Source: Azospirillaceae bacterium (GTDB lineage: Bacteria; Pseudomonadota; Alphaproteobacteria; Azospirillales; Azospirillaceae). Taken from it: a stretch of DNA of 64,000 nt. The position numbers and the translations under genes were made by a program. Of this stretch, positions 1 to 64,000 are shown piece after piece (within the stretch, counting starts at the first letter, position 1; every line of letters begins with the position of its first letter). The notes beneath the pieces were generated by a model, which had not been told where the DNA came from, ran no database searches, and saw nothing but the letters and a program-made list of their open reading frames with translations. The stretch lies in assembly GCA_028283825.1 (NCBI GenBank), contig JAPWJW010000002.1:62001-126000 (forward strand). Reading direction: 5' to 3'.

Positions 1-2205
1 CTGATCGTCGGCGCGCTGGTCGCCATCCTGATCCTGCTGTTCCTGGGCGGCTGGCGCAGCACGGCCATCGTGCTGACCTCCATCCCGCTGTCCATCCTGA
101 CCGCCGTGACCGTGCTGTCGCTGGCCGGCCACACCCTGAACGTCATGACCCTGGGCGGCCTGGCCCTGGCCATCGGCATCCTGGTGGACGACGGCACCGT
201 GGCCATCGAGAACATCCACCGCCACATCGGCATGGGCAAGCCGCTGCGCCAAGCCATCCTGGAGGGCTCCGACGAGGTCGCCTTCCCGGCCCTGGTCTCC
301 ACCCTGTGCATCTGCATCGTGTTCGTGCCCATCTTCTTCCTGCACGGCATCGCCAAGTACCTGTTCTCGCCGCTGGCCTTGGCCGTCATCTCCTCCATGC
401 TGATGAGCTACGTGCTGTCGCGGACGCTGGTGCCCGCCATGGCCGCCTGGCTGCTGCCGGCGGAACTGCGCGGCCATGGCCATGGCGACGATGACCTGCC
501 CCATGGCCATGCCGCCCCCAAGCGCGGCATCGGCGGCGCCTGGTCGCGGTTCCATGCCGGGTTCGAGCGCGCGTTCGAGCGGCTGCGCCAGCGTTACCTG
601 CGCATCCTGGGCGGCGGCCTGGCCCGGCCGTGGCGGGTGATGGCGGTGGCCCTGCTGCTGCTGATCGGCGCCGGCCTGACCATCCCCTTCGTCGGCATGA
701 ACTTCTTCCCCGAGGTGGACGCCGGCCAGTTCCGCCTGCACGTCCGCACCCCCGCCGGCACCCGCCTGGAAGAGGCGTCGCGCCAGTTCGGCGCCATCGA
801 GCGCGCCATCCGCCAGATCATCCCGGCGGACGAACTGAGCCTGGTGATCGACAACATCGGCCTGCCCGATCCGGTCAACCTGGGCCTGACCGACAGCGTC
901 ACCGTCAGTTCCGCCGACGGCGAAATCCTGGGCGCCCTGACCGAGAAGCGGTCCAAGCCCACCCAGGAATATGTGAACGCCATCCGGGCCAAGATCGCGA
1001 AGGACTTCCCCAACGTCGACATCTTCCAGAAGCCCGGCGACATCACCAGCCAGATCCTGAACGGCGCCGTGCCGACGCCCATCGACATCCGCATCATCGG
1101 CACGGCCCGCGGGCCCAACGCCATCATCGCCGATGATCTGCGCCAGCGGTTGAAGAGCATCCCCGGCCTGGTCGACGTGACCCTGCGCCAGATCACCGCC
1201 ACCCCCGCCTACCGCATCGAGGTGGACCGGGCGCGCGCCGCCGAGCTGGGCCTGACCCAGAGCGACATCGCGCAGGAGGTTCTGGTGTCGCTGGCGTCCA
1301 GTTCCGTGGTCAACCCCAACTACTGGATGGATACCAGCTCGCTGATCATCTACCCGGTGGTGGTGCAGTCGCCGCAGCGCATGCTGTCCTCGGCCGAGGA
1401 CCTGATGAACACCCCCATCCATTCCACCCGCGTCACCGACCCGGTGCTGCTGCGCAACGTGGCGACCCTGGTGCCGACCAAGGTGGCGGCCGATATCAGC
1501 CGTACCTCATTCTCGCCGCGCTATGACGTCATCGCCAACGTGTCGGGCCGCGATCTGGGTTCGGTCGCGCGCGACATCAGCGCCGCCGTGGCCGAGGTCC
1601 GGCCGCAGCTGAAGCCCGGCAACCGCATCGAGATCGGCGGCCAGATCAAGACCATGCAGGGCGCCTACGCCGACATCGCCACCGGCATGGCCCTGGCCGT
1701 GGTCTTCGTCTACATGCTGATGGTGATCAACTTCCAGTCCTGGCTGGATCCGCTGATCGTGCTGGGCGCCACGCCGGCGGCCATCCTGGGCGGTGCGGTC
1801 ATGCTGCTGCTGACCGGCACCACCTTCAGCGAGCCGGCCCTGATGGGCATGATCATGGTCATCGGTGTCGCCACTGCCAACAGCGTGCTGATGGTGTCCT
1901 TCGCCAACCAGCGGCGTGAACAGGGATTGGCGCCCGTGGACGCCATGGCGGAGGCCGGCGGCGCCCGCCTGCGCCCCGTCATGATGACGGCGCTGGCCAT
2001 GGTGCTGGGCATGATCCCCATGGCCCTGGCGCTGAGCGAGGGCGGGGAGCAGAACGCCCCCCTGGCGCGCGCCGTCACCGGCGGCCTGCTGTTCTCCACG
2101 CCCATGACCCTGCTGGCCGTTCCGGCCCTGTATGTCCTGTTGCACCGCCGGCGCCACGCGGCCGCCATCGCCACCCACGTTCCCGCCGGCTCGGCCGCCG
2201 AGTGA
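1..2205 (+). CDS. RND efflux permease, 3' part (5' end outside window)
   Basis: This is the C-terminal 734 residues of a resistance-nodulation-division inner-membrane transporter, which uses the proton gradient to export drugs or other solutes through a periplasmic adaptor. The frame is open from base 1, where it already encodes a hydrophobic helix, so the start lies upstream of the window; the GTG at 70 is internal. The TM4 motif GILVDDGTVAIEN carries the paired aspartates of proton relay. Two periplasmic porter segments and a second helix cluster ending with LLAVPALYVLLHRR follow the usual RND order. A His-rich stretch (HGHGDDDLPHGHA, near residue 160) lies in the cytoplasmic loop. The adaptor gene follows directly. 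Substrate cannot be read from the sequence; HAE1-type drug efflux is the default guess. Confidence 0.93.
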   Translation: MIVGALVAILILLFLGGWRSTAIVLTSIPLSILTAVTVLSLAGHTLNVMTLGGLALAIGILVDDGTVAIENIHRHIGMGKPLRQAILEGSDEVAFPALVSTLCICIVFVPIFFLHGIAKYLFSPLALAVISSMLMSYVLSRTLVPAMAAWLLPAELRGHGHGDDDLPHGHAAPKRGIGGAWSRFHAGFERAFERLRQRYLRILGGGLARPWRVMAVALLLLIGAGLTIPFVGMNFFPEVDAGQFRLHVRTPAGTRLEEASRQFGAIERAIRQIIPADELSLVIDNIGLPDPVNLGLTDSVTVSSADGEILGALTEKRSKPTQEYVNAIRAKIAKDFPNVDIFQKPGDITSQILNGAVPTPIDIRIIGTARGPNAIIADDLRQRLKSIPGLVDVTLRQITATPAYRIEVDRARAAELGLTQSDIAQEVLVSLASSSVVNPNYWMDTSSLIIYPVVVQSPQRMLSSAEDLMNTPIHSTRVTDPVLLRNVATLVPTKVAADISRTSFSPRYDVIANVSGRDLGSVARDISAAVAEVRPQLKPGNRIEIGGQIKTMQGAYADIATGMALAVVFVYMLMVINFQSWLDPLIVLGATPAAILGGAVMLLLTGTTFSEPALMGMIMVIGVATANSVLMVSFANQRREQGLAPVDAMAEAGGARLRPVMMTALAMVLGMIPMALALSEGGEQNAPLARAVTGGLLFSTPMTLLAVPALYVLLHRRRHAAAIATHVPAGSAAE

Positions 2206-2225
2206 TTTTAGGAGTTCTGAAGATT

Positions 2226-3362
2226 ATGAGCGCCGCCCCTAAGACCACCCACCGCCGCCGCACCTGGACGCTGGGCACCGCCGCCGTGGCACTGGCCGGC
2301 ATCGCCCTGGCGTCGACCCCGCAGCTGGCCGCCGGGGCCAAGGCAACGCCCGAGGCTGCCGCCCCCCAGGCGCCGCTGAAGGTCAAGACCACCCTGCCCA
2401 AGCCGGTGAAGGCCGCCGACGGCCTGCTGCTGCCGGCCCAGACGGCGGCGCAGACCGAATACACCGTCTACGGCCGCATCTCCGGCTATATCGGCAAGCG
2501 CCTGGTGGACATTGGCGACGTGGTGAAGGCGGGCCAGGTGCTGGCCGTGATCGACGCGCCGGAAGCGGACCAGCAGCTGATGCAGGCCCGCGCCGCCCAG
2601 CACCAGTCGGAAGCCAACCTGGCGCTGGCCAAGTCCAACTACACCCGGTCCAAGTCGCTGCTGGGCGACGGCTGGGTAACGCGTGAGACCTATGACACCC
2701 GCGACAGCGCCCTGAAGGCGGCCCAGGCCGACGTGGAGGCGGCGATCGCCAACGTGAAGCGCCTGGAACAGACGACGGGCTACAAGACGGTGACCACCGC
2801 CATCGACGGCATCGTCACCCAGCGCCTGGTGGAACAGGGCGACCTGGTGGTGGCCGACAGTTCCACCGCCAAGGCGCTGTACCAGGTGTCCAAGCAGGAT
2901 CACCTGCGCGTGGTGATCGACGTGCCGCAGGGCCAGGTGCCGTCGGTGGCCGTGGGCGCGCCGGTGGATGTCACCTTCCGTGAGTTCCCCAACCGCACCT
3001 TCCCGGCCAAGGTCGTGCGCCTGGCCCATGCGGTGGACACCACCAGCGGCACCATGCGGGTGGAAGCCGACCTGCCCAACGCCGACCTGACCATCCCCGC
3101 CGGCATGCGCGGCAACGCCCGCTTCCCCGAGGCCGGCGCGCCCGTGCTGGCCCTGCCGGTGAACACCATCGTCACCCGGCCGGAAGGCAAGCGCGTGGCG
3201 GTGATCGATGCCGAGGGCAAGATCCGTTTCCACCCCGTCACCCTGGGGCGTGAACTGGATACGACGGTGGAGGTGGTGGCCGGCGTCAGCGACAAGGACC
3301 GCGTGGTCCTGAACCCCAACACCATGCTGAACGACGGCGACGCGGTGACGGTGGCGGAGTAA
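2226..3362 (+). CDS. RND efflux periplasmic adaptor (HlyD/MFP family)
   Basis: This 378-residue membrane-fusion protein would bridge the upstream RND permease to an outer-membrane channel. It has an N-terminal signal or anchor (TLGTAAVALAGIALASTPQLAAG), a lipoyl half-motif (GRISGYIGKRLVDIGDVVKAGQVLAVIDAPEADQQL is read in part), a coiled-coil hairpin (about residues 100-165), and the returning lipoyl half plus beta-barrel (VDVTFREFPNRTFPAKV). An open frame begins at GTG 2202, overlapping the permease stop. ATG 2226 is preferred because AGGAG sits 11 bases upstream and the encoded N-terminus then resembles a secretion signal. Gene order is permease then adaptor, the reverse of the second pump at 28.4 kb. 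No outer-membrane factor gene follows, so a channel must be supplied from elsewhere. Confidence 0.92.
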   Translation: MSAAPKTTHRRRTWTLGTAAVALAGIALASTPQLAAGAKATPEAAAPQAPLKVKTTLPKPVKAADGLLLPAQTAAQTEYTVYGRISGYIGKRLVDIGDVVKAGQVLAVIDAPEADQQLMQARAAQHQSEANLALAKSNYTRSKSLLGDGWVTRETYDTRDSALKAAQADVEAAIANVKRLEQTTGYKTVTTAIDGIVTQRLVEQGDLVVADSSTAKALYQVSKQDHLRVVIDVPQGQVPSVAVGAPVDVTFREFPNRTFPAKVVRLAHAVDTTSGTMRVEADLPNADLTIPAGMRGNARFPEAGAPVLALPVNTIVTRPEGKRVAVIDAEGKIRFHPVTLGRELDTTVEVVAGVSDKDRVVLNPNTMLNDGDAVTVAE

Positions 3363-3419
3363 AAGCCCGTCAACCCAGGGCCCGATGCCGGCGTCATGAG
3401 CCAGGCTTATGCCGCCATA

Positions 3420-3515
3420 GGCCGCGACCGCGGCCGCCGGAAGTTTCCGGGAAGCGTAGCGGACCGGAAACTGAGGAAGCCCAGCCGCCGGATGGCGGCG
3501 CCCGGCGCATGAGGG
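3420..3515 (+). repeat. Three-hairpin dispersed repeat, copy A
   Basis: First of four related elements. Hairpin 1 is GGCCGC-gacc-GCGGCC (3420-3435). Hairpin 2 pairs AGTTTCCGG (3442-3450) with CCGGAAACT (3464-3472). Hairpin 3 is GCCGCC-ggat-GGCGGC (3484-3499). It ends with the conserved GCCCGGCGCnTGAGGG. It lies 57 bases after the adaptor stop, on the same strand, and is followed by a terminator-like hairpin at 3532. Loops and linkers match copies B-D, while the stems differ in sequence but remain paired. Confidence 0.85.
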
Positions 3516-3531
3516 AACCCAGAAAAGAGAG

Positions 3532-3554
3532 CGGCCGCCCCACGGGGGCGGCCG
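3532..3554. terminator. Bidirectional terminator-like hairpin
   Basis: CGGCCGCCCC (3532-3541) pairs perfectly with GGGGCGGCCG (3545-3554) across a 3-base loop. On the plus strand it is followed by a T-rich run (TTTCCCTTT), and on the minus strand by CTCTCTTTTCT. It sits between the plus-strand efflux adaptor (and repeat copy A) and the convergent small minus-strand gene, so it can serve both directions. Confidence 0.75.
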
Positions 3555-3602
3555 TTTCCCTTTGAGGGCCGGGCGAACCCGGCCCCAGCAGGTCAGCGTG
3601 AC

Positions 3603-3740
3603 TTACCAGGGCTGGCAAGCGCCGCAGTTCTCCGGCAGGGAGGCGACGGCGACCTGGCGCTGGGCGGCATGGTGGCCAGCGGCATAGAAGCCAACACCGG
3701 CCAGAACCAGGCAAGCCAGAGCGATCTTCTTGAAAGACAT
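3603..3740 (-). CDS. Small secreted or membrane protein with CxxC, 45 aa
   Basis: This is a short minus-strand gene encoding MSFKKIALACLVLAGVGFYA followed by AGHHAAQRQVAVASLPENCG and ACQPW. The N-terminus is a classic basic-plus-hydrophobic signal or anchor, and the mature part is only about 22 residues with a CGAC pair near the C-terminus. A purine-poor leader precedes the ATG at 3740, and the gene ends in the shared terminator at 3532-3554. Overlapping longer frames (83 and 140 codons) lack a signal and have arginine/proline-rich shadow composition. No family is recognised. The two cysteines could form a disulfide or bind a metal in the periplasm, which is inference. Confidence 0.6.
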   Translation of the reverse strand: MSFKKIALACLVLAGVGFYAAGHHAAQRQVAVASLPENCGACQPW

Positions 3741-3997
3741 GGTATTTTCCCCCATTCGCGCCGGGCGGACCATTCCGCCGGACAGTGCGAGGGGGGAAAA
3801 GCAAGCGCCGGGCCAATTCCCAAAATGACGCCGCCGAACATCAACCCATTGTTAATCCGTTAAGATTTGGGATATTAAAAATGTGGCTTCGGCCCCTGTG
3901 GTAATAATATTATTGCCGATGGGCAATAACATCTCTTGGCGAGTAGGCAGAAATGACCCATTGTGGCGTCGTTTTCCGTGCTTTGAGGGGTTGAGAC

Positions 3998-4765
3998 GTG
4001 GAATCCACCGCCGGTTTAGTTGGTCGGTTATTCCTCAGCGTCATCGCAACCGGCTCCGGACTGCCCACCCCTATGGGTGACGCGGCGGAGAAGCCCGTTA
4101 TTGAATTTCTATACCCTGATGCCGGCCCCTTCCTGCAAAGTGCCGCTGAATCCGGCGACGCGCGCGGCCCCATCGCCATCCGGGTGGAGGCGCTGGCCAC
4201 CAAAGCCGGATACGAAATCAAATGGACCGGCCCCATTCCCCGGAACCGCATCCTGGCGGACATGCAGGACGGGCGGGCCGCCTGCACGCCCAACGCCATC
4301 AAGACGCCGGACCGCGAGGCGCGCTTCAAATTCACCCAACCGATCTTCCCCGCCCTTGATCAGGTCGTGGTCACCAAGAAGGATGCGGCCTGGGTCGATT
4401 CCTATGACTCGGTCGATGCGCTGATGCACGACACCACGCGCGTGTACGGCGACCTGCTGGGCGCCTCCCAGGGGCCGGCCCTGGACCGCACGATCGCGGA
4501 AGAGACCCGTCATGTCCGTCCCATCCGGGGAACGCCGGCCGATCTGGTGAAGATGGTCATTTCCGGCCATGTGGATTACATCATCCTGGCCGACGGGCCT
4601 TCCGTCGCCCTGGCCGCCAGCGCCCTGGGCATCGACCCGGCCGTCCTGGCCACCCATCATTTCCCCGACATGCGCAGCAGCGCCGGCGGCCACATCATGT
4701 GCGCCCAGTCGGTGGGGAACGACGTCATCGCCGCCTTCGACAAGGCCATCGCCGACGGGCGTTGA
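3998..4765 (+). CDS. Periplasmic solute-binding protein (SBP_bac_3-like)
   Basis: The 255-residue product resembles the amino-acid type of periplasmic binding protein: an N-terminal hydrophobic segment (LVGRLFLSVIATGSG), then a two-lobe fold signature with RILADMQDGRAACTPNAIKTPDREARFKFTQP in the first lobe (read in pieces) and a C-terminal FDKAIADGR. Proteins of this kind that are encoded without an ABC permease often act as sensors or have lost transport roles, and none is encoded nearby. The GTG at 3998 is chosen because GAGGGG lies about 10 bases upstream and an in-frame stop precedes it closely. A terminator-like hairpin follows at 4836. The ligand is unknown. Confidence 0.7.
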   Translation: MESTAGLVGRLFLSVIATGSGLPTPMGDAAEKPVIEFLYPDAGPFLQSAAESGDARGPIAIRVEALATKAGYEIKWTGPIPRNRILADMQDGRAACTPNAIKTPDREARFKFTQPIFPALDQVVVTKKDAAWVDSYDSVDALMHDTTRVYGDLLGASQGPALDRTIAEETRHVRPIRGTPADLVKMVISGHVDYIILADGPSVALAASALGIDPAVLATHHFPDMRSSAGGHIMCAQSVGNDVIAAFDKAIADGR

Positions 4766-4835
4766 GAGGCAGGCGTTACCCCTTCCGGGGCGCTTGCGGC
4801 CAAGGCCGGTAGACGCGGCGGCCGCCTGGCCCCAT

Positions 4836-4862
4836 AAAGGGGACATATCCGGTCCCTTTTCG
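4836..4862 (+). terminator. Intrinsic terminator
   Basis: AAAGGGGAC (4836-4844) pairs with GTCCCTTT (4852-4859, one bulged G) across ATATCCG and is followed by TTTTCGCTTCTTT. It is placed 71 bases after the solute-binding protein stop and just before the helicase start, separating the two transcripts. Confidence 0.65.
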
Positions 4863-4879
4863 CTTCTTTCCACGGCCCA

Positions 4880-7108
4880 ATGACCCCCGACACACCCGAT
4901 ATCGACCAGCCCGGCAGCCACAGCTGGGATCCCGACCTGTTGCTGGCCGTCGCGACGACGGAGGAAGGCTGCGCCACCCTGGCGCAACTGGGCCTGGTGC
5001 GCGCCAAACAGGCGGCGGCCATGGGCCTGGTGCCCCTGCCCCTGGTCTTTCCCGACAAGGAACAGGTATGGGTCGAGGCGGCGCGGGAACAGGAATTGCT
5101 GGCCACCGTCCAGCGCCGCGCGGCGGAGGCGGTGGCCCGTCCCGCCCTGCTGGCCGCGGCCCGGCCGGCCCTGCGGGAGGCGGGGTATGAGATCACGCCG
5201 GCGGTGGTGCCGGACCGGGTGCGCATCGGCCAGCGCATGGAAGTGGCGCTGCCCAGTTTCCCCCACCCCTACCGCCTGAGCGTGGACCGCACCTTCGCGG
5301 TGGGTGAACTGTCGGACCTTGAGGGCGGCGCCGTGCTGGGCCTGCTGGCCGGCGACCCCAAGTTCCAGGGCCGCAAGCGCGACGCCGTCGGCAGCCTGAC
5401 CCGCCGCCTGGCCGAAATCGAGGCGGAGGTGGCCAGCGACGCCGACGCGGTGACCGAAATCCGCGACCGCCTGTGGCGCGCCACCCACCACCTGAGCGAC
5501 GCGCCGTCGGTGCTGCGCCGCTGGGAACGCGAGGTGGCGGCCTGGGCGCAGGACCGCGTGCACGCCCGCGGCCGCAGCTTCGTCGACACCCATTTCGACC
5601 TGAAGCGCTATGAGGACCTGTTCCCCCTGGCGCGCAGCATGCCGCGCCGGCTGGTGCTGGTGATCGGCCCCACCAATTCGGGCAAGACCCATCGCGCCAT
5701 GCAGGCGCTGAAGGATGCCCGTGCCGGCGCCTACCTGGCGCCCCTACGCCTGCTGGCGCTGGAGATCATGGACCGCCTGAACAAGGAAGGCGTGGCCGCC
5801 AGCCTGGTGACGGGGGAGGAGGAAATCCGCGTCCCCGGCGCCCGCATCACCGCCTCCACCGTCGAGATGCTGGACCCGGAGTCCCGCCTGGACGTGGCGG
5901 TGATCGACGAGGTGCAGATGCTGGCCGACCTGGAGCGCGGCTGGGCCTGGTCGGCCGCCGTGGTCGGCGTGCCGGCGGAGACCGTCTACCTGCTGGGGTC
6001 CCCCGACATCCGCCCGGTGATCGAGCGCATGGCGGAGTATCTGGGCGAGCCGCTGGAGGTGGTGGAGCTGGAGCGCAAGACGCCGCTGAAGCTGATCGAC
6101 CGGCGGCTGGACTGGGGCGACGTGCAGGCGGGCGACGCCCTGATCGCCTTTTCCCGGCGCGAGGTTCATTCCGTCCGCGAAACGATCCGCGCCAAGGGCC
6201 TGAGCGCCGCGGTGATCTATGGCGCGCTGGCGCCCGAAGTGCGGCGGCGGGAGGCGGAGCGCTTCACCAATGGCGAGGCCGACGTGGTGGTGGCGACCGA
6301 CGCCATCGGCATGGGCCTGAACCTGCCGGTGCGCCGCGTGCTGTTCACCAACCTGGAGAAGTTCGACGGCCATGCCGTCCGGCCCCTGACGGGGTCCGAA
6401 GTGCGGCAGATCGCCGGCCGCGCCGGCCGCTACGGCAAGTTCGAGGTGGGTGAGTACGGCGTGGTCGGGCGCGGCAGCCCCAACGCCCTGCGCCACATGT
6501 ACAAGGCGGCGGACGAGAAGGTGCACGCCGCCATGTCCCTGACCCTGCGCCCCACCCGCGCCATGATGGAACGCCTGGCCGATTATGTCGGCACCGACCG
6601 GCTGGTGCCGCTGGTGGACTGCTTCGCCGCCGCCGACACCAGGGGATCGCCCTACGCACTGTCGGACCTGACGCCGGTGCGCAAGATGGCGGTGGCGCTG
6701 GATGCCCGCCGGCTGGATTTCGAGCGCCGCCTGGTCCTGCTGTTCATGCCGGCCGACCTGGACCGCGAGACCGACGCCGACCTGGTCTACGGCATCTGCC
6801 GCGCGCTGGAGCGTAACCAGCCCCTGCTGCTGGACAACGTGGCCGGCAAGCGCATCGACAGCCTGGACGATCTGGGGCTGGAGGCGCAGTCGCGCATCTG
6901 CGACCTGTACTACTGGGCCACCCGCAAATTCGCCGCCATGTTCCCCGACCGCGAGGCCGTCACCGAACGCCGCGCCGCCGTGGCCGAACGCCTGGCCCAG
7001 GTGCTGGCCATCCGCAGCCGCGCACGCGCGGCCGGCGAGGCCCCCAACAAACCCAAGCCCGGCTTCCGCGGCGCGCCCCGCAAGCGGTACGGGCCGAAGC
7101 GGACGTGA
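4880..7108 (+). CDS. SUV3-like DExH-box RNA helicase
   Basis: The 742-residue protein is a superfamily 2 helicase of the SUV3 group, ATP-dependent RNA unwinding enzymes best known as partners of the mitochondrial degradosome. Walker A is GPTNSGKT (263-270), the DExH-like box is DEVQ (343-346), motif III region is LLGSPDIRP, motif V region ATDAIGMGLNLP (472-483), and motif VI QIAGRAGRYG (510-519). About 250 residues precede the motor, longer than in minimal SUV3 proteins and with charged helical composition. The C-terminus is basic (PKPGFRGAPRKRYGPKRT), suiting nucleic-acid binding. No good Shine-Dalgarno sequence precedes ATG 4880, so the start is less sure than the family. Neighbours give no pathway hint. 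Confidence 0.9.
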   Translation: MTPDTPDIDQPGSHSWDPDLLLAVATTEEGCATLAQLGLVRAKQAAAMGLVPLPLVFPDKEQVWVEAAREQELLATVQRRAAEAVARPALLAAARPALREAGYEITPAVVPDRVRIGQRMEVALPSFPHPYRLSVDRTFAVGELSDLEGGAVLGLLAGDPKFQGRKRDAVGSLTRRLAEIEAEVASDADAVTEIRDRLWRATHHLSDAPSVLRRWEREVAAWAQDRVHARGRSFVDTHFDLKRYEDLFPLARSMPRRLVLVIGPTNSGKTHRAMQALKDARAGAYLAPLRLLALEIMDRLNKEGVAASLVTGEEEIRVPGARITASTVEMLDPESRLDVAVIDEVQMLADLERGWAWSAAVVGVPAETVYLLGSPDIRPVIERMAEYLGEPLEVVELERKTPLKLIDRRLDWGDVQAGDALIAFSRREVHSVRETIRAKGLSAAVIYGALAPEVRRREAERFTNGEADVVVATDAIGMGLNLPVRRVLFTNLEKFDGHAVRPLTGSEVRQIAGRAGRYGKFEVGEYGVVGRGSPNALRHMYKAADEKVHAAMSLTLRPTRAMMERLADYVGTDRLVPLVDCFAAADTRGSPYALSDLTPVRKMAVALDARRLDFERRLVLLFMPADLDRETDADLVYGICRALERNQPLLLDNVAGKRIDSLDDLGLEAQSRICDLYYWATRKFAAMFPDREAVTERRAAVAERLAQVLAIRSRARAAGEAPNKPKPGFRGAPRKRYGPKRT

Positions 7109-7295
7109 TCAGGCCACGCTCAAGGTCCGCGAAATCCGGGCCGGACGCGGGAGGCCGTACCGCCGGTCATGCCTTGGAAACGGCCGCCAAGTGAACGGCG
7201 AATGAACACTTGTTCCATTGTAGGTTGATGCCCGCTCCCGTATCCTGGTGAACGATTGGGCGGCAAGCCCAGGCCCCTGGGGACGCGTCAGCCAC

Positions 7296-8507
7296 ATGGA
7301 ACTGCACATCCCCAGCCTGCTGGTGGTCAACACGCTGTTGCAGGCGGTGGCGGCGATCTGCCTGCTGCTGGCGGCCCTGTCCCTGCCCCGCCAGCCGGGC
7401 CTGCGCTACTGGGCGGCATCCGGTTTGGCGCAGGCCGCCGGCCTGGCCCTGACCGGCCCGTTCGACTGGCTGCCGGGCTGGCTGGCCCTGCTGTCCAGCC
7501 ATTTCCTGATCTTCACCGGCTACGGCCTGGCCTATGTGGGGATCGCGCGTTTCCTGGGGCGGCCGGTGCGCGGCACCTGGCCGGTGCTGGGCTTGGGCCT
7601 GGTCCTGGCCGCCATCTTCCTGTGGTTCACCCTTGGCGCGCCGGAAAGCCGGGGCCGCATCCTGGTCAGCAGCCTGTTCTTCGCCCTCCTGTCGGCGGCC
7701 ATGGCCTGGCGCCTGCTGCGCCATGCGGAGCGCGACTTGCGCCCGCCGGCCACCGTCACCGCCACCATCTATCTGGCCTGGGCGGCGCTGGCCCTGGCGC
7801 GGGCGGGCTGGGCCCTGGTCATCGACTGGCAGGGCAACGTGGCGGAGCCGCACGCCCTGAAGGTCCTGACCCGCCTGGTGATCATCTGCGTCACCACCAT
7901 CGTGACCCACGGCTATCTGTGGATGATCAGCCGGCGGCTGGATTGCGAGGTGCGGCAACAGGCCCGCCAGGACCCGCTGACCGGCATCGCCAACCGCCGG
8001 GTGGTCTGGACGGCGGGGGAGATGGAGGTGGCCCGCGCCCTGCGCCACGGCCGCGCCCTGTCGCTGCTGATGATCGACATCGACCATTTCAAGGCGGTCA
8101 ACGACCGCTGGGGCCACGGTGCGGGCGACGCCCTGCTGGTGGCGGTGGCGGAATCCCTGGCGCGCGAACTGCGCGGCAGCGACCTGCCGGCCCGCGTGGG
8201 GGGTGAGGAATTCCTGGCCCTGCTGCCCGAAACCGGGCTGGAGGACGCCTGGGCGGTGGCGGAACGGGTGCGCCAGCAAGTGGCCGCCATCACTCTGGAG
8301 CGACCGCAGGGGGCCTTGCGCTGCACCGTCAGCATCGGCCTCGCCACACTGGGGCCCGACGGCCATGTTTGGGAAGAGTTGGTGGCGGCGGCGGACCAGG
8401 CGCTGTACCTGGCCAAGGATACAGGCCGTAACCGCACGGAAGCCCTGTCCATCGGCGGCGCCGACCCCACCCTGGCCCAACCGGGCTGGGGCCAATACGG
8501 CGCGTGA
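7296..8507 (+). CDS. Membrane-bound diguanylate cyclase (GGDEF)
   Basis: This makes the second messenger c-di-GMP from two GTP. The first 220 residues of the 403-residue product contain about six hydrophobic segments with no recognised periplasmic sensor. The C-terminal GGDEF domain has LLMIDIDHFKAVNDRWGHGAGD and the active-site loop RVGGEEF, so the signature is GGEEF, a functional variant. An RGSD motif five residues before GGEEF is an intact RxxD inhibitory site, implying feedback control by product. The open frame extends to GTG 7248, but ATG 7296 (MELHIPSLLVVN) is the usual start in this family type and has TGGGGA upstream. It stands alone on its strand. Confidence 0.93.
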   Translation: MELHIPSLLVVNTLLQAVAAICLLLAALSLPRQPGLRYWAASGLAQAAGLALTGPFDWLPGWLALLSSHFLIFTGYGLAYVGIARFLGRPVRGTWPVLGLGLVLAAIFLWFTLGAPESRGRILVSSLFFALLSAAMAWRLLRHAERDLRPPATVTATIYLAWAALALARAGWALVIDWQGNVAEPHALKVLTRLVIICVTTIVTHGYLWMISRRLDCEVRQQARQDPLTGIANRRVVWTAGEMEVARALRHGRALSLLMIDIDHFKAVNDRWGHGAGDALLVAVAESLARELRGSDLPARVGGEEFLALLPETGLEDAWAVAERVRQQVAAITLERPQGALRCTVSIGLATLGPDGHVWEELVAAADQALYLAKDTGRNRTEALSIGGADPTLAQPGWGQYGA

Positions 8508-8525
8508 GTTCTGGGCACATGCACT

Positions 8526-8560
8526 TCCATCGGCATGAGACTTCGACTCATGCCGATGGA
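8526..8560. repeat. 14-bp perfect hairpin before repeat copy B
   Basis: TCCATCGGCATGAG (8526-8539) pairs perfectly with CTCATGCCGATGGA (8547-8560) around a 7-base loop. It lies 18 bases after the diguanylate cyclase stop and abuts hairpin 1 of repeat copy B. It may terminate the cyclase transcript, although no T run follows. Confidence 0.7.
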
Positions 8561-8658
8561 GGCGCCGACTGGCGCCGCCGGAGCTTTATGGGAAGCGGAG
8601 CGAACCGGAAAGCGAGGACCAGCCAAGCCGGCGGATGCCGGCGCCCGGCGCTTGAGGG
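8561..8658 (+). repeat. Three-hairpin dispersed repeat, copy B
   Basis: Hairpin 1 is GGCGCC-gact-GGCGCC (8561-8576). Hairpin 2 pairs GCTTT (8583-8587) with AAAGC (8609-8613). Hairpin 3 is GCCGGC-ggat-GCCGGC (8627-8642). It ends with GCCCGGCGCTTGAGGG. It lies downstream of the diguanylate cyclase in the same orientation, and an inverted repeat follows at 8678. Confidence 0.85.
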
Positions 8659-8677
8659 TGCATCCGGAAACGGAGGT

Positions 8678-8700
8678 CGAGGCCGCCATACGCGGCCTCG
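8678..8700. terminator. Hairpin following repeat copy B
   Basis: CGAGGCCGC (8678-8686) pairs with GCGGCCTCG (8692-8700) across 5 bases. There is no clear T tract. It occupies the same place relative to copy B as the terminator hairpin does to copy A, so it may be the end of a short transcript; the call as terminator is tentative. Confidence 0.4.
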
Positions 8701-8801
8701 GCGCCACCGGTTCGGACGGTCACGGGGGACGAAAACGCCCAAGTTACGGGGGCGATCCGAGGCGTGATCGGGGCGATTGTTAGCCCTTATGGAAATGGTC
8801 T

Positions 8802-9512
8802 TCAGGCCGTGATGTTCACCGACGTGCCCGCCCCCGTCTGCTGGGTGAAGGAGGCGAACAGGCTTTCCGCCGACGACACGTCGCCGCTGCTGAGCGAGCT
8901 GCCGATCTGGCTGAGCAGGCTTTTCAGCGGGTTGCTGTTGTCATTGGAACTGGTGGTGCTGGTGGACGACGTGCCGTCGGTGCTGTCGCTGCTGCTGGTG
9001 TCGTCGCCGCCCAGCAATTGCGACAGGCTGCCGTAGGCCGAAGTGGCGCTGGACAGGTCGCCGGACGACAGGGCGTCGGACAGGCTTTCGAACGCCGACC
9101 GCACGGCCGACGCCTGGCCGTTGCCACCACCGGCGTCGCCGGACGGCGGCGGGCCCGGGGGCGGGCCGCCACGGCCACCGCCATGGCTCTGGATGTCGGA
9201 ATAGGCGCTCTGGGCCCCGGACAGGTCACCGTTTTCCAGCGCCGTGCCCACCTTGTCCAAGGCGTCCTTCAACGGGTTGGACCCGCTGGCGTCGCTGGAG
9301 GAGGTGGAGGACGAGGACTGGGGCGCGTTGGCCTGCAGATCCTGGGTCAGGGTGGCATAGGCCGACTTGGCCGTATCCAGGTCACCGGAAGACAAGGCAT
9401 CGCTCAAGGCCTTGAAATCGTTCTTGATGGACGATTTCGCGGACGACTGGGTACCACTGCTGCTCGTCGTGTACACGCTGCTGGTGGACGACGACAGGGA
9501 AGAGATCGACAT
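8802..9512 (-). CDS. Ser/Thr-rich protein with four helical GDL-type repeats
   Basis: No named family is recognised. The 236-residue product is built from four similar units of about 30 residues: FKALSDALSSGDLDTAKSAY, LKDALDKVGTALENGDLSGA, FESLSDALSSGDLSSATSAY and LKSLLSQIGSSLSSGDVSSA. Each fits a helix, the turn SSGDL or NGDL, then a helix ending in AY or AE. Units are separated by Ser/Thr/Asp- and Gly/Pro-rich linkers (for example GGGRGGPPPGPPPSGDAGG). The N-terminus (MSISSLSSSTSSVYTTSS) is not a signal peptide. ATG 9512 is chosen over the upstream 5' extension because GGAGAG lies just before it. It may be a structural or interaction protein; function is unknown. Confidence 0.8.
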   Translation of the reverse strand: MSISSLSSSTSSVYTTSSSGTQSSAKSSIKNDFKALSDALSSGDLDTAKSAYATLTQDLQANAPQSSSSTSSSDASGSNPLKDALDKVGTALENGDLSGAQSAYSDIQSHGGGRGGPPPGPPPSGDAGGGNGQASAVRSAFESLSDALSSGDLSSATSAYGSLSQLLGGDDTSSSDSTDGTSSTSTTSSNDNSNPLKSLLSQIGSSLSSGDVSSAESLFASFTQQTGAGTSVNITA

Positions 9513-9677
9513 CAAGACTCTCCGTCGCCGGGGTGGGTGCGAAACGCCGAGAGGTAGCCCCGTTTCCGCCCCCCGACGCCCCTTCCACGCATTCCTGCAA
9601 AAGAGTCGTCGCAATTTTATATAAAATTTATGCGCCTGTTTATCCGAAGGCCGCCGTTAGATCGTTTGTGGGTTATT

Positions 9678-10082
9678 TTAGCCAGGCGACAGCGCCTCGA
9701 TGATGCGGCAATCGGCGACCGTGCCCCGGGCGCAATTGCCGATCATGCCGCCCAGTTCCTGGCGCAGGGCCATCAGGTCGGCGATCTTGGCGTCCACCGC
9801 CGCCAGATGGGCGCGGGCGATGGTGTCCACATCGGCGCAGTCGCGATCGCGCTGGTCGGCCAGGGCCAGCAGGGCGCGCACCTGGTCCAGGGCGAAACCC
9901 AGATCCCGCGACCGCCGGATGAAGCTGAGCCGCCCCAGCGCCGCCGCGTCATAGTCGCGATAGGCCCCGCTGCCCCGCCGCGCCGGCGGCGCCAGCAGGC
10001 CGATGCGTTCATAATATCGGATGGTTTCCACCTTCACGCCCGTGCCGCGCGCCAGCGCGCCGATGGTAAGGCCGTCTTGCAT
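9678..10082 (-). CDS. MerR-family metal-responsive regulator
   Basis: The 134-residue protein has the MerR winged helix at its N-terminus (LTIGALARGTGVKVETIRYYERIGLL), a dimerisation helix, and a C-terminal metal loop. Cysteines at 82, 117 and 125 match the three-cysteine pattern of heavy-metal MerR proteins such as MerR, PbrR and CadR. The spacing of the last two (C-x7-C) is not diagnostic for one metal. The gene is divergent from the cation transporter at 10166, and the shared region contains a textbook MerR operator. It should therefore repress and, with metal bound, activate that exporter. A strong GGGAGGGGG ribosome site precedes ATG 10082. Confidence 0.9.
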   Translation of the reverse strand: MQDGLTIGALARGTGVKVETIRYYERIGLLAPPARRGSGAYRDYDAAALGRLSFIRRSRDLGFALDQVRALLALADQRDRDCADVDTIARAHLAAVDAKIADLMALRQELGGMIGNCARGTVADCRIIEALSPG

Positions 10083-10100
10083 TCCCCCTCCCGTCCTGGC

Positions 10101-10131
10101 TTGACCCTGTAGTGACTACAGGGTGCATATG
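10101..10131 (+). promoter_or_regulatory. MerR-type promoter/operator
   Basis: TTGACC (10101-10106) serves as -35 and CATATG (10126-10131) as -10, with a 19-base spacer, the over-long spacing typical of MerR-controlled promoters. The spacer holds a perfect dyad: ACCCTGTAG (10104-10112), TGA, CTACAGGGT (10116-10124). It resembles lead/cadmium-type operators of PbrR and CadR. It drives the transporter at 10166 and can also control the divergent regulator. Confidence 0.85.
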
Positions 10132-10165
10132 GGATGCCGGACCCTGGAAAGCGAGATGCCCCACC

Positions 10166-10837
10166 ATGCCCGGCTGCTGTCACGATCCCGCCTGCGCCGC
10201 CACCACGGCCGATCAACCCAGTGCCGGCTGGCGCCGTGCGCTGTGGGTCGCCCTGGTCATCAACGCTGCCCTGTTCGTGGGCGAGGTGGTGGCGGGCCTG
10301 GCCGCCGGCTCCGCCGCCTTGCAGGCCGACGCGCTGGATTTCCTGGGCGACGCCGCCAACTACGCCATCAGCCTGGCGGTGGCCGGCATGGCGGTCCGCT
10401 GGCGCACACACGCGGCCCTGGCCAAGGGCCTCAGCCTGTCGGCGCTGGCGCTGTGGGTGGCGGGCGGCACCGCCTGGCACGCCTGGGCCGGCACCTTGCC
10501 CCGGGCGCCGGTGATGGGCGGCGTGGCCCTGGCCGCCATGGCCGCCAACGGCATTGTCGCCCTGCTGCTGTACCGCTTCCGCGACGGCGACGCCAACATG
10601 CGGTCGGTCTGGATCTGCACCCGCAACGATGTCATCGGCAATGCCGCCGTGCTGCTGGCGGCGGCCGGCGTGTTCGGCACCGGCACGGCCTGGCCGGACA
10701 TCCTGGTGGCGGCCGTCATGGCGGCGCTGGGCCTGAGCGGCGGCATCACCATCATCCGCCACGCGCGGTCGGAAATGCGCCTCAGCGCCCGCCCAGCATG
10801 GACCGCCACGCCGGCAGCCGGCGCTCCAAATCCGTGA
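10166..10837 (+). CDS. Compact cation-diffusion-facilitator-like metal transporter
   Basis: The 223-residue integral membrane protein has about six helices and belongs to the CDF-like cation transporters that are typically paired with MerR regulators; export of a divalent or soft metal is the expected role. It lacks the cytoplasmic C-terminal domain of YiiP-type CDFs. In the helix-2 metal site the usual HxxxD is DFLGD (within ADALDFLGDAANYAIS), and in helix 5 it is DVIGN (within CTRNDVIGNAAV), so the histidines are replaced by acidic or amide residues. The N-terminus is Cys-rich (MPGCCHDPACA), possibly a metal-loading tail. ATG 10166 is used instead of the GTG inside the operator. The 3' end overlaps the convergent gene by 56 bases. 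Confidence 0.85.
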   Translation: MPGCCHDPACAATTADQPSAGWRRALWVALVINAALFVGEVVAGLAAGSAALQADALDFLGDAANYAISLAVAGMAVRWRTHAALAKGLSLSALALWVAGGTAWHAWAGTLPRAPVMGGVALAAMAANGIVALLLYRFRDGDANMRSVWICTRNDVIGNAAVLLAAAGVFGTGTAWPDILVAAVMAALGLSGGITIIRHARSEMRLSARPAWTATPAAGAPNP

Positions 10838-11168
10838 AGGTCACCAGCGCTTCCGGGCAGGCGCCCTGGCCCGGGGCGCCCGTCTGTTCCGTGACCGCGG
10901 CGGCGCGCATGAAGTCGAACAGCTCGTCCGCCTTGCGGTGCTCATCCGCATCCTTGGCCGACAGCGACAGCAGTTCCCGCACCTGCGCGTCGGCCTTCGC
11001 CACCCGGTCCGCGGGCGCGCCACAGGCCGCCGCCTGGCCGATGATGGGCCCGGCGGAGCGCGCATAGTCCCACACGTCCACCGCCCCGGCGGGGGCGGAC
11101 GGCAGCAGGCAGGCCAGTAGGGCAAGGCAAACAGCGGCGCGGATTTGGAACGACCTTCGAGGCGGCAA
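10782..11168 (-). CDS. Hypothetical secreted protein, 128 aa
   Basis: The family is not recognised. It has a clear signal peptide (IRAAVCLALLACLLPSAPAGA, cleavage expected before VDVWDY) and a mature part of about 100 residues, mostly helical and charged, with two cysteines (ACGAP and GACPEA) that could form a disulfide. It is convergent with the metal transporter and overlaps its last 56 bases, so one of the two C-termini is read from antisense-constrained DNA. A link to metal resistance is possible from position alone. Confidence 0.65.
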   Translation of the reverse strand: MPPRRSFQIRAAVCLALLACLLPSAPAGAVDVWDYARSAGPIIGQAAACGAPADRVAKADAQVRELLSLSAKDADEHRKADELFDFMRAAAVTEQTGAPGQGACPEALVTFTDLERRLPAWRSMLGGR

Positions 11169-11314
11169 ACCCGCGCAGCCTGGAAAGGCGGGGCGTAAGT
11201 GTCAAGGGATAGGGGGACAGGGACGACGCTCCGATCCGTGCAATGGCACGTGGGGGACGCCCATGTTACCAACTTGCCGATATCTTCGCCTATTTCAGGA
11301 CCCGTGAACCCTTC

Positions 11315-11824
11315 ATGTCGGACTTATATTGGGCGCTGCCTTTTGGGGCTTGCGGCTTCTCAGGATGGCGGCTCTGGCAGGCGAAACGTTACGGCAGGGT
11401 GCCGGACCGCGGCGGTCGATTCCATGACCGGGTCGCCACACCCATCCGGTTCTGGCGCGCCGTCGCATTGGACATTCTGATTTTCGTCATCGCAGGCTAT
11501 TTCAGCCTGGCGCTTTTGGCCCAAGCTTCAGGGCGTGTGCTGTGGGGCATGGAAGACGTGGCCGCACTTGGAAAAGCGGTTGCGGCGGCCGCCAGGATCG
11601 CCATTGCCAGTCATCGGTGGGACTGGGCATTCTCATTGGTCTTCGTTGTCGGCTCTGGCTGGAATCTTTGGCGGGCATGGCGCCGGAACGTCATCATGGA
11701 TATCCGGGGCAATGAATATCGCCGGGATAAGGTGGCATTCGACTTCTGGGTCTGGGTTGGCCTGAACCTGTTCACTTTGTGTGCCGCCGCCTTCCAGCCA
11801 CTGTCCCATCTTTTCCCGGATTAA
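11315..11824 (+). CDS. Small integral membrane protein of unknown function
   Basis: The 169-residue product has three hydrophobic segments: near the N-terminus (DLYWALPFGACGFSGW), a strong helix DILIFVIAGYFSLALLA, and FDFWVWVGLNLFTLCAAAF near the end, with WDWAFSLVFVVGSGW between. Basic residues flank the helices (RAWRRNVIMD). ATG 11315 (MSDLYWALPFG) is preferred over the upstream in-frame start at 11243. Base composition is less GC-rich than the neighbours. Nothing indicates a substrate or pathway. Confidence 0.6.
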   Translation: MSDLYWALPFGACGFSGWRLWQAKRYGRVPDRGGRFHDRVATPIRFWRAVALDILIFVIAGYFSLALLAQASGRVLWGMEDVAALGKAVAAAARIAIASHRWDWAFSLVFVVGSGWNLWRAWRRNVIMDIRGNEYRRDKVAFDFWVWVGLNLFTLCAAAFQPLSHLFPD

Positions 11825-11889
11825 GTCTATACCGTTAACGGCCAATCGCGGCACGGAGCTGGATTAGTCCTTCACGCGGGCATCCTCAA

Positions 11890-12180
11890 TCAACGCCCCT
11901 GCCATACCGCCGGATCACGGCTTGTATGAAGAAAAGCAAGAATATAGACCGCGTCCCCGCGCGTACGGAAAACGACGAAGTACGGAAAACGTCGGGTTAA
12001 CGCCCTACGAATATCGTTTGCGCACGCGGGAAATTGCATCGGGTTTTCGCTGATCCGCTGCTGAATCAGGCGCAACTCCTGTTTCAGGTGCGGGATCATT
12101 CCCGGAACATGCTGAGCGTACCAGCCAAAAGCATCGATAATGTCAGCGTTCGCTGCCCGGGTGAAAACAACCCGGTACAT
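11890..12180 (-). CDS. ParE/RelE-superfamily toxin
   Basis: This 96-residue protein fits type II toxins of the ParE/RelE fold: an N-terminal strand (YRVVFTRAANADI), two helices (AFGWYAQHVPG; LKQELRLIQQRISENP) and the C-terminal sheet (RRALTRRFPYFVVFRTRGDAVYILAFLHTSRDP). The RRFPY-x-VVF and AFLH-x-x-RDP signatures are characteristic of the family. It is translationally coupled to the antitoxin: the antitoxin stop and toxin start share one A (TAATG). Whether it poisons gyrase (ParE-like) or ribosome-bound mRNA (RelE-like) cannot be decided here; ParE-like is more likely. Confidence 0.9.
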   Translation of the reverse strand: MYRVVFTRAANADIIDAFGWYAQHVPGMIPHLKQELRLIQQRISENPMQFPACANDIRRALTRRFPYFVVFRTRGDAVYILAFLHTSRDPAVWQGR

Positions 12181-12389
12181 TACGGGAAGCGCCGCTCAAG
12201 CTCCGCTTCAACCTCTTCCCACGACAGGCCACTCTTGATGTCCTCATCGAAGGTGGCCAGTCGGCGATCTAGTTCCGCTTGCTGCGCGGGCGTCAAACGC
12301 ACGTCCTCGGCCTCCAGGCTATCCCAGAGTCGACCGATAAGATCAAGGCGCTCCTGCGCGGACAAGCGGGTGATGTCGAGCGTGGTCAT
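12180..12389 (-). CDS. Addiction-module antitoxin
   Basis: This 69-residue acidic helical protein belongs to the putative addiction module component family: SAQERLDLIGRLWDSLE in the first half and LTPAQQAELDRRLATF followed by the conserved SWEEVEAELERRF tail, which in this family wraps the cognate toxin. It is the first gene of the pair, one base overlapping the toxin. The pair is normally autoregulated; the short AT-rich leader (CTTTAAGATATG) is the likely promoter and operator. Confidence 0.9.
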   Translation of the reverse strand: MTTLDITRLSAQERLDLIGRLWDSLEAEDVRLTPAQQAELDRRLATFDEDIKSGLSWEEVEAELERRFP

Positions 12390-12431
12390 ATCTTAAAGTT
12401 AGGGCATCGGCCCGTCTTTTTCCAGCCTCCC

Positions 12432-13856
12432 CTACCCCCCGATCAGCAGCTTCGCCACCCAGCGGTGCAGGGGTTTCAGGGGAGGGCGGACCAGGCGGTC
12501 CAGGCGGGGACCCTTGCGGTCGAACACGGCCTTGAGGTGGCTGAAGGTGTCGAAACCGTCGCGGCCGTGATAGCGGCCCATGCCGCTGGGCCCGATGCCG
12601 CCAAAGGGCAGATCCTCCACCGCCACGTGGATCAGGGTGTCGTTGACCACCACGCCGCCGGCGGCGGTGGTCAGCAGGGCGCGATCGATGACGGCGCGGT
12701 CGCGGCCGAACAGATAGAGGGCCAGGGGCCGGGGACGGGCGCGGATGTAGGCCAGCGCCTGGTCGACATCGTCATAGGGCACGATGGGCAGCAGGGGCGC
12801 GAATATCTCCTCCCGCGACAGGGTGATGTCGTCGGGCGGGTCCAGCACCACGGCCGGGCCGATGCCGATACCGGGCACCGGGGGGCCCAGTTCGCGCACC
12901 ACCGCACCCCGGGCCCGGGCCTCCGCCACCATGTCGGCCACCCGCTGGCGCCCGGCCGCGCCGAACACGGCGGACATGGCGCTGACGCCCTCCTGCGCCG
13001 GGAAATAGGCCGGCACGGCCTGGGCCAGGGCCTCCACGAAGTCCGCCACCTGGCCGCGCGGCACCAAGGCGTAATCAGGCGCCACGCAGGTCTGGCCGGC
13101 GTTGGTGAACTTGCCGTAGGCGATGTCGATGGCCGCCGATGCCAGGTCCGCCCCCGGTAGCACCAGGGCCGGCGACTTGCCGCCCAGTTCCAGGGTCACC
13201 GGCGTCAGGTTTTCCGCCGCGGCCTTCATCACCAGGCGCCCGACGCGGGTGGAGCCGGTGAACAGGATGTGGTCGAAGGGCAGGCAGCCGAAGCGCGCCC
13301 CCACCTCCGCCCTACCCGACACCACCGTCGCCATGTCGGCCGGCACCGCCTCGGCCACGATGTCGGCGATCAGGGCCGTGGTGCGCGGGGTCAGTTCCGA
13401 CGGTTTCAGCAAGACCCGGTTGCCGGCCGCCAGCGCGCCCGCCAACGGCGTCAACGCCAGCATGAGGGGATAGTTCCAGGGGGCGATCACCCCCACCACG
13501 CCCAGCGGCTGGGGCTGCACCCAGGCGCGGCCTGGCCCCAGGGTCAGCGGCACCGAGCGGCGGCGGCGGCGCATCCAGCCCTTCAGGTGCCGACGGGCAT
13601 GGCGAAAGCCCTCCAGCGTCACGAAGATTTCGGCGAACAGGGTCTCATGGGCCAGCCGGCCGCCGAAATCGGCATCCACCGCCTGGACCAGGGCGTCCTG
13701 TCGCCGCACCAGTGCCCGTTCCAGCGCCGCCAGGTGGTCCTGGCGGCGCTCGGCCGGCGGATAGGGATCCGCCACCGCCGCCGCGCGCAGGCGGTCGAAG
13801 GCTTGGGACACCGCCGTCAGGTCATTCCCGGCTCCCTGCTCCACCGCTATCATCAC
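12432..13856 (-). CDS. Coniferyl-aldehyde-type aldehyde dehydrogenase
   Basis: The NAD(P)-dependent oxidation of an aldehyde to its acid is expected. The 474-residue protein has the active-site glutamate in ELGGKSP (Glu223) and the catalytic cysteine in TNAGQTCVAPDY (Cys257), plus the APWNYP cofactor signature (125-130). The lack of the 500-residue N-terminal extension and the GQTCVAPDY context match the class 3/coniferyl aldehyde dehydrogenase group (CalB-like), which acts on aromatic or fatty aldehydes. The arginine cluster MRRRRRSVP near residue 95 is typical of that group. It ends close to the toxin-antitoxin pair and is not clearly part of an operon. Confidence 0.88.
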   Translation of the reverse strand: MMIAVEQGAGNDLTAVSQAFDRLRAAAVADPYPPAERRQDHLAALERALVRRQDALVQAVDADFGGRLAHETLFAEIFVTLEGFRHARRHLKGWMRRRRRSVPLTLGPGRAWVQPQPLGVVGVIAPWNYPLMLALTPLAGALAAGNRVLLKPSELTPRTTALIADIVAEAVPADMATVVSGRAEVGARFGCLPFDHILFTGSTRVGRLVMKAAAENLTPVTLELGGKSPALVLPGADLASAAIDIAYGKFTNAGQTCVAPDYALVPRGQVADFVEALAQAVPAYFPAQEGVSAMSAVFGAAGRQRVADMVAEARARGAVVRELGPPVPGIGIGPAVVLDPPDDITLSREEIFAPLLPIVPYDDVDQALAYIRARPRPLALYLFGRDRAVIDRALLTTAAGGVVVNDTLIHVAVEDLPFGGIGPSGMGRYHGRDGFDTFSHLKAVFDRKGPRLDRLVRPPLKPLHRWVAKLLIGG

Positions 13857-13896
13857 CGTCTCCTTACAATCACTGAACGCACCGCCCGTTCACCCA

Positions 13897-13995
13897 GGCC
13901 GGCGACCGCCGGCCCCCGTAGATTTCGGGGGAGCGTCAGCGGACTGGAAATCGAGGATAAGCCAAAGGCCCGGATGGGCCTGCCGGCGCTTGAGG
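13897..13995 (+). repeat. Three-hairpin dispersed repeat, copy C
   Basis: Hairpin 1 is GGCCGGC-gacc-GCCGGCC (13897-13914). Hairpin 2 pairs GATTTC (13921-13926) with GAAATC (13947-13952). Hairpin 3 is AGGCCC-ggat-GGGCCT (13966-13981). The end, CCGGCGCTTGAGG, is the most diverged of the four. It is read on the plus strand, but both flanking genes are on the minus strand, and it ends at the TonB receptor stop. No terminator-like hairpin follows. Confidence 0.8.
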
Positions 13996-13999
13996 AACA

Positions 14000-16285
14000 T
14001 TAAAAATGCCATTGCAGATAGCCGCCGAAGCGCCGGGGCGACCCTATGCTGAGGGCATCCAGGCCGAAGCTGTCCAGGTTGTTGATGTCCATGATGTAGG
14101 TCTTGTCGAACAGGTTGCGCACCCACAGGCCCATGCTGACGGTGCCGCCCGGCGTCGTCCAGCCCAGGCGGGCGTCGGTCAGCCAATAACCCGGCTGGCT
14201 GAGACGGCTGAGGTTGTGGCTGTCGAAATAGATCATCGACCGGTAGGAGACGTCGACGACGGCGTTCAGCGTGCCGTTCTCCTTGCCACCCACACCGTCC
14301 AGGGGATGGTCGTAACTGACCAGGCCCGTCAGGGTCCAGCGCGGGGCGGACGGCAGGCGGTTGCCGCTCAACTCCTCCCCTTCCGAGACGTAATCCAGGT
14401 ACTCGCTGTTCAGGTATTCCCCACCCAGGCTGATCTCCAGCCCCTTCAGCGGCGCCAGGGTGATGTCGGCGTCCACGCCGTAGAGGCGGGCGCTGGCGGC
14501 GTTGTTGAAGGTCTGGGTCGGGATGCCGTCGCGCGTCACGATCTGGAAGACCTGGAGGTTGCTGTAGTCGTAATAGAAGCCGGCGGCGTTCACGCGCAGG
14601 CGCTTGTCCCAGAACTCCGTCTTCGCGCCCACCTCATAGGCGTCCAGGGTCTCATCCGCGTAGGGCGCCAGATCGGCCGGATCGCGGGTGTAGCCGCCGA
14701 AGAAGCCGCCGCTTTTGTAGCCGCGGTTATAGCTGGCATAGACCATGACATCGTCGGTGGGCTTCACCTGGATGGACGCCCGTCCCGACACGCTGCTGAA
14801 CGATTTGGAATTGGCGTAGTCGAAGACGTCCACCACCTCCTCCACCGTGCTGCGGTAGGTGAAGTCCTTGTCGTCCTTGGAATAACGCAGGCCACCGGTC
14901 AGGGTGACCATGTCGGTCAGCTGATAATCCACCTGGCCGAAGGCGGCGTAGCTGTTGGTGATCTGGGTATAGGGATACCCCACCAGCGCCACGTTGTTGT
15001 CCAATGAGACGCCGGTGGGGTTGTCGTCGGTGACGAACATCGGGCGCAGGTCGCGCAGGATGTCGTACTCGCTGGTGGTGGTCAGGTAGTCGTGCAGGAA
15101 ATAGACGCCGGCGACGCCGCGCAGCTTGTCAGTCAGCGGCGCCTCCACCCGGAATTCCTGCGACACGTCATGCTGGGTCGCCTTGTAGGTGCTGTGGATC
15201 AGGCTGTCGGGGCTGGCGTCGGTATCCTCGACATCGTCGCGTTCGGCGGTGTCGAAGGCGGTGATGGAATAAAGCGTGGTCTTGCCCGCGTCCCAGCGCA
15301 CGTTGACGGAAGCACCCCAGGTGTCGACCTTGTCCTCGCCCTTCAGGTTGTAGTCGCCGGCGTACGGGTTGTTGTCGGTGTCGGCGTAGCCCAGCGCGTC
15401 GGTGCATTGCCCGGTGGCGTAGAAACCGGCGGCGCACAGGCCGTCGGCCCCGGTGGCCGCCGCCGTCTGCGGGATCAGCGGCCGCGCCTGGGTATAACGG
15501 CTGTCGCCCCGGTTCTGCCCGCCGTGCAGTTGCACCGTCACCGACAGATCGTCGCTGGGGGTGAACAGCAGGCCGACGCGCCCGCCCCAACGGTTCATGG
15601 CATTGACGTAGCTGTCGCTGACGCGGTTGTAGGTGTCGCCGTCGTCGCGTTCATAATCGCCGGCGATGCGGATGGCCAGCTTGCCGGGCACGACGGCGCC
15701 CCCCACCCCGGCCTCCGCCTTCACGGCGTTGAAGCGGCCGTATTCCAGGCTGCCGTCGCTGGTGGTGTCGAACGTCGGCTGGCGGGCGGTGACGTTGATG
15801 GCGCCGCCGGTGGTGTTGCGGCCGTAAAGCGTGCCTTGCGGGCCCTTCAGCACCTCCACCCGTTCCAGGTCGAAGAACTGGCCCAGCTGCGCCAAGGGGG
15901 AGGCGACGTAGACCCCATCCATGTAGATGCCGACGGCGCCGGCGGCGTTGGCGTTGAAGTCGTTCAGGCCGACGCCGCGAATGAAGATCTTCGGGTTGGC
16001 GCTGGCGTCCGATGTCTTGATCTGCAAGCCCGGTGTCAGGTTGGGCAGATCCTGGACGTCGCGCACGTCCATCTTCTCCAGCGTCTGGGCCGACAGGGCG
16101 GTGATGGCCATGGGCACGTCCTGCAGGTTTTCCGCCCGCTTCTGCGCCGTCACCACCACCTCCTGCAGGCCATCACCCAATTCCGCCGGCGCCTGCTGCG
16201 CGCTTGCGGCCGTATTCAGTACGCCGAGCGCCACGCCCGACAGCAACACCAGCCCGCGTATGCCCGTTTTCCGCTTCCGATCCAT
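14000..16285 (-). CDS. TonB-dependent outer-membrane receptor
   Basis: The 761-residue product is a 22-strand barrel with plug domain that imports a large or scarce nutrient using TonB energy. A signal peptide (GLVLLSGVALGVLNTAASAQ) is followed by the TonB-box-like EVVVTAQKRAENLQDVP and a plug with IFIRGVGLNDFNANAAGAVG and LKGPQGTLYGRNTTGGAIN. It terminates with the consensus aromatic end QWHF. This is the Sphingomonas-type receptor class for plant or aromatic compounds or glycans. ATG 16285 with AGGGAG upstream is chosen over an earlier in-frame start. It lies 110 bases after the DSD1-type gene on the same strand and could be co-transcribed. The ligand is unknown. Confidence 0.92.
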   Translation of the reverse strand: MDRKRKTGIRGLVLLSGVALGVLNTAASAQQAPAELGDGLQEVVVTAQKRAENLQDVPMAITALSAQTLEKMDVRDVQDLPNLTPGLQIKTSDASANPKIFIRGVGLNDFNANAAGAVGIYMDGVYVASPLAQLGQFFDLERVEVLKGPQGTLYGRNTTGGAINVTARQPTFDTTSDGSLEYGRFNAVKAEAGVGGAVVPGKLAIRIAGDYERDDGDTYNRVSDSYVNAMNRWGGRVGLLFTPSDDLSVTVQLHGGQNRGDSRYTQARPLIPQTAAATGADGLCAAGFYATGQCTDALGYADTDNNPYAGDYNLKGEDKVDTWGASVNVRWDAGKTTLYSITAFDTAERDDVEDTDASPDSLIHSTYKATQHDVSQEFRVEAPLTDKLRGVAGVYFLHDYLTTTSEYDILRDLRPMFVTDDNPTGVSLDNNVALVGYPYTQITNSYAAFGQVDYQLTDMVTLTGGLRYSKDDKDFTYRSTVEEVVDVFDYANSKSFSSVSGRASIQVKPTDDVMVYASYNRGYKSGGFFGGYTRDPADLAPYADETLDAYEVGAKTEFWDKRLRVNAAGFYYDYSNLQVFQIVTRDGIPTQTFNNAASARLYGVDADITLAPLKGLEISLGGEYLNSEYLDYVSEGEELSGNRLPSAPRWTLTGLVSYDHPLDGVGGKENGTLNAVVDVSYRSMIYFDSHNLSRLSQPGYWLTDARLGWTTPGGTVSMGLWVRNLFDKTYIMDINNLDSFGLDALSIGSPRRFGGYLQWHF

Positions 16286-16394
16286 GTTATGGCTCCCTGT
16301 TCTGGTTCCGTCGTTGCGCAACCGCCCTCAGCCAACTCTTCTTTTCATTCACTCACCCCGGTGCCCGCCGGGGTTCACGCACCCAAAACCGCCG

Positions 16395-17696
16395 TCAGGC
16401 GGACATGTCGAACACCGGCCATCGTCCCGTGACCGTGTGTCCATCGAAGGCGACCAGCGCCCCGAACTGCAGCAACACCGCCTCGCTCTGCGTCGGGCGC
16501 AGGAACACCCAATCGTCGGGCTTCAGCGGCACGTGGGCCGAGCCCGACCAGCGTTCCTGGTTGCTGGATCGGCCGTAGAGGCCGCTCAACTGCAAGCCCG
16601 GCGGGGACACCGCCTGCGCCAGCCAGTGCCCACCCTGCACGAAGAAGGCCTTCCTGGTGTTGGGGTCGAAGAAGGCGGCGATGCCGGCCAGCCCTTCCAG
16701 CCCCGGGATCAGTCCCGGTTCCGCCACCTTCAGCACCGGGGTGGCGATGAAGCAGGCCGGCTGATGGTGGGCCAGGGTGTCGATGTCGAAGTCGGTGGGT
16801 TTCACGAAGGCGGAGCCCACCGCCAGCTCCGTCGCCACCGGGTCGTCGGTGTGCAGGGCATAGGTGGGGCTGCCCGCCGTGTTGAAGGTGTAGGGTGCCT
16901 GCCCGTCCTTCAGCGGCGCCTTTTCCCGCAGGACGCCGGCCATGTCGGCGTAGATCGCCTTGGCCTTGGCCAGCGCCCGGCCGCGCATGTCGAACACCGG
17001 CGGCATCTTGGCCACGTGCGGGTCGTAGCCCATCAGGCCGCAGGCGGTGACGGATGGGTCCAGGCCGGCCAGCAGGGCGGCCAACACCGCCGGGTCGGTG
17101 AAGCCGCCCCGGTGCAGGCCCACGTCGATCTCAAAATTCACCTTCAGCGCCACGCCGCGCGCCTTGGCCATGGCGGTGTACTGGGCCAGGCGTTCCGGCG
17201 TGTCGATCAGCCATTGGGGACCGGGGGCGCCCGCACCCAGCTTGTCGTAATAGGCTGCCGCCGCCGCCACCGGCAGGGGCTTGCCCATCAGCACATCGGC
17301 ATCGGGGTTCCTGCCCGCCATTTCCACCAGCATGGGCTGGTTGAAAACCATGTAGCGGTTGGTGTTCAGGCCCGCCGTCACCGCGTCCAGCAGGTCATGG
17401 CAGGGCAGCGACTTCACCACCACGCGCAGGGCCTTGGGCGTACCGCCCGCTTGTCCCCCCACCTTGCCCAGCGTATCGCCCACCGCCTTGATGTTGGCGG
17501 CCAGGCGGGGGGTGTCGACCACCATCACCGGTTCGGCGACGCCGGCCTTGGTCAGGGCCGCCGACAGGCCGGTGAAATAGGCGTCATGGCCGCCGCCCCG
17601 GTCGGGCTCGGGCCAGGCCAGGGCGCCGGCGGCACCCACCGCCCCCACGGCGACGGCCCCGGCCAGCACGCGCCTGCGGCTGGTGGATTTAGGCAT
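16395..17696 (-). CDS. Exported DSD1-family PLP enzyme (D-serine/D-threonine type)
   Basis: The 433-residue protein resembles alanine-racemase-fold D-serine dehydratases and D-threonine aldolases. The PLP lysine is probably in VVVKSLPCHD. Later motifs are NFEIDVGLHRGG and the GSAFVKPTDFD and SEAVLL regions of the beta-barrel. The N-terminus (STSRRRVLAGAVAVGAVGAAG) is a Tat-like signal with an SRRR motif, so the enzyme appears to act in the periplasm, unusual for PLP enzymes of this fold. Its start overlaps the lactone oxidase stop by eight bases, so the two are translationally coupled. The natural substrate is not evident; a D-hydroxy-amino acid is the family expectation. Confidence 0.82.
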   Translation of the reverse strand: MPKSTSRRRVLAGAVAVGAVGAAGALAWPEPDRGGGHDAYFTGLSAALTKAGVAEPVMVVDTPRLAANIKAVGDTLGKVGGQAGGTPKALRVVVKSLPCHDLLDAVTAGLNTNRYMVFNQPMLVEMAGRNPDADVLMGKPLPVAAAAAYYDKLGAGAPGPQWLIDTPERLAQYTAMAKARGVALKVNFEIDVGLHRGGFTDPAVLAALLAGLDPSVTACGLMGYDPHVAKMPPVFDMRGRALAKAKAIYADMAGVLREKAPLKDGQAPYTFNTAGSPTYALHTDDPVATELAVGSAFVKPTDFDIDTLAHHQPACFIATPVLKVAEPGLIPGLEGLAGIAAFFDPNTRKAFFVQGGHWLAQAVSPPGLQLSGLYGRSSNQERWSGSAHVPLKPDDWVFLRPTQSEAVLLQFGALVAFDGHTVTGRWPVFDMSA

Positions 17697-19011
17697 CGGT
17701 CAGCACCCCGCGCAGATAGTCGTTGAGGAAACGCCCCTCCGGATCCACCTGGCGGCGGATTTCCATGGCGTCACGGAACCGGGGATAGAGGGCGGCGAAG
17801 TCCGCCGTCTTCAGGGTGTTCAGCTTGCCCCAGTGCGGCCGGCCGCCATGGCGGCGCAGGATGGGTTCCACCACCTCGAACAGGAACTGGTAGTCGTCCT
17901 TGTAATAGGCGTGGACGGCGATGCTGCCCGACGGCCGGTCGTGGAAGGGGGACAGCCAGGCGTCATCGGGGGCGATCACCCGCGCCTCGATGGGGAAGAA
18001 GACGTCCGGGCGGCGGGTCTCGATCGCCTGGATGACCTCGGCCAGGGCCTGGATCTGGACCTCGCGCGGCAGGTGGAATTCCATCTCATTGAAGCGGATG
18101 GGCCGCTCGTTGGACAGCAGCTGCCAGCTTTCCGCCACCACCCGTTCCGGTTCCAGCGTGGACAGCACGTGCTTGGCCACCCGGCGGCGCAGGGCGGGTG
18201 ACCAGCCCAGCCAGTCGCGCAGCGCCTTCAGGCTCATCACCGCGTCATTGTCCTGGGTGGGCGGCCGGGGCGTGGGGGCGGCGTCGGTGGGGTCATGGGT
18301 GATGACCGCCGACATGCCGGTGAAGGGCAGATAGTAGAACTCCACATTGCGGTGCACGGTCTGCAGGGTGGGCCAATCCGCCAGGGTCTGCTCCAGCGGT
18401 TGCAGCCACACCCGCCGTTCCACCCGTGTCACCGGCGTGTTCTTCAGGGTCACGCGGGTCAGGATGCCGAAGGCGCCCAGGCCCACCTTGGCGGCGGCGT
18501 AGAGGTCGGGGTTGCGGTCGGGCGCGCAGTCCATCACCTGCCCATCCGCCGTCACCAGGCGGAAATCCAGCACGTTGCCGTGCAGGGCCTTCAGTGCCGC
18601 CCCCGTGCCGTGGGTGGCGGTGGACAGCGCCCCGCCCAGCGACTGCTTGTTGATGTCGGGCAGGTTGGGCATCTCCTGCCCCACGGCCGACAGGGCCGGC
18701 CCTAAGTCCGCCAGCCGGGTGCCGGCGCGCACGCCGGCGGTCAGTGCGGCATTGTCCTGCCCATCCAGCCCGGCGATGCGGTCCAACGTGACCAGGGTCC
18801 CAGGCGTGGGCACCAGGGGCATGAAGGAATGGCCGGCGCCCACCGCCCGGATGGGGCCTGGGCTCTTGCGCACCAGATCGGCCAGTTCGCCCTCATCCGC
18901 CGGGGCGGCGCGCACCTGCGGGTAGGCGTGCTGGATGCCCGACCAGTTGCGCCACAGCAGGTGGTTGGCGGCGTCGGTCGCCGGCGGGGCCGGCGGTTCA
19001 GGCTGGAACAC
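17689..19011 (-). CDS. FAD-linked sugar-lactone oxidase (signal peptide out of frame)
   Basis: The 440-codon frame encodes a VAO-type flavoprotein like D-arabinono-1,4-lactone oxidase and L-gulonolactone oxidase. The FAD site is AVGAGHSFMPL, with the histidine that carries covalent FAD in relatives. The second motif is STATHGTGAALKALHG, and the C-terminal HWGKLN is diagnostic. The open frame begins at a poor GTG inside what should be the protein: a preceding out-of-frame segment (ATG 19090) encodes a typical twin-arginine signal and starts two bases after the cytochrome stop. A one-base insertion therefore separates signal and enzyme; see the segment at 19012-19090. Electrons may pass to the adjacent cytochrome c rather than oxygen. 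Confidence 0.85.
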   Translation of the reverse strand: MFQPEPPAPPATDAANHLLWRNWSGIQHAYPQVRAAPADEGELADLVRKSPGPIRAVGAGHSFMPLVPTPGTLVTLDRIAGLDGQDNAALTAGVRAGTRLADLGPALSAVGQEMPNLPDINKQSLGGALSTATHGTGAALKALHGNVLDFRLVTADGQVMDCAPDRNPDLYAAAKVGLGAFGILTRVTLKNTPVTRVERRVWLQPLEQTLADWPTLQTVHRNVEFYYLPFTGMSAVITHDPTDAAPTPRPPTQDNDAVMSLKALRDWLGWSPALRRRVAKHVLSTLEPERVVAESWQLLSNERPIRFNEMEFHLPREVQIQALAEVIQAIETRRPDVFFPIEARVIAPDDAWLSPFHDRPSGSIAVHAYYKDDYQFLFEVVEPILRRHGGRPHWGKLNTLKTADFAALYPRFRDAMEIRRQVDPEGRFLNDYLRGVLTDA

Positions 19012-19090
19012 CCACGCGCGACGCGGCGATGCCGCCGCCCACCAGGGCCGTGCCGCCCATCAACAGGAACAGGGTGCGCCGCGTCAGCAT
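19012..19090 (-). other. Out-of-frame signal-peptide segment of the lactone oxidase
   Basis: Starting at ATG 19090, with AGGGGAC upstream, the frame reads MLTRRTLFLLMGGTALVGGG and then IAASRVGVPA before a stop at 18998-19000. It is a plausible TRR-containing export signal lying two bases after the cytochrome stop. Moving to the oxidase frame needs one base fewer, most simply in the GGG of GCGTGGGTG around 19011-19014. Either the genome carries a frameshift mutation, or the base call is wrong. The signal-like reading supports export of the oxidase, like its neighbours. Confidence 0.6.
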
Positions 19091-19092
19091 GC

Positions 19093-19500
19093 CTATCGGT
19101 CCCCTTCAGTGTTGGCCGCCGGCCCCTGCCCCGCCAGGAAGCGGATCAGCGCCTGGTAATCATCGGCCGTGCAGGAGAAGCACTGGCCCCCCGCCGGCAT
19201 GCCGTTGAAGCCTTCCAGCGTGTGGCGCAGCAGCAGGTCCGGCCCCTTGGCCCAGCGGGGCGTCCAGGCGGTGGCATGGCGCGCCAGGGGTGCGCCGGAA
19301 TCGGGATTGGCGTGGCAGGCCTTGCAGCTGGTCTCATACAGGCCCGCCAAACGGGCGTCGGCCGGGCGCAACGCCGCCAGCGCCGCCGCCGTGGGCGGGG
19401 CCGCCTCCGGCGCCTTGCCGCAGCCGCCCGCCAGCCCGACCGCCACGATCAACGCGGACAAGCGGAGGCATTTCGGAAAATTTCCGCATCCCAGGCCCAT
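19093..19500 (-). CDS. Lipoprotein-type cytochrome c (c5-like)
   Basis: The 135-residue protein has an N-terminal signal with a lipobox-like LAGGC, a Pro/Ala linker, and one haem-binding CKACH motif. The axial methionine is probably in EGFNGMPAGG, followed by CFSC, the paired cysteines typical of cytochrome c5-type proteins. It is the first gene of the minus-strand cluster and its stop lies two bases from the presumed lactone oxidase start. It is the logical electron acceptor for that flavoenzyme at the membrane. Confidence 0.85.
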   Translation of the reverse strand: MGLGCGNFPKCLRLSALIVAVGLAGGCGKAPEAAPPTAAALAALRPADARLAGLYETSCKACHANPDSGAPLARHATAWTPRWAKGPDLLLRHTLEGFNGMPAGGQCFSCTADDYQALIRFLAGQGPAANTEGDR

Positions 19501-19539
19501 GAAGCACCCCGCCGCCGCCCGTCTTCGCGGGCGGCTTTG

Positions 19540-19575
19540 TTAGTCATAACTAACTCTTTGGTTAGTGATAACTAA
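19540..19575. promoter_or_regulatory. Twin palindromic operator upstream of cytochrome/oxidase cluster
   Basis: Two copies of TTAGTNATAACTAA (19540-19553 and 19562-19575) lie 22 bases apart, about two helical turns, 40 bases upstream of the cytochrome start. Each is an inverted repeat TTAGT-N4-ACTAA in otherwise GC-rich DNA. The arrangement suits a dimeric repressor such as a TetR- or MarR-type protein bound twice on one face. No such regulator gene adjoins. Confidence 0.7.
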
Positions 19576-19789
19576 AACACGCTTCGGTGGCAAGGGGGTT
19601 TGCGACAGGTGTCAGGGGCACCATAGTTTGGCCAATTAGGGCCATAGCCTGCTTCGAATGACAGCATCGTCTGACTTCGAACGGAACGCTGGCTAGCCTG
19701 AACAAGCTTATCCCGGTGTCATCCATTCCGGCATCAGCCCATTCCTGCGCTATGATGGGCGCTGGTTCGCGGCCCGCCTGACCGGGTCT

Positions 19790-20509
19790 TCAAGGCAATT
19801 CCGGCCGTGCGTGACTGATCATGCGCACGACCCAATCGGCGTAAGGCAGCTTCGAATCGCGAAGGCGTGCAATCTCCCGGTCAAGATCATAGTCAACACG
19901 GCGGATCAGCGGGCGCCCATCATCGATCAGTAGATAGGATGCCCTGGGATCCCCGTCATGGGGCTGTCCGACGCTGCCGCCGTTGCACAGCATGACATCG
20001 CCGAGCGAGCGAACGAAGGGCAGGTGAATATGGCCGTAGACGATGGTCGGACGGTCGAGCCCGCCATAGGTCGCGCGCAGCGTGGCGTCCTCCGCATCGG
20101 GCCGCGGTGCCGACCACAGGTTGCCGGGGCTGGCGTGGAGAAGCGCCAGCGCCTCCGTTCGCTCGATTTCCGGCAGGCCACTCAACCATGCCAGGCGATC
20201 GCCGCCGAGTTGGTCTGCGGTCCATCCCGCCATTTCCGCGATCTTGTCGAACAGCGATGCCAGGCCCGGCAAGCCTGCCGCAAAGGTCGTCAGCGAGGCC
20301 GGGCGGAACAGCATCTCGTCGGTGTTGCCGAGCACGCCCCGCCAGCCCGCATCGCGGATATGGTCGATGATCGCGACGGGGTCGGCGCCACCGTCCGCCA
20401 GATCTCCGCCATGGAATACCATATCGGGCGCCATCTGCTTCAGATCAGCGACAACAGCCTCGAATGCCGTGATATTTCCATGGATGTCCGATATAATCGC
20501 GCAGCGCAT
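19790..20509 (-). CDS. Calcineurin-like metallophosphoesterase
   Basis: The 239-residue protein has the metal-binding signature of the YfcE/MPP class: SDIHGN (7-12), GGDLADGG (34-41), LGNTDE for the GNHE site (with T and D replacing H and E), and the late YGHIHLPF. Such enzymes hydrolyse phosphomono- or diesters with two metal ions in the cytoplasm. The replacement of the histidine in GNHE is seen in some phosphodiesterase relatives and does not rule out activity. It is the first of several genes (to 24.5 kb) whose codon style differs from the rest of the window. Confidence 0.85.
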   Translation of the reverse strand: MRCAIISDIHGNITAFEAVVADLKQMAPDMVFHGGDLADGGADPVAIIDHIRDAGWRGVLGNTDEMLFRPASLTTFAAGLPGLASLFDKIAEMAGWTADQLGGDRLAWLSGLPEIERTEALALLHASPGNLWSAPRPDAEDATLRATYGGLDRPTIVYGHIHLPFVRSLGDVMLCNGGSVGQPHDGDPRASYLLIDDGRPLIRRVDYDLDREIARLRDSKLPYADWVVRMISHARPELP

Positions 20510-20634
20510 CGCACCCCTCCCAAGACAATCTCAACTGTTATCTTCGAGTCGGACAAGCATCACTTCGAAGCCTATTGACCAATTACCGTCGTGATCCGAT
20601 GGTATCGATATCGTCATGCTGGAGTTTTCTGCCC

Positions 20635-21912
20635 GTGTTTAGCCGGAGGCGCGTAATACAGGTGCTAGCCGCATCGGCGGCCTTGTTTCCCGCCGCAGCG
20701 CGCTCGCAGCCAGCGGTATCGCCTGCGGCCACCATCCGGTCGATCGCCGTGCCGGTCGACCACGACGCGCCGAGTGGCCCGACCTTTCCGCTGGAATGCC
20801 TGATCGTCGACGGCCGGATCGATCCGCGGTGGCCCACCGTCTTTCTCATCGGCGATGGCCAGCAATTCTACATCCGGGCCGATACACTTTCCAGCTTCCG
20901 CCAGACGTTCGGTGCGCACGTCAACATCGTCGGCATCGCCGGACGCGGCTTCGCCACGCCATTGCTGGATCGCCTCGGCGATCCGGCCGCCGCAACCGCC
21001 GATTGGGCGCGCGGTTGGCGATGGCTGCAATTCCGGCAATGGACCGCCGACATCGACAGGGTGCGGGTCGAGTTACTGGGGCTGGATGGTAAAATCCTGC
21101 TCTTCGGGACATCGGGCGGCGGCTACCTGCTGCATACCTATATGGCCGATTATGGACGCCACGTACGCGGCGCCTATTCGGAAGTGGCAGTTCTCCCGCA
21201 GCTGGAAGCCGCGCTCCATCTTCGCCACGACAAATTCTGGGAGGAACTGGACGACGCCGACCGGAAGACGCTGTGGACGGCGATACGCGCCCACCCGGAT
21301 AAACGATCCTTCTATGCGCAGATCCTGCAGCGGCAGAATTATTTCGTCGACCTGGCGGGTCTCGCCGCCGCACGCGGCGCGTTGATCGCGGCGATCGGCC
21401 GGGACGACCAAGCTGTCCTGGCCAAGGCCTCGGCCGACTATCAGGTCGATGCGCTGGCGCAGATGATGGCATCGCCGGCGGCCTGGCCGATCCGCGTCCG
21501 GGAATATGAGTTCGTCGCCCCGATCCTGACCGACACGCGCTGGAAGGGGACGGAGTTTCGGCCCGATGTCGAGGTGTCCGAGATGTGGGCCAGGCCGCTG
21601 CTCGACCTCCAGGCGCAGGGCAGGCTACCCGCCCCCATATTCGATCTGACCAAACTCAACGACCTGACCGCCGAGATGCTGATCGTGTGCGGGCGCCATG
21701 ATCACATCAGCGACTATCGCGAGCAGATCGCCATCGCCAGTCGCTATCGCGACAGCCGTCTGCTGATCCTCGACGACGACCATATCCTGCACAAATGGAA
21801 GGCGCTCAAGGGCGCGCGCGACGCCCTGCTGCAAGCATGGACCCGGGGGTTTGGCGATCCCGCATTCCCGCGCGCGATCGAGACGATCCAGCCGCTGGTC
21901 TGGCACGAATAA
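20635..21912 (+). CDS. Secreted alpha/beta hydrolase
   Basis: The 425-residue product has an N-terminal Tat-like signal (FSRRRVIQVLAASAALFPAAARS), then an alpha/beta-hydrolase fold. The nucleophile elbow is GTSGGG (serine), the oxyanion strand is VFLIGDGQ, and the acid and histidine probably lie in CGRHDHI and DDDHILHKW. It resembles exported tripeptidyl-type or esterase hydrolases, but no specific substrate can be named. GTG 20635 is chosen because GGAG lies about 11 bases upstream and the signal then starts cleanly; ATG 20599 is an alternative. It faces away from the phosphoesterase gene, with 126 bases between the two. Confidence 0.75.
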   Translation: MFSRRRVIQVLAASAALFPAAARSQPAVSPAATIRSIAVPVDHDAPSGPTFPLECLIVDGRIDPRWPTVFLIGDGQQFYIRADTLSSFRQTFGAHVNIVGIAGRGFATPLLDRLGDPAAATADWARGWRWLQFRQWTADIDRVRVELLGLDGKILLFGTSGGGYLLHTYMADYGRHVRGAYSEVAVLPQLEAALHLRHDKFWEELDDADRKTLWTAIRAHPDKRSFYAQILQRQNYFVDLAGLAAARGALIAAIGRDDQAVLAKASADYQVDALAQMMASPAAWPIRVREYEFVAPILTDTRWKGTEFRPDVEVSEMWARPLLDLQAQGRLPAPIFDLTKLNDLTAEMLIVCGRHDHISDYREQIAIASRYRDSRLLILDDDHILHKWKALKGARDALLQAWTRGFGDPAFPRAIETIQPLVWHE

Positions 21913-22134
21913 TGTCGGATCCGCACCACGCCGGATGGAGCGGTGCCGATCTTGACTCTTGCGGTTGCCGGAGGGACTTTCTTCTCCGCGTGACTGCACG
22001 CTTGACCTTCTTCGACCTGCCCCAGTCGGGCCGTCTTCGTGGAGGCAAAGGAAAGGATATCCTCACGGTCGCCGTTTTTCGGCAGCCTACCCTCCGACAG
22101 GGACGCTGGGGGTCTTCGGCTTGAGGCGTGCCGA

Positions 22135-22602
22135 ATGACGGTCGACAAGGATTTCAAGCGGATTGTGCGGGCCAAGGCCCGGGTGAGCGGGCAACCCTAT
22201 TCCGCCGTCCTCAGACGCCTCCAACCCCATGGCCCCCGGCCATCACTGGAGAAGACAGTCATGAACATCGTTCGTACCCTGCCCGACATCGGGTCCACGA
22301 ACCTGCTCGCGAGCCGCGCCTTCTGCGAGGGGCTGCTCGGCTTCGAGTTCGCGATGGAACGCAACGGTTCGCTGATATTCGCCTCCGCCACGCAGCCGAA
22401 ACAGCAGCTCACGATCGATGGCGGTGCCGCCGAAGCCATGCCGTCGCCGCCCGGCTCCTCGATGGATGACGGCGATCCGGGCAGCGTCACCGCGCTTTAC
22501 GAGAAGGCGCAGGCGCAAGGCTGTACCATCGTCGAACCGCCGAGCGGCACGCGGGTGACGATCATCGCCCATCCCGCCGACGAGCATCAACCGCCCCGAT
22601 AG
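22135..22602 (+). pseudogene. VOC/glyoxalase-like protein with apparent internal deletion
   Basis: The first 30 residues (MTVDKDFKRIVRAKARVSGQ) match a short N-terminal module often found in front of VOC domains. From about residue 43 (MNIVRTLPDI) a VOC domain begins, with FCEGLLGFEFAMERNG and QLTIDGGA. After GCTIVEPP the expected stretch, ending in an F-x-x-RDP-x-G motif, is missing; the text jumps to SGTRVTIIAHPADE. About 17 residues seem lost in frame, including a metal or substrate strand. It is probably inactive. ATG 22135 is used; an internal ATG at 22261 has AAGACA-like spacing only. Confidence 0.55.
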
Positions 22603-22973
22603 GCGCGATTGTACGGTGCCTCGGGTCGGTGATCCGGGGCACCTGTCCGCCGTCTGCCGATCGGGGCCCGGCCGCGCCCCACTCCGGATCGTAGTCGTGC
22701 AGTGATCCGTGCCACAACATCCAAGTCACGCCGCGATCATTGTTGGCGTTTAGCGACATAATTCGTCGTAATGACCGGATGCTGGGCATGTCGCACTTAA
22801 TAGATTCAGCTACTTATCAAAGAGAACCGTCAAATCGAAGCGATCCGCTAAACTTCCCTCTCTCGTCCTGGAGCGCCTCCGTGAAGTTGCTCGCACTCAC
22901 CGCCACTTTGGTTGCCCCACCCACGGCTGCGCGGAATGTCGCGAAGGCCCATGTGATTGTCGGCGATAGGTGC

Positions 22974-24533
22974 ATGAGGGGACGGCGCCCTCGACGTGTC
23001 ATGCGGGTGGCACGTTGCGTGGCATGTGTCATTCTTTGCAGCCTCAATTTTGCACCCGCCAGCGCGGCGGATCAGCGCGCGGTTGGCCTTGTCGAGACTG
23101 GGCTCGCCGCACAGGGGGGTGAGGCGGCATTGCGCGCGATTGACCGCATTTCCTGGACGTCGGTGGGGTATCGCAATCAGCTTGAGCAATCGGAACGGCC
23201 TGAGGGGCCTTATATCACCGAGTTTCGGAGCGCGACCGAGGTGCACGACCTTTCCCACGCCCGCTATCGCGAAAGCACTGACGTCGCGGTATATCCTGCC
23301 TACAAAGGTAGCGGTGGAATGGTGGTCGCGGACGGCGTCGCGATGCGCCTCGTCGCCGGTCATGGCGTGCCTGGCTCTTCCGACATGCTCGTCTATGCGC
23401 AAGAAAGGCTAGCGCTCAGTCCCGAGCGATTGCTGTTGACGGCGCGAACGGCCCCCGACCTCGCCATCGCCGCCGACACGGTTCTGCAAGGCGTCTTGCA
23501 TCATGTCGTTCGCTTCACGCTGGATGGCGCACCCGTCACCGTCTATCTCAACGGCGATACCGGCTTGCCGACGGCCTGGGACTATTCCGGGCCGATGGCC
23601 CATCGCGGGTTCTGGAATTTTCTGGGGGACGTCACCCAGCGGACCTACTGGAACTTCTGGTGGCTATGCAGCGGGGGCGTCAGGTTACCGATGCAGTGGG
23701 AGGTGGAGGGCAATGGCCTTCCAGACACGACGACCTCGATTCGGGCGGTCGTCATCAATGGGCCAGTCGATGACCAGGTTTTCGCGATTGGTGCGGATGT
23801 GCGGGCCGCATTCCGGCCATTGCCCGGCCGATTCGATCTCGAGGCTCTCCCGCTCGGCGACCCGCAGGCGCCCGCAGTCGAGATTGCGCCCGGGATCGTC
23901 CAGATACCGGGCAATTGGAACGTCACGCTGGTGCGCCAGGATGATGGCATTGTGGTGATAGAGGCTCCGATCTCCTCCGGCTACTCGGCCAAGGTCATCG
24001 CCGAAGCGCGGCGGCGCTTTCCGGGCTTGCCGATCAAGGCCGTGGTGACGACCTCCGATTCCTGGCCGCACCTTGCCGGAATTCGGGAATATGCGGCACA
24101 GGGCATCGCGATCTATGCGCTCGACCGCAATCGACCGATCCTCGAGCGCATGCTGGCCGATCCGCGGCGAAGCAAGCCGGACGCACTCTCGAGAGCACCG
24201 CGCCAACCGATCTTTCAATGGGTCGGCGACAGGGCCGCGATCGGTGCGGGCACAAACCGAATCGTGCTTTATCCCCTGCGCGGCGAGACCAGCGAGCGAC
24301 AGATGATGGCCTATTTCCCGCAAGCCAGACTGCTATATGCAAGCGATCCGTTTCAGCGCCGTGCCGACGGCAGCTATTTCATTCCACAAACGGTGAGCGA
24401 AGTGGTCGCCGCGGTCGAGCGCGAGCAAATTGCGGTTGATCGGTTCTTCATGATGCACGTCGGTCCAACCGCGTGGAGTGAGCTGTCCGACGCGCTCGCC
24501 CGGGCGCGAATGGATCCCGATCCTTCGCTGTGA
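22974..24533 (+). CDS. Exported metallo-beta-lactamase-fold protein lacking metal histidines
   Basis: The 519-residue protein has a signal peptide (RVARCVACVILCSLNFAPASA), an N-terminal beta-rich domain of about 230 residues, then a C-terminal MBL-like domain from GIVQIPGNWNVTLVRQDDGI. The metal motif HxHxDH is replaced by SDSWPH (within TTSDSWPHLAGIR), keeping only the last histidine. A late MHVGPT matches the final metal-ligand strand. It is therefore likely non-hydrolytic or uses a changed metal site. ATG 22974 is one of two plausible starts (the other is 23001), and neither has a strong ribosome site. A terminator follows at 24639. Confidence 0.7.
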   Translation: MRGRRPRRVMRVARCVACVILCSLNFAPASAADQRAVGLVETGLAAQGGEAALRAIDRISWTSVGYRNQLEQSERPEGPYITEFRSATEVHDLSHARYRESTDVAVYPAYKGSGGMVVADGVAMRLVAGHGVPGSSDMLVYAQERLALSPERLLLTARTAPDLAIAADTVLQGVLHHVVRFTLDGAPVTVYLNGDTGLPTAWDYSGPMAHRGFWNFLGDVTQRTYWNFWWLCSGGVRLPMQWEVEGNGLPDTTTSIRAVVINGPVDDQVFAIGADVRAAFRPLPGRFDLEALPLGDPQAPAVEIAPGIVQIPGNWNVTLVRQDDGIVVIEAPISSGYSAKVIAEARRRFPGLPIKAVVTTSDSWPHLAGIREYAAQGIAIYALDRNRPILERMLADPRRSKPDALSRAPRQPIFQWVGDRAAIGAGTNRIVLYPLRGETSERQMMAYFPQARLLYASDPFQRRADGSYFIPQTVSEVVAAVEREQIAVDRFFMMHVGPTAWSELSDALARARMDPDPSL

Positions 24534-24638
24534 TCGCAAGTCGCGGCGGATTGAACCAAGAATTGCCGCCGGTGGGAGTTCAATATGCTTCTACGAATGG
24601 GATGAAATTAACCTAGAATTTCAAGTCTGATCCACCTG

Positions 24639-24663
24639 AAGCCCGCCCTCGGCGGGCTTTTTT
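24639..24663 (+). terminator. Intrinsic terminator
   Basis: AAGCCCGCC (24639-24647) and GGCGGGCTT (24651-24659) pair perfectly across CTC and are followed by a T run. It lies about 105 bases after the MBL-like gene on the same strand and is the clearest rho-independent terminator in the window. Confidence 0.9.
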
Positions 24664-24791
24664 GGCGAACTATGCCGACGTTGCGGATAAATGGTAAGAC
24701 GCCACGCCAAAAAATCTCTTGGAAATCAATATATTAATCTATGAAGCGAGCCAAACCATAGGTGCCGTGACACGATTCTGTGACGACAGGG

Positions 24792-24835
24792 CCAAAAGAA
24801 AACCCCCGAATGAGCGTGGCGCCCATCCGGGGTTT
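24792..24835 (-). terminator. Intrinsic terminator of the amidohydrolase gene
   Basis: On the minus strand GAAACCCCGGATGGG pairs with the CATTCGGGGGTTTT arm, and TTTTCTTTT follows (24793-24802). It lies 17 bases beyond the amidohydrolase stop at 24852. Confidence 0.75.
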
Positions 24836-24851
24836 CTTCCGGAAACCGCGT

Positions 24852-26213
24852 TCAATGCTCCAGCGGGCCCGCCACGCGGGTGCCGTTGGACCAGGTTTCC
24901 ACGATGTCGCCGGCGGCCGCGATGTCCGTGGAGGGGTCGCCCTGGACCACCAGCAGGTCGGCGCGCTTGCCGGCCTTCAGCTCGCCCCGGTCCTTGAGGT
25001 GCAGCAATGCTGCGGCATCACCGGTGGCCATGCGGATGGCCTGCAGCGGCGTCAGGCCGGCCTGGACGGTCAGGACCAGTTCGCGCTGTTCGGCGATGCC
25101 GGGCACGCGCAAGGGGGTAGCACCACTGTCGGTGCCGAAGCCGATCTTCACGCCGGCGTCATACAGGGTCTTCAGGTTGCGCAGGTTGATGTCCAGCGAG
25201 GCGCGGGCGCCGTCCGCCGCCTTGCCGGCCTTGGTCTTGTCCTGCCAGGCGGGGTCATCGATCTGTTTGGCCAGGTCCGGCGACAGGGCGGCGCGCGCCA
25301 GCGGCGTTTGCGTCCACGGCGCCTTGTCCGCCCAGGCCACCGTGGACTCATCCAGTTCCAGGGTGGCGATGTACCAGATGCCGCGCTTCTTCAGCTCCGC
25401 CACGAAGTCCGCCGGCACCGGCTGGTCGCGCACGCCATGGGCGATGATGTCGGCACCGGCCGCCACCACCTTCTGCGCATCCGACAGGTCGTGGATGTGG
25501 GCGGCGACGCGCAAATGTTTGGCATGGGCTTCGACCACCACCGCCTTGATGATTTCCGGATCCATCTTGATGGGCAGGCTGCCCATGAAATCGTCTACCC
25601 AGATCTTGACCAGGTCGGTCTTCTCATCCGCCATCCGGTCCACCGCCTCGCGCGCCTCCGCCGGCGTCGTGGGGCGGAACATCTGGTCGGTGGCGCTTTT
25701 CATCATGGCCTGGGGCGGGGCGCCCTGGGGCACGCCGATGCCCTGGTCCACGCCGAACAGGTCGGCCGGCAGTTTGCCGGCATGCGCCTCCTGCCGCAGT
25801 TCGTCGAACAGCGGCCGGTTGTTGCCCAGGGCTGTCACCGTGGTGACGCCATAGCGCCGGTACTGTGCCAGTTCATCCGTGATGTTGGCGGCGGTGTAGT
25901 TCTCCGGCCCGACGGAGATGCCCAGGATGGAGCCGACATGGCTGTGGTCGGAGATCAGGCCCGGCATCACCGTGCGGCCGGTATAGTCCAGGCGCTGGGC
26001 ATCGGCCGGGATGGCGGCGTTCTTGCCCACGGCCAGGATGCGGCCGCCCTGGAACACCACCGTCGCATCTTCCACCGCCGGGGCGCCGGTGCCGTCGATC
26101 ACCCGCACGTGCGTCAAGGCGACCACGCCACCGGTCGCGGCCGGGGCGGCAGCCTGGGCCGCACCGTGCATCGCGACCAGCGCCGCGCACCCCATCATGA
26201 GCTTCTTGAACAT
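24852..26213 (-). CDS. Exported amidohydrolase (imidazolonepropionase/prolidase-like)
   Basis: The 453-residue metal-dependent hydrolase has a signal peptide (FKKLMMGCAALVAMHGAAQAA) and the amidohydrolase barrel. The metal ligands are SDHSH (the first His pair, as H-S-H), the carbamylated or bridging lysine is probably in DLVKIWVDD, then VAAHIH, IAHGVRD and IGFGTDSGA for the final aspartate. Family members cleave cyclic amides or dipeptides ending in proline or arginine. GAGGAG precedes ATG 26213, which decides the start over the open frame at 26228. It lies downstream of, and on the same strand as, the TetR gene at 26359, which may regulate it. Confidence 0.88.
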   Translation of the reverse strand: MFKKLMMGCAALVAMHGAAQAAAPAATGGVVALTHVRVIDGTGAPAVEDATVVFQGGRILAVGKNAAIPADAQRLDYTGRTVMPGLISDHSHVGSILGISVGPENYTAANITDELAQYRRYGVTTVTALGNNRPLFDELRQEAHAGKLPADLFGVDQGIGVPQGAPPQAMMKSATDQMFRPTTPAEAREAVDRMADEKTDLVKIWVDDFMGSLPIKMDPEIIKAVVVEAHAKHLRVAAHIHDLSDAQKVVAAGADIIAHGVRDQPVPADFVAELKKRGIWYIATLELDESTVAWADKAPWTQTPLARAALSPDLAKQIDDPAWQDKTKAGKAADGARASLDINLRNLKTLYDAGVKIGFGTDSGATPLRVPGIAEQRELVLTVQAGLTPLQAIRMATGDAAALLHLKDRGELKAGKRADLLVVQGDPSTDIAAAGDIVETWSNGTRVAGPLEH

Positions 26214-26358
26214 CGCCTGGCTCCTCATCTCCCCACCCTGGAACGGGCGGCCATCCGGACCGTAAGCGATCCGGCCGCCGCAGGGTTCCAGACGGGGTGA
26301 CGAGGTGTCAGGTGAAAAATATTTTAATATCAGCGCGTTGTGTAAAATCCTGCGCGAT

Positions 26359-27006
26359 TCACAACCCGTGGCGCAGGCCGCCGATCCACATCTCCGTCAG
26401 GGCACGGCAGATGCGCGCCGGTTCCAGGTCCGGGTTGTCCAGCGCCATTTCCACGGCGGCGTAACCGGCATCGACCGCAATGCGCGCGCGCAGGCGCAGC
26501 TCCACGGGATTGACCTCGGGCAGCAGCGGTTCCATCGCCCGGCAGATGCGGTCGGTGACGGCCTCATGCGAGGCCAGGCGGATGGCGGCCAGCGACGGCA
26601 CGGCGCGCAGCGCCCGCATGATCCATACCGCCCCCGGCACGGCGGCCGTGGCCTCGATCGTCGACAGCAGGAACTGGTGGTGTTTCTCCAGCAGCTCATT
26701 CAGCCCCGCCGGGGCGTTGCGTTCCAGCCAGTCGTAGAGGATGTCGTTCTGGGCCGCCATCATGGCATCGCCCAAAGCCGCCAGCAGGTCGTACTTGTCC
26801 TTGAAATGGCGGTAGAACACCGGCGGCGTCACGCCGGCGCGGCTGGCCACTTGGTTGGTGGAAATACGCTCGATCCCCACCTCGCCCAGCAGTTCGGCAC
26901 CGGCCAGCATCAGGCGCTGGCGCATGGCGGCGGCCCGGTCGGTGGCGGCGCCGGCGGCATCCGGGGCGTTGGATGGGACGGACGGTGCGGGGGACACGGG
27001 CGGCAC
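26359..27006 (-). CDS. TetR-family regulator
   Basis: The protein has the TetR DNA-binding helices at about residues 25-70 (LLGEVGIERISTNQVASRAG, then VTPPVFYRHFKDKYDLL). The long C-terminal domain has no named ligand family. The open frame begins 52 codons earlier, but GTG 27006 has GAGAG seven bases upstream and gives an ordinary 215-residue length, so it is preferred. It is clearly similar to the TetR gene at 37895 (LLGEVGIER, PGAVWI-RALRAVP, ELRL-AR). The amidohydrolase follows 145 bases later on the same strand and is its probable target. Confidence 0.85.
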   Translation of the reverse strand: MPPVSPAPSVPSNAPDAAGAATDRAAAMRQRLMLAGAELLGEVGIERISTNQVASRAGVTPPVFYRHFKDKYDLLAALGDAMMAAQNDILYDWLERNAPAGLNELLEKHHQFLLSTIEATAAVPGAVWIMRALRAVPSLAAIRLASHEAVTDRICRAMEPLLPEVNPVELRLRARIAVDAGYAAVEMALDNPDLEPARICRALTEMWIGGLRHGL

Positions 27007-27227
27007 GGCGCGATCTCTCAAAACGCGGAAGCTCGGGCGGCATCGGCGAAGCCGCGCGGCGCCTGCTGCCATGACTACCGCGTCCCGTGCCGGAATGCCA
27101 TGCCGACGGCGGGCAAAGCGCCCCATCCGCCTGGATAGGGTCGCCCCAGGGGCGGCCGACACTGGATTCCGCCGGCCAACGTGCTACCCTCCGTCACACG
27201 GATGTAAAATAAAGTGCTGGAGCGGTC

Positions 27228-27497
27228 ATGACGGGCGCCAGTGAAAATCCGGATACCGAAGCCGTGGTCGTTGACACCAGCGACCCGACGGTTGCCTGTC
27301 TTTCCATCGTCAGCTGGGCCATGGCGTTCGCGGCGGTGGCCGCCATCGTCGTTTTGGCCCTGTTCCTGCTGCTGATCGGCGTGTCGCGCTACACCTTCCT
27401 GATGAGCCTGTTCATCGGCGCGCCCTTCGCCGCCGCCGCCGCGGCGCTGATCACCCTGTTCTTCCAGCTGAACCAGCGGCACCGCCGGCACGGGTAG
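27228..27497 (+). CDS. Small two-helix membrane protein, 89 aa
   Basis: No family is recognised. The N-terminal 25 residues are acidic and polar, followed by two hydrophobic helices (MAFAAVAAIVVLALFLLLIG and FLMSLFIGAPFAAAAAALIT) and a basic tail (QLNQRHRRHG). GGAG sits eight bases before ATG 27228. It lies between two convergent or divergent TetR genes and has no evident partner. Confidence 0.6.
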   Translation: MTGASENPDTEAVVVDTSDPTVACLSIVSWAMAFAAVAAIVVLALFLLLIGVSRYTFLMSLFIGAPFAAAAAALITLFFQLNQRHRRHG

Positions 27498-27523
27498 TTC
27501 ATGCCCTCAGTCGCCGGGGCTTA

Positions 27524-28225
27524 TCAGCCCGGGCATAGCCCCTTCAGGAAAATGCGCACCGTCAGTTCGACATGGCGGCGGCGTTGGCCGGCATCGCCGA
27601 TGCGTGTCGGGTCGACCATGCCCTCGAACGAATATCCCGCCGTGACCATGCCGAAGAAGATGTGGGCCGCCCCTTCCGGATCCTCGTGCCGCAGCAGGCC
27701 CTGGTCGGCGGCGCGGCGCAGGTAGTTGGCGACCTTGCGGCGGGATTCGTCCGGCCCTTCATTGAAGAAACGGCCCATCAGGTCGGGGAACAGCCGCCCC
27801 TCCGCCACCAGGATGCGGGTCATGGCCATCACCTCGGGCTGGACCAGGGCGTCCAGCAGCGAGGTGCCGAACCGCACCAGCACATCGGCCGGCGGGCCGG
27901 AACTTTCCGCCACCTCGCCGATCACGTGGGTGATCTCGGCCGTCGCCTGTTCCAGCACCGCCAGGAACAGGCCATCCTTGCCGCCGAACAGCTCATACAA
28001 GGTGGCGCGCGACCCGCCGGATAGGGCCAGGATGTCGCCCAGGGTCGCCCGCTCAAAGCCCTTTTGCAGGAAAACCTTCAGGGCCGCATCCATGATGGCG
28101 GCGCGGCGCGCCTCCGCCCGGCGGCCCAGTTTGGGGTGCGCGCCGCTCAAGTCGGCGGGGGCGTCGGGTGACGGAAATATGACGCCATCCGGGGCGTTTT
28201 CAGGGGCGGCCATCATTTTTTTCAT
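27524..28225 (-). CDS. TetR/AcrR-family repressor of the RND efflux operon
   Basis: The 233-residue product has an acidic N-terminal tail, then the TetR helix-turn-helix (IMDAALKVFLQKGFERATLGDILALSGG SR is read in pieces) and an AefR-like C-terminal domain. It is divergent from the adaptor gene at 28436, with a perfect palindrome between them at 28264, the standard layout for a repressor of RND pumps such as AcrR, MexR or SmeT. Three possible ATGs lie close together (28225, 28216, 28213), and none has a strong ribosome site. Confidence 0.88.
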   Translation of the reverse strand: MKKMMAAPENAPDGVIFPSPDAPADLSGAHPKLGRRAEARRAAIMDAALKVFLQKGFERATLGDILALSGGSRATLYELFGGKDGLFLAVLEQATAEITHVIGEVAESSGPPADVLVRFGTSLLDALVQPEVMAMTRILVAEGRLFPDLMGRFFNEGPDESRRKVANYLRRAADQGLLRHEDPEGAAHIFFGMVTAGYSFEGMVDPTRIGDAGQRRRHVELTVRIFLKGLCPG

Positions 28226-28263
28226 AGCTTAATCAAGGGCCCGGTGACGTCCATCACAGGACT

Positions 28264-28282
28264 GTACTGTATGATACAGTAC
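28264..28282. promoter_or_regulatory. Palindromic operator between TetR gene and RND operon
   Basis: GTACTGTA-TGA-TACAGTAC is a perfect 8-bp inverted repeat with 3-base centre. A TATGAT sequence inside it (28270-28275) can serve as -10 for the efflux operon, so bound repressor would block polymerase. It lies 39 bases from the TetR start and about 155 bases from the adaptor start. Confidence 0.8.
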
Positions 28283-28435
28283 GTAATGCCGCATCGGCAA
28301 GGGGTGGGACTTCTGTTAGTCGCATTCCTGCCTATCTTCTACCCTGTTTCTTTTCCAGCCAGAGGTTGTTTCCCTGCCTGATTGCTTTGGGCGGGGATGG
28401 TCCGGTTGGGGGCATTTACGGTCGATGAGGCATTG

Positions 28436-29620
28436 ATGACGCGCATTATTCCAAGAGTGGCCCTGGTGGCGACGCTGTCCGTGGCGGCGGTGGCGCTGGT
28501 CGGGTGTGACGGCAAGAAGCAGGCGCCGCCGGCCATGGGCCCAGCGTCGGTGGGCATCGTCACCGTGACCCCGCAGCCGGTGACCCTGTCCACCGAACTG
28601 ACGGGCCGCACCTCCGCCTTCCGCGTGGCCGAAGTCCGCCCGCAGGTCAGCGGCGTCATCCTGAAGCGGCTGTTCACCGAAGGGTCGGACGTCAAGGCCG
28701 GCCAGCAGCTGTACCAGATCGACCCGGCGCCGTATGAGGCGACGCTGGCCAGCGCCAAGGCCAGCCTGGCCCAGGCGGAGGCCGCCGTGAAGTCGGTCAA
28801 GGCCAAGGCCGAGCGCTACACCGACCTGGTGACCGTGAACGCCATTTCCAAGCAGGACTACGACGACGCCGTCGCCTCGCTGGCGACCGACCAGGCGTCG
28901 GTGGAGGCCGCCCGGGCCCAGGTCAAGACCGCGCAGATCAACCTGGACTACACCCGGGTCTATTCCCCCATTTCCGGCCGCATCGGCCGGTCCAACGTCA
29001 CCGAGGGCGCGCTGGTCACCAGCGACCAGACGACGGTGATGGCCACCGTGCAGCAGCTGGACCCGCTGTACGTCGACATCACCCAGTCCAGCGCCGACCT
29101 GTTGCAGCTGCGCCAGGAAATCGCCGCCGGCCACGTCAAGGACGCGACCGCCGGCGAGGCACCGGTGACCCTGTTCATCGACGGCCTACCCGCCGCCTAT
29201 GGCCAGCCGGGCCGCCTGCAGTTCGCCGACGTGACCGTGGACACCACCACGGGCATGGTCACCCTGCGCGCCATCGTCCCCAACCCCAAGGCGGACCTGC
29301 TGCCGGGCCTGTTCGTGCGGGCGCGGGTGGAGGAAGGCGTGCGTAACGACGCCGTGCTGGTGCCGCAGCAGGCGGTGCAGCGCGGCGGCGACGGCAGCGC
29401 CACCGTCTGGGTGGTCGGCCAGGACAACAAGGTCAACATCCGCCCCGTGACCACCACCCAGGCCCAGGGCGACAAGTGGGTGGTGACCAGCGGCCTGGCC
29501 GCCGGCGACCGCATCGTCGTGGAAGGCGTGCAGCGCCTGCGCCCCGGCGCCGAGGTGAAGCCCGATCCGGTGGATCAGGCCAAGCCCGCGGCCGCCCCCA
29601 CCACGCAACAGCCGCTCTGA
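28436..29620 (+). CDS. RND efflux periplasmic adaptor (AcrA/MexA-like lipoprotein)
   Basis: The 394-residue membrane-fusion protein has a lipoprotein signal ending AVALVGC, lipoyl halves ([14 protein letters not shown] and [19 protein letters not shown]), a coiled-coil hairpin between them, beta-barrel ([10 protein letters not shown]) and C-terminal membrane-proximal domain ([21 protein letters not shown]). It links the permease at 29631 to the outer-membrane factor at 32771. ATG 28436 is preceded by a GAGG and replaces a longer open frame from 28382. It is first gene of the operon under the divergent TetR gene. Confidence 0.94.
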
Positions 29621-29630
29621 GGCCGGCCCC

Positions 29631-32600
29631 ATGTCACGTTTCTTCATTGACAGGCCGGTGTTCGCCTGGGTGATCGCCATCGTCATCATGATGGCGGGTG
29701 CCCTGGCCATCTACACCCTGCCGATCGAACAGTTCCCCCGCATCGCCCCGCCGTCGGTGGCGATCAGCACCACCTACCCGGGCGCCGACGCCAAGACGCT
29801 GGAAGACACGGTCACCCAGGTGATCGAGCAGAAGATGAACGGCATCGATCATCTTCGCTACATGAGCTCCACCAGCGACAGCGCCGGCAACGTCGTCATC
29901 ACCCTGACGTTCAACCCCGAGGCCGATCCCGACATCGCCCAGGTGCAGGTGCAGAACAAGCTGCAGCTGGCCACCCCCTTGCTGCCCACCGAAGTGCAGC
30001 AGCAGGGTGTCACGGTCGCCAAGGCCACCAAGAACTTCCTGATGGTGCTGGCGTTCTTCTCCCCCTCCGGGCAGTTGAACGACACCGACATCGGCGACTT
30101 CGTGGCGTCCACCCTGCAGGACCCCATCAGCCGCATCGACGGCGTGGGCGACATCACCCTGTTCGGGCCCCAGCACGCCATGCGCATCTGGCTGGACCCG
30201 ACCAAGCTGGCCGCCGTGCAGATGACGGCCGACGATGTCACCACCGCCATCGGCGTGCAGAACAAGGCGATTTCCGCCGGCCAGGTGGGCGGTCTGCCCG
30301 CCGTGAAGGGCCAGCAGCTGAACGCCAGCATCATCGCCCAGACCCGCCTGGAAACGCCGGAGCAGTTCGCCAACATCATCCTGCGCGTCAACACCGACGG
30401 GTCCAAGGTGCTGTTGCGGGACGTGGCGCGGGTGGAGCTGGGCAGCAACGACTACAACACCCAGGCGCGCTACAACGGCCACCCGGGTGCGGGCCTCGCC
30501 ATCAAGCTGACCACCGGCGCCAACGCCTTGCAGGTGGAAAAGGCCATCAAGGCCAAGCTGAAGGAAATGGAGCCCCTGTACCCCTCGGGCTTCGAGGTGG
30601 CGTACCCCTACGACACGACCCCGTTCGTGAAGCTGTCCATCCATGACGTGGTGGAGACGTTGCTGGAGGCCATCGTCCTGGTCTTCATCGTCATGTACGT
30701 CTTCCTGCAAAGCTGGCGGGCCACGCTGATCCCCACCATCGCCGTCCCGGTGGTGCTGCTGGGCACCTTCGGCGTGCTGTCGGCCTTCGGCTTCACCATC
30801 AACACCCTGACCATGTTCGCCATGGTGCTGGCCATCGGCCTGCTGGTCGACGACGCCATCGTCGTGGTGGAAAACGTTGAACGCGTGATGGCGGAAGAGG
30901 GCCTGAGCCCCCGCGAAGCCACGCGCAAGTCCATGGACCAGATCACCGGCGCCCTGGTCGGCATCGCCCTGGTGCTGTCGGCCGTGTTCGTGCCCATGGC
31001 CTTCTTCTCCGGTTCCACCGGCGTCATCTACCGCCAGTTCTCGCTGACCATCGTGTCAGCCATGGGCCTGTCGGTGCTGGTGGCCCTGGTCCTGACCCCC
31101 GCCCTGTGCGCCACCCTGCTGAAGGCGGAAGCCCACCACGGCGAGGGCGGGGTGCAGACCGGCGCGTTCGGCTGGTTCAACCGCGGCTTCAACCGCCTGT
31201 CGCATGGCTACGGCGACGCCGTGAACCATGTCAGCCGCCGCACGGTGCGCTACCTGCTGGTCTACGGCGTCATCGTCGCCGGCCTGGCCTTCCTGTTCAC
31301 CCGCGTCCCCACCGGCTTCCTGCCCGATGAGGACCAGGGCTTCCTGTTCGTGCAGGCGGCGACCCCGCCCGGCGCCACCGCCGAACGCACGATGGAAGCG
31401 GCGAAGGCCATGGAAAAGCACTTCCTGGAGGATGAGAAGGCCAACGTGTCGGGCCTGTTCACGGTCGTCGGCTTCAACTTCGCCGGCCGCGGCCAGAACT
31501 CCGCCTTCGCCTTCGTCAACCTGCGCGACTGGTCGGAACGTCCGCACGCGGACCAGAAGGCCGGCGCCATCGCCCAGCGGGCGATGATGAAGCTGATGTC
31601 CTACCGCGACGCGTCCATCTACACCATCCTGCCGCCGGCGGTGATCGAGCTGGGCAACGCCTCGGGCTTCGACTTCGAACTGATCGACCAGGCCAATCTG
31701 GGCCATGAGAAGCTGATGGCCGCGCGCAACCAGCTGCTGGGCATGGCCGCACAGAACCCGGTGCTGCTGCAGGTCCACCCCATGGGCCTGGAGGACGTGC
31801 CGGAACTGCGGGTCAAGGTCGACCAGACCAAGGCCAGCGCCCTGGGCCTGTCGCTCAGCGACATCAACACCGTGCTGTCCACCGCCTGGGGTTCCTCATA
31901 CGTCAACGACTTCATCGACAAGGGCCGCGTGAAGAAGGTCTACGCCCAGGCGGACGCCCCCTTCCGCATGTTGCCCAGCGACATCAGCCGCTGGTACGTG
32001 CGCGGCTCCACCAACCAGATGGTGCCGTTCTCCGCCTTCACCTCGGCCTACTGGCAGTACGGTTCGCCCCAGCTGGAGCGGTACAACGGCGTCTCCTCGC
32101 GTGACATCCAGGGCAATCCTGCACCTGGCCACAGCACGGGTGAGGCCATGGCGGCGATGGAACAGATCGCCTCCAAGCTGCCGGCCGGCATCGGGTTCGA
32201 ATGGACGGGCCTGTCGTATGAGGAACGGCTGTCGGGCTCGCAGGCCCCCGCCCTCTACGCCATCTCCATCGCCATCGTCTTCCTGTGCCTGGCGGCCCTG
32301 TATGAAAGCTGGTCCATCCCGTTCGCCGTCATGCTGGTGGTGCCGCTGGGCGTCATCGGTGCGGTGGCGGCGGCCTGGCTGCGCGGCCTGAACAACGACG
32401 TCTACTTCCAGGTCGGCCTGCTGACCACCGTCGGCCTGTCCGCCAAGAACGCCATCCTGATCGTGGAGTTCGCCAAGGAGCAGTATGAGGCCGGGCACGA
32501 CCTGATCACCGCCGTGACCGTCGCGGCCAAGCAGCGCCTGCGTCCCATCCTGATGACGTCCTTTGCCTTCATCCTGGGCGTGTTGCCGCTGGCCATCGCC

Positions 32601-32771
32601 AACGGCGCCGGCTCGGGCGGGCAGAACGCCATCGGCGTGGGCGTGATGGGCGGCATGATCTCCGCCACCTTCCTGGCCATCTTCTTCGTTCCCGTCTTCT
32701 TCGTTTCGGTGCTCCGGCGCTTCGGCAAGCGGCCCGCCGCCCCGACGGCCGATACCGCAGGACATCCGTGA
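29631..32771 (+). CDS. RND multidrug efflux permease (AcrB/MexB-like)
   Basis: This full-length 1046-residue HAE1-family proton/drug antiporter begins [17 protein letters not shown], the classic N-terminus. The proton-relay helix carries [20 protein letters not shown], with the paired aspartates at about 407-408. The second half has [18 protein letters not shown] and the helix with [16 protein letters not shown]. The gene starts 10 bases after the adaptor stop and its stop TGA overlaps the next start (TGATG). Likely substrates are hydrophobic antibiotics, dyes or solvents, by family; the real spectrum is unknown. Confidence 0.96.
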
Positions 32772-34222
32772 TGCCCGTGAACACTAGCAAAGCCCCCAAG
32801 CGCATCGCGGCCTTCACCGCCCTGCTGCTGATGACCGCCTGCTCGCTGGCGCCGGACTATTCCCGTCCGGAAAACCCGGTCCCCAACGCCTGGCCCACCG
32901 GCCAGGCGTATGAGGGCCAGGCGGCGACCACGGCGGCCCCCCTTCAGGGCCCCGACAGCTGGAAGGCCGTGTTCCGCGGCCCCCGGCTTCAGGCCCTGAT
33001 CCAGAAGTCGCTGGACAACAACCGTGACCTGCGGGTGGCGGTGCTGAACATCGAGGTGGCGCGGGCCACGTACCGCGTCCAGGATTCGGCCACCCTGCCG
33101 ACCCTGGCGCTGGGTGGCAGCACCACCCGGTCGCGCACCCCGGCCGACCTCAGCTACACCGGCCGGCCAGTCACGGCCAACAGTTCCTCCGTCAACGTCA
33201 ACGTGACCTCGTACGAGCTGGACCTGTTCGGCCGGGTGCACAACCTGTCGCAGCAGGCGCTGGAACAGTACCTGGCGACGACCGAGGCCACCGCCGTGAC
33301 CCGCCTGTCGCTGATCGCGGAGGTGGCCAACGCCTACCTGGCGCTGGTGTCGGACCGGCAGTTGCTGGACCTGACGCAAGAGACGCTGAAGGCCCAGCTG
33401 GCGACGCATGAGCGCAACCAGCGCATGTTCGACCGGGGCAGCAGTTCCGCCCTGGACCTGGCGCAGTCGCAGACCTCGGTCGACACCGCCCGCGCCAACC
33501 TGGAACTGTATAGCCGCCAGGTGGCCCAGGACCGCAACGCCCTGGAACTGCTGGTGGGGGCGCCGCTGGCCGACGCCGACATCCAGGGCGCCAACCTGGA
33601 CGACCAGGACGTGGCGGGCGACCTGCCCGCCGGCCTGCCGTCCGACCTGATCCTGCGCCGCCCGGACATCCGCCAGGCGGAACACACCCTGAAGGCGGCC
33701 AACGCCAACATCGGCGTGGCACGCGCCGCCTTCTTCCCCGCCATCACCCTGACCGGCAGCTACGGCACCGCCAGCACCGGCCTGACCGACCTGTTCGCGC
33801 CGGGCAGCAGCGCCTGGAGCTTCGGCCCCAGCGTCAGCCTGCCCATCTTCGACAACGGGAAGAACCAGGCCAACCTGGACATCGCCAAGGCCACCCGCGA
33901 CATCGACGTGGCCAGCTACGAGAAGGCGGTGCAGACCGGCTTCCGTGAGGTGGCGGACGCCCTGGCGGCGCGCGGCACCCTGGACCGCCAGCTGGCGGCC
34001 CAGTCCTCGCTGGTGAAGTCCAGCCAGCTGACCTACGACCTGTCGACCAAGCGCTATGACCGCGGCATCGACAGCTTCCTGACCGTGCTGGATGCCCAGC
34101 GCAGCCTGTACAGCGCCCAGCAGACCCGCATCGCGGTTCAGCTGTCGCTGCTGGAGAACCGCGTCACCCTGTTCAAGGTGCTGGGTGGGTCGGAAACCAC
34201 ACCCGTTTCGGTTTCCGAGTAA
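32771..34222 (+). CDS. Outer-membrane efflux factor (NodT/OprM lipoprotein family)
   Basis: The 483-residue TolC-like channel completes the tripartite pump. It has a lipoprotein signal with box LLMTAC, then two structural repeats each with an outer-membrane strand pair and a long helix; the second repeat includes LRRPDIRQAEHTLKAANANIG, a strongly conserved motif in this family. ATG 32771 shares bases with the permease stop (TGATG), so translation is coupled. A 20-bp hairpin begins 8 bases after the stop. Confidence 0.95.
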   Translation: MPVNTSKAPKRIAAFTALLLMTACSLAPDYSRPENPVPNAWPTGQAYEGQAATTAAPLQGPDSWKAVFRGPRLQALIQKSLDNNRDLRVAVLNIEVARATYRVQDSATLPTLALGGSTTRSRTPADLSYTGRPVTANSSSVNVNVTSYELDLFGRVHNLSQQALEQYLATTEATAVTRLSLIAEVANAYLALVSDRQLLDLTQETLKAQLATHERNQRMFDRGSSSALDLAQSQTSVDTARANLELYSRQVAQDRNALELLVGAPLADADIQGANLDDQDVAGDLPAGLPSDLILRRPDIRQAEHTLKAANANIGVARAAFFPAITLTGSYGTASTGLTDLFAPGSSAWSFGPSVSLPIFDNGKNQANLDIAKATRDIDVASYEKAVQTGFREVADALAARGTLDRQLAAQSSLVKSSQLTYDLSTKRYDRGIDSFLTVLDAQRSLYSAQQTRIAVQLSLLENRVTLFKVLGGSETTPVSVSE

Positions 34223-34229
34223 GCCTATC

Positions 34230-34274
34230 GATGCTACCTTCGCGTGGGCGTCAAGCCCACGCGAAGGTAGCATC
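34230..34274. promoter_or_regulatory. 20-bp perfect hairpin just before the VOC gene start
   Basis: The arms GATGCTACCTTCGCGTGGGC (34230-34249) and GCCCACGCGAAGGTAGCATC (34255-34274) are perfectly complementary around the loop GTCAA. No T run follows, so it is not a standard terminator for the efflux operon. It ends five bases before ATG 34280 of the VOC gene, and the only Shine-Dalgarno-like AAGG (34263-34266) is inside the stem. It may terminate or protect the upstream mRNA, or block ribosome binding. Confidence 0.8.
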
Positions 34275-34279
34275 CACCC

Positions 34280-34702
34280 ATGTCGTCCCCTACCGTCACC
34301 GCATCCATCACCTATCGGAACGCCCGCGCCGCCATCGACTGGCTGGTGCAGGTGCTGGGCTTCAAGATCCATGCCCTCTACCCCGGTGAGGGCGACACCA
34401 TCCTGCATTCGGAACTGACGCTGGGCACCGGCATGGTCATGGTCGGTACCCTGCCGGCCTTCGACAACCCGTATCGCCAGATGATCCGCCTGCCCAACGA
34501 GGTCGGGGGTTTCGTCACCCTCAGCCTGAACCTGGTGGTCCCCGACCCCGACGCCGTCTACGACCGCGCCAAGGCGGCCAATACCACCATCCTGATGGAC
34601 ATCGAGGACAAGCCCTACGGCGGCCGCGGCTTCAGCTGCCGCGATGCGGAGGGGCACATCTGGCACGTCGGCAGCTACGATCCCTGGCAGCCTAAAAAGT
34701 GA
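34280..34702 (+). CDS. VOC-family (glyoxalase/PhnB-like) protein
   Basis: The 140-residue protein shows the two beta-alpha-beta-beta-beta units of the vicinal-oxygen-chelate fold: SITYRNARAAIDWLVQVLGF at the start and VVPDPDAVYDRAKAANTTI plus GGRGFSCRDAEGHIWHVGSY at the end. It is closer to the PhnB/glyoxalase-like branch than to glyoxalase I itself. Possible roles are small-molecule resistance or isomerisation; location behind an efflux operon may hint at resistance. The ribosome site is poor or hidden in the hairpin. Confidence 0.85.
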   Translation: MSSPTVTASITYRNARAAIDWLVQVLGFKIHALYPGEGDTILHSELTLGTGMVMVGTLPAFDNPYRQMIRLPNEVGGFVTLSLNLVVPDPDAVYDRAKAANTTILMDIEDKPYGGRGFSCRDAEGHIWHVGSYDPWQPKK

Positions 34703-34796
34703 TGGCCCCCTAGACTTTCCGGTCCGGTTATTCTACTCCAGGACGCATGGGGGCCCCGGGGCCGCCCGCGCGGAAGACGGATCAAGGGATAAGGTC

Positions 34797-35237
34797 ATGC
34801 AGGGCACGGTTCTGTCGTATTCCCGGGCCACGGGCCACGGCATCATCGGTGGCGCCGATAACCAGCGCTATACCTTCCAGCAGGGGGAATGGCTGTCAGA
34901 ACTGGCGCCGGCGGCCGGTCGGCGGCTGGACTTCGTCGGCATCAACGGCGTCGCCTCGCAAATCTACACCATCGACCCCATGGGCGCGGAGAAGAGCAAG
35001 CTGGTGGCCAGCGCCCTGGCCGTGTTCCTGGGCAGCCTCGGCCTGCATAAATTCTATCTGGGTTACAGCGTCACCGGCTTCGTCATGCTGCTGGCGTTCG
35101 TGCTCGGCTTCGTCTTCATGGGCATCCCCTCGCTGATCGTCGGCGCCATCGGCCTGATCGAGGGTGTCCTGTACCTGGTCAAGTCGGACGCCGAGTTCGA
35201 GACGCTGTACGTGCGCGGCAAGCGGCGCTGGTTCTGA
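34797..35237 (+). CDS. TM2-domain protein with N-terminal cold-shock-like domain
   Basis: The 146-residue protein joins a short N-terminal beta-rich domain (MQGTVLSYSRATGHGIIGGA, with the cold-shock-like opening G-x-V-x-x-Y) to a C-terminal TM2 domain: KSKLVASALAVFLGSLGLHKFYLG, then a glycine-rich turn and a second helix (FVLGFVFMGIPSLIVGAIG). TM2 proteins are small membrane proteins of unclear role. ATG 34797 with AAGG before it is preferred over the longer open frame that begins inside the VOC gene. Confidence 0.8.
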   Translation: MQGTVLSYSRATGHGIIGGADNQRYTFQQGEWLSELAPAAGRRLDFVGINGVASQIYTIDPMGAEKSKLVASALAVFLGSLGLHKFYLGYSVTGFVMLLAFVLGFVFMGIPSLIVGAIGLIEGVLYLVKSDAEFETLYVRGKRRWF

Positions 35238-35304
35238 CGCCGACTGAAACCGGGCGGACCGGGTGCTCATGCTCCCCCCACCTGATCGGCGATGAAGGAA
35301 CTTT

Positions 35305-35649
35305 TCAATAAAATGATAACGTTTCCAATCTCAATCCTACGAGATCGCCGTCCTCCCACCGTATAAACTCCAGCTCAAATAGCCGGTTATTCGCATCGGC
35401 ATAAAGAATTACGTCGATCTGTGCCCCATCGCCGTCCATCAGATCCGCATGCACGGGATATGAGTGCTGACCTCGATAGGGCGGCCGCTCATAGCCGCGC
35501 AATTCAAATATTATGCACTCTTCATTCGACCGGGTCTCGCGAACGCTGGCGAGATTTAGGTCTTCCATTAATCCGTTGGCGGCTTTGCTTTCCATCCTCT
35601 CGGCGAAAGCCAATATGATGCCTCTCTCCAGATCATTGAGGGCGCGCAT
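35305..35649 (-). CDS. Hypothetical protein (DUF6984-like)
   Basis: The 114-residue cytoplasmic protein starts MRALNDLERGIILAFAERM and has the run FELRGYERPPYRGQHSYPVH and a C-terminal NNRLFELEFIRWEDGDLVGL. The LFELEFIRW stretch resembles the DUF6984 group, small proteins often encoded beside effector or toxin genes, but this assignment is by eye. AAGGAAG lies six bases before ATG 35649, which decides the start. Base composition is markedly less GC-rich than neighbours, hinting at transfer. Confidence 0.6.
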   Translation of the reverse strand: MRALNDLERGIILAFAERMESKAANGLMEDLNLASVRETRSNEECIIFELRGYERPPYRGQHSYPVHADLMDGDGAQIDVILYADANNRLFELEFIRWEDGDLVGLRLETLSFY

Positions 35650-35736
35650 ATCAGTCTTCCTTGGAACGGACGCAATGAAGTTGATTGCCCCGATATGATG
35701 GGAAAGCGCCAGCCCCATCGAGGCCGGCGCCATTCT

Positions 35737-37572
35737 TCACCCCACCTGACGCGCCTTGATGTAGTCCTGGATCACACTGGACAGCACGTCCAGCGGCATG
35801 CTGCCGGATGCCAGGCCGGCGTGGTGGAATTCGCGGATGTCGAACTTCGGCCCCAGTTCCTTCTGCGCCTGGGCGCGCAGGCGGGTCCACATGGTGTGGC
35901 CGATCTTGTAGCTGCACGCCTGGCCCGGCCAGGCGCAGTAGCGGTCGACCTCACGCGTCATGGCGGTCTGGGTATCGCCGGTCAGGTCCACCATGTATTG
36001 GACCGCCTTCTCGCGGGTCCAGCGCTTGTGGTGCATGCCGGTGTCGATGACGCAGCGGCCGGCGCGGAACAGCAGGAACTTCAGGTAGCCGACCTGGCCC
36101 AGCGGTTCCTTCTCATACATGCCCATCTCATCCGCCAGCTGCTCGGCATACAGCGCCCAGCCTTCGCCGTAGCCGGAGAAGAACATGTTGGAACGGTAGC
36201 GCGGGATGCCCGCCGTCTCCTGGGCGAGCGCCACCTGCAAATGATGGCCGGGGATGCCCTCATGGTACAGGGTGGTGCCCAGCGCCCATTTGGGCCATTC
36301 GGCGGTGTCGTGCAGGTTGAAGTAGATGGTGGCGGGGCGCGACCCGTCCAGCGCCGGCGACTGGTAATAGGCCAGCGGCGCGCCGGCGTCGATCAGCGCC
36401 GGCACCGGCTTCACCTCCGCCTTGGCCTTGGGCAGGGTGGAGAAGTACTTGGGCAGGTGGTTGACCACGTCGGCCAGGCGCACGCCCAAATCGGCGATCA
36501 ACTGGGCCTTGCCCACATCGTCGTTGGGGTAGAAGGAATTCTTGTCCTGGTACAGGGCCTTGATGCGTTCACCCACCGTGCCCTTGGCGTAGCCCTGGGT
36601 CTTCAGCACGGCGTCCAGGCGGGCGGTGATCTCCTTCCCCTGGTCCAGGCCGAGCTTGTGCACCTCCTCCGGCGACAGGTTGGTGGTGGTGCTGCCGCGC
36701 AGGCCGTCCACATACCAGGCGTCGCCCTCCTTCACGTGCCAGACGCCGGCGTCGTGCGTGGCCACGGCGCGGGCCGCCTGCACCGCCGCGATCTGCCGGT
36801 CCAGCGCCGGCAGCACCTTGGAGGTGTAGATGCCGGCGGCGCGGGCGCCATAGTCGCCCTCCAGCCCCTTGGCCTTGGTGCGGCGGACGATGGAGGCCAC
36901 CAGGTTGGTCTTGTCGGCGTCGACCCGCAGGTTGCGCAGCTGGGTCAGCGTCGTGTCCAGCAGGAAATCGGGCGCCACCACGCCCTCGCCCCGGTCATGG
37001 GTCAGCTGGTCGCTGTCCTGGTCCAGGGCGGTGGCGAAGGCCTCAAGCCGGGACAGGTAGGCCTCGGCATCGTCCTTGGTCTCGATCGGGTGCTTGGTGT
37101 CCAGGAAGGTGGGCACGGACTGATAACAGCCGGTCAGCTGGCTGATGGTATAGGGGGAGCGTTCGCCGGCGCGGCCGTAGTCGAAGCGCTTGAAGGTTTC
37201 CAGCCGGTTGGACAGGACGTAGGCGACGCAGTCGTAGTTCACGGCGTCGATGCCGCTCAAGGCCCGGCGGTCGATGCCGGCCAGGCGGCGCATGTGGCTG
37301 GCCGTCGCCTCACGCTCCGCCGCCGTGCCGGCGGGCGAGCGGTCGCCCAGGCGGGCGCGCAGACCCGCGTTCGCCCCCTTGTCCAGGCCCATCTGGGTGG
37401 CGGCCTCCGGCCGGCGTTGCAGATCCTCCTCGAAGAAGGTGTCCAGCAAGGCGGTCAGCGAGGCGCCGGCGCCGGTGGCCGGCGCGTCAGCCGCCCGCGC
37501 GAATGCCGATAGGCCCGGCGCCATCAAGGCGGCGGCCGAGGAGGTGGCGAGGAACTGGCGACGATTGAACAT
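35737..37572 (-). CDS. Exported DUF885-family peptidase
   Basis: The 611-residue protein has a Tat-like signal (NRRQFLATSSAAALMAPGLSA) and the DUF885 domain of zinc carboxypeptidase-like enzymes. The zinc motif is HEGIPGHH (around residue 437), with the third ligand probably the glutamate in GEGWALYAEQLADEMG. The family hydrolyses short peptides in the periplasm. GGGAAG precedes ATG 37572, which replaces an open frame that extends into the promoter. It is divergent from the TetR gene at 37895, its probable regulator. Confidence 0.88.
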   Translation of the reverse strand: MFNRRQFLATSSAAALMAPGLSAFARAADAPATGAGASLTALLDTFFEEDLQRRPEAATQMGLDKGANAGLRARLGDRSPAGTAAEREATASHMRRLAGIDRRALSGIDAVNYDCVAYVLSNRLETFKRFDYGRAGERSPYTISQLTGCYQSVPTFLDTKHPIETKDDAEAYLSRLEAFATALDQDSDQLTHDRGEGVVAPDFLLDTTLTQLRNLRVDADKTNLVASIVRRTKAKGLEGDYGARAAGIYTSKVLPALDRQIAAVQAARAVATHDAGVWHVKEGDAWYVDGLRGSTTTNLSPEEVHKLGLDQGKEITARLDAVLKTQGYAKGTVGERIKALYQDKNSFYPNDDVGKAQLIADLGVRLADVVNHLPKYFSTLPKAKAEVKPVPALIDAGAPLAYYQSPALDGSRPATIYFNLHDTAEWPKWALGTTLYHEGIPGHHLQVALAQETAGIPRYRSNMFFSGYGEGWALYAEQLADEMGMYEKEPLGQVGYLKFLLFRAGRCVIDTGMHHKRWTREKAVQYMVDLTGDTQTAMTREVDRYCAWPGQACSYKIGHTMWTRLRAQAQKELGPKFDIREFHHAGLASGSMPLDVLSSVIQDYIKARQVG

Positions 37573-37624
37573 GAAGCGCTTCCCGTTTTTGTTGGCCCGT
37601 TTGTTTGCGGGAGAGTATGCGCAA

Positions 37625-37701
37625 ATTTTTGATACTTGAAAGTGTGGGCCGCCCATCAAACAGGTTCCGGGCCCGGGCAAGGCCCGCCGCCTATCAAAAA
37701 T
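37625..37701. promoter_or_regulatory. Inverted repeat pair in the DUF885/TetR divergent region
   Basis: ATTTTTGATA (37625-37634) recurs inverted as TATCAAAAAT (37692-37701), 57 bases apart, in the 322-base region between the divergent starts. A further ATCAAA lies at 37655. They may be half-sites or paired operators for the TetR protein at 37895. The region between is GC-rich, so the AT-rich matches stand out. Confidence 0.45.
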
Positions 37702-37894
37702 TGTGCGGGGCGGCGCCCATCGCCACTTGCGCAATCAGCGCGGACTTTGCATACGATATATTGCACTCGCGAATCGTGGGGATAAGGGCGGGACCGCCAC
37801 GACCGAGGCTTGAATGTCGTCCCGACGCCACTTACAGTGCGCCGCCCCCAACAATCGAATGTCGGCAATCAAGCCTGCCGGCTGGGAAATACCA

Positions 37895-38593
37895 ATGTCG
37901 ACCCACGATACCGGCATGGTCTTTCGACCGGATCTCAGTAAGAAACAGACGCCCGTCCAGAAGCGGTCCATCGATACACTGGAAACCATTCTGAACGTCA
38001 CGGCTATCTTACTGGGCGAAGTGGGGATTGAGCGGCTTTCCACCAACCTGATCTGCGCCCGGGCGGGCCTGACGCCGCCGGCGCTGTATCGTTACTTCCC
38101 CAACAAGTACGCCGTGCTGAAGGAACTGGCGACCCGCCTCATGCACCGGCAGAACGAGGCCTATCTGGAATGGGTGCGGACCAGCCACCCCACGCCGGCG
38201 GAACACACCACGGCGCAGCAGGCGGACCGCCTGCGCCAGATCCAGGAAATCACCAACGCCGTGACGCAGGATTTCCCCGGCGCCGTCTGGATCCTGCGGG
38301 CGTTGCGCGCCGTGCCCATCCTGCAGCAGGTTCGCCTGGAATCGCACAACTTCGTCGCCGAGCGGTCCTATCGGGAAGTCCGCGCCTATTACCCGTCCGC
38401 CAGCGAGGCCGAATTGCGGCTGGCCACCCGCCTGTCGGTGGAGGTGATGTACAGCGCCACGGAAATGGTGTTCGACGAACCCGGCCTGGACGCCGACCAC
38501 ATCAACCGTGAGATCGCGGATATGGTGGTCCGCTATTTCCAGAAGTTCGCCGACCGCGAAGCGGAACTGGCCGCGACAGCGCGAGCCGGCTGA
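37895..38593 (+). CDS. TetR-family regulator
   Basis: The 232-residue protein has the TetR helix-turn-helix (LLGEVGIERLSTNLICARAGLTPPALYRYFPNKYAVL, read in pieces). Its middle is PGAVWILRALRAVP. It is a paralogue of the TetR protein at 26359, which has the same LLGEVGIER and PGAVWI-RALRAVP blocks. GGGA precedes ATG 37895; an earlier in-frame ATG at 37859 is less likely. It is probably the regulator of the divergent exported peptidase, and possibly of the TonB receptor locus downstream. Confidence 0.88.
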   Translation: MSTHDTGMVFRPDLSKKQTPVQKRSIDTLETILNVTAILLGEVGIERLSTNLICARAGLTPPALYRYFPNKYAVLKELATRLMHRQNEAYLEWVRTSHPTPAEHTTAQQADRLRQIQEITNAVTQDFPGAVWILRALRAVPILQQVRLESHNFVAERSYREVRAYYPSASEAELRLATRLSVEVMYSATEMVFDEPGLDADHINREIADMVVRYFQKFADREAELAATARAG

Positions 38594-38717
38594 AAAGCCC
38601 CACCTTTGCCGAGCCGCCCGCAAACCGCCCCCCCATCCCGGTGGCGGGGCAGGGCCGCGCATGGGCACGCCTTCCCCCACGAAAAGTTATCTATCTGACA
38701 TAAATCCGCAAAACTTA

Positions 38718-38739
38718 TTCGATAGCTTTCGCTATCGAA
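38718..38739. repeat. 9-bp perfect hairpin in the TonB receptor upstream region
   Basis: TTCGATAGC (38718-38726) pairs with GCTATCGAA (38731-38739) around TTTC. It lies in the 430-base AT-rich region between the TetR gene and the TonB receptor, with no T run, so it is more likely an operator or 5' leader element than a terminator. The rest of this gap shows only a pyrimidine-rich AT tract near 38915-38945. Confidence 0.55.
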
Positions 38740-39023
38740 GGAAGTAACCAAACAAAAGATTGGCAGACACCCTAAGGTAGAATCGGGCGCAATCAAGCAC
38801 GCCTGAACTCTGTGATCCCCCATGTCGTCTTAATACACGCGATTTTAAAGAATCGGCGTTCAAATTTTTGTGACTGCGGCTTGCCTTCACTCAGCAAGGC
38901 GTCTGGGCTTCGTAATTAATTTTTCAATTTTCTTCTTTCTGCAACCATCCGGCACCGGCTTGTCCGTCGGTGCCGTTCCACACCCGAACGCGGCCGCGTC
39001 CTTCCCACCCGGAAGGGCGAACG

Positions 39024-41231
39024 ATGCCGCACGACCGAACGGAGCCCACCCCCATGCGTCGCGTCCTTCTTCTCAGTGTTTCCCTTCTGTCCCTGACCGC
39101 CATCGCCCAGGGCACCGCCCGCGCGGCCGAGGCCGACGCGTCCGCCGACGCGGCGGCGGCCTCCGGCGGCGTGTCGGAAGAGGTGGTGGTCAATGCCGAC
39201 CGGGAGCGGGGGACCGCCGCCAGCCTGGCGCCCACCCAGGCCTCGCTGTCCGCCGTGCAGCCGCAGTCGCTGCTGAACAGCCACTTCATCGAGGACGTGG
39301 CCTCGCCCATGTCCGACTATTTGGCCATCGTCGAATTCTCGCCGTCCAGCAGCAACTCCACGCCCAACGGCATGGGCATGTCGAGCAAGAACGCCACCAT
39401 CCGCGGCTTCCAGGACGGCGAATACAACGTCACCTTCGACGGCATCCCCTTCGGCGACCCCAACGCCTTCGGCCACGCCACCACGTCCTTCTTCCCCGCC
39501 CCCACGCTGGACCATGTGACGGTGGACCGCGGCCCCGGCACCGCCAGCACGGTGGGCAACGCCACCTTCGGCGGCACCATGGCGCTGGCCTCCGGCACGC
39601 CCACCGACACCTTCGGCGGCAAGGGCATGATGGCCTTCGCCAGCGGCGGCGGCTTTGAAAGCGGCGGCAGCGTCAACACCGGCACCCTGCCCGAGACCGG
39701 CACCAGCATCCTGCTGAACTATGACCACACCCAGTCGGACGGCCTGCTGGATTACGCCGGCTTCAACCGCGACAACGGCATGATCAAGGTGAAGCAGCCC
39801 ATCGGGGCCAGCACCACCGTCACCGCCTTCGCCGACTACAGCGACCTGACCTGGAACAACTTCACCCAGCAGACGAAGGCCGCCACGGCGAAGTACGGCA
39901 AGTCCTTCGCCAACCTGAACAACGACCCCAATTCGCAGCAGTACCAGGACTATAACGTCGACCATCGCAAGTCCGACTTCGAGTATATCGGCGTCGAAAG
40001 CGACCTGGGTTTCCTGCGCATCGACAACAAGGCCTACACCTACGCCCTGGACGACAAGGCCACCGGCGGCGCCGACCAGAGCGGCGCCACGCCAAACTCC
40101 GGCCTGCTGTCCAGCGGCGTGCCGGGCGCCAACGTCGCCGGGTACTACCGGGCCTGGGGCGACATCGCCAAGGTGGAAAAGGACGTGGGCGAGGGCTTCT
40201 TCACCAGCACGCTGCGCGCCGGCGTCTGGGCGGAACACGCCCGCGACACCCAGTTCGAACAGTCGGTCGACCTGAAGACCGGCACCATCATGCCGTTCAC
40301 GCCCTACACCAAGTACGGCAGCACCATCTTCAACTACGCGACCGAGAGCGACACCACCCAGCCCTTCTTCGAGGTGGAATGGCACCCCATCCCCGACCTG
40401 ACCATCATCCCCGGCTTCAAGCACATCGACTTCTCGCGCACCTTCCAGGGCACGCTTAACTTCGTGCCCTACAACAGCCGGGGCGACTACAGCGCCGACC
40501 TGGGCTCCACCATGGTCAACTACCGCGTCAACGACCAGATGGCGGTGTACGGCCAGTGGGCCATGGGCTTCCAGGCGCCGCAGGTCAGCGTGCTGGAGAC
40601 CAGCGGGTCCAGCGCCAACCGCGTCACGCCGCAGCAGACCATCAATTACCAGGCCGGCGTCGTCTACAAGACCGACCGGCTGGTCGCCGACTTCGACGGC
40701 TATTACATCAACTTCCGCAACAAGGTCGGCAGCGACCTGGAGACGGTGAACGGCATCGCCAACACCACCGTCTACTACAACCAGGGCGGCGTGATTTATA
40801 AGGGCATCGAGGCGGAGGTGACCTACACCCTGTTCAACGGCCTGGCCGTCACCGCCAACGGCAGCCTGAACAGCGCCGCGACCAAGGCCACCGGCCTGCA
40901 GATCGCCAACGCCCCCAGCAGCACCCTGGCCTTCGGCGCCCTGTACGACAAGGACAACTGGTTCGGGTCGGTCATGACCAAGTATGTCGGCACCCGCTAC
41001 GCCGGCACGGGCGAGCGCGCCGACGGCAATTCCAACGTGAAGCTGCCCGACTACGCCTTCACCGACGTGGTGGTGGGCTACAAGATGGGCGACCGGCTGA
41101 AGGTCAGCTTCATGGTCAACAACCTGTTCGACAGCCGCACCGCCACCGAGGGCAGCGGCAGCCTGACCAACCCCACCTACTACTACCTGCCCAGCCGCAA
41201 CTACATGGGCTCCATCACCGTCGGTTTCTGA
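39024..41231 (+). CDS. TonB-dependent outer-membrane receptor
   Basis: The 735-residue receptor has a signal (RRVLLLSVSLLSLTAIAQGTARA), a short N-terminal extension with SEEVVVNADRERGT as possible TonB box, and plug motifs KNATIRGFQDGEYNVTFDGIP and VDRGPGTASTVGNATFGGT. The last residue is F (MGSITVGF), the usual outer-membrane barrel signature. ATG 39024 has GGAAGG eight bases upstream; ATG 39054 is a plausible alternative. It heads a locus with GH92 and PI-PLC-like genes, so the ligand may be a mannosylated glycoconjugate or a product of these enzymes. Confidence 0.9.
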   Translation: MPHDRTEPTPMRRVLLLSVSLLSLTAIAQGTARAAEADASADAAAASGGVSEEVVVNADRERGTAASLAPTQASLSAVQPQSLLNSHFIEDVASPMSDYLAIVEFSPSSSNSTPNGMGMSSKNATIRGFQDGEYNVTFDGIPFGDPNAFGHATTSFFPAPTLDHVTVDRGPGTASTVGNATFGGTMALASGTPTDTFGGKGMMAFASGGGFESGGSVNTGTLPETGTSILLNYDHTQSDGLLDYAGFNRDNGMIKVKQPIGASTTVTAFADYSDLTWNNFTQQTKAATAKYGKSFANLNNDPNSQQYQDYNVDHRKSDFEYIGVESDLGFLRIDNKAYTYALDDKATGGADQSGATPNSGLLSSGVPGANVAGYYRAWGDIAKVEKDVGEGFFTSTLRAGVWAEHARDTQFEQSVDLKTGTIMPFTPYTKYGSTIFNYATESDTTQPFFEVEWHPIPDLTIIPGFKHIDFSRTFQGTLNFVPYNSRGDYSADLGSTMVNYRVNDQMAVYGQWAMGFQAPQVSVLETSGSSANRVTPQQTINYQAGVVYKTDRLVADFDGYYINFRNKVGSDLETVNGIANTTVYYNQGGVIYKGIEAEVTYTLFNGLAVTANGSLNSAATKATGLQIANAPSSTLAFGALYDKDNWFGSVMTKYVGTRYAGTGERADGNSNVKLPDYAFTDVVVGYKMGDRLKVSFMVNNLFDSRTATEGSGSLTNPTYYYLPSRNYMGSITVGF

Positions 41232-41321
41232 TGCGTCCCTCGGGCGCCGCGCGGCCGCATCCGCGGTGGCTTCCTCACTGCGCCCTGCGGTGCTCGCTCC
41301 GGCGCCCGCGGTCGCGGGCTA

Positions 41322-41358
41322 CAGCAGCGGCGTGAGTCAAAAGCTCACGCCGCTGCTG
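41322..41358. terminator. 15-bp perfect hairpin between TonB receptor and GH92 gene
   Basis: CAGCAGCGGCGTGAG (41322-41336) pairs perfectly with CTCACGCCGCTGCTG (41344-41358) around TCAAAAG. No T run follows. It lies 91 bases after the receptor stop and 64 bases before the GH92 start, so it may set relative expression by partial termination or mRNA protection. Confidence 0.6.
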
Positions 41359-41421
41359 GTGGATCACAAGGGGCGGTGGCGGAACCGCCGCCCCCATTGC
41401 CCATTTCCTCCCATCATCCGG

Positions 41422-43686
41422 GTGCCCCCCTTGCTGAAGAAGATCCTGCTGGCCTCCGCCATGCTGCTGACCGCCGTCACCCTCCCCGCCCTGGCGCAAA
41501 CGCCCAGCGACGCCGTCTATCCCTATCTGGGCATCGACTGGGGGGGCGAGGTGTTCGTGGGCGCCACCACGCCCTTCGGCATGGTCAAGGTCGGCCCGGA
41601 CATGGAAACCTTCGACGGCTTCCGCATCGGGTCGGGCTACTACGGCACGGGGCGGGTGCTGGGCTTCAGCCACCTGCATTTGAGCGGGGCGTCGGGCAAG
41701 TACGGCAACATCCTGGTGGCGCCCGTCACCGGCGCCCTGACCCCCGCCGACATCAAATCGGTGCGGGTGGATGAGGTGGCCAAGGTCGGTTATTACGCCG
41801 CCACCCTGACCCGCTACCAGACGCGGGCGGAACTGACGGCCACCCCCCACGTCGGCCTGCACCGCTACACCTTCCTGGCCGGCGGCGACGCCCATATCAC
41901 CATCGATCTGGACCAGTGCCTGAGCAAGGGTTCCGGTTCGGAATCCCAGAAATTCCTGGGCGCCGAGGTCAAGGCCGTCTCCGCCACCGCCATCGAGGGT
42001 GTCGCCCGCTACACCGGCGGCTGGAACGAGGGTGGGGAGTACAAGGTCTATTTCCATATCGAGATCGATGCCAAGGACGCCCACGTCCGCACCTGGACCG
42101 GCACCACGCTGAGCGACCAGCCGGCCGCCAAGGTGGATGGCGACCAGGCCATCGGCGCCAGCTTCGACCTCACCGCCCAGCCGGGCACCGTGGTGCAGGT
42201 CAAGGTCGGCATCTCCTTCGTCAGCACCGACCAGGCCCGCCGCAATGTGGAGAAGGAGGCGCCGGGCTGGGACTTCGACGCCGCCCGTCGCCAGGCCGTG
42301 GCCGGGTGGGACCGGGCGCTGTCGCCCATCACCGTGGCGGGCGCCACCGACGACCAGCGCCGCCAGTTGTACACCGCCCTCTACCACATCATGCTGATGC
42401 CGGCGGACCGCACGGGGGAGAACCCGCTGTGGAAATCCACCGAGCCCTATTACGACGACTATTACACCCTGTGGGACACCTTCCGCACGTCGGGGCCCCT
42501 GCTGACCCTGATCGCCCCGGATCGCCAGCGCGACCTGGTGCGGTCCCTGATCGACATCTACCGGCATGAGGGCTACCTGCCCGACGGGCGCAGCGGTAAC
42601 GACACCGGCCGCACCCAGGGCGGCAGCAATGCGGAGGTCGTGATCGCCGACGCCTATGTGAAGGGCCTGACCGGCATCGACTACAAGACCGCCTACGCCG
42701 GCATGCGCAAGGACGCCGAGGTGCCGCCCCAGGACCCGCGCAAATGGGGCCGCGGCGGCCTGACCGAATACAACACCAAGGGCTATATCAGCCTGGACAG
42801 CGAACGCTCCGGTTCCCGCACCGTGGAATACGCCTACGACGACTTCGCCATCGCCGAGGTCGCCTGCGGTCTGGGCCGCACGGACGACGCCAAGCTGTAC
42901 GCCCAGCGCTCCGGCAACTGGGCCAACCTGTGGGACCCCGACCTGGCCAAGGAGGGGGTGAAGGGCTTCCTGCGGCCCAAGAATCCCGACGGCAGTTGGG
43001 GTCCGCCCAACACCCTGAAGCGCGGCACCTGGCCCGACTTCTTCTATGAGGGGGATGAGTGGACCTATTCCCTGTACGCGCCGCATGACGTGGCCCGCCT
43101 GGTGGCCATGTCGGGCGGCAAGATGGGTTTCCTGCGCCGGCTGGACACCCTGTTCCTGAAGCGGCATTTCGACATGTCGAACGAGCCGGGCTTCCTGCTG
43201 CCGCTCTATTACAACTGGATCGGCCGGCCCGACCGCACCGCCGACATGGCCGTCTATGGCCTGGAACGGGAATTCCTGGGCACCCACGGCGGCATCCCCG
43301 GCAACGACGACAGCGGCGCCATGTCCAGCTGGCTGATCTTCCAGATGCTGGGCTTCTTCCCCAACGCGGGGCAGGACATCTACCTGATCGGCACGCCCAG
43401 CTTCCCCGAGGCCAGCATCGACCTGGGCAATGGCAAAACCTTCAAGATCATTGCCCATAACCTGGATGGCGAACGGTTCAACCGCTACGTCCAGTCCGCC
43501 ACCCTGAACGGCCAGCCCCTGGACACCAACTGGTTCCGCCATGGCCAGATCAAGGACGGCGGCGTGCTGGACCTGGTCATGGGGCCGGAACCGACCTCCT
43601 GGGGCACCACCACCCCGCCGCCCTCGCTGTCGGACGCCAAGACCGACCGGCCCATGCTGTGCGTCGCCCCGACGCCGGCCCCCTGA
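41422..43686 (+). CDS. GH92-family alpha-mannosidase
   Basis: The 754-residue exported enzyme belongs to glycoside hydrolase family 92, calcium-dependent exo-alpha-mannosidases (mainly 1,2-linked). Family signatures include AVYPYLGIDWGGEVFVGATTPFGMVKVGPD (N-terminal, read in pieces), LSGASGKYGNI, TLWDTFRTSGPLLTL, and near the C-terminus GIPGNDDSGAMSSWLIF, which carries catalytic residues. A signal peptide (KKILLASAMLLTAVTLPALAQ) directs it to the periplasm or beyond. GTG 41422 is used; TTG 41431 and ATG 41461 are alternatives and the start is uncertain. It probably trims mannose from glycans brought in via the neighbouring receptor. Confidence 0.92.
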   Translation: MPPLLKKILLASAMLLTAVTLPALAQTPSDAVYPYLGIDWGGEVFVGATTPFGMVKVGPDMETFDGFRIGSGYYGTGRVLGFSHLHLSGASGKYGNILVAPVTGALTPADIKSVRVDEVAKVGYYAATLTRYQTRAELTATPHVGLHRYTFLAGGDAHITIDLDQCLSKGSGSESQKFLGAEVKAVSATAIEGVARYTGGWNEGGEYKVYFHIEIDAKDAHVRTWTGTTLSDQPAAKVDGDQAIGASFDLTAQPGTVVQVKVGISFVSTDQARRNVEKEAPGWDFDAARRQAVAGWDRALSPITVAGATDDQRRQLYTALYHIMLMPADRTGENPLWKSTEPYYDDYYTLWDTFRTSGPLLTLIAPDRQRDLVRSLIDIYRHEGYLPDGRSGNDTGRTQGGSNAEVVIADAYVKGLTGIDYKTAYAGMRKDAEVPPQDPRKWGRGGLTEYNTKGYISLDSERSGSRTVEYAYDDFAIAEVACGLGRTDDAKLYAQRSGNWANLWDPDLAKEGVKGFLRPKNPDGSWGPPNTLKRGTWPDFFYEGDEWTYSLYAPHDVARLVAMSGGKMGFLRRLDTLFLKRHFDMSNEPGFLLPLYYNWIGRPDRTADMAVYGLEREFLGTHGGIPGNDDSGAMSSWLIFQMLGFFPNAGQDIYLIGTPSFPEASIDLGNGKTFKIIAHNLDGERFNRYVQSATLNGQPLDTNWFRHGQIKDGGVLDLVMGPEPTSWGTTTPPPSLSDAKTDRPMLCVAPTPAP

Positions 43687-43700
43687 AGGAACCCCGCCTG

Positions 43701-44822
43701 ATGGTCCCCCCCTCATTCCGCGCCCTGCTGTTGGCGGGCATCGCCCTGTCCGTGACCTCCTGCGCCGCCACGCCCAAGGATGACGGCCTGCGCCTGAACC
43801 AGATTCAGGTGATCGGCACCCACAACAGCTATCACGCCGGCATCGCCGCCAATGAATCGGTGCTGTGGAAGAAGACCAACCCCGACCAGTACGCCCTGCT
43901 GGACTATCACCACCAGAGCCTGACGGCGCAGCTGTCGGCCGGCGTGCGGCAGGTGGAACTGGACGTCTATGCCGACAGCAAGGGCGGCCTGTACGCCCAC
44001 CCCGCCGGCCCCGGCCTGGTGACCAAGGCGGGCCTGCCGGCCGATCCGGCGTTCGATCCCAATCACGTGATGGACAAGCCGGGCTTCAAGGTCATGCACG
44101 TGCAGGACGTGGACTACCGCAGCACCTGCCAGCCCTTCACGGCCTGCCTGTCGGAAATCCGCACCTGGTCAAAGGCCCACCCCGGTCACGCCCCGATCTT
44201 CATCCTGGTGGAAACCAAGGAGGAGGCGCTGCCCCTGCCCTTCCCCACGGTGAAGCCGGAGCCGCTGACCCCCGCCAGCCTGGATGCGCTGGACCGGGAA
44301 GTGCTGTCGGTGTTCCAGGCGGATGAGGTCATCACCCCCGACCGGGTGCGCGGGACCACCGCCACCCTGCCGGCCGCCATCAGCCAGCACGGCTGGCCCA
44401 CCCTGGCGGACGCCCGGGGCAAGGTCGTCTTCCTGCTGGACCAGCGCAAGATCAGCGACCGGTATCTGGACGGCCACGCCGCCCTGAAGGGCCGGGTGAT
44501 GTTCACCAATGCCCAGGCCGGCACCGACGATGCCGCCTTCATCGAGATGAACGACGGCCCCGGCGACGCCATCGCGGCCCTGGTGCGCCAGGGCTACCTG
44601 GTGCGCACCCGGTCCGACGCCGACACCAAGGAAGCGCGGGCCAACGACACCCGCCGGCGCGACATGGCGCTGGGCAGCGGTGCGCAGATCATCAGCACCG
44701 ATTATCCGGCCAGCGAACCGGCGGCCAACGGCTTCGTCGTCGCCCTGCCCGGTGGTGTCGCCGCCCGCTGCAACCCGGTGACGGCCCCCGCCGGCTGCCC
44801 GGCGGGGGATTTGGACCGGTAG
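43701..44822 (+). CDS. Calcium-dependent phosphatidylinositol-specific phospholipase C-like lipoprotein
   Basis: The 373-residue protein has a lipoprotein-like signal ending LSVTSC, and the PI-PLC barrel: VIGTHNSYHAG (first catalytic histidine), VRQVELDVYADSKG (metal-binding Glu and Asp), and FKVMHVQDVDYRST (second histidine). These match the calcium-dependent PLC group of Streptomyces rather than the metal-free Bacillus enzymes. Substrates could be phosphatidylinositol or GPI anchors. It starts 15 bases after the GH92 stop with AAGGA upstream, so both are in one transcript. Pairing with an alpha-mannosidase suggests action on GPI-type or other mannosyl-phosphoinositide glycans. Confidence 0.85.
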   Translation: MVPPSFRALLLAGIALSVTSCAATPKDDGLRLNQIQVIGTHNSYHAGIAANESVLWKKTNPDQYALLDYHHQSLTAQLSAGVRQVELDVYADSKGGLYAHPAGPGLVTKAGLPADPAFDPNHVMDKPGFKVMHVQDVDYRSTCQPFTACLSEIRTWSKAHPGHAPIFILVETKEEALPLPFPTVKPEPLTPASLDALDREVLSVFQADEVITPDRVRGTTATLPAAISQHGWPTLADARGKVVFLLDQRKISDRYLDGHAALKGRVMFTNAQAGTDDAAFIEMNDGPGDAIAALVRQGYLVRTRSDADTKEARANDTRRRDMALGSGAQIISTDYPASEPAANGFVVALPGGVAARCNPVTAPAGCPAGDLDR

Positions 44823-44840
44823 CGGCATGTGCCGCTTCTA

Positions 44841-44939
44841 GGCCCCGACGGGGGCCGCCGGACCTTTCCGGGAAGCCAAAGGCGGACTGGAAAGGGAGGA
44901 AGCCCAAGCCAGCGGATGCTGGCGCCCGGCGCGTGAGGG
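44841..44939 (+). repeat. Three-hairpin dispersed repeat, copy D
   Basis: Hairpin 1 is GGCCCC-gacg-GGGGCC (44841-44856). Hairpin 2 pairs CCTTTCC (44863-44869) with GGAAAGG (44889-44895). Hairpin 3 is GCCAGC-ggat-GCTGGC (44908-44923). It ends GCCCGGCGCGTGAGGG. It begins 19 bases after the PI-PLC-like stop on the same strand; a small hairpin AGCGGCA-tg-TGCCGCT (44821-44836) precedes it and an 11-bp hairpin follows. Confidence 0.85.
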
Positions 44940-44967
44940 GGCCTTTGATCGGGATCGATCAAAGGCC
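44940..44967. terminator. 11-bp hairpin directly following repeat copy D
   Basis: GGCCTTTGATC (44940-44950) pairs perfectly with GATCAAAGGCC (44957-44967) across GGGATC. It follows copy D with no gap and ends 10 bases from the stop of the convergent gene at 44978. It lacks a long T run, so it is terminator-like rather than certain. Confidence 0.55.
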
Positions 44968-44977
44968 GCGCACATAA

Positions 44978-45319
44978 TTAAGCGCGGGAAGCCGCCAGCA
45001 GGACGTGCGCCTTGGCGATGGCCGCGGCCGCGTCCTGGCCGCGGCCTTCCCGCGTCGCCTGGGTGGCGGTGCGGATCAGGGACACCAGGGTGGCGTAGTC
45101 GGCACCGGTGGTGACGGCGCCGTTGCGGCCGTGCACCAGAGGCTGGCCCGGCTTGGCCGGGGCGGCGAAACCCGCCTGGTTCCATTCCGCCAGCAAAGCC
45201 GGCAAAGGCGCGGCGGCGGACGCGGTGGCGTCAGGGCGGGAGACGCCGGACTCGGCCTGCGCCAGGGGAGAGAAGGCCACGGTCATGATCAAGGCCAGGG
45301 CACGCACACTCGATTTCAT
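44978..45319 (-). CDS. Small exported protein, 113 aa
   Basis: The family is not recognised. A signal peptide (VRALALIMTVAFSPLAQAES) is followed by an alanine-rich helical mature part, including LLAEWNQAGFAAPAKPGQPL and a C-terminal AAAAIAKAHVLLAASRA. GGAA lies before ATG 45319; the longer open frame to 45616 runs through the divergent peptidase promoter and is rejected. It is convergent with the PI-PLC-like gene and divergent from the M20 peptidase. Confidence 0.65.
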   Translation of the reverse strand: MKSSVRALALIMTVAFSPLAQAESGVSRPDATASAAAPLPALLAEWNQAGFAAPAKPGQPLVHGRNGAVTTGADYATLVSLIRTATQATREGRGQDAAAAIAKAHVLLAASRA

Positions 45320-45585
45320 CGCACACATTCCACGGGTGATCGAACCGGCCGCGACGATGCGGCCGGTGGTCGGATTGCTGTTTTGCGTGGTGGCGCTGCC
45401 CGGTGTTGGTTGAGCACACAAGCATATTGGCGGGCAAGATGGCATGGGCGACGAAGTCGCACCGCGATGGCTTTTCATCCTGTCCACGAGGCGGTCTGGG
45501 CCATCCGCGCGACGGATGCTTGTGGATTTTGCGGAACCGTTCCCTATCATCGCCCAACGATAACCAGCGTAGGGTATGGCGGGTG

Positions 45586-47031
45586 ATGAGGAAGACGACA
45601 CGAGCGGCAGCTGCACTGGCCCTGGGCACGGCGCTTTCCCTGTCCGGCACCGCGCTGGCGGCGGGCGCCAAGACGGAGGGCATCAAGGTCGACCTGACCC
45701 GCCCCGACTGGATCGCCTTCCGCAACCTGTACCAGCAGCTGGTGCAGACCAACACCACCCTGTCGGTGGGCAGCTGCACCGCCGCCGCCCAGAACATCGC
45801 CACCAAGCTGACGTCCATCGGCCTGCGCAAGAGCGACGTGCGCGTGCTGATCCCCGAGGGCCGGCCCAAGGACGGCGCGCTGGCGGCGGTGCTGCCGGGC
45901 ACCGACAAGTCGGCCAAACCCATCCTGTTGCTGGCCCACATCGACGTGGTGGAGGCCAAGCGCGAGGACTGGCAGCGCGACCCCTTCACCCTGGTGGAGG
46001 AGAACGGCTATTTCTACGGGCGCGGCTCCAGCGACGACAAGGCCATGGCCGCCGTCTTCGCCGACCTGCTGGTCCGCCTGCGCCAGGAAGGCTTCCGCCC
46101 CAAGCGCGACATCAAGCTGGCGCTGACCTGCGGGGAGGAGACGTCGGACACCTTCGACGGCGTGCAATACCTGCTGGACCATAACCGCGACGCGGTGGAC
46201 GCGGAATTCGCCCTGAACGAGGGGGCGGGCGGGCGGCTGGACAAGGACGGCAACTACCTGGCCCTGGAAATCCAGGCGGGGGAGAAGGTCTACCAGGACT
46301 TCACGCTGGAGACGACCAACCCCGGCGGCCACAGCTCGCGGCCGGCCAAGGACAACGCGATCTACCATCTGGCGGCGGGCCTGGACCGCCTGGCGGCCTA
46401 TGATTTCCCGGTGGCGCTGAACCCGGTGACCAAGGCCTATTTCACCGCCCTGTCGCCGGTCATCGGCGGCGCCACCGGCGCCGACCTGTTGGCCGTCACC
46501 AAGGACAATCCCGATGCGGCCGCCCTGGCCCGCGTCAGCCAGGATCCGGGCTGGAACAGCACCCTGCGCACCACCTGTGTGGCCACCATGGTCAACGCCG
46601 GCCACGCGCCCAACGCCCTGCCCCAGCACGCCCAGGCCAACGTGAATTGCCGCATCCTGCCCGGCCAGCCGCTGGAGGAGGTGCGCCAGACCCTGGTGAA
46701 GGTGCTGGACGATCCGGCCATCAAGGTGAGTGCGGTGGGTGAGCCCAGCCCGGTGTCGCCGCCGCCGGCCCTGTCGCCCATGGTGCTGGGCCCGGTGAAG
46801 GACGTGGCCGCCCAGATGTGGCCGGGCATCCCGGTGGTGCCCACCCAGTCCACCGGCGCCACCGACGGCCGTTTCCTGAACGCCGCCGGCATCGCCACCT
46901 ACGGCCTCAGCGGCATGTTCCGCGACCCCGACGGCAGCGGCGTCCACGGCCTGAACGAACGCATCCGCGTGCGCTCGCTCTATGAGGGACGGGAGTTCCT
47001 GTACGCCGTGGTGAAGAAGTACGCAGGCTGA
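45586..47031 (+). CDS. Exported M20-family metallopeptidase
   Basis: The 481-residue zinc peptidase has a signal peptide (RAAAALALGTALSLSGTALAA) and M20 metal motifs: LLAHIDVVEAKRED (His and Asp), GRGSSDDKAMAA (bridging Asp), CGEETSD (general-base and metal Glu), and a late GLNERIRV with histidine in SGVHGLNE. The dimerisation lid lies between. It likely releases amino acids from short peptides in the periplasm. ATG 45586 is used, not the longer open frame from 45403. Confidence 0.92.
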   Translation: MRKTTRAAAALALGTALSLSGTALAAGAKTEGIKVDLTRPDWIAFRNLYQQLVQTNTTLSVGSCTAAAQNIATKLTSIGLRKSDVRVLIPEGRPKDGALAAVLPGTDKSAKPILLLAHIDVVEAKREDWQRDPFTLVEENGYFYGRGSSDDKAMAAVFADLLVRLRQEGFRPKRDIKLALTCGEETSDTFDGVQYLLDHNRDAVDAEFALNEGAGGRLDKDGNYLALEIQAGEKVYQDFTLETTNPGGHSSRPAKDNAIYHLAAGLDRLAAYDFPVALNPVTKAYFTALSPVIGGATGADLLAVTKDNPDAAALARVSQDPGWNSTLRTTCVATMVNAGHAPNALPQHAQANVNCRILPGQPLEEVRQTLVKVLDDPAIKVSAVGEPSPVSPPPALSPMVLGPVKDVAAQMWPGIPVVPTQSTGATDGRFLNAAGIATYGLSGMFRDPDGSGVHGLNERIRVRSLYEGREFLYAVVKKYAG

Positions 47032-47038
47032 CAAGACC

Positions 47039-47066
47039 GCCCCCCGCCCTGCAAAGCGCGGGGGGC
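47039..47066. terminator. Hairpin between convergent M20 peptidase and manC genes
   Basis: GCCCCCCGC (47039-47047) pairs with GCGGGGGGC (47058-47066) across 10 bases. It lies in the 42-base gap between convergent stops, where a bidirectional terminator is expected; T runs are weak. Confidence 0.55.
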
Positions 47067-47073
47067 TTGGCCC

Positions 47074-48555
47074 CTATAGCCGGCCGTAGCTGTCTTCCAG
47101 GCGGACGATGTCGTCCTCGCCCAGATAGGCGCCGGACTGCACCTCGATCAGTTCCAGCGGCACCCGGCCGGGGTTTTCCAGCCGGTGGACGCAGCCCAGC
47201 GGCAGGTGGACGGATTCGTTCTCCCGCACCAGGATCTCCTCACCGTCGCGCGTGACCAGGGCGGTGCCGCGCACCACCACCCAGTGCTCCGCCCGGTGAT
47301 AATGCTTTTGCAGGGACAGCTTGCCGCCCGGCTTCACCGACAGGCGCCGCACGGCGTAACGCTCGCCATGCAGCAGGCCCTGGGTGTTGCCCCAGGGGCG
47401 GTGCACCTTGCGGTGTTCCAGATATTCGGTGCGCTGGTCGCGCTTCAGGCCGTCCACCACCTTCTTGACGTCCTGGGCGCGATCACGATGCACCAGCAGC
47501 ACGGCATCGTCGGTGGTCACCAGGATGACGTTGTCCACGCCCACCACCGCCGCGATGCGGCCGTCCTCACACCGGACATAGGTGTCGCGGCTGTCGATGT
47601 GCATGACCGAACCGACGGCGACATTGCCGGCATCGTCCTTGTCGCTGATGTCCCACAGGGCCGACCAGGAACCGATGTCGGTCCAGCCGATGTCGGCGGC
47701 GACCATGGCCGCCTTGTCGGTCTTTTCCATGACACCGTAGTCGATGGACACATTGGGCGCCCGGGCGAAGGCGTCGGCGTCCAGGCGCAGGAAATCGACG
47801 TCCCGCTGGGCCGCGTCCAAGGCGGCCCGCACCGCCGCCAGGGTCTCCGGCGCGTGGGTTTCCAGTTCGGCCACCAGCACGGCGGCCGACATCATGAACA
47901 TGCCGCTGTTCCAGTAATACGACCCTTCGGCCAGGAACTGCTCCGCCACCACCTGGCTCGGCTTTTCGGCGAAGGCGGCCACGGTGTAGGCGTTCGTCTG
48001 GGTATCGAAAGGCTGTCCCCGGCGGATATAGCCGTAGCCCGTTTCCGGATGCTGCGGCGTGATGCCGAAGGTCACCAGATAACCCTGGCGGGCCAGGGCA
48101 TGGGCGGTGCCGATCGCCGCCTGGAACGCGTCATTGTTCAGGATCGCATGGTCCGCCGGCAGCAGCAGCAGGACGGCGTCCGGATCCTGGGCCAGGGCGA
48201 CCAGGGCGGCGACGGCCGCCGCCGGCATGGTGTTGCGGCCGAAGGGCTCAAGAATGATCGAGGCCGGCGTGATCGCGATTTCACGGAATTGCTCGGCGAT
48301 GATGAAGCGGTGGTCCTCATTGCAGATGATGAGGGGGTTCGCGAAGACCCCGGTGTCCGAAACGCGCAGCGCGGTGTCCTGGATCATGCTGCGGTGGCCA
48401 TGGACGGGCTGCAACTGCTTGGGATAACGCTCCCGCGACAGGGGCCACAGGCGGGAACCAACGCCGCCGGACAACAGGACGGGGCGGATTTTGCCCAGGA
48501 TCGCTTCACCGGTTTCCGAGGACATCGGCCCATCAGCAAGCTGTTGCTTATCCAC
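47074..48555 (-). CDS. manC: Mannose-1-phosphate guanylyltransferase / mannose-6-phosphate isomerase
   Basis: The bifunctional 493-residue enzyme makes GDP-mannose for surface polysaccharide. The nucleotidyltransferase half has LLSGGVGSRLWPLSRERYPKQ (signature with the PP-binding GSRLWP), LLLPADHAI, and FAEKPS. The C-terminal cupin half has KPGGKLSLQKHYHRAEHWVVVRGTA with the metal-binding histidines of the isomerase domain. Of several in-frame starts, GTG 48555 has GAGGAAAAA directly before it and is preferred; ATG 48576 and ATG 48525 are alternatives. It is divergent from the large glycosyltransferase gene. Confidence 0.93.
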   Translation of the reverse strand: MDKQQLADGPMSSETGEAILGKIRPVLLSGGVGSRLWPLSRERYPKQLQPVHGHRSMIQDTALRVSDTGVFANPLIICNEDHRFIIAEQFREIAITPASIILEPFGRNTMPAAAVAALVALAQDPDAVLLLLPADHAILNNDAFQAAIGTAHALARQGYLVTFGITPQHPETGYGYIRRGQPFDTQTNAYTVAAFAEKPSQVVAEQFLAEGSYYWNSGMFMMSAAVLVAELETHAPETLAAVRAALDAAQRDVDFLRLDADAFARAPNVSIDYGVMEKTDKAAMVAADIGWTDIGSWSALWDISDKDDAGNVAVGSVMHIDSRDTYVRCEDGRIAAVVGVDNVILVTTDDAVLLVHRDRAQDVKKVVDGLKRDQRTEYLEHRKVHRPWGNTQGLLHGERYAVRRLSVKPGGKLSLQKHYHRAEHWVVVRGTALVTRDGEEILVRENESVHLPLGCVHRLENPGRVPLELIEVQSGAYLGEDDIVRLEDSYGRL

Positions 48556-48639
48556 TTTTTCCTCGTAAGCGATCATCGCCAAAAAACGGCGGCGCGGCCT
48601 GCCGGATCTGTTGCACCGCACCCGTTCCTGCAACTGTCT

Positions 48640-49084
48640 TAGGCTATCGGTCGGGACCGGCGCAACGGTGGATTACACCCATGAACAAGCGGCCGGGGAC
48701 GACGTTCCGGCAAGGCGCCCGGCCGGCCGCCGGGGCGGCCCGGCATCCGTTGACGATGGCCTGCCAAAAGTCGAAAGCACCGATTGACAGCCTCCGCCCA
48801 TTGAGGCGATTGAATAGGCGCCATTCATAAGACTGGGGACCGGCCTACCGGGGTTTTGGGCTTATGGATGCGAAAACAGGCCTATAGCAATGAATTCAAG
48901 GTAGTTGGGCCATGGTGGGAAAATTCCGCACATCCAGGAGCATGGCACCTTTTCCTGAGAATGTGACGCGTCGAGGCCAGATTAGATCTGAGACAGATGA
49001 TAGCGGTATCAGGATGCCGATCGAAGGGTATCGGTGAAATACCGGAAAACTGATTTTTATTTTGTCATATTGGAGGTTTCTCAA
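48640..49084. other. Intergenic region upstream of glycosyltransferase and manC
   Basis: About 450 bases between divergent starts. It holds a GC-rich block (48690-48745) and an AT-richer part from 48820 that probably contains the glycosyltransferase promoter. I see no gene, clear promoter or repeat in it. Confidence 0.5.
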
Positions 49085-52000
49085 TTGCGCGAAAACAATA
49101 CCTACAGGTCTGTATTATCCCGCCATAAGCGTCGCTTATCTTCATTGGTGGACGGCCTGCGCGCAAGGAACATTCGGCAACAGACCCGAGGCCCCTCCGA
49201 CGACTATTTGACTCTCGCCTCCTCGTCCCTGTTCAGCCCGGCCTGGTACCTGCTGACTTACAGTGATGTCGCGGCCGCCAAGCTGGACCCAATTCAGCAT
49301 TATCTGGACCATGGCGCCCGGGAAGGGCGACAGCCGGGACCCGATTTCAATAGCGGAGGATATCTGGAGGCCAATCCCGACGTGGCCGCTTCCGGCCTGA
49401 ACCCGCTCGTCCATTTCATCAAATATGGCCGTGCGGAAGGGCGGAAGTTCTCGGTCTCCGTCATCCTGCCGGCGACCAACCCGACCTATTGGTATTTCAT
49501 CGGCGACAGCGTCGACTGGCTGAAGGCGAAACCCAGTCTCACCGGCGTTGGCCGCGTGTCGACGGAACTGTTTTTCGCGGCGATCGAGAATTCGAGCAAC
49601 ATAGAGATCAAACCCTGTGTCTTTGGCGATTCGCCCTCCGGCATCGTCACGGCGTCGGCGACGGACCATGTTCAATACCTGTCGGACGAACTGAAACGTC
49701 CCCTGGCCGGCCGGCCGACCGCGGCACTGGCGGTGGAGCCCCGGCATTCGCCGCTTCCCGGCGACCACGTCTTCTTCACCGGCCTGGTCTGGGGCCCGGC
49801 CTTCGCCGAGAGATTCAAGCACCTGAAGTCGCTGGGCATCCGCTTCAGCGTGCTGGTCCACGACATCATTCCGATTGAAAACCCCGACCTGGTCGGGCCC
49901 GACTATTTCAAGATGTTCACGGAATGGATGGTGACGGTCCTGCAAACCGCCACCGTCATTTATGTGTCGAACGACCATGTGAAACAGAAGATCGCGCGTT
50001 TCGCCCTTCTGCAGAAGATCCAGACCGTACCGACGATCGTCACCATCACCTTCGGCCTGCGCCGCGCCATCGGGCAACAGGACAGCACGCGCGGCGCCGA
50101 AACGGCCGTCATTCCGGAAGGGCAAGAGTTCGTCCTGTGTGTCGGCACCATCGACAAGCGCAAGAACCAGCTGTTCCTGTGCCGCCTTTGGGCGCAATTG
50201 GCCGAGCGGCTGGATGATCAGGCCCTGCCCTTGCTGGTCCTGGCCGGCCGCGACGACCTGAAGATCGCCGAGGCGGATGGCGCCATGGCGCCGCTGTTCG
50301 CCCGGGGGAAGATCCGCGTCCTGGAAAACCTGACGGACGCGGAGATCGCCGATCTGTATCGCCGCTGCCTGTTCACCGCGTTCCCGTCCTTGAGCGAGGG
50401 CTACGGCCTGCCTGTCGTCGAAAGCCTGTCGTACGGGAAGCTGTGCCTGACGTCCGACCTGCCCGAGATCCAGGCCAACGGCGGTGATTTCGCCTGGTAT
50501 TTCTCGACGGACGATACGGACGGGGCAATTGACCTGTTCACCCGCGCCCTCGGTGACCAGGCGGCCCGGCGCGAAGCTGAGGACCACATCCTGCGGGACT
50601 TCGTCCCGGCGGAGTGGCGCGACACGTTCCTGGACATGCTGGATACCGTCCCGCCCGTCGGGTTCGTGCCGCCGCCGGCCGGCACCACGGAGACCGGCGC
50701 CGATGTCACCTTCCCAGGCGCCCAGGCCTACGATACGGCCGCCGCCTTCACCAAGGCGGCGCGTTACTGCACGGATCGGAACCCGGACGTTTCCATCCTG
50801 ATCATCAACTGGAACGCCGCCTCGCTGACGCTGGAATGCATCCGCCAGATCAGTTCCCAGACGGACAGCCACACCTACGAAATCATCATCGCCGACAACG
50901 GCAGCGCCCCGGACGACGTGGCGAAGCTGCGCAACCTGGGCCCCGGCATCCGCCTGCTGGAGTTGGGCCGGAACCGGTATTTCGGCGAAGCCAACAACAT
51001 CGCCGCCGAGGCTGCCCAAGGCCGCTATCTCTGCCTGTTGAACAACGACGCCTTCGTGCGCGGCGACTGGCTCACCGCCCTCATCACCCCCTTGCAGACG
51101 GATCCGCGGGTGGGCGCCACCGGCCCCCTGTTCCTTTATCCCGACGAAACCATCCAGGAGGCCGGCGGCATCGTCGATCCGGGCGGCTATCCCATCCGCT
51201 TCGGTCGGGGTGAGCAGGAGGCCTCGGCGGAGATTCTGCGGCCCAAGTTCGTCGACTATATTTCCGCCGCCGCCCTTCTGGTCCCCCGCGACATTTTCAT
51301 GGCCGTGGGCGGATTCGACCTGGCCTATGAGCCGGCCTATTACGAAGACACCGACCTCTGCCTGAAAATCCAGGCGCTGGGGCACAAGGTGTTGTATTGC
51401 CCCGACGCCCGGGTCGTTCATATCGAGGGTTCTTCCGCCAATGGCGACGCCGCCGCCACGGCGCGGCGCACGGCGTTGGGCGACCTCAACCGTGACAAGT
51501 TCACCGCCCGCTGGGGTGACTACCTGAAAACCCGGCGGCAGGCGCACCTGCGTGCCGTGCGGCAGCAATTCCTGCCCTCGGCCCCCCTGTTGCCGCCCAT
51601 GGCCACGCTGGCTCCCGGGGTGGAGCGGCCCAGGGCCGTGGTCTACACGCCTTATGAACTGACGCCCGGCGGCGGTGAGCGTTTCCTGCTGACCCTGGCG
51701 ATGACGCTCAGTGAACTATATGACGTCACGGTGGTGACGCCCTGGCGCTACAGCCGCCTGCGGCTGCGCAACCTGGGGTGCGAATTCAACCTGGACCTGT
51801 CACGCCTGGACGTGATGATCGAGACAGAATTCGCGAAGGCCGATGCGCCGGACCTGATGGTCACCCTGGGCAACCACATCATTCCGACGGCCCCCGCCCG
51901 GGGCAAGACCAATGTCTATATCTGCCAGTTCCCGTACCCCCTGGGGCGCCCCGTGGCGCCGGCGGACCGGGAAACCTACGCCGGCTATCAGAAAATCATT

Positions 52001-52720
52001 GTCTATTCCCATTACACCCGCGCCCACATCTTCGCCAATCTGAGCGCCTATCAGCTTCCCGACCGGCCGGTCGAGGTGCTCTACCCACCGGTGCCACTCA
52101 TCCAGGGTGAGGTCCCCGCCAAGAAGCGCATGATCCTCACCGTCGGGCGCTTCTTCGTCGGCGGCCATTCCAAGCGCCACGATGTCCTGATCGACGTCTT
52201 CAAGAAGATCGCGCCGCAGTTCAGCGAGCCGGTGGAATTGCATGTAGCCGGTTCGTCGATGCCGGGGCCGGAGCACATGGACTATCTGGCCAAGATCCGG
52301 GCGGCGGCCGAAGGTCATCCCATCCACCTGCACGTCAATGTCTCCGCCGATGCCCTGCAGGCCTTGTATCGCGACACGGCCATCTACTGGCACGGCACGG
52401 GCATAGGCGCCGATCTCAACGGGGAACCCGGCAAGGCCGAACATTTCGGCATCACCGTGCTGGAAGCGATGTCGGCACAGGCCGTCCCCTTCGCCCTGAA
52501 TTCCGGCGGGCCCCGCGAGATCATCGCGGATGGGCAGACGGGTTTCCTCTACGACTCACCCGACACGCTGGCGGAAAAGACCCTGGCACTGCTCTCCAAA
52601 CCGAACGCGGATCAGTTGAAGCGCATGGGAACCGCCGCCCGCGCCCGCGCGCAAATGTTCTCGCAAGACGCTTTTGCCGAGGGGGTCAGGGCGCTGGTCG
52701 ACAGCCTCAAGCCGATTTGA
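49085..52720 (+). CDS. Trimodular glycosyltransferase (GT4-GT2-GT4)
   Basis: The 1211-residue protein starts at TTG 49085: GGAGG lies eight bases upstream (49072-49076), which outweighs the open GTG at 49034. The N-terminal 35-105 region has two repeats (SPAWYLLTYSDVA and GYLEANPDVAASGLNP) with the DHGAREGR and KYGRAEGR ends seen in large polysaccharide glycosyltransferases. A first GT4 domain spans about 130-520 (FVLCVGTIDKRKN; SEGYGLPVVES). A GT2 domain spans about 565-785 (VSILIINWNAASLTLECI; LLNNDAFV). A second GT4 covers about 850-1205 (LTVGRFFVGGHSKRHD; HFGITVLEAMS). It should add several sugars to one surface glycan. An IS66 element lies 170 bases downstream. Confidence 0.93.
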   Translation: MRENNTYRSVLSRHKRRLSSLVDGLRARNIRQQTRGPSDDYLTLASSSLFSPAWYLLTYSDVAAAKLDPIQHYLDHGAREGRQPGPDFNSGGYLEANPDVAASGLNPLVHFIKYGRAEGRKFSVSVILPATNPTYWYFIGDSVDWLKAKPSLTGVGRVSTELFFAAIENSSNIEIKPCVFGDSPSGIVTASATDHVQYLSDELKRPLAGRPTAALAVEPRHSPLPGDHVFFTGLVWGPAFAERFKHLKSLGIRFSVLVHDIIPIENPDLVGPDYFKMFTEWMVTVLQTATVIYVSNDHVKQKIARFALLQKIQTVPTIVTITFGLRRAIGQQDSTRGAETAVIPEGQEFVLCVGTIDKRKNQLFLCRLWAQLAERLDDQALPLLVLAGRDDLKIAEADGAMAPLFARGKIRVLENLTDAEIADLYRRCLFTAFPSLSEGYGLPVVESLSYGKLCLTSDLPEIQANGGDFAWYFSTDDTDGAIDLFTRALGDQAARREAEDHILRDFVPAEWRDTFLDMLDTVPPVGFVPPPAGTTETGADVTFPGAQAYDTAAAFTKAARYCTDRNPDVSILIINWNAASLTLECIRQISSQTDSHTYEIIIADNGSAPDDVAKLRNLGPGIRLLELGRNRYFGEANNIAAEAAQGRYLCLLNNDAFVRGDWLTALITPLQTDPRVGATGPLFLYPDETIQEAGGIVDPGGYPIRFGRGEQEASAEILRPKFVDYISAAALLVPRDIFMAVGGFDLAYEPAYYEDTDLCLKIQALGHKVLYCPDARVVHIEGSSANGDAAATARRTALGDLNRDKFTARWGDYLKTRRQAHLRAVRQQFLPSAPLLPPMATLAPGVERPRAVVYTPYELTPGGGERFLLTLAMTLSELYDVTVVTPWRYSRLRLRNLGCEFNLDLSRLDVMIETEFAKADAPDLMVTLGNHIIPTAPARGKTNVYICQFPYPLGRPVAPADRETYAGYQKIIVYSHYTRAHIFANLSAYQLPDRPVEVLYPPVPLIQGEVPAKKRMILTVGRFFVGGHSKRHDVLIDVFKKIAPQFSEPVELHVAGSSMPGPEHMDYLAKIRAAAEGHPIHLHVNVSADALQALYRDTAIYWHGTGIGADLNGEPGKAEHFGITVLEAMSAQAVPFALNSGGPREIIADGQTGFLYDSPDTLAEKTLALLSKPNADQLKRMGTAARARAQMFSQDAFAEGVRALVDSLKPI

Positions 52721-52920
52721 CCACGTCGTCGCCCCATGCCCCGAACCCGGCACCAAGGGATTCGTCATCATGAATAATACGCGCGGCATTTGAACCTGAC
52801 CGTTCAGATGCCGCCTCATAGTACTCCTCCGGCGAGGGCCGCCTTTCATCCGTGATGCTGTTCGCTGAAGATGGCAGGAGATCTGGCCTGTGAGGGTGGG
52901 AAGTGTCCACGAACGGGATA

Positions 52921-53289
52921 ATGGACACGATGGGCGGCAAGCGCCGACGTCGGACGTGGAGTGAAGCGCTGAAGCGGGAGATCGTGGCAGCGTCGTTCGA
53001 GCCTGGGGCGTCGGCTTCGGTGGTTGCGCGGCGTTACGACGTGAACACCAACCAGCTGTTCATCTGGCGGCGGCAGTATGGCGACGGTCTGCTGGCTCCT
53101 ACGTGTGAGGACGGCCTCGCGTTGCTGCCTGTGACGATCACGGACGTGCGAAGCGCGGAGAAGAGGTCGGCACCGGCGGATGCTGGGCGGATCGAGATCG
53201 AGTTGCCGAACGGCTACCGCCTCCGGGTTGAGGCCACGGTTGATGGCAGGGCGCTCCGCCGTGTCCTCAACATTCTGGAGCGGCGATGA
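52921..53289 (+). CDS. tnpA: IS66 accessory protein TnpA
   Basis: The 122-residue helix-turn-helix protein of the IS66 element has KRRRRTWSEALKREIVAASF and VVARRYDVNTNQLFIWRRQYG, the usual DNA-binding start. It is needed with TnpB for transposition of IS66-family elements. ATG 52921 is chosen; an upstream GTG at 52903 and an ATG at 52930 are possible. The stop overlaps tnpB (ATGA). Confidence 0.92.
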   Translation: MDTMGGKRRRRTWSEALKREIVAASFEPGASASVVARRYDVNTNQLFIWRRQYGDGLLAPTCEDGLALLPVTITDVRSAEKRSAPADAGRIEIELPNGYRLRVEATVDGRALRRVLNILERR

Positions 53290-53633
53290 TTCCGGTGCCG
53301 TCGGGTGTGCGGGTCTGGCTGGCGGTGGGCCGGACGGATATGCGGCGGGGGATGACCGGCCTGGCCCTGCAGGTGCAGGAGGCGCTGGGCCGCGATCCCC
53401 ACGCGGGTGACCTTTATGTCTTCCGGGGCTGCCGGGGCGACCTGATCAAGATCCTGTGGCATGACGGCCTGGGCATGTCGCTTTACGCCAAGCGGCTGGA
53501 GAAGGGGCGCTTCCTATGGCCGTCGCCGGCCGACGGCGTGGTCGGCATATCGGCGGCGCAGCTGGCCTACCTGCTCGACGGCATCGATTGGCGGAACCCT
53601 CGGCACACCTGGCGGCCGACCAGTGCCGGATAG
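53286..53633 (+). CDS. tnpB: IS66 accessory protein TnpB
   Basis: The 115-residue protein shows the IS66 ORF2 signature: [22 protein letters not shown], then [20 protein letters not shown] and [10 protein letters not shown]. It overlaps tnpA by four bases (ATGA), implying coupled translation. Function in transposition is accessory and not chemically defined. Confidence 0.95.
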
Positions 53634-53686
53634 GGTTGACCGGCGCCACTTTCCAGGAGCGGCGATGGCGGATTCGTGATTCACTC

Positions 53687-55345
53687 ATGGTCATGGACGC
53701 CGATCATGCCACCGTGCCGGACGACATCGCGGCGCTGAAAGCAGCACTGGTGATGGCGCGCGCGCAGGCGCTGGAGGCGGCGGCGGAGCTGGCGGTGGCG
53801 CGGGCCAAGGCCTCGGAAGACCTGGCCCTGATCGCGCACCAGAAGTTGCGGATCGCCCAGCTGGAGCGCCAGGTTTATGGCCAGCGCTCGGAACGGTCGG
53901 CGCGGCTGGTCGATCAGTTGGCCTTGCAGTTCGAGGAACTGGAGGCCAGCGCCACCGAGGACGAGCTGGCGGCGGAAGCCGCCGTGTCCAAGACCACGAC
54001 CGTGGCGAGCTTCACCCGCAAGCATGCCGAACGCACCACCTTCCCCGACCATCTGCCGCGTGAGCGGGTGGTGATCGATCCGCCGATGGCCTGTGGTTGT
54101 TGCGGCGGCACGCGGCTGCGCAAGCTGGGCGAGGATGTGACCCGGACGCTGGAAGTGATCCCGCGCCAGTGGAAGGTGGTCGAAACGGTGCGGGAAAAGT
54201 TCAGCTGCCGGGACTGTGAGAAGGTGAGCCAGGCCCCCGCACCCTTCCAAGCCATTCCCCGGGGATGGGCGGGGCCAGGCCTGCTGGCGATGATCCTGTT
54301 CGAGAAGTTCGGCCAGCACCAGCCGCTGAACCGGCAGGCCGAGCGCTATGCGCTGGAAGGCGTGCCGGTCAGCCTGTCGACCATGGCCGACGGCGTGGGG
54401 TCGAGTTGTGCCGCGCTGGAGCCGCTGCTGCGACGGGTCGAGGCCCATGTGATGGCGGCGGAACGCCTGCATGGCGACGATACGACCGTGCCGGTCCTGG
54501 CCAAGGGCAAGACCGACACCGGGCGCTGCTGGGTCTACGTCCGCGACGACCGGCCCTTCGGCGGGACGGCACCGCCGGCGGCGCTGTTCCGCTACTCGCG
54601 CGACCGCAAGGGCGAGCATCCGCAGGGCCACCTGGCCGGATACGCCGGGCTGTTCCAGGCCGACGCCTTCGACGGCTATCGCGCGCTGTACGCGGCCGAG
54701 CGAAGTCCCGGTCCGATCCGGGAGGCGGGATGCTGGGTGCATGCCCGGCGCCCGTTCTTCGCCATGGCCGATCTTGAGGAGAGCGCCCGGCGCCAGGCCG
54801 CGGGCAAGAAGACGATCGCGCTCTCGCCCATCGCCATCGAGGTGGTGCGCCGCATCGACGCCCTGTTCGCCATCGAGCGGCCGATCAATGGCAAGAGCGC
54901 CGACGAACGCCGGGCGGTCCGCCAGGAATTGAGCAAGCCGCTGGTCGAGGACCTGCGGGCCTACCTGCACGAGCAGCGCGCCAAGCTCTCCCGTGTCCAC
55001 GACCTCGCCCGGGCCATCGACTATATCCTGAAGCGATGGGCTGCCTTCACCCTGTTCCTGGACGATGGCCGCGTCTGCCTGTCGAACAATGCCGCCGAAC
55101 GCGCCTTGCGCGGCATCGCGCTCGGACGGAAGTCATGGATGTTCTGTGGCTCCGACCGTGGCGGCCAGCGTGCCGCCGCCCTGTACAGCCCGATCGTCAC
55201 CGCCAAGATGAACGGCGTCGACCCACAGGCCTGGCTGGCCGACGTCCTCGCCCGGATCGCCGCGCACCCGGCTCACCGGCTCGACGAATTGCTGCCCTGG
55301 CGCTGGACGCCCAAGGCAGCGGCAACGCCCGCCGTAGCGGCCTGA
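53687..55345 (+). CDS. tnpC: IS66 transposase TnpC
   Basis: The 552-residue DDE transposase has an N-terminal coiled-coil ([29 protein letters not shown], read in pieces), a zinc-finger-like CGCCGG with CRDCEK, and the catalytic domain: [15 protein letters not shown] (first Asp), [13 protein letters not shown] (second Asp) and [22 protein letters not shown] (Glu). No frameshift or stop interrupts it, so the element may be mobile. ATG 53687 follows tnpB by about 50 bases. Confidence 0.94.
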
Positions 55346-55412
55346 TCGGGAACTACGGCCCAGGCGATAAGGCCGTTAGTATCCTGCGGCCTACGCCGCA
55401 TGCTTACGCCTC

Positions 55413-55453
55413 ATACCAAGTAGCGATGAGTTCTATTCATCGCTACTTGGTAT
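55413..55453. repeat. 17-bp perfect inverted repeat between IS66 and IS630 remnant
   Basis: ATACCAAGTAGCGATGA (55413-55429) pairs perfectly with TCATCGCTACTTGGTAT (55437-55453) around GTTCTAT. It sits exactly in the short gap between the end of IS66 and the transposase remnant. It could be joined ends of a deleted IS630-type element or a REP-like palindrome. Confidence 0.7.
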
Positions 55454-55461
55454 CAACCAAA

Positions 55462-55716
55462 ATGGCTCGCCGGCATGGCCGGGCCCCGCGCGGGCAACGG
55501 TGCCGGGCGCCGGTTCCGCACGGCCACTGGAAAACAACGGCCTTCGTCAGCGCGTTGCGATTGGAAGGCATGACCGGCCCGGCCTTCACGGCCGATGTCG
55601 AGCAGGTGCTGGCCCCGAGCCTGGCGCCAGGGGACATCGTCATCATGGATAACTTGCCTGCCCATAAGCTGGCCGCTAAGGTCGGCACCAGGCTTCGCTT
55701 CCTGCCGCTCTTTGGC
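55462..55716 (+). pseudogene. IS630-family transposase remnant
   Basis: The 85-residue frame has MARRHGRAPRGQRCRAPVPH, GHWKTTAFVSALRLEGMTGP, then VEQVLAPSLAPGDIVIMDNL and PAHKLAAKVGTRLRFLPLFG, typical of the middle and late part of IS630 transposases (catalytic Asp in IMDNL). The N-terminal DNA-binding part and the final Glu region are missing, and about 15 residues seem deleted between MTGP and AFTADVEQVL. It runs directly into the 3' end of the convergent membrane protein gene. Confidence 0.85.
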
Positions 55717-57644
55717 TATTGGAACATGACCTTCACAAAGCCAAAAGCCAAATGCCGCCCATCTTGATTTCCAGGTTGCAACGACGCCGGCGACTGGGCA
55801 TCCGGCGTTTCGAATTCAAACACATTGTTCGCGTCAGTCAGCGACTTCGGAATTTCAATAGTGATGGGCGGATTCGGCGTACCGCTGTTGAGTTCATAGC
55901 TGCCGATCTGCGTTCCATTAAGGGATACGAGCAGCCGCTGCCGCGTCAGGCCGTTAAAGAAAAATGGATTTAAAACCAGCGTCATCTTTTCCACGGGCGC
56001 TCCGGAATTGCTGCATCGGATATGCGCCTTGTTTCCAACCGTCCAACGGCCGAACCGCTCTGGCTCGCCGAAACCGTCGATCATGACCGGCGGAATAAAC
56101 GATTCATCATTGAAAGTCAGACCCTGCCGGCATTCACGGATGGTCCGCTGGGCGCGATCAAGGCAGTCCGCAGGATAAACAGCCAGTGGCCCCGGCGACA
56201 ATGATGCGCACGCGGATACGCCCGTTGAGCCATTTTGCAATGACGGGTCAGAAACCACATAATTGAATTTATAATATTCTTCTTTCCCATGTGAAAAGTA
56301 GAAATTTACAGCATCAACACGAGGGGTTCGCAATATGGAATTAGACAACATATATTCAAATACTGGCGGAACTCCCAATATTCCTTTAATTATATTCATA
56401 TCATTCCCAGAACTTCTGGGAATGACGGTTTCGTTCAGGGCTATGATCTGTCGCTCAGCCGCGACGATAGACGCGACGTCCTGAGTTTTCTTCTCAGGCA
56501 GCAACCAGAAAAGCGCCAACGAGAAACAGAGTATGAGTGTACCAATATCCCACAAGGCGGAACCGGCTGGAAAGCCGGGAAGAAGGGCACGGATCACGTA
56601 AGCAGACAGGATGGCGACGTCGATGAACAGTACGGTACTCAGCCCAAAGCCATATTTCTTCACCGCATATTCAGAACCCTGGCCGTAGTGGGTCAGCACC
56701 AACTGAAGCATACATAACGCCACCACCGCCATGCCGTAAGTCGCAATGTATTTGAGCGCGACGGCCCCAACCCTGTTCGCGCTACGCCACCAAACCAAGA
56801 AAACCGCGGCCGACAGAAATGCGACCAGCAGACATAAAAGCAACACCCCGCCGGGATAACCGAAATGATTAAGGGTAAGGCCGCCGTTATTCTCGGAAAT
56901 ATGACGCATGGCAGAAAAGGAAGGACGGTCGACGAATGAAAGAACACCAATGACAAGCACCGATGCAGAGAAGACTAGTCTTTTAAAGAAACCATGGTTC
57001 TTATTATAGTTAAATAAGACATAACATGCTAGCAAGCCAGCCCCAAGGCCCAGCATTTCAATCGCAGGCAACAAATGGATGCTTGTGATGACAAGAGCGG
57101 ATGCGACGCACAAAAGGACGGCTGGCATTTGCCCATAACGTCTCTCGATAAAAATAGAAACCAACATCAGCAGGAACAAAGCGCCCTGCCCGACCAATTG
57201 AGCATAGAAATAGTTATTAACTATCTCATATCCATGAATATCCACCCGAAGAACAAAATAATTAAAAACAACGAGCATGCTTAATACGATATATGAAATA
57301 ATTTTTATCGGCGCTGAAAGTGTATTCAATATCAAGAATATAGATAACCAAGTGATAGAAATGAAAAGTAGGGCAACAATGTGCATCCCGAGGAAATAAG
57401 AATTCAACACATACCCCAGAATGGCCGCCAAAATATGCGACCAATATGGATATACACTCATCTCACTCAAGGTAACGGGATCAAGTTTATCGACACCGAG
57501 ACCATCCGCAATCGCATACGCCAAGGCGTAATGGTGGGCGGCATCGATGGAGAGAGAAAAAAAGTTATTCACATTACATATAATATATAAAGCCATAATC
57601 GTGGCAGCCAAAATAAAGATCATTATTTTTCGGCTCAAAAGCAT
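55716..57644 (-). CDS. AT-rich polytopic membrane protein with C-terminal beta domain
   Basis: The 642-residue protein has about 10-12 hydrophobic helices over the first 400 residues, then a soluble C-terminal domain of about 240 residues ending in a jelly-roll-like stretch (GFGEPERFGRWTVGNKAHIR; QRLLVSLNGTQIGSYELNSG; SLTDANNVFEFETPDAQSPA). The layout fits glycosyltransferase-C-like or O-antigen processing proteins, and the C-terminal part resembles a domain often fused to phosphoglycerol-transferase-like membrane proteins, but no family can be named surely. GC content is clearly lower than the rest of the window, a sign of acquisition with the polysaccharide locus. GGAAA precedes ATG 57644. 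Its last codons abut the IS630 remnant. Confidence 0.75.
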   Translation of the reverse strand: MLLSRKIMIFILAATIMALYIICNVNNFFSLSIDAAHHYALAYAIADGLGVDKLDPVTLSEMSVYPYWSHILAAILGYVLNSYFLGMHIVALLFISITWLSIFLILNTLSAPIKIISYIVLSMLVVFNYFVLRVDIHGYEIVNNYFYAQLVGQGALFLLMLVSIFIERRYGQMPAVLLCVASALVITSIHLLPAIEMLGLGAGLLACYVLFNYNKNHGFFKRLVFSASVLVIGVLSFVDRPSFSAMRHISENNGGLTLNHFGYPGGVLLLCLLVAFLSAAVFLVWWRSANRVGAVALKYIATYGMAVVALCMLQLVLTHYGQGSEYAVKKYGFGLSTVLFIDVAILSAYVIRALLPGFPAGSALWDIGTLILCFSLALFWLLPEKKTQDVASIVAAERQIIALNETVIPRSSGNDMNIIKGILGVPPVFEYMLSNSILRTPRVDAVNFYFSHGKEEYYKFNYVVSDPSLQNGSTGVSACASLSPGPLAVYPADCLDRAQRTIRECRQGLTFNDESFIPPVMIDGFGEPERFGRWTVGNKAHIRCSNSGAPVEKMTLVLNPFFFNGLTRQRLLVSLNGTQIGSYELNSGTPNPPITIEIPKSLTDANNVFEFETPDAQSPASLQPGNQDGRHLAFGFVKVMFQ

Positions 57645-58318
57645 CTGCCTATTTCCTTCGACATAACATTGTTATAGCTGGAAATATCAACAACAAAGAG
57701 AAGAACCAAACACCAGGAGCCACCCTGCCCAGCCCTATCGAGCTAGTGGCAGATAGCGGCCCGACCTGTCAAGGTAAGGTTCATGGATTGAGCGCCCGGG
57801 CAAGGACGCGGATAATGGCAGTGGCGTCGCAAGATCTTTGCGATGCGCCCACCTGAGGATCGATAGACCGCCCAGGAACACAAGCACCGCCGTCTTATGA
57901 AAGCAGCTGCGGCGTGTGATTTCCGAGACGACGGCGCCCCATCCAGCATGGACATTTCTTTTCTGCCAGGAGCTCTGCGGACCATATCCATCATCGGCAT
58001 GGGTCGCGAATTGCGTTCCCCAAATATCCGGCATGAGCCTGCCTGAGCCCTTTCATGGAAGGTAGGCGCCTTTCAGCGGAGAAAACCTCACGCCTTCAAC
58101 GCCGCTTAGGGTATGCTCCACGCCGAGACAGCGAACGTCGGCCCACTATTCGCCAGCGGATTGATGGATAATGGAGTAGTGGGATTTTGTGGAGGGAATT
58201 TTAGCGCCCCTTTCAGGGGATGAAAGGCAATGTTGGAAAACTTAAATTCCATATTCCGCATTCCTTCAAATATTCTTATTTCTATAAGATTTGTTTCATT
58301 TTGGGGTGACGATTGATA
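57645..58318. other. 674-base intergenic region before the CDP-sugar operon
   Basis: The only open frame of note (57735-58034, minus) has no recognisable family and is not well supported. From 58150 onward it becomes AT-rich (for example TATTCTTATTTCTATAAG) and should contain the operon promoter. No repeat, tRNA or IS end was recognised; decayed coding DNA is possible in the first 400 bases. Confidence 0.5.
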
Positions 58319-59401
58319 ATGTACGGTCTTTCGCGCTTTGAACAAACTCTTCTTGGTAAGAAGATCTTCATCACAGGTCATAGCGGCTTTACTGGAACGT
58401 GGGCGTCCCTATGGCTGAATTCCATTGGCATCCAGGTTGGGGGGTTTTCCCTCCCCCCGGAAACGACGCCAGCGTTGTTTGTGGAAACAGGTGCGGCCGC
58501 GGACGTAGAGTCTCGATTTGGCGACATCTGTGATTTTTCCGCACTGGAAAAGGCGATTCACGACTATCAGCCCGACCTGGTCCTGCACCTAGCGGCGCAA
58601 CCGCTCGTCCGCCGCTCTTACCAGGAACCGATGCAGACCTTCATGGTCAACGCCCAGGGGACGGCCCACGTGCTGGAAGCCGCGCGTTCCGTGAAAAGTG
58701 TGCGTGGCGTGCTGTGCGTGACCACGGACAAGGTTTACCAGAACAAGGAATGGGATTGGCCCTATCGGGAAAACGACCCGCTGGGCGGTAAGGATCCCTA
58801 TAGCGCATCGAAGGCGGCGGCCGAGATGGTGATCCATGGCTATGCGATGTCGTACCCGTGGGCATCCGGCCAAGGCCCAGCCATCGCCATCGCTCGCGGC
58901 GGCAACATTATTGGCGGTGGCGATTGGTCCGCCGACCGGTTGGTTCCTGACTTCGTCCGTGCGGTGATCGGCGGGCAGAGAATGGTTCTACGCTATCCCG
59001 GGGCGACACGCCCATGGCAGCACGTTCTGGCGTTGGTCCACGGCTATCTGATGATTCTGGCCGGGCTGCTGGGTGATAACCCTGGTCATTATGCCCGGCC
59101 CTGGAACCTGGGGCCGCAGGATCCGCGACAGTTCCCGGTACGCGACATCCTGGAAATGATGGGACGGCATTGGAAGATGCCGGACGTCCATTACATGGAT
59201 AACCCGCTGCCTGAAGCCGGCGCGCTGGCTCTGGACAGTTCCTTGGCCCGCAACGCCTTGGGGTGGGTGCCGGTATGGGACACCGAAAGGGTGATCAAGG
59301 AAACCGCCGACTGGTACCGGCAATACGACCAAGATCCGACACGCGCACGCGATATAACCCTGGCTCAAATCCGGTCCTGGCGGGAAGGGCTTGGGCAATG
59401 A
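58319..59401 (+). CDS. rfbG: CDP-glucose 4,6-dehydratase
   Basis: The 360-residue short-chain dehydrogenase makes CDP-4-keto-6-deoxyglucose, the branch point to 3,6-dideoxyhexoses and related sugars in O-antigens. The NAD site is ITGHSGFTGTWASLWL, and the catalytic pair is in DPYSASKAAAE (Tyr-x3-Lys), preceded by VTTDKVYQNKEWDWPYREND, a RfbG hallmark. GGGGTGA is positioned before ATG 58319. The stop overlaps the next start by ATGA. Its partner enzyme rfbF lies three genes downstream. Confidence 0.95.
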   Translation: MYGLSRFEQTLLGKKIFITGHSGFTGTWASLWLNSIGIQVGGFSLPPETTPALFVETGAAADVESRFGDICDFSALEKAIHDYQPDLVLHLAAQPLVRRSYQEPMQTFMVNAQGTAHVLEAARSVKSVRGVLCVTTDKVYQNKEWDWPYRENDPLGGKDPYSASKAAAEMVIHGYAMSYPWASGQGPAIAIARGGNIIGGGDWSADRLVPDFVRAVIGGQRMVLRYPGATRPWQHVLALVHGYLMILAGLLGDNPGHYARPWNLGPQDPRQFPVRDILEMMGRHWKMPDVHYMDNPLPEAGALALDSSLARNALGWVPVWDTERVIKETADWYRQYDQDPTRARDITLAQIRSWREGLGQ

Positions 59402-60231
59402 TTGTCGTCATCGGCGGGCGGGGGCGTTTGGGCCGAACCCTTCTCCATGCCTTTGAGGGCGCCGCCTCCGCGCTTGACCGACCCACCTATGAGACCTGGT
59501 GGCGAGAGGAGTCCATCGCCGACATACGTCGTCTGTTGACCTCATCATCGCCCGAGATCACATCCGTCGTAGTCGCATCCGGCGTTCTAGATCCCGGCGC
59601 GGATGCGCAAGAGCATTTTCGGGTCAACGTCCTGCTGCCGAAAAATATCATCGTCGCGCTTCAGGACACTGGGATCTCCGTGGTCACCGTCGGCACGGTG
59701 ATGGAAAGCCTTATTGCCCATAAAAACAATTATATCGCCAGCAAGCTGCAATTGGCCGATATCGTCGCCAGCCAGGCGGCCCTGGGGGCCCCGGTGATGC
59801 ACATCCGTCTTCATACCCTTTACGGGGGTGGCGTCCCCAGCAGGTTCATGTTCCTGGGCCAGATGGCGCAGGCGTTGGCCAGCGACAAGCCATTCGCCAT
59901 GACATCGGGTGAGCAATTGCGGGAATATCATCATATGAAGGATGCTGCCCATGGTATCCGCGCCCTGATGGATGCGAAAGGGTGGGGAATAAACGATCTG
60001 AGCTTCGGCAATCCCGTCAAACTCCGGCTTTTGGCGGAGTCCGTGTTCGACGCATTCGACAAACGGCACCTGCTCAGCATCGGCGCACTCAATCGTCCAA
60101 CTGAAGAAAATTACGGGACGACATTCACCAAGAACGACCGTATCGCCCACCTCCACTTCAGGAAGCCGGTTGACGGTGTCGTTCAATACATGAAAACCTG
60201 CGTTCCGCAGTTGCGACTGGGCACAAACTGA
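59398..60231 (+). CDS. NAD-dependent epimerase/dehydratase (sugar reductase or epimerase)
   Basis: The 277-residue extended SDR has a nucleotide-binding start MIVVIGGRGRLGRTLL and a probable catalytic NNYIASKLQLAD (Tyr-x3-Lys). It likely reduces or epimerises the 4-keto sugar produced by RfbG, in line with its position between rfbG and a glycosyltransferase, but the exact reaction is not evident. The start ATG overlaps the rfbG stop (ATGA), and its own stop TGA overlaps the next start, so the operon is tightly coupled. Confidence 0.85.
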   Translation: MIVVIGGRGRLGRTLLHAFEGAASALDRPTYETWWREESIADIRRLLTSSSPEITSVVVASGVLDPGADAQEHFRVNVLLPKNIIVALQDTGISVVTVGTVMESLIAHKNNYIASKLQLADIVASQAALGAPVMHIRLHTLYGGGVPSRFMFLGQMAQALASDKPFAMTSGEQLREYHHMKDAAHGIRALMDAKGWGINDLSFGNPVKLRLLAESVFDAFDKRHLLSIGALNRPTEENYGTTFTKNDRIAHLHFRKPVDGVVQYMKTCVPQLRLGTN

Positions 60232-61193
60232 TGAGTTCACCAAAGCCGCTGGTGTCCATATCAATTCCCGTCCTGAATGAGGAAGGGAATATCGCCCGCC
60301 TTTACGCGCGCCTGGTCGCCGTCGCGGACCAGATGCGTGACAAATGCGACCTGGAATTCGTATTTTCCGACAACCATTCGGATGACGCCACCTGGAAAAT
60401 GCTGGGGGACATCGCGCTTCGTGATCCCCGGGTCCGCGCCATCCGCTTTTCGAAGAATTATGGGTTCCAGCGGTCGATCATGGCGAACTACCTGCATACG
60501 CGGGGCAGTGCGGTGATGCAGATCGATGCTGATCTGCAAGACCCCCCGGAAATGTTGGATGCCTTCTTCGAGAAATGGCAAGCCGGATACAGCGTCGTCT
60601 ACGGCGTTCGGAAGAAACGCAAAGAAGGGTGGCTGATCAACAACTTCCGCCGCCTTGGCTATTGGGTGATCGATAGCTTGAGCGAGCATTCCATTCCGCG
60701 GGATGTCGGTGATTTCCGTTTGGTTGATCGCAAGGTCCTTGAGGCCACCCTGAAGATCAAGACCGCCAGTCCCTACCTGCGCGGCATGATTGCCGGCCTG
60801 GGTTTCAATCAGATCGGCATACCTTATGAGCGCGACGCCCGCATCGCAGGCGAAAGCAAATTCAATCTTTCTCGACTGTTGCGGTTGGGGCTGACAGCGC
60901 TATTCAACCATTCGACAGTGCCCTTGCGCGTGGCTTCCTTCGTTGGCGCGACCATCCTTCTGGCCAGTCTTCTCGGCGCCTTCTATTATTTCATTCTAAA
61001 GATATTGGAACCGGATCTGCCGCAAGGTTTGGCGAGCATACATATATTGGTACTCTTTGGAATTGGCCTTAACGCGTTTCTACTAGGAATTATCGGCGAA
61101 TACCTGCTCAGGATCTATCTTGTCCTACGCGATGAGCCCATCGCGACTGTTGAGCATAGCTTTAATTTCCCCCCATCCGATATCAAGCTATAA
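60231..61193 (+). CDS. GT2 glycosyltransferase (DPM1/GtrB-like, membrane-anchored)
   Basis: The 320-residue protein has the GT2 domain of polyprenyl-phosphate sugar transferases: SISIPVLNEEGNI, the nucleotide and metal site QIDADLQDPPEM (DAD), then GDFRLVDRKVLEA. Two C-terminal membrane helices (RVASFVGATILLASLLGAFY and ILVLFGIGLNAFLLGIIGEY) match the GtrB/ArnC/YkcC group. It probably loads a sugar onto undecaprenyl phosphate for transfer outside the cytoplasm. It overlaps the preceding gene stop by one base. Confidence 0.92.
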   Translation: MSSPKPLVSISIPVLNEEGNIARLYARLVAVADQMRDKCDLEFVFSDNHSDDATWKMLGDIALRDPRVRAIRFSKNYGFQRSIMANYLHTRGSAVMQIDADLQDPPEMLDAFFEKWQAGYSVVYGVRKKRKEGWLINNFRRLGYWVIDSLSEHSIPRDVGDFRLVDRKVLEATLKIKTASPYLRGMIAGLGFNQIGIPYERDARIAGESKFNLSRLLRLGLTALFNHSTVPLRVASFVGATILLASLLGAFYYFILKILEPDLPQGLASIHILVLFGIGLNAFLLGIIGEYLLRIYLVLRDEPIATVEHSFNFPPSDIKL

Positions 61194-61206
61194 TACGGAG
61201 ATGACA

Positions 61207-61986
61207 ATGAAGTTGGTTATTCTCGCAGGTGGGCTGGGGACTCGCATCGCCGAAGAGTCGGACACAAAACCCAAGCCCATGGTCGAGGTGGGGGGCAGGC
61301 CGCTTCTGTGGCATATCATGAAAATGTATACGCATCACGGCATTAAGGATTTTGTTATTTGCCTTGGGTACAAAGGCTACGTGATCAAAGAGTTCTTCTT
61401 TAATTACTACCGCCACATGTCCGACATGGTCATTGACCTCGGAACCGGTGAACATCGGATTCTGTCGAGCGCGTCGGAGGATTGGCGTATCACACTGGTC
61501 GATACGGGGCCGAACACCATGACGGGAGGCCGACTCAAGGCGGTAGCCCCCCATCTGGAGAACGAAACCTTCTGCTTTACATACGGCGACGGCCTGTCGG
61601 ACATCGATATCACCGCCGAGATCGCACACCATCGGCGCCACGGCAAGCTGGCGACCGTGGCCGCCGTGCAGCCGCCGGGACGCTTTGGTGTGCTGGAGAT
61701 CGATGAAAATCAGACCGTGTCCGCTTTCAAGGAAAAGCCGCAAGATGAAATCGGCTGGATCAACGGCGGCTTTTTCGTGTTGGAACCGGAGGTGATCAAA
61801 TATATCGACGGCGAGAGCACGTCGTGGGAACGTGAGCCCCTGATGAATATCGCCCGCGATGGCCAGTTAACCGCCTTCCACCATACGGGCTTCTGGCAGC
61901 CTTGCGACACGCTGCGCGACAGGCGTGAGCTTGAAGCTCTCTGGCTGAATGGCCGAGCGCCCTGGCGCACCTGGGGGATGTCTTGA
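61207..61986 (+). CDS. rfbF: Glucose-1-phosphate cytidylyltransferase
   Basis: The 259-residue enzyme makes CDP-glucose from CTP and glucose-1-phosphate, feeding RfbG. The signature is MKLVILAGGLGTRIAEESDT followed by KPKPMVEVGGRPLLWHIMK. Later NGGFFVLEPEVIKYI and REPLMNIARDGQL are typical of the family. An ATG at 61201 lies directly on the GGAG, so ATG 61207 with six-base spacing is preferred; it also matches the usual N-terminus. The stop TGA overlaps the TTG of the next gene. Confidence 0.96.
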   Translation: MKLVILAGGLGTRIAEESDTKPKPMVEVGGRPLLWHIMKMYTHHGIKDFVICLGYKGYVIKEFFFNYYRHMSDMVIDLGTGEHRILSSASEDWRITLVDTGPNTMTGGRLKAVAPHLENETFCFTYGDGLSDIDITAEIAHHRRHGKLATVAAVQPPGRFGVLEIDENQTVSAFKEKPQDEIGWINGGFFVLEPEVIKYIDGESTSWEREPLMNIARDGQLTAFHHTGFWQPCDTLRDRRELEALWLNGRAPWRTWGMS

Positions 61987-63005
61987 GCCGGTCCTCCCAG
62001 CCCCGAGCAAATGGGTGGATCAAGCATGTCGTCGGCATCGGGATCACCGTGCTTTGCCTGATCATCCTGGTCCGCAAAGTCGATTTCGCCCAGGCGCGGG
62101 AGGCGTTGGACCATTTCAAGTGGCCCTACCTGCTCCTAGGATTGTTGTCGCTGGCGATTGACTATGCCTTGCGTATTCATCGCTGGGGCATGATGCTGCG
62201 CGCCACGGGGGCGAGGGTGAGTTTCCGCACCTGCGCCGCCCCGTTCCTGGGGGCGATCACCCTCAATAATGTCTTGCCGTTGCGCTTGGGGGACGCGATC
62301 CGTGCCTTCGTCTTCCCCCAGGCGATGGGTCTGACGCGTGTGACCGCCCTGACCAGCTTGGTGGTCGAGCGCCTGATCGACCTCATCACCCTTTTGGCTT
62401 GCCTGTCGCTGGGAGTGTGGTCGATCCGCACGGTCGACATTCCGCCGTCCATCAAAGACTCCGGCATCTTGCTCGCCGCTGTTGCGGGGCTTTTGTTGAT
62501 CGGGGGCTTCTTGCTGAGTGGCCGCCTGTCGCTTCTGTTCATCCGTTTGCAAGACCGCTGGGGAGAGACCAGCCGCATGGGGCGCGCCCTGGGTTTGCTT
62601 GCCGAGTTTCTTCGTAACTTCAAGCAGATGTCCAGTTTGCGGGTGCTGTTCCCGATGATCCTGGTTTCCATGGCCATCTGGTTGGGGGAGGCAGGTCTGT
62701 TCTACTCGGTCCTGCTGGGTCTGGGTTTCCTGCCCGCCCCCACCGCGGCGCTGCTGGTCATGTCCCTGGCAACCCTGGCGACGCTGGCCCCCTCTTCGCC
62801 AGGTTATGTCGGCCCATTTCATTTGGCAGCGTTCACTGCGATTTCCCTGGTCGGCGGCACGGATGCCCAAGCGGGGATTTACGCGGTGTTGGTCCACCTG
62901 GCACTGTGGTTATCCACCACCATCGTCGGCGCGGCGGCCATTTGGACACACCCCCAATTGTTCCGTCTGGCACGCCAGCAATCGCACTCTACCTCTCCCT
63001 CTTGA
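61983..63005 (+). CDS. Flippase-like integral membrane protein (UPF0104/LPG-synthase TM domain)
   Basis: The 340-residue protein has about eight membrane helices and belongs to the lysylphosphatidylglycerol-synthase transmembrane (UPF0104) family. Motifs are LNNVLPLRLGDAIRAFVFPQ and SPGYVGPFHLAAFTAI. In O-antigen clusters such proteins may move or modify lipid-linked sugars; the mechanism is not established. The start is TTG 61983, with GGGGG nine bases upstream and overlapping the rfbF stop, so translation is coupled. Confidence 0.85.
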   Translation: MSRSSQPRANGWIKHVVGIGITVLCLIILVRKVDFAQAREALDHFKWPYLLLGLLSLAIDYALRIHRWGMMLRATGARVSFRTCAAPFLGAITLNNVLPLRLGDAIRAFVFPQAMGLTRVTALTSLVVERLIDLITLLACLSLGVWSIRTVDIPPSIKDSGILLAAVAGLLLIGGFLLSGRLSLLFIRLQDRWGETSRMGRALGLLAEFLRNFKQMSSLRVLFPMILVSMAIWLGEAGLFYSVLLGLGFLPAPTAALLVMSLATLATLAPSSPGYVGPFHLAAFTAISLVGGTDAQAGIYAVLVHLALWLSTTIVGAAAIWTHPQLFRLARQQSHSTSPS

Positions 63006-63024
63006 AATCGCCGGATTCTGATTC

Positions 63025-64000
63025 ATGGATAAGTATGATGTCGTCATTGTCGGTGCCGGCTTCACGGGACTGACCGCCGCTTATGTTCTGGCTAAGCAGG
63101 GGAAGAAAGTCTGCGTGGTGGAGGCTGATTCCGCGCCCGGTGGCCTCGCGGGAATATTCGAATTCTCCGATGGCGTCCGGTTGGAGAAATTTTATCATCA
63201 CTGGTTCAACAACGATGTCTATGTTCCGGAACTGGTAAAGGAACTGGGTATGGACGGTGATGTGGTCCTGCTGCCCAGCCGAACGGGGATGTATTTCAAC
63301 GGCCGCATGTGGAAGCTGTCAACCCCGCTGGATTTGCTCCGCTTCAAGGCCCTGTCCTTCGTTGATCGCATCCGGTTGGGCCTGCTGGTATTCCAAGTCC
63401 GGCGCATCAAGGACTGGAGGACCATTGAGAATTTAAGCATCCGGGAGTGGCTGGAAGGGCTCTGCGGCAAGGCCGTTTACAAGGTTGTGTGGGAACCGCT
63501 GATCACCGCCAAGTTCTCGGTTTACGCCGAGGCGGTCAATGCTGTCTGGATGTGGAAGAAGCTGGTCCTGCGGGGTAGCACGCGCAACGACAAGGGGGGG
63601 GAGGAACTCGCCTATTTCAAGGGCGGTTTCGGCCGCCTCGCGGAGTCTTTGGTTGCAGCCATCCGCCACGCCGGTGGGACTGTGGAGTTCTCATGCCCCG
63701 CCACCGGTGTGGTGACGGATCAGGGCCGCATTACCGCGTTGAAGACCGCGCGGGGCGAGATCGCTGGCGAGAATTTCCTATTCAGCCCCTCCTTCCCCCA
63801 GATAGCGGACATCCTTGAAGGTGCCGCCGACCCGGCGTGGCTGGCCAAGTTGCGACGCGTGCGGTACCTGGGAAATATGTGTTTGGTCCTGCGTCTGAAG
63901 CGCAGCCTGTCGGAAACTTATTGGCTCAACGTCAATGATCCCGGTTTCCCCTTCGTCGGCGTGATTGAGCACACCAATTTCGACTCGCCGGATAATTACA
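63025..64000 (+). CDS. FAD-dependent oxidoreductase (3' end outside window)
   Basis: The frame is open from ATG 63025 to the last base (325 codons). The N-terminus is the FAD dinucleotide motif DVVIVGAGFTGLTAAYVLAK with VVEADSAPGGLA, as in protoporphyrinogen-oxidase and UDP-galactopyranose-mutase-like amine oxidases. The middle has REWLEGLCGKAVYKVVWEPL and a GG-F-GRLAESL motif. In polysaccharide operons this class often modifies a nucleotide or lipid-linked sugar. It starts 20 bases after the previous stop, so it is in the same transcript. The C-terminal part is not visible. Confidence 0.88.
   Translation, partial: MDKYDVVIVGAGFTGLTAAYVLAKQGKKVCVVEADSAPGGLAGIFEFSDGVRLEKFYHHWFNNDVYVPELVKELGMDGDVVLLPSRTGMYFNGRMWKLSTPLDLLRFKALSFVDRIRLGLLVFQVRRIKDWRTIENLSIREWLEGLCGKAVYKVVWEPLITAKFSVYAEAVNAVWMWKKLVLRGSTRNDKGGEELAYFKGGFGRLAESLVAAIRHAGGTVEFSCPATGVVTDQGRITALKTARGEIAGENFLFSPSFPQIADILEGAADPAWLAKLRRVRYLGNMCLVLRLKRSLSETYWLNVNDPGFPFVGVIEHTNFDSPDNY

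Follow-up and report, generated by a model that had tools for sequence, protein, structure and literature searches.

A dispersed three-hairpin repeat of Azospirillaceae, apparently a new family within a known class of bacterial mobile repeats

We found that the hairpin element dispersed through the window (the whole 64,000-nucleotide stretch of Azospirillaceae DNA analyzed here) belongs to a large repeat family. This family is, with a probability of about 0.75 in our judgment, a non-autonomous mobile repeat (MITE/REP-like) of the Azospirillaceae. At full length, the element consists of a 5′ hairpin (P0), a core with three hairpins (P1, P2, and P3), and a 3′ hairpin (Pend).

A covariance model of the core was built on 36 copies from the source genome, namely, the four window copies plus 32 that BLAST located in retrieved stretches; a second instance of copy 1 among the latter was removed. 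Inspection of the sequence showed the four copies of the original prediction to lie where it had placed them, with the stems and loops it described, and the model locates their cores on the plus strand. The core of copy 1 (3418–3515; 115.7 bits) consists of P1 (GACC loop), P2 (with an inner GC/GC helix), P3 (GGAT loop), and the tail TGAGGG and is preceded by a plus-strand P0 at 3385–3417 (GCCGGCGTCATGAG..CTTATGCCGCC; sequence, alignment, and fold). The core of copy 2 (8559–8658; 101.2 bits) likewise follows a plus-strand P0 at 8526–8558 (alignment and fold), and its lowest-energy fold with P0 departs from the consensus. Copy 3 (13895–13996; 83.5 bits), which lies at a site with orthologs in congeners, is flanked by two minus-strand genes. 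Copy 4 (44839–44939; 102.7 bits) has a shortened P0 at 44815–44838 (plus strand; alignment) that overlaps the end of the upstream gene according to the gene call, and is followed at 44940–44974 (plus strand) by Pend with the right terminal repeat and then TAA, as read from the sequence and the terminus. The claim that there are four copies, all on the plus strand, holds for these four but misses a degenerate fifth copy on the minus strand at 41237–41321 (30.9 bits, E 1.7e-4). According to sequence and gene calls, this copy has a shortened P2 and lies between two plus-strand genes, the first of which ends at 41231; its P0, seen in the sequence, is at 41322–41357 (minus strand). Five further model matches in the window (E 0.29–9.3) were taken as chance.

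The element of the original prediction lacked the upstream P0 and the 3′ hairpin of the copy at 44841. P0 lies upstream of the core in many copies (typically CAGCGGCAYGAG..CTCRTGCCGCTG, with varied sequence), and Pend follows it in some copies only. Of 134 source-genome copies, narrow patterns located P0 in 50 and Pend in 14, such that these patterns recognize both ends in a minority of copies at most, which counts against the mobile-repeat reading. When both strands of 1.26 Mb were counted, 70 of 74 P0-type and all 30 Pend-type hairpin matches had a core no more than 60 nt away, which ties both hairpins to the core. Their outer arms constitute terminal inverted repeats starting with TAC or TAT, read from the sequence as TACCGCCGAGCGTAA / TATCATCGAGCGTAA in the related genome G032 and as TACCAGCGGCA / TACGCGCGGCA in full copies of the source genome. 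All eight GGAGCGNAGCGAC modules in the 1.26 Mb were within 60 nt of a core as well; this module may resemble a CGTC REP.

Signs of mobility were found in G032, in which the element, as delimited by duplications, is 156 bp long and five copies (query included) at different sites are 100% matching. Among 16 stretches fetched from this genome, 14 gave 15 pattern-located copies, of which 14 had both ends. An identical TNA triplet (TGA, TCA, or TAA) stands on both sides of 12 of these 14 copies, and the two discordant ones have CTA/TTA and TGA/CGA. Of the two remaining stretches, one (L194) has an element cut within the P0 arm by an IS5-type element, and in the other (L208) the pattern is absent. 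Two copies in the relative G005 are flanked, by eye, by TAA/TAA and TGA/TGA. In the source genome, equal triplets (TTA, TAA, TCA, and TCA) flank four of the six copies with both ends, where only the equality of the triplets is informative since the 3′ pattern required TNA; TNA precedes 11 of the 25 copies with a pattern-found 5′ end. In Nitrospirillum, in which relatives are approximately 6–15% diverged, no site gave a clean comparison of a filled and an empty state together with a target duplication, and this counts against the mobile-repeat reading.

A matching autonomous element was not found in G032, nor was a pair of ends alone on one strand (full-element search; 40 of 146 candidates scored), which likewise counts against the mobile-repeat reading. 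An ORF with a positive coding score, according to a model trained on another genus, precedes one of the five identical G032 copies and three older ones. IS5-type (PF13340) insertion sequences occur in the source genome (L220, L222, and L224), where they are flanked by TNA duplications, and in G032 (L213–L236). We rejected the idea that the element is an internal deletion product of these resident IS5-type elements, since the readable terminal repeats differ; in G032, the anchor for the IS5-type ends was found in 14 of 16 copies, and the right end is poorly delimited.

Matches at E 1e-5 were found in at least 22 of 59 genomes of the family Azospirillaceae (strict filters; at most 69 candidates scored in each). 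These include all seven genomes of the window's own genus and 10 of 11, 2 of 5, and 3 of 22 genomes of three others (g12, g5, and g11, respectively), and under the same filters and scoring none of the 14 genomes of the other nine genera had a match at this threshold. A pattern for the long core retrieved 47 stretches among 84,980 species genomes, all from records named Nitrospirillum or "Azospirillum sp. B4," and the own genus (g1) is thus Nitrospirillum, to which the window very probably belongs as well. The long form is found in Nitrospirillum, and the three related genera have a short form, whose core of approximately 75 nt contains a much reduced P2 hairpin. The short form was also found on a plasmid of Niveispirillum cyanobacteriorum, the sole record matched in a plasmid collection; a phage collection gave no match to the element. 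Four or more cores stand in tandem in each of two arrays, found in G020 (L237:11032–11484; period approximately 119) and G023 (L210, C20:22292–22692; period 108), and the size of the G020 array differs in two congeners. In G005, many listed copies lie within approximately 200 nt of a contig start (e.g., C117:3–78 and C45:30–105), suggesting that near-identical copies or arrays break this assembly.

The hairpins are supported by paired changes. RNAalifold predicted 27 pairs for the 36 source-genome copies, 17 of them with at least one two-sided change. Standard pairs make up 99.0% of the 971 pair cells (85.5% in shuffles), two-sided changes number 115 cells (28.3 in shuffles), and the covariation score is 0.378 (0.132 in shuffles), a value reached by 0 of 500 shuffles; the number of further pair types was reached by 3 of 500. 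Pairing fell to 25–43% when the partner was slid by one to three columns, a control that leans toward the structure because this very alignment had served to derive it. Among 135 model matches, with an alignment fitted to the model, 3217 cells are Watson–Crick, 176 G–U, 21 A–C, 48 other, and 183 gaps. Two pairs are absent from the original prediction: an inner GC/GC pair in hairpin 2, with seven two-sided changes, and an outer CC/GG pair in hairpin 3, with two. The CC/GG pair below hairpin 2 has none and is thus without covariation support. For the short form, 20 of 28 loci were aligned; those left out had short flanks or repeated a G032 element already included. In these 20 copies, P1 and P3 are 99.4% paired with 52 two-sided cells (reached by 0 of 500 shuffles). 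The count of pairs showing two-sided change was reached by 7 of 500 shuffles, and that of pair types by 22 of 500; the short P2 pairs over 6–8 bp in 18 copies. Paired changes that keep the stems, as originally claimed, were seen in source-genome copies, in short-form copies of other genera, and in orthologous copies.

Folding of the window copies (the first two including P0, copies 3 and 4 core only) gave plus-strand z-scores of −2.1 to −4.6, and minus-strand folds of two copies gave −4.1 and −2.0. For copies 1, 3, and 4, the fold of lowest energy includes the three hairpins, and flanking CCGG stretches additionally close the core in copies 1 and 4. In the lowest-energy fold of copy 2, the P1 sequence pairs with the P3 sequence and the consensus hairpins 1 and 3 are absent.

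The source genome has at least 150 matches of 99.5 bits or more, and 1.264 Mb of it contains 135 model matches at E up to 0.05, or 134 copies since one element is split over two stretches. This density is an overestimate, as two of the contigs (C1 and C3) contributed stretches picked where matches were dense. The C2 stretch alone (464 kb), with 37 matches at E up to 0.01 among 39 listed up to E 1, extrapolates to about 570 copies per genome. Based on approximate gene calls from a home-made caller, 69 of the 134 copies lie between convergent genes, 33 in tandem pairs in sense, 28 in tandem pairs in antisense, and four between divergent genes, compared with 26 convergent and 41 divergent copies expected from net intergenic length. 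No copy extends more than 40 nt into a called ORF.

With a non-autonomous mobile repeat, these patterns are best explained as follows. Insertion would duplicate a 3-bp TNA target, as seen in G032 and a few source-genome copies. The family appears old in Nitrospirillum, as recognizable ends have often been lost and the closest other of the 41 source-genome places found by BLAST with copy 1 is 92% identical. The surviving copies are confined almost entirely to intergenic space at gene 3′ ends, shortly after the stop codons of one or both neighbors, a placement that may come from the purging of harmful insertions. Pairing would be kept since copies with broken hairpins may fail to spread or be replaced, and a hairpin behind a stop codon is possibly useful as the 3′ end of a transcript. 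The mover may be an IS5-type DDE enzyme, for which the TNA duplication is the one suggestive observation.

Presence and content of the element at one site vary between species. At the site of copy 3 (13897), the full core is present in four of six congeners, internally deleted in G024, and empty in G034. No core was found at the 3420 and 8561 sites in six aligned congeners, at the 44841 site in four, or at the 41237 site in the one aligned, and the orthologous alignments at these four sites are too diverged for exact junctions. An operon site before a CoA-transferase-like gene has the full core in two congeners, a fusion of P1 with the tail in one, and P1–P2 without P3 in one. For two operon cores (L109:9191–9287 and L113:9372–9469), we observed the tail GAGGAA at the expected ribosome-binding site of this gene, the identity of which was judged by eye. 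For G020, orthologous flanks were found for 14 of 23 places in at least one of two congeners. We compared 16 orthologous core pairs, which were chosen as alignable, matched by coordinates and sequence, and are not independent since sequences are shared among them. Their cells comprise 332 unchanged, 45 with two-sided change and paired, eight with one-sided change and paired, eight with one-sided change and unpaired, and 39 gapped. Loops and stems at orthologous sites persist beyond the expectation for a dead mobile copy, which counts against the mobile-repeat reading.

One alternative is a domesticated RNA in the 3′ untranslated region, with hairpins kept because, as transcripts, they protect mRNA 3′ ends or influence how the upstream gene is terminated or translated. 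We regard this explanation as possible, if well short of probable. In agreement with it, core edges are within 60 nt of a stop codon in 117 and within 15 nt in 56 of the 130 copies with a neighboring gene 3′ end, and the orthologs show 45 two-sided changes with pairing kept against 16 one-sided ones. Ribosome stalling is reported for REPs that lie no more than 15 nt from a stop codon (PMC12306157), an activity that would suit such an RNA. Moreover, when two P2 pairs are set aside, there are 47 G–U against 20 A–C cells (p 0.0013, for cells that are not independent), and this excess favors pairing of the given strand, either as RNA or as one DNA strand, without deciding between them. By context, the counts are 18/4 in sense, 19/9 in convergent, 10/6 in antisense, and 0/1 in divergent copies; the antisense excess is weaker but not reversed, and one specific DNA strand would behave likewise. 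Copies in tandem gene pairs have no orientation preference (33 sense vs. 28 antisense, p 0.61), and the occurrence of both orientations behind genes would point to purging of harmful insertions rather than a sense-strand RNA task. Sites also turn over, with the cores at 3420, 8561, 44841, and 41237 missing in aligned congeners. A role as 3′-UTR RNA is possible, but the even orientation and the coming and going of sites among species argue against it as the main reason for the family.

A second alternative, which we consider rather unlikely, is that no selection acts on the structure and that pairing is upheld by a mutation or recombination process, such as correction templated by the hairpin, gene conversion, or differential loss from tandem arrays. 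The changes at orthologous stems follow a bimodal distribution: of 54 paired positions, none differs in one pair and 15–17 differ in three others, in which the flanks are 92–95% identical. This pattern suggests replacement of whole cores, by conversion or differential loss from tandem arrays, besides gradual change. In one pair with 98.5% identical flanks, the stems differ by a single G–C to C–G flip in P3; such flips are frequent in stems, and the tandem arrays are also in line with this alternative. However, it leaves unexplained the conserved loops and linkers and one P2 position that keeps G–U in 95 of 118 letter pairs. In a search for the donor of one replaced core, the best other match was 93% identical (40 of approximately 150 candidates scored per genome), and gene conversion from a near-identical copy is not supported.

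The core could also be a structured RNA or single-strand DNA module that is carried by a transposon and stays functional after insertion, with stems changing only in pairs; we hold this to be doubtful. If it is true, the mobile repeat would install one standard 3′-end structure of three hairpins downstream of hundreds of genes, in either orientation. The original prediction saw strong evidence for selection on structure. The paired changes stand, but this wording is too strong for a mobile or formerly mobile family, in which pairing may persist via multiplication, copy replacement, or hairpin-templated correction, and a selected RNA is only partly supported. Copies lacking covariation, or a match to a described repeat or IS-derived element, had been considered as outcomes speaking against the prediction; the genome-wide copies do covary, but the element is MITE-like, which partly bears out the second outcome.

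As originally suspected, the element matches no recognized RNA family: no Rfam family reached its gathering score for the elements in the window, and the best match overlapping one in looser scans was CC3552 (27.3 bits vs. a gathering score of 50). Elsewhere in the window, a match to Bcj14 (Burkholderia RNA 14) at 28550–28722 on the plus strand (60.7 bits vs. a gathering score of 59) overlies the start of a called gene (28436–29620). Among the matches listed in a literature search on repeats, REPs, and MITEs of Azospirillum, Niveispirillum, and Nitrospirillum, no title concerned this family. Intrinsic terminators were rejected, as by eye no T-run directly follows the cores in the listed flanks; a separate terminator-like hairpin follows copy 1.

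The closest known elements are CGTC REPs and MITEs, and the present family combines features of both. Alphaproteobacterial REPs tagged with CGTC are described as high-copy palindromes with heterogeneous stems and no dedicated transposase known, located downstream of genes and between co-directional and convergent ORFs, with A. lipoferum named among the species that have them (PMC3733652). The present family is like them in high copy number, 3′ intergenic location, varied stems, and lack of a known transposase (PMC3733652). However, CGTC REPs are described there as single hairpins of 20–40 bp with loops of 4–5 nt (PMC3733652), whereas the present core has approximately 98 nt and three hairpins and is only part of an element that has terminal repeats and is flanked by TNA duplications. 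With bacterial MITEs that duplicate TNA it shares the short length (156 bp), terminal inverted repeats, 3-bp duplications, and identical copies in G032, but the three hairpins of its interior are conserved, and paired changes in them were seen in four genera. Such MITEs are presumably of IS5 type, and the ends of the resident IS5-type elements differ from those found here. Taken together, these comparisons suggest a new family within a known class of bacterial repeats.

The family also has features of GTAG-type REPs, BIMEs, and REPINs with RAYT: a mosaic of hairpins, hundreds of copies, clusters, and 3′ intergenic placement as given for REPs in PMC3733652. The core starts mostly with TAGG, often after a G, and continues as a palindrome, a tendency noted without a statistic. 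Movement by RAYT or another Y1 transposase is nevertheless very improbable, although the Y1 genes of some relatives raise its odds slightly. Y1_Tnp was found in three of four short-form relatives searched (two genes in G005, one in G039, and one in G032, the genome with identical copies; none in G023) but in none of seven Nitrospirillum genomes, including that of the window (controls found in 6 of 14), and a RAYT/IS200 origin was rejected. The three hairpins, unlike those of GTAG REPs, are mutually different and fixed in order, and the element has target duplications and terminal inverted repeats. To our knowledge, Y1 insertion does not yield TNA duplications and terminal inverted repeats. The original speculation about CsrA/RsmA sponges or targets, based on GGA in the P3 loop and seen also in several linkers, is hardly credible, as a Pfam model found no CsrA in six genomes searched (controls found in 3 of 14) and the hundreds of copies are dispersed in both orientations.

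Strong covariation among dispersed copies alone is no proof of a cellular RNA function, and REP-like repeats with no known transposase, such as the CGTC class, are an open problem. The full-length copies with terminal repeats, the 3-bp duplication, and the identical insertions in G032 make both the transposase and the role of the hairpins testable in the present family.
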